Positions 1 through 5,609 of a DNA stretch of 5,609 bases are shown here, one piece after another. Origin of the DNA: an uncultured Demequina sp. (GTDB taxonomy: Bacteria > Actinomycetota > Actinomycetes > Actinomycetales > Demequinaceae); the NCBI GenBank assembly GCA_937925595.1, contig CALALQ010000185.1:1-5609 (forward strand), read 5' to 3'. The position numbers and the translations under genes were made by a program. How positions within the stretch are numbered: position 1 is the first letter of the stretch; each line of letters starts with the position of its first letter. The notes beneath the pieces are model-generated. The model searched no databases. It was given only the letters and a program-made list of their open reading frames with translations, and had not been told where the DNA came from.

Positions 1-1
1 C

Positions 2-364
2 GAGTGCGCCGGGGTCTCGCGCGAGGACGGGTATGAGGCGGGCAGAGCGCTTCTGACGGAGGCCGAGCGCCCGACGGCGATCGTGTGCCAAGCGGACGTG
101 CTCGCCGCGGGAGTCATCGACGCGGCTCGGGACCTGGGCCTCAGCGTGCCGGAGGACCTCTCCGTGAGCGGCTTCGACGCCTTGACGGGGGCGCCGTACG
201 ACGCGCTGGATCTGACCTCGGTGGACCACAGTCCGCTTGAGCGTGGGGGAGCGGTGGCACGCTGGATCGTCGCTAGGGCCGAAGGGCGCGTGGCGCCCCG
301 ATCGCCGATTCCGACCACGGTGCGCTGGGGCACGACGACGGGGCCCGCTCCGAAGTCCGTCTGA
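2..364 (+). CDS. LacI/GalR-family transcriptional repressor, C-terminal part (start outside window)
   Basis: The last 120 codons of a LacI/GalR-type regulator, ending at TGA 362-364; the N-terminal helix-turn-helix and first half of the effector domain lie upstream of the window. The sequence runs [19 protein letters not shown] and then [16 protein letters not shown], the usual C-terminal subdomain signature of the family (alternating strands and helices of the periplasmic-binding-protein fold, with VPEDxSVxGFD near the sugar pocket). The following [13 protein letters not shown] stretch matches the segment that normally reads TTVxQP or similar and leads into the dimer interface. Family members repress sugar or nucleoside catabolic genes and release DNA on binding a small ligand. 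The ligand and targets cannot be read here because the DNA-binding part and upstream neighbours are missing. It runs in the same direction as proS but is functionally unrelated, so the two are probably adjacent rather than co-regulated. Family assignment is secure, specificity unknown. Confidence 0.88.
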
Positions 365-395
365 CGGGCCCCGGGCACGGCACTACGCTTGGAAC
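361..395 (+). promoter_or_regulatory. Candidate proS promoter giving a leaderless transcript
   Basis: A -35-like ctgacg (361-366, 4 of 6 to TTGACA) overlaps the stop codon of the upstream regulator. After a 17-base spacer comes tacgct (384-389), which keeps the TAnnnT pattern of actinobacterial -10 boxes. Transcription 7 bases past the -10 box would start at A396, the first base of the proS ATG, so the mRNA would have no leader. In agreement, there is no purine-rich Shine-Dalgarno sequence before ATG 396 (upstream bases read acgcttggaac). Leaderless mRNAs are common in actinobacteria. The hexamer matches are modest, so this is a reasoned candidate rather than a certain promoter. Confidence 0.45.
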
Positions 396-2165
396 ATGCT
401 TCGCATGTCCACGCTGTTCCTGCGCACCCTCCGTGAAGACCCGGCCGACGCCGAGGTCGCCTCCCACAAGCTGCTGGTTCGCGCCGGCTACATTCGCCGC
501 GCCGCCCCAGGCATCTACACGTGGCTGCCGCTGGGACTGCGCGTGCTTGCGAAGGTCGAGCAGATCGTGCGCGAGGAGATGGATGCTGCTGGTGCCCAGG
601 AGGTGCACTTCCCGGCGCTGCTTCCCAAGGAGCCGTATGAAGCATCGGGCCGATGGGACGACTATGGGCCCAACATCTTCCGTCTGCAGGACCGCAAGGG
701 CGGCGACTACCTGCTTGCCCCCACGCATGAGGAGATGTTCACGCTGCTCGTCAAGGACCTGTACTCCTCGTACAAGGACCTGCCGCTGCAGATCTATCAG
801 ATCCAAACCAAGTACCGCGATGAGGCGCGCCCCCGCGCGGGTCTGCTGCGTGGCCGCGAGTTCATCATGAAGGACGCGTACTCGTTCGACGTGAGCGACG
901 AAGGGCTTGACGCCTCGTATGCCGCTCAGCGGGCGGCGTATGTGCGCATCTTCGAGCGCCTCGGCCTCGACTACGTCATCGTCTCGGCGATGTCCGGCGC
1001 GATGGGCGGCTCCAAGTCCGAGGAGTTCCTCAGCCCCACGCCCATTGGCGAGGACACCTATGTGCGCTCCCCGGGCGGCTACGCAGCGAACGTCGAGGCG
1101 GTCACCACTCCCGTGCCGCCCCCCATCGATTGGTCCGACGCTCCTGCCGCACACGTCGAGGACACCCCCGACACGCCCACCATCGATTCGCTCGTCGACC
1201 ACGCGAACGCGCACTTCCCGCGCGCGGATCGCCCCTGGACGGCCGCCGACACGCTCAAGAACGTCGTGCTCGCGGTGACCACTCCTGCCGGCGAGCGCTC
1301 GCTGCTCGTGGTGGGCATGCCCGGCGACCGCGACGCTGACATGACTCGCCTCGAGGCCGCGCTGTCGCCCCACCTTGTGGAACCGGCGACGGAAGAGGAC
1401 TTCGCGAAGCACCCCGAGTTGGTCAAGGGCTACATCGGTCCCGCGGTGCTGGGGCCGCAGGCAGGCGAGGACGGCATCCCTTACCTCCTGGACCCGCGCG
1501 TCGTGCCTGGCACACGCTGGATCACCGGCGCCAACGAGCCCGGTCGCCACGTCTTCGACCTCACAGCTGGCCGCGACTTCGAGGCCAACGGCACCATTGA
1601 GGGCGCCACGGTCCGCGATGGCGACCCCGCCCCCGACGGCTCCGGCCCGCTTGAGCTCGCTCGCGGCGTCGAGATCGGCCACATCTTCCAGCTGGGACGC
1701 AAGTACGCGGAGGCGCTCGACCTCAAGGTGCTCGACGAGAACGGCAAGCAGGTCGTCGTCACGATGGGCTCCTACGGCATCGGCGTCACGCGCTGTGTCG
1801 CGCTGCTCGCGGAGAACAACCACGACGAACTCGGCATCGTGTGGCCCGCGCAGGTCGCTCCGTACCACGTCCACGTGGTCGCGACCGGCAAGGACGATGC
1901 GGTCTTCGAGGCGGGCGAGAAGCTCGCTCGCGAGCTTGAGGATGCGGGCATCGAGGTGCTCTACGACGACCGCCCCAAGGTCTCCCCGGGAGTGAAGTTC
2001 AAGGACGCCGAGCTCATCGGCGCGCCGTTCATCCTGGTGGTCGGCCGTGGTCTCGAGACCGGCGAGGTCGAGTTCAAGACTCGCGCCACGGGAGCCTCGG
2101 AGTCCCTGCCCCTGGCCGACGCTGTGGCCACCGTGGCCGCTCGCGTCGCCGACGCGCTCGCTTAG
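396..2165 (+). CDS. proS: Prolyl-tRNA synthetase (ProRS, bacterial type with editing insertion)
   Basis: Encodes a 589-residue cytoplasmic class II aminoacyl-tRNA synthetase that attaches proline to tRNA-Pro using ATP; the length fits bacterial ProRS. The N-terminus [20 protein letters not shown] and the motif 1 region ending FPALLP (about 60-77) are typical. Motif 2 lies at about 134-164 ([11 protein letters not shown], then [11 protein letters not shown]). The INS editing domain, which hydrolyses Ala-tRNA-Pro, spans roughly 222-405, with TLKNV at 286-290 carrying the probable editing lysine, GYIGP at 345-349 and GANEPGRH ending at His385. Motif 3 is GSYGIGVTR at 458-466, and the anticodon-binding domain fills about 487-585 ([13 protein letters not shown] at 530-542). 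ATG 396 is preferred because [12 protein letters not shown] starts are usual in actinobacterial homologues and it fits a leaderless promoter; ATG 405 is the alternative. The open frame extends upstream to 237, but that overlaps the regulator and has no family similarity. The stop codon interlocks with that of the opposing lipoprotein gene. Confidence 0.97.
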
Positions 2166-3052
2166 TCCGCTGCAGCCGGCTTGGTGCCCGGCAGCGCGGG
2201 AACCTCGCTTGCGGTGAGACCCACGCGGCCCGCCGCGACGTAGTTCTCGTACGCCGCGTTGAGCAGCCACCCCCGGTCTACGACGTCCGCGCCAACAAGC
2301 AGCGCCGCGTAGCGCTCGGCGAGGGCCTTGCGCGCCGCGAGCACGGTTTCGGCTCGCGCTGCCTTCTTGGCCACCGACGCCGCGGGCACGTCATATACGG
2401 GTTCAGTGAGGTCGGGGACTCCCGGCACCGCGAGCAGCGTCTCCACGCGCTCCCTTTCAATGACCGACGCTGCGAGGGCCTGCTCGCGCTCCGCACCCTT
2501 GGAACGGGCGGCGGCCACCTCATAGAGCGAGCGCAGCTTGTCGTGCTCGAGGGCAAGCACTGCGATCTCATCGCGATCGAGCACGCTGTCAGAGCCGGGC
2601 TCGGTTCCGCCGTCGACGACTGTGCCTGGGGCGCTGTCGGGATCCGCAGTCCCCGCGATCGCCGCATGGGACAGCGCAATCGACGCGCACAGTGCCGCGA
2701 GTGGATCGTCTCCAGCCGCGACCATGCAGTCGACAGCCGCGGCTTGCGCCTCAGCAGCGGCCGCCGCAAGGTCGGCCGCCGCGCGGGGAGAGGACGTGGG
2801 CGACACGCCAGCCAGCAGTTCAAGGCGAGCGGGGACGGCTGCTGCCTCAGCGTCGGCCTGGGGACCGGTGGCGAGGTCCGCGGCGGTGCCGACTGCCTGC
2901 TCAAGTGCCGCGATGTGGTCGCGCAGAACGGTGATCTCTGACGGGCTGCGGAACGGCTCGGGATCGGTCTCCAGCCGCCACGAGCACGCGGTGAGGGAGA
3001 CGGCGACCGTGAGCATCGCCACACTCGTCGCTGTCGCCTTCGCCAAGGTCAT
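2162..3052 (-). CDS. Alanine-rich lipoprotein with probable ferritin-like (DUF4439-type) C-terminal module
   Basis: Reverse-strand gene for a 296-residue predicted exported lipoprotein, counting from ATG 3052. The N-terminus MTLAK is followed by a hydrophobic segment and the lipobox LTAC (20-23), so signal peptidase II should cleave before Cys23 and anchor the protein to the outer face of the membrane. Residues 36-135 are Ala-rich and helical, with two further cysteines (Cys109, Cys122) that could form a disulfide. A Gly/Pro/Asp-rich linker (about 136-158) leads to a second helical module (160-280) with [25 protein letters not shown] and [10 protein letters not shown]. This pattern resembles DUF4439, a ferritin-like four-helix fold found beside rimP in actinobacteria; I recall comparable genes (Rv2843/Rv2844) between proS and rimP in Mycobacterium. 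Function is unknown and metal binding is not shown. In-frame ATGs at 3061 and 3064 are alternative starts, and none has a clear ribosome-binding site. Codon use is like that of the neighbours. Confidence 0.8.
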
Positions 3053-3062
3053 GGGCGCCATC

Positions 3063-3098
3063 ATGACATGGGCCAGCGACCCCCCTAGACTGGGGGTC
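3063..3098 (+). promoter_or_regulatory. rimP-nusA-ylxR-infB operon promoter with embedded inverted repeat
   Basis: A -35 box atgaca (3063-3068, 5 of 6 to TTGACA), a 17-base spacer and a -10 box tagact (3086-3091, TAnnnT pattern) point downstream to rimP, with transcription expected near 3098-3099. This is the best promoter match in the window. The -35 box overlaps the start-codon cluster of the divergent lipoprotein gene. The -10 box sits in the 7-base gap between perfect inverted arms gaccccc (3078-3084) and gggggtc (3092-3098), which could be an operator. On the opposite strand ttgacc (3100-3095) resembles a -35 box, but I found no matching -10 box for the lipoprotein gene. Confidence 0.6.
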
Positions 3099-3115
3099 AA
3101 CTTCAGCAACGGCAC

Positions 3116-3122
3116 AGGGAGG
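3116..3122 (+). promoter_or_regulatory. Shine-Dalgarno sequence of rimP
   Basis: The sequence agggagg lies 7 bases before GTG 3130. This decides the rimP start in favour of the GTG over the nearby ATG at 3125, which is in another frame and only 2 bases from the motif. Confidence 0.8.
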
Positions 3123-3129
3123 CGATGGC

Positions 3130-3585
3130 GTGGACATCGAGAACCGCATTGCCCACCTCGCCGCACCCGGTGCGGCGGCAGCAGGGCTCATCGTCGACTC
3201 GGTTTCGATCGAGAAGCACGGGAAGAGCCAGCGCGTGCTCGTGACGGTTGATCTCCCCGATGATGAGCTTGGCTCGGCGTCTCTCGACGCGATCGCGGAG
3301 GCCTCTCGTGCCATCGGCGCCGCGCTTGACGAGGCGAATGTTCCCGCGGACGCCTACACGCTCGAGGTGTCCACCCCCGGGTTGTCGCGACCGCTCACGG
3401 AGCGCCGTCACTTCCTGCGCGCCCGCACGCGACTCGTGGCTCTTGACCTCGTTGACGGCACCATCGTGAAGGGCCGCCTCACGGAGGTCGATGGAGAGGA
3501 CCTGGTGCTCGACGGCGAGCGCCGGATCCCCTTTGCCAGTGTTGTCGTCGGTTCCATCGAGATCGACTTCAAGGGCCAGGGATGA
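3130..3585 (+). CDS. rimP: Ribosome maturation factor RimP
   Basis: A 151-residue cytoplasmic protein needed for late assembly of the 30S ribosomal subunit; in E. coli it helps S12 and neighbouring proteins join the central pseudoknot region. The family hallmark YTLEVSTPGLSRPL is at 76-89, followed by RRHFLRARTRLV, which marks the passage from the N-terminal alpha/beta domain (about 1-90) to the C-terminal SH3-like barrel (about 92-150, with DGTIVKGRLTEVDGEDLVL). Length is normal for the family. Translation starts at GTG, supported by agggagg 7 bases upstream and by the N-terminus reading DIENRIAHLAAP, which resembles other RimP openings. It is the first gene of the operon, and its stop is 3 bases before the nusA ATG, so the two are probably translated in a coupled way. 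The rimP-nusA-infB linkage is widely conserved in bacteria. Confidence 0.96.
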   Translation: MDIENRIAHLAAPGAAAAGLIVDSVSIEKHGKSQRVLVTVDLPDDELGSASLDAIAEASRAIGAALDEANVPADAYTLEVSTPGLSRPLTERRHFLRARTRLVALDLVDGTIVKGRLTEVDGEDLVLDGERRIPFASVVVGSIEIDFKGQG

Positions 3586-3588
3586 CGC

Positions 3589-4608
3589 ATGGACATTGAT
3601 CTGAACGCCCTGCGTGGGCTCGAGAAGGAGAAGGACATTCGCTTCGACGTTCTCGTCGACGCGATTGAGCAGGCGCTCCTGTCCGCGTATCACAAGACGC
3701 CCGGCGCGTATCGGAACGCTCGCGCACACCTCGACCGCGAGACCGGCCTCGTGACGATCCTCGCCCGCGAGGAGCTCTCGGTCGACGAGGACGGCGTTGC
3801 CGAACTGAGCGAGGAGTTCGACCACACTCCGCATGACTTTGGCCGCATCGCCACAGCGACCGCTCGCCAGGTGATCGTGCAGCGACTGCGCCAAGCGGGC
3901 GACGAGGCGGTGCTCGGCGAGTACGCGGACCGCGCGGGACACCTCATCTCCGGCGTGATCCAGCAGTCCGCGGACCCCCGCAATGTGCACGTCGACATCG
4001 GCGACGTCGAGGCCATCCTCCCGCCGCATGAGCAGGTGCCCACGGAGACGTACACGCACGGCGATCGCCTCCGCGCGTATGTGCTCGATGTGAGCCGCGG
4101 CATGAAGGGACCCTCCATCACGCTGTCGCGCACCCACCCCGGTCTTGTGCGCCGCCTGTTCGAGCTTGAGGTTCCGGAGATCGCCGACGGCACCGTCGAG
4201 ATCATGTCTCTCGCTCGCGAGGCCGGCCACCGCACCAAGATTGCCGTCCGCGCGACGGTGCCCGGCGTCAACCCCAAGGGCGCATGCATCGGGCCCATGG
4301 GCGCTCGCGTCCGCGCCGTCATGAGCGAGCTGCGGGGCGAGAAGATCGACATCGTCGACTGGGACGAGGATCCCGCGACGTTCGTCGGCAATGCGCTGTC
4401 CCCGTCCCGTGTGGTCTCCGTCGAGGTTGTCGACGAGGAGGCTAAGGCGGCCCGCGTGATCGTGCCCGACTTCCACCTCTCGCTCGCCATCGGCAAAGAG
4501 GGTCAGAACGCCCGCCTCGCCGCGCGCCTCACCGGCTGGCGCATCGACATTCGCTCGGATGAGGCCCCCGACGTGCCCGGCGCGTCGAAGCCCGGTGCCG
4601 ATTCTTAA
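3589..4608 (+). CDS. nusA: Transcription termination/antitermination factor NusA
   Basis: Encodes a 339-residue RNA polymerase-associated factor that modulates pausing, intrinsic termination and rRNA antitermination. The N-terminal RNA polymerase-binding domain covers about 1-105 ([15 protein letters not shown]). An S1 domain follows at about 115-182 ([21 protein letters not shown], then [12 protein letters not shown]). KH1 is at about 186-280 with the loop [11 protein letters not shown] (231-241), and KH2 at about 281-325 with [20 protein letters not shown] (301-320). The C-terminal acidic repeats of E. coli NusA (about 495 residues) are absent, as is normal for actinobacterial NusA, so this is not a truncation. 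A Shine-Dalgarno-like aggga (3578-3582) inside the end of rimP lies 6 bases before the ATG. The RIPFASV and GSIEIDFKGQG end of RimP and this start leave only 3 non-coding bases, which supports translational coupling. Confidence 0.97.
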
Positions 4609-4618
4609 GGCGAGCGAG

Positions 4619-4624
4619 TAGAAT
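4619..4624 (+). promoter_or_regulatory. Possible internal -10 box overlapping the ylxR start codon
   Basis: The hexamer tagaat matches TATAAT at 5 of 6 positions and is conspicuous in such GC-rich DNA. It overlaps the ATG of ylxR (4623), so a transcript from it would begin near 4631, inside ylxR, and could carry infB separately. No convincing -35 box stands 16-18 bases upstream (tgccga at 4596-4601 is poor), so this is a weak candidate. Confidence 0.2.
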
Positions 4625-4910
4625 GGTCGAGCCGAGCACGTCGTCTCGAGAAACCCCCACCTCGCACGAAGGCCCTCACAGGCCCCTGCGAACGTGCGTG
4701 GGATGTCGACAGAAGGCAGCTCGGTCGGATCTGGTGAGAGTGACCCTCGTCGACGGCCGTGTCGTCATCGATGAGAAGGCCACTCAGCCTGGCCGCGGCG
4801 CATGGCTGCACCGCAGTCAGGAATGCCTTGACCTGGCGATCAAGCGCAGAGCCTTCGCACGTGCGTTCCGCACGAGCGTGGCTGACGCCTCTTCGCTGGG
4901 ACTCGGCTAA
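4623..4910 (+). CDS. ylxR: YlxR (RnpM-like) small RNA-binding protein
   Basis: A 95-residue basic protein of the YlxR family (DUF448), found between nusA and infB in many Gram-positive bacteria. The hallmark RTCVGCRQKAARSDLVRV starts at residue 23 and contains the CxxC pair (Cys25, Cys28). The second conserved block, GRGAWLHRSQECLDLA, is followed by the basic KRRAFARAFR helix. The fold presents a positively charged surface, and in Bacillus subtilis the homologue (renamed RnpM) binds RNase P RNA and modulates its activity; whether that holds here is inference. The first 20 or so residues (PSTSSRETPTSHEGPH) are polar, probably disordered and not conserved. ATG 4623 is the only plausible start, 14 bases after the nusA stop; aagg at 4607-4610 is a weak, distant ribosome-binding site, so it may depend on ribosomes leaving nusA. 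Confidence 0.93.
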   Translation: MVEPSTSSRETPTSHEGPHRPLRTCVGCRQKAARSDLVRVTLVDGRVVIDEKATQPGRGAWLHRSQECLDLAIKRRAFARAFRTSVADASSLGLG

Positions 4911-4952
4911 CCTAGTTCGTGCCCACCCATCGACAGAACGGGATGAAAGCCC

Positions 4953-4995
4953 ATGAGCACCCGATGAGTACCTCGAAATGAGTACCCAGCAGTAA
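4953..4995 (+). other. Tandem array of three mini-ORFs, each starting ATGAGYACC
   Basis: Three reading frames of 4-5 codons lie in a row, each in a different frame: 4953-4967 (Met-Ser-Thr-Arg, stop TGA), 4964-4981 (Met-Ser-Thr-Ser-Lys, stop TGA) and 4978-4995 (Met-Ser-Thr-Gln-Gln, stop TAA). The first two stops overlap the next start as ATGA, the classical coupling geometry. The first nine bases of each are the same apart from one synonymous change (AGC or AGT for serine), with unit spacings of 11 and 14 bases. A weak ribosome-binding site (ggga, 4940-4943) precedes the first. An in-frame ATG at 4943 would lengthen the second frame to 12 codons. Whether ribosomes use these frames is unknown; a plain sequence duplication is the alternative. 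Confidence 0.5.
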
Positions 4996-4999
4996 CGAT

Positions 5000-5023
5000 G
5001 GTTCGACCCTGTCCGGGCGAACC
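5000..5023 (+). other. Strong hairpin upstream of the infB ribosome-binding site
   Basis: GGTTCG (5000-5005) pairs with CGAACC (5018-5023), and CCC (5007-5009) with GGG (5015-5017). This gives nine base pairs with one bulged A (5006) and a five-base loop. It leaves the Shine-Dalgarno aggag (5029-5033) single-stranded. No T-run follows, so it is not an intrinsic terminator. CCTGTC (5008-5013) can instead pair with GACAGG (5026-5031), covering part of the Shine-Dalgarno sequence; the two structures cannot coexist. Confidence 0.55.
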
Positions 5024-5028
5024 GAGAC

Positions 5029-5033
5029 AGGAG
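5029..5033 (+). promoter_or_regulatory. Shine-Dalgarno sequence of infB
   Basis: The sequence aggag lies 4 bases before GTG 5038. The spacing is slightly short, but this is the only purine-rich match nearby, and it fixes the infB start. Its first three bases fall within the alternative pairing 5008-5013/5026-5031. Confidence 0.75.
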
Positions 5034-5037
5034 AATT

Positions 5038-5609
5038 GTGGCAAAGCCCCGCGTTCATGAGATCGCGAAGGAGCTCGGTGTACCGAGCAAGGACCTGATT
5101 GCCAAGCTCAACGAGCTTGGCGAGTACGTCAAGGGTCCGTCTTCTACTTTGGAAGCACCCGTCGTGCGCAAGGCGCGCGAAGCCTTCCCTGCTGCCGCCA
5201 ACAAGCCGGCAGCGGCTGCCCCTGCGGCGAAGGCTCCTGCCGCGCCCAAGCCGGCAGCACCCAAGCCCGCCGCACCCGCGGCACCTGAGGCGCCCAAGCC
5301 CGACGCTGAGGCGGCTCCCGCTCCCAAGGCGCCCGCCCCTGAGGCCCCTGCCGCAGCGTCGGCCAAGCCCAGCGCTCCCGCGCCCTCGCCTGCGGACATG
5401 CCTCGCCCGCGTCCCCGACCGGGCGGAAACAACCCGTTCTCGGACCGCAGCGACGTTCCGCGTCCGCGCCCGCGTCCGGGTGGCAACAACCCCTTCCAGG
5501 CTCCTCGCACCCCCGGGCCGCGCCCCGGTGGTGCCGGTGCCGCGCGTCCCGGTGCTCCGCGTCCCGGCGGTGCCGGTGCCCCGCGTCCCGGTGGCGGCGC
5601 CCCCCGTCC
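5038..5609 (+). CDS. infB: Translation initiation factor IF-2, N-terminal part (runs off window)
   Basis: The first 190 codons of IF2, the GTPase that brings fMet-tRNA to the 30S subunit and promotes subunit joining; the GTPase and tRNA-binding domains lie beyond the window. GTG 5038 opens [19 protein letters not shown], the IF2 N-terminal helical domain (about 1-50, with [20 protein letters not shown]) as in other actinobacteria. Residues 51-120 are a low-complexity Ala/Pro/Lys segment. From 121 the chain becomes Pro/Arg/Gly-rich, with [13 protein letters not shown] at 122-134 and again at 141-153, then repeated RPGG-type units to the window end. Such long, disordered, basic linkers are characteristic of actinobacterial IF2. 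It is separated from ylxR by the 127-base leader described above, and may have control separate from the rest of the operon. Confidence 0.96.

Follow-up and report, generated by a model that had tools for sequence, protein, structure and literature searches.

In Actinomycetes, the leader of infB, the gene for the initiation factor IF2, carries a chain of three mini-ORFs coupled by stop/start overlaps, and this chain is real and not a local feature of the window, the whole stretch of 5,609 bases analysed here. Frames and overlaps are kept across the class while the encoded peptides diverge, which strongly suggests that the mini-ORFs behave as translated, coupled frames, as the first-pass annotation of this DNA had proposed; their translation in the cell we infer from this pattern. 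We put at about even chances the further reading that this termination-reinitiation chain would gauge initiation capacity and set IF2 synthesis by negative feedback.

The window holds proS, a reverse-strand ORF, rimP, nusA, ylxR and the start of infB, in this order. The leader lies on the forward strand between ylxR (DUF448, positions 4623-4910, stop codon at 4908-4910; Pfam PF04296, E-value 1.6e-22) and infB (positions 5038-5609, GTG start, running off the window; Pfam PF04760, E-value 1.1e-12). Among the best 80 of 593 loci, the one with the best E-value came from a Demequina lutea MAG (NusA 83%). The minus-strand ORF (2165-3058, about 300 aa) is without a Pfam match and has, by eye, a lipoprotein-like start. 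Rfam returned no match, either for the whole window at the gathering threshold or for positions 4880-5100 at E-values up to 1.

The first mini-ORF, uORF1 (4953-4967), encodes Met-Ser-Thr-Arg and ends in a TGA (4965-4967) that overlaps the ATG of uORF2 (4964-4981, Met-Ser-Thr-Ser-Lys), whose own TGA (4979-4981) overlaps the ATG of uORF3 (4978-4995, Met-Ser-Thr-Gln-Gln, ending in TAA at 4993-4995). All three are on the forward strand in three different frames, joined by two ATGA overlaps at 4964-4967 (junction 1) and 4978-4981 (junction 2), and not by three consecutive overlaps as first annotated. The ATGAGYACC openings annotated at 4953, 4964 and 4978 were confirmed: the motif occurs exactly three times in the window, always at a mini-ORF start, and has no copy on the opposite strand.

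Loci for comparison were collected in several draws. The first comprised 80 named loci, the best of 593. Others covered the phylum, the order to which a Pseudonocardia locus belongs, the class, and 30 of its members in which IF2 similarity was weaker; another 80 stretches of class members were added. In the class draw 211 genomes matched, from which loci were taken from 30 (one already in the set), 80 and 30. An infB start was found in 276 of the 277 loci, and L277, which had none at a tblastn threshold of 1e-3, was dropped. Comparison by identity over the last 140 nt left 246 distinct leaders out of 257 from Actinomycetes. We defined a strict chain as at least three mini-ORFs with 4-nt overlaps, each of at most eight codons, and a relaxed chain as one in which an overlap may also be 1 nt and the last ORF may reach 30 codons.

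The strict chain was present in 218 of the 246 leaders, which are related and therefore not independent counts, versus 16 of 4,920 dinucleotide shuffles and 1 of 8,738 other 200-nt windows taken from both strands of the same loci; the suspicion that the arrangement exceeds chance was thus borne out. The relaxed chain was found in 244 leaders, 46 shuffles and 4 other windows, and in the two leaders without it (L155 and L177) the third mini-ORF begins 2 nt past the second stop. A check for absent or frame-broken mini-ORFs in relatives, set beforehand, found the chain present and its frames kept. Both last junctions are 4-nt overlaps in 227 of the 244 chains, and one is a 1-nt overlap in the other 17; in a few leaders (e.g. 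L111) the counted chain differs from the one adjoining the hairpin described below because the parser takes the longest chain.

Position-wise conservation was assessed in a 74-row alignment of the window and 73 of 98 dereplicated leaders drawn from 214 of the 244. Mean column identity was 40%, and invariant columns occurred only at the two junctions and the infB start, in rows that had all been chosen as chain-bearing. At junction 1 the TGA is invariant and the preceding base is A in 61 rows, G in 13 and never C or T; at junction 2 both A columns are kept in all 74 rows, T in 73 and G in 71. The near-identical units of the window are what a short duplicated segment, the main alternative offered in the first-pass annotation, would leave behind. 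Diverged lineages lose the repeat character and keep the coupling, so duplication is untenable as the main explanation, and against diverged peptides in kept frames and the chain counts given above, a duplicated segment or plain chance is hardly credible as the origin of the chain.

The chain appears to be confined to infB. When 40 genomes were searched with a strict sequence pattern, allowing at most two mismatches, 23 gave a single match each, and by coordinate comparison all 23 lay within about 100 nt upstream of infB. Sixteen of the 17 genomes without a match have an infB chain of other sequence or length, and the remaining one (L177) has the near-chain mentioned above. Neither infC leaders (0 of 29) nor infA leaders (0 of 29) carried a chain, the upstream stretch being less exact in a few loci at contig ends. 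The chain was also absent from all 19 leaders (L092-L110) that carry no taxon label and were treated as other classes because of their origin in the phylum draw, their weaker IF2 similarity and the absence of their genomes from the class draw.

What is conserved in the chain is its frames. The 244 chains encode 179 different peptide triplets (among them MSTR|MSTR|MSTPMK, MSVR|MKSLR|MSKLRE, METK|VNGSK|MRPVRD, MKLK|MSSFTS|MRSNN and MSTP|VKSR|MTMRHS), and a conserved peptide sequence, as in a stalling leader peptide or attenuator, was not found among them. The lengths are narrow, with four codons for uORF1 in 192 of the 244 chains, four to five for uORF2 in 228 and five to six for uORF3 in 199. 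Distances from one RTGA to the next, scored with no ORF required, were 2 mod 3 in 470 of 545 cases in the leader versus 11 of 23 in the region from -300 to -150, the commonest being 11 nt (222) and 14 nt (193); in a subset of 57 leaders with chains more than 20% apart, 105 of 126 such distances were still 2 mod 3. CGATGAG units recur in many lineages, and it is conceivable that GATGAG repeats serve as a protein- or RNA-binding motif with translation incidental. We regard this as very improbable: the motif is lost where GTGA replaces ATGA at junction 1 (uORF2 starts with GTG in 37 of 244 chains), with the overlap kept, and the spacing shifts mostly by steps of three.

Some variation was seen at the beginning of the chain. 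In G288, G309, G350, G388 and others ACG stands in place of the uORF1 ATG, and a GTG in the same frame lies nine bases 5′; in these genomes the start would either be shifted or be the ACG itself. A uORF1 opening of VTLTS was found in 14 of the 244 chains.

The codons at the junctions are also restricted. The stop is TGA in 239 of 244 chains for uORF1 and in 243 for uORF2. Among last codons ending in A, CGA accounts for 163 of 192 in uORF1 and 174 of 242 in uORF2 (32 of 43 and 31 of 56 after dereplication). In infB and nusA, taken as background, CGA makes up 4.4% of 5,076 codons that end in A, and uORF3, which is followed by no junction, closes with CGA in 4 of 244 chains. CGA is decoded through a weak inosine-adenine pair, and an easily released P-site tRNA at this codon might ease the 2-nt move onto the overlapping AUG. 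The CGA before the stop hints that release of the P-site tRNA matters, and it raises the alternative that the chain senses UGA termination or recycling, formylation or initiation-stalling drugs, infB being one output. The prevalence of TGA and the reported dependence of reinitiation on formylated initiator (PMC2268962) agree with such sensing, but the ATGA overlap itself forces TGA, and the chain occurs only at infB in the genomes and genes tested; we consider this alternative improbable.

The distribution of Shine-Dalgarno (SD) sequences suggests where ribosomes would enter. Duplex energies, computed against a 12-base 16S tail, had medians of -9.4 kcal/mol for uORF1 and -9.6 for infB versus -3.7 for uORF2, -2.2 for uORF3 and -4.4 at random leader positions. 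Exact SD matches of at least four bases were found in 169 of 244 leaders for uORF1, 42 for uORF2, 47 for uORF3 and 242 for infB, and at 380 of 1,220 random positions. Since uORF1 and infB pair well and uORF2 and uORF3 do not, the latter two look to be entered by reinitiation only. The window fits this pattern in part: uORF2 and uORF3 are without a good SD, infB has the strong AGGAG at 5029-5033 (-9.8 kcal/mol; nearly invariant in the alignment), but the SD-like stretch before uORF1 (4935-4943), which aligns with the conserved GRAAGCRGGT of relatives, pairs more weakly (-6.0 kcal/mol). Upstream of uORF1 a conserved GRAAGCRGGTCGA, close to an extended SD, starts mostly 17-18 nt before the mini-ORF. 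Shuffled upstream regions of uORF1 pair fairly well too (median -6.7; tenth percentile -10.4 versus -10.2 for the real ones), and this, like the weak pairing in the window, counts against the model developed below. A further ATG in the window, at 4943, opens MKAHEHPMSTSK (4943-4981), which begins 5′ of uORF1 in the frame of uORF2; its pairing with the 16S tail is poor (-1.7), and by eye the frame is open in L002 too.

Just 3′ of the last stop lies a conserved hairpin (5000-5023, GGTTCG at 5000-5005 pairing with CGAACC at 5018-5023). In the alignment of relatives 89.9% of the cells are paired versus at most 58.8% when the stem is slid, and 48 cells are changed on both sides versus 14.2 in shuffles. 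The first paired base lies 0-6 nt past the last stop in 200 of 239 leaders (the ones, among 246, whose chain ends at the hairpin), the end nearest to the hairpin being taken where alternative chains exist. The leader thus has a stable structure directly after a stop, a trait of a ribosome termination structure. In twelve leaders from Arthrobacter, Pseudarthrobacter, Paenarthrobacter, Kocuria and Rothia the last frame extends to 20-30 codons and nevertheless stops 1 nt ahead of the hairpin; in these leaders (L015, L020, L021, L022, L025, L030, L031, L032, L041, L050, L069 and L076) that frame often encodes M(S/T)TLL(C/R)S....

The infB start is GTG in all 246 Actinomycetes leaders, as called by a parser that favours SD-bearing start codons, and is nonetheless invariant in the 74-row alignment; the 19 outgroup genes start with ATG (12), TTG (5) or GTG (2). 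For nusA in the named loci, ATG (36 of 79) and GTG (35 of 79) are about equally frequent, and the other 8 are without a start at that place.

Sequestration of the infB SD by the conserved hairpin was considered and rejected, as folds of the spacer alone leave every SD base unpaired in 175 of 231 leaders (those of the 244 with a spacer of 25-75 nt); when the whole leader is folded, the mean probability that the SD is unpaired is 0.61. The first-pass annotation had further suggested that failed reinitiation would refold the downstream RNA. With a ribosome modelled at the last mini-ORF stop, the energy needed to open the infB start rose by more than 0.5 kcal/mol in 69 leaders and fell by as much in 58, with a median change of 0 (n = 231), and ribosomes placed on the start of uORF1 or on any of the stops likewise gave no consistent change. 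Because the modelled ribosome positions changed access to the infB start inconsistently, a class-wide refolding switch was rejected and this step was dropped from the model for the class. A local form of the suggestion may survive. The minimum-energy fold of the window prefers, over the conserved hairpin, an alternative stem (5008-5031, CCTGTC at 5008-5013 with GACAGG at 5026-5031) that pairs part of the SD; it is not class-wide, and by eye it is visible in other Micrococcales rows of the alignment too. Competition between the CCTGTC/GACAGG and GGTTCG/CGAACC pairings is a possible switch or pseudoknot of Micrococcales only.

The main rival of negative feedback also draws on the spacer. infB might be a fourth coupled cistron, the hairpin folding the spacer so that the uORF3 ribosome lands on the infB SD; the chain would then promote infB, and output would drop steeply if any reinitiation factor were short. 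The distance from the last stop to the GTG minus the hairpin has a median of 16 nt (239 leaders), and in two leaders of one order (L269 and L270) the hairpin is absent and the last stop lies 20-21 nt from the GTG, a spacing that suits ribosome delivery better than exclusion; a search for more hairpin-less leaders in that order returned the same two only, of 3 genomes. The free SD of the spacer-only folds and the uniform GTG fit delivery as well, and PMC12548453 takes up ribosome delivery by a uORF. Against this, expression downstream in a synthetic operon dropped when a stable structure stood just 3′ of a stop codon (as reported in PMC7518266), IF2-dependent steps that promote IF2 would amount to positive feedback, and infB has a strong SD of its own. 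We think such a relay unlikely, if a serious contender, and favour negative feedback.

A gauge of initiation capacity is the simplest reading because steps that would depend on IF2 precede the IF2 gene and a hairpin lies between the chain end and the infB SD. Under negative feedback, a ribosome would load at uORF1 through the SD of this mini-ORF and, after four amino acids, terminate at the UGA overlying the next AUG. Entry into uORF2 and then uORF3 would require the post-termination 30S subunit to catch fMet-tRNA with IF2 before leaving, twice over. The last stop sits against one side of the hairpin and the infB SD against the other. With ample IF2, recapture at each junction would keep the leader occupied and bring the ribosome to the hairpin, where it would hinder initiation at the weak GTG of infB; with scarce IF2 or fMet-tRNA, the chain would break early, the leader would empty and infB would be translated. 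We infer both that IF2 is what the chain senses and which sign the control has. IF1 and IF2 reportedly remove short peptidyl-tRNAs, to go by the title of a 1998 paper by Karimi. In E. coli, reinitiation at a coupled cistron is reported to be raised by IF2 overexpression and to need the formylated initiator (PMC2268962); a review calls such overexpression data hard to interpret and describes a 70S-scanning view (PMC12548453). The E. coli result backs the link to IF2 from outside. The first-pass idea that reinitiation would fail when IF2 is scarce is plausible.

Several observations count against the negative-feedback model, among them the short hairpin-less spacers of L269 and L270, the window's own fold, in which the other stem pairs part of the SD, and the lack of class-wide refolding at the infB start. 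In addition, 4 of 16 leaders of the Arthrobacter-Nesterenkonia kind (L053, L074, L077 and L078) have a gap of 35-72 nt between the end of the parsed chain and the hairpin. The leader is flanked by two genes that apparently form an operon, and ribosomes moving along it might guard the RNA of that operon against Rho or RNase, or attenuate transcription, without any sensing of initiation. The exact frames, the narrow lengths and the SD-less uORF2 and uORF3 would then be needless, and no intrinsic terminator was found at positions 4600-5100 of the window; we give this explanation little credence. A nearby sigma-70 promoter was likewise not found in these positions.

If negative feedback through the chain is correct, it would be a bacterial means of measuring the cell's own initiation capacity and a natural system in which to test the dependence of reinitiation on initiation factors. 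The chain is present in nearly every leader sampled from the actinomycetes, a class to which antibiotic producers and pathogens belong, and its conserved four-codon frames escape length-limited ORF callers.

The main texts of the open-access literature searched gave no account of a chain in the infB leader, nor of serial termination-reinitiation as a bacterial control device. infB expression in E. coli is treated in PMC6511841, and infB has no occurrence in the text portion of an M. tuberculosis start-site map (PMC9094748). The junctions resemble ATGA/TGATG gene overlaps, in which the second frame depends on the first (PMC6728339); there the tested pairs are genes, whereas the infB leader strings together serial frames of about four to six codons. 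Very short frames are shared with minigenes and peptidyl-tRNA drop-off, a picture that, as drawn in the pertinent parts of PMC10192219, is without a chain of overlapping frames. The hairpin matches the ribosome termination structure of PMC7518266 in being stable and just 3′ of a stop, but in the infB leader it follows a mini-ORF stop and adjoins the infB SD. The uPPE2-PPE2 pair of Mycobacterium tuberculosis is likewise an actinomycete uORF with an AUGA overlap, reported to work mainly by termination-reinitiation; unlike the infB chain, it has one uORF, riboswitch control and another gene as its target (PMC11260477).

Taken as a whole, the arrangement may be an ancient, class-wide GCN4-like leader, in which serial reinitiation over three mini-ORFs measures IF2 and fMet-tRNA and feeds back on infB, the number of restarts setting the steepness; we hold this tentatively, at somewhat less than even chances. 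In the control of GCN4 in yeast, several short uORFs precede a regulator and output is tied to delivery of the initiator tRNA. Several uORFs precede the regulated frame of infB as well; unlike GCN4, where ribosomes scan between spaced uORFs, the bacterial chain has direct stop/start overlaps, and it would control the initiation factor itself. In E. coli, infC is autoregulated by IF3 through an AUU start. As in that case, the start region of an initiation factor gene would report the activity of the factor, but at infB the AUU start is absent and its place is taken by the uniform GTG and the mini-ORF chain upstream.
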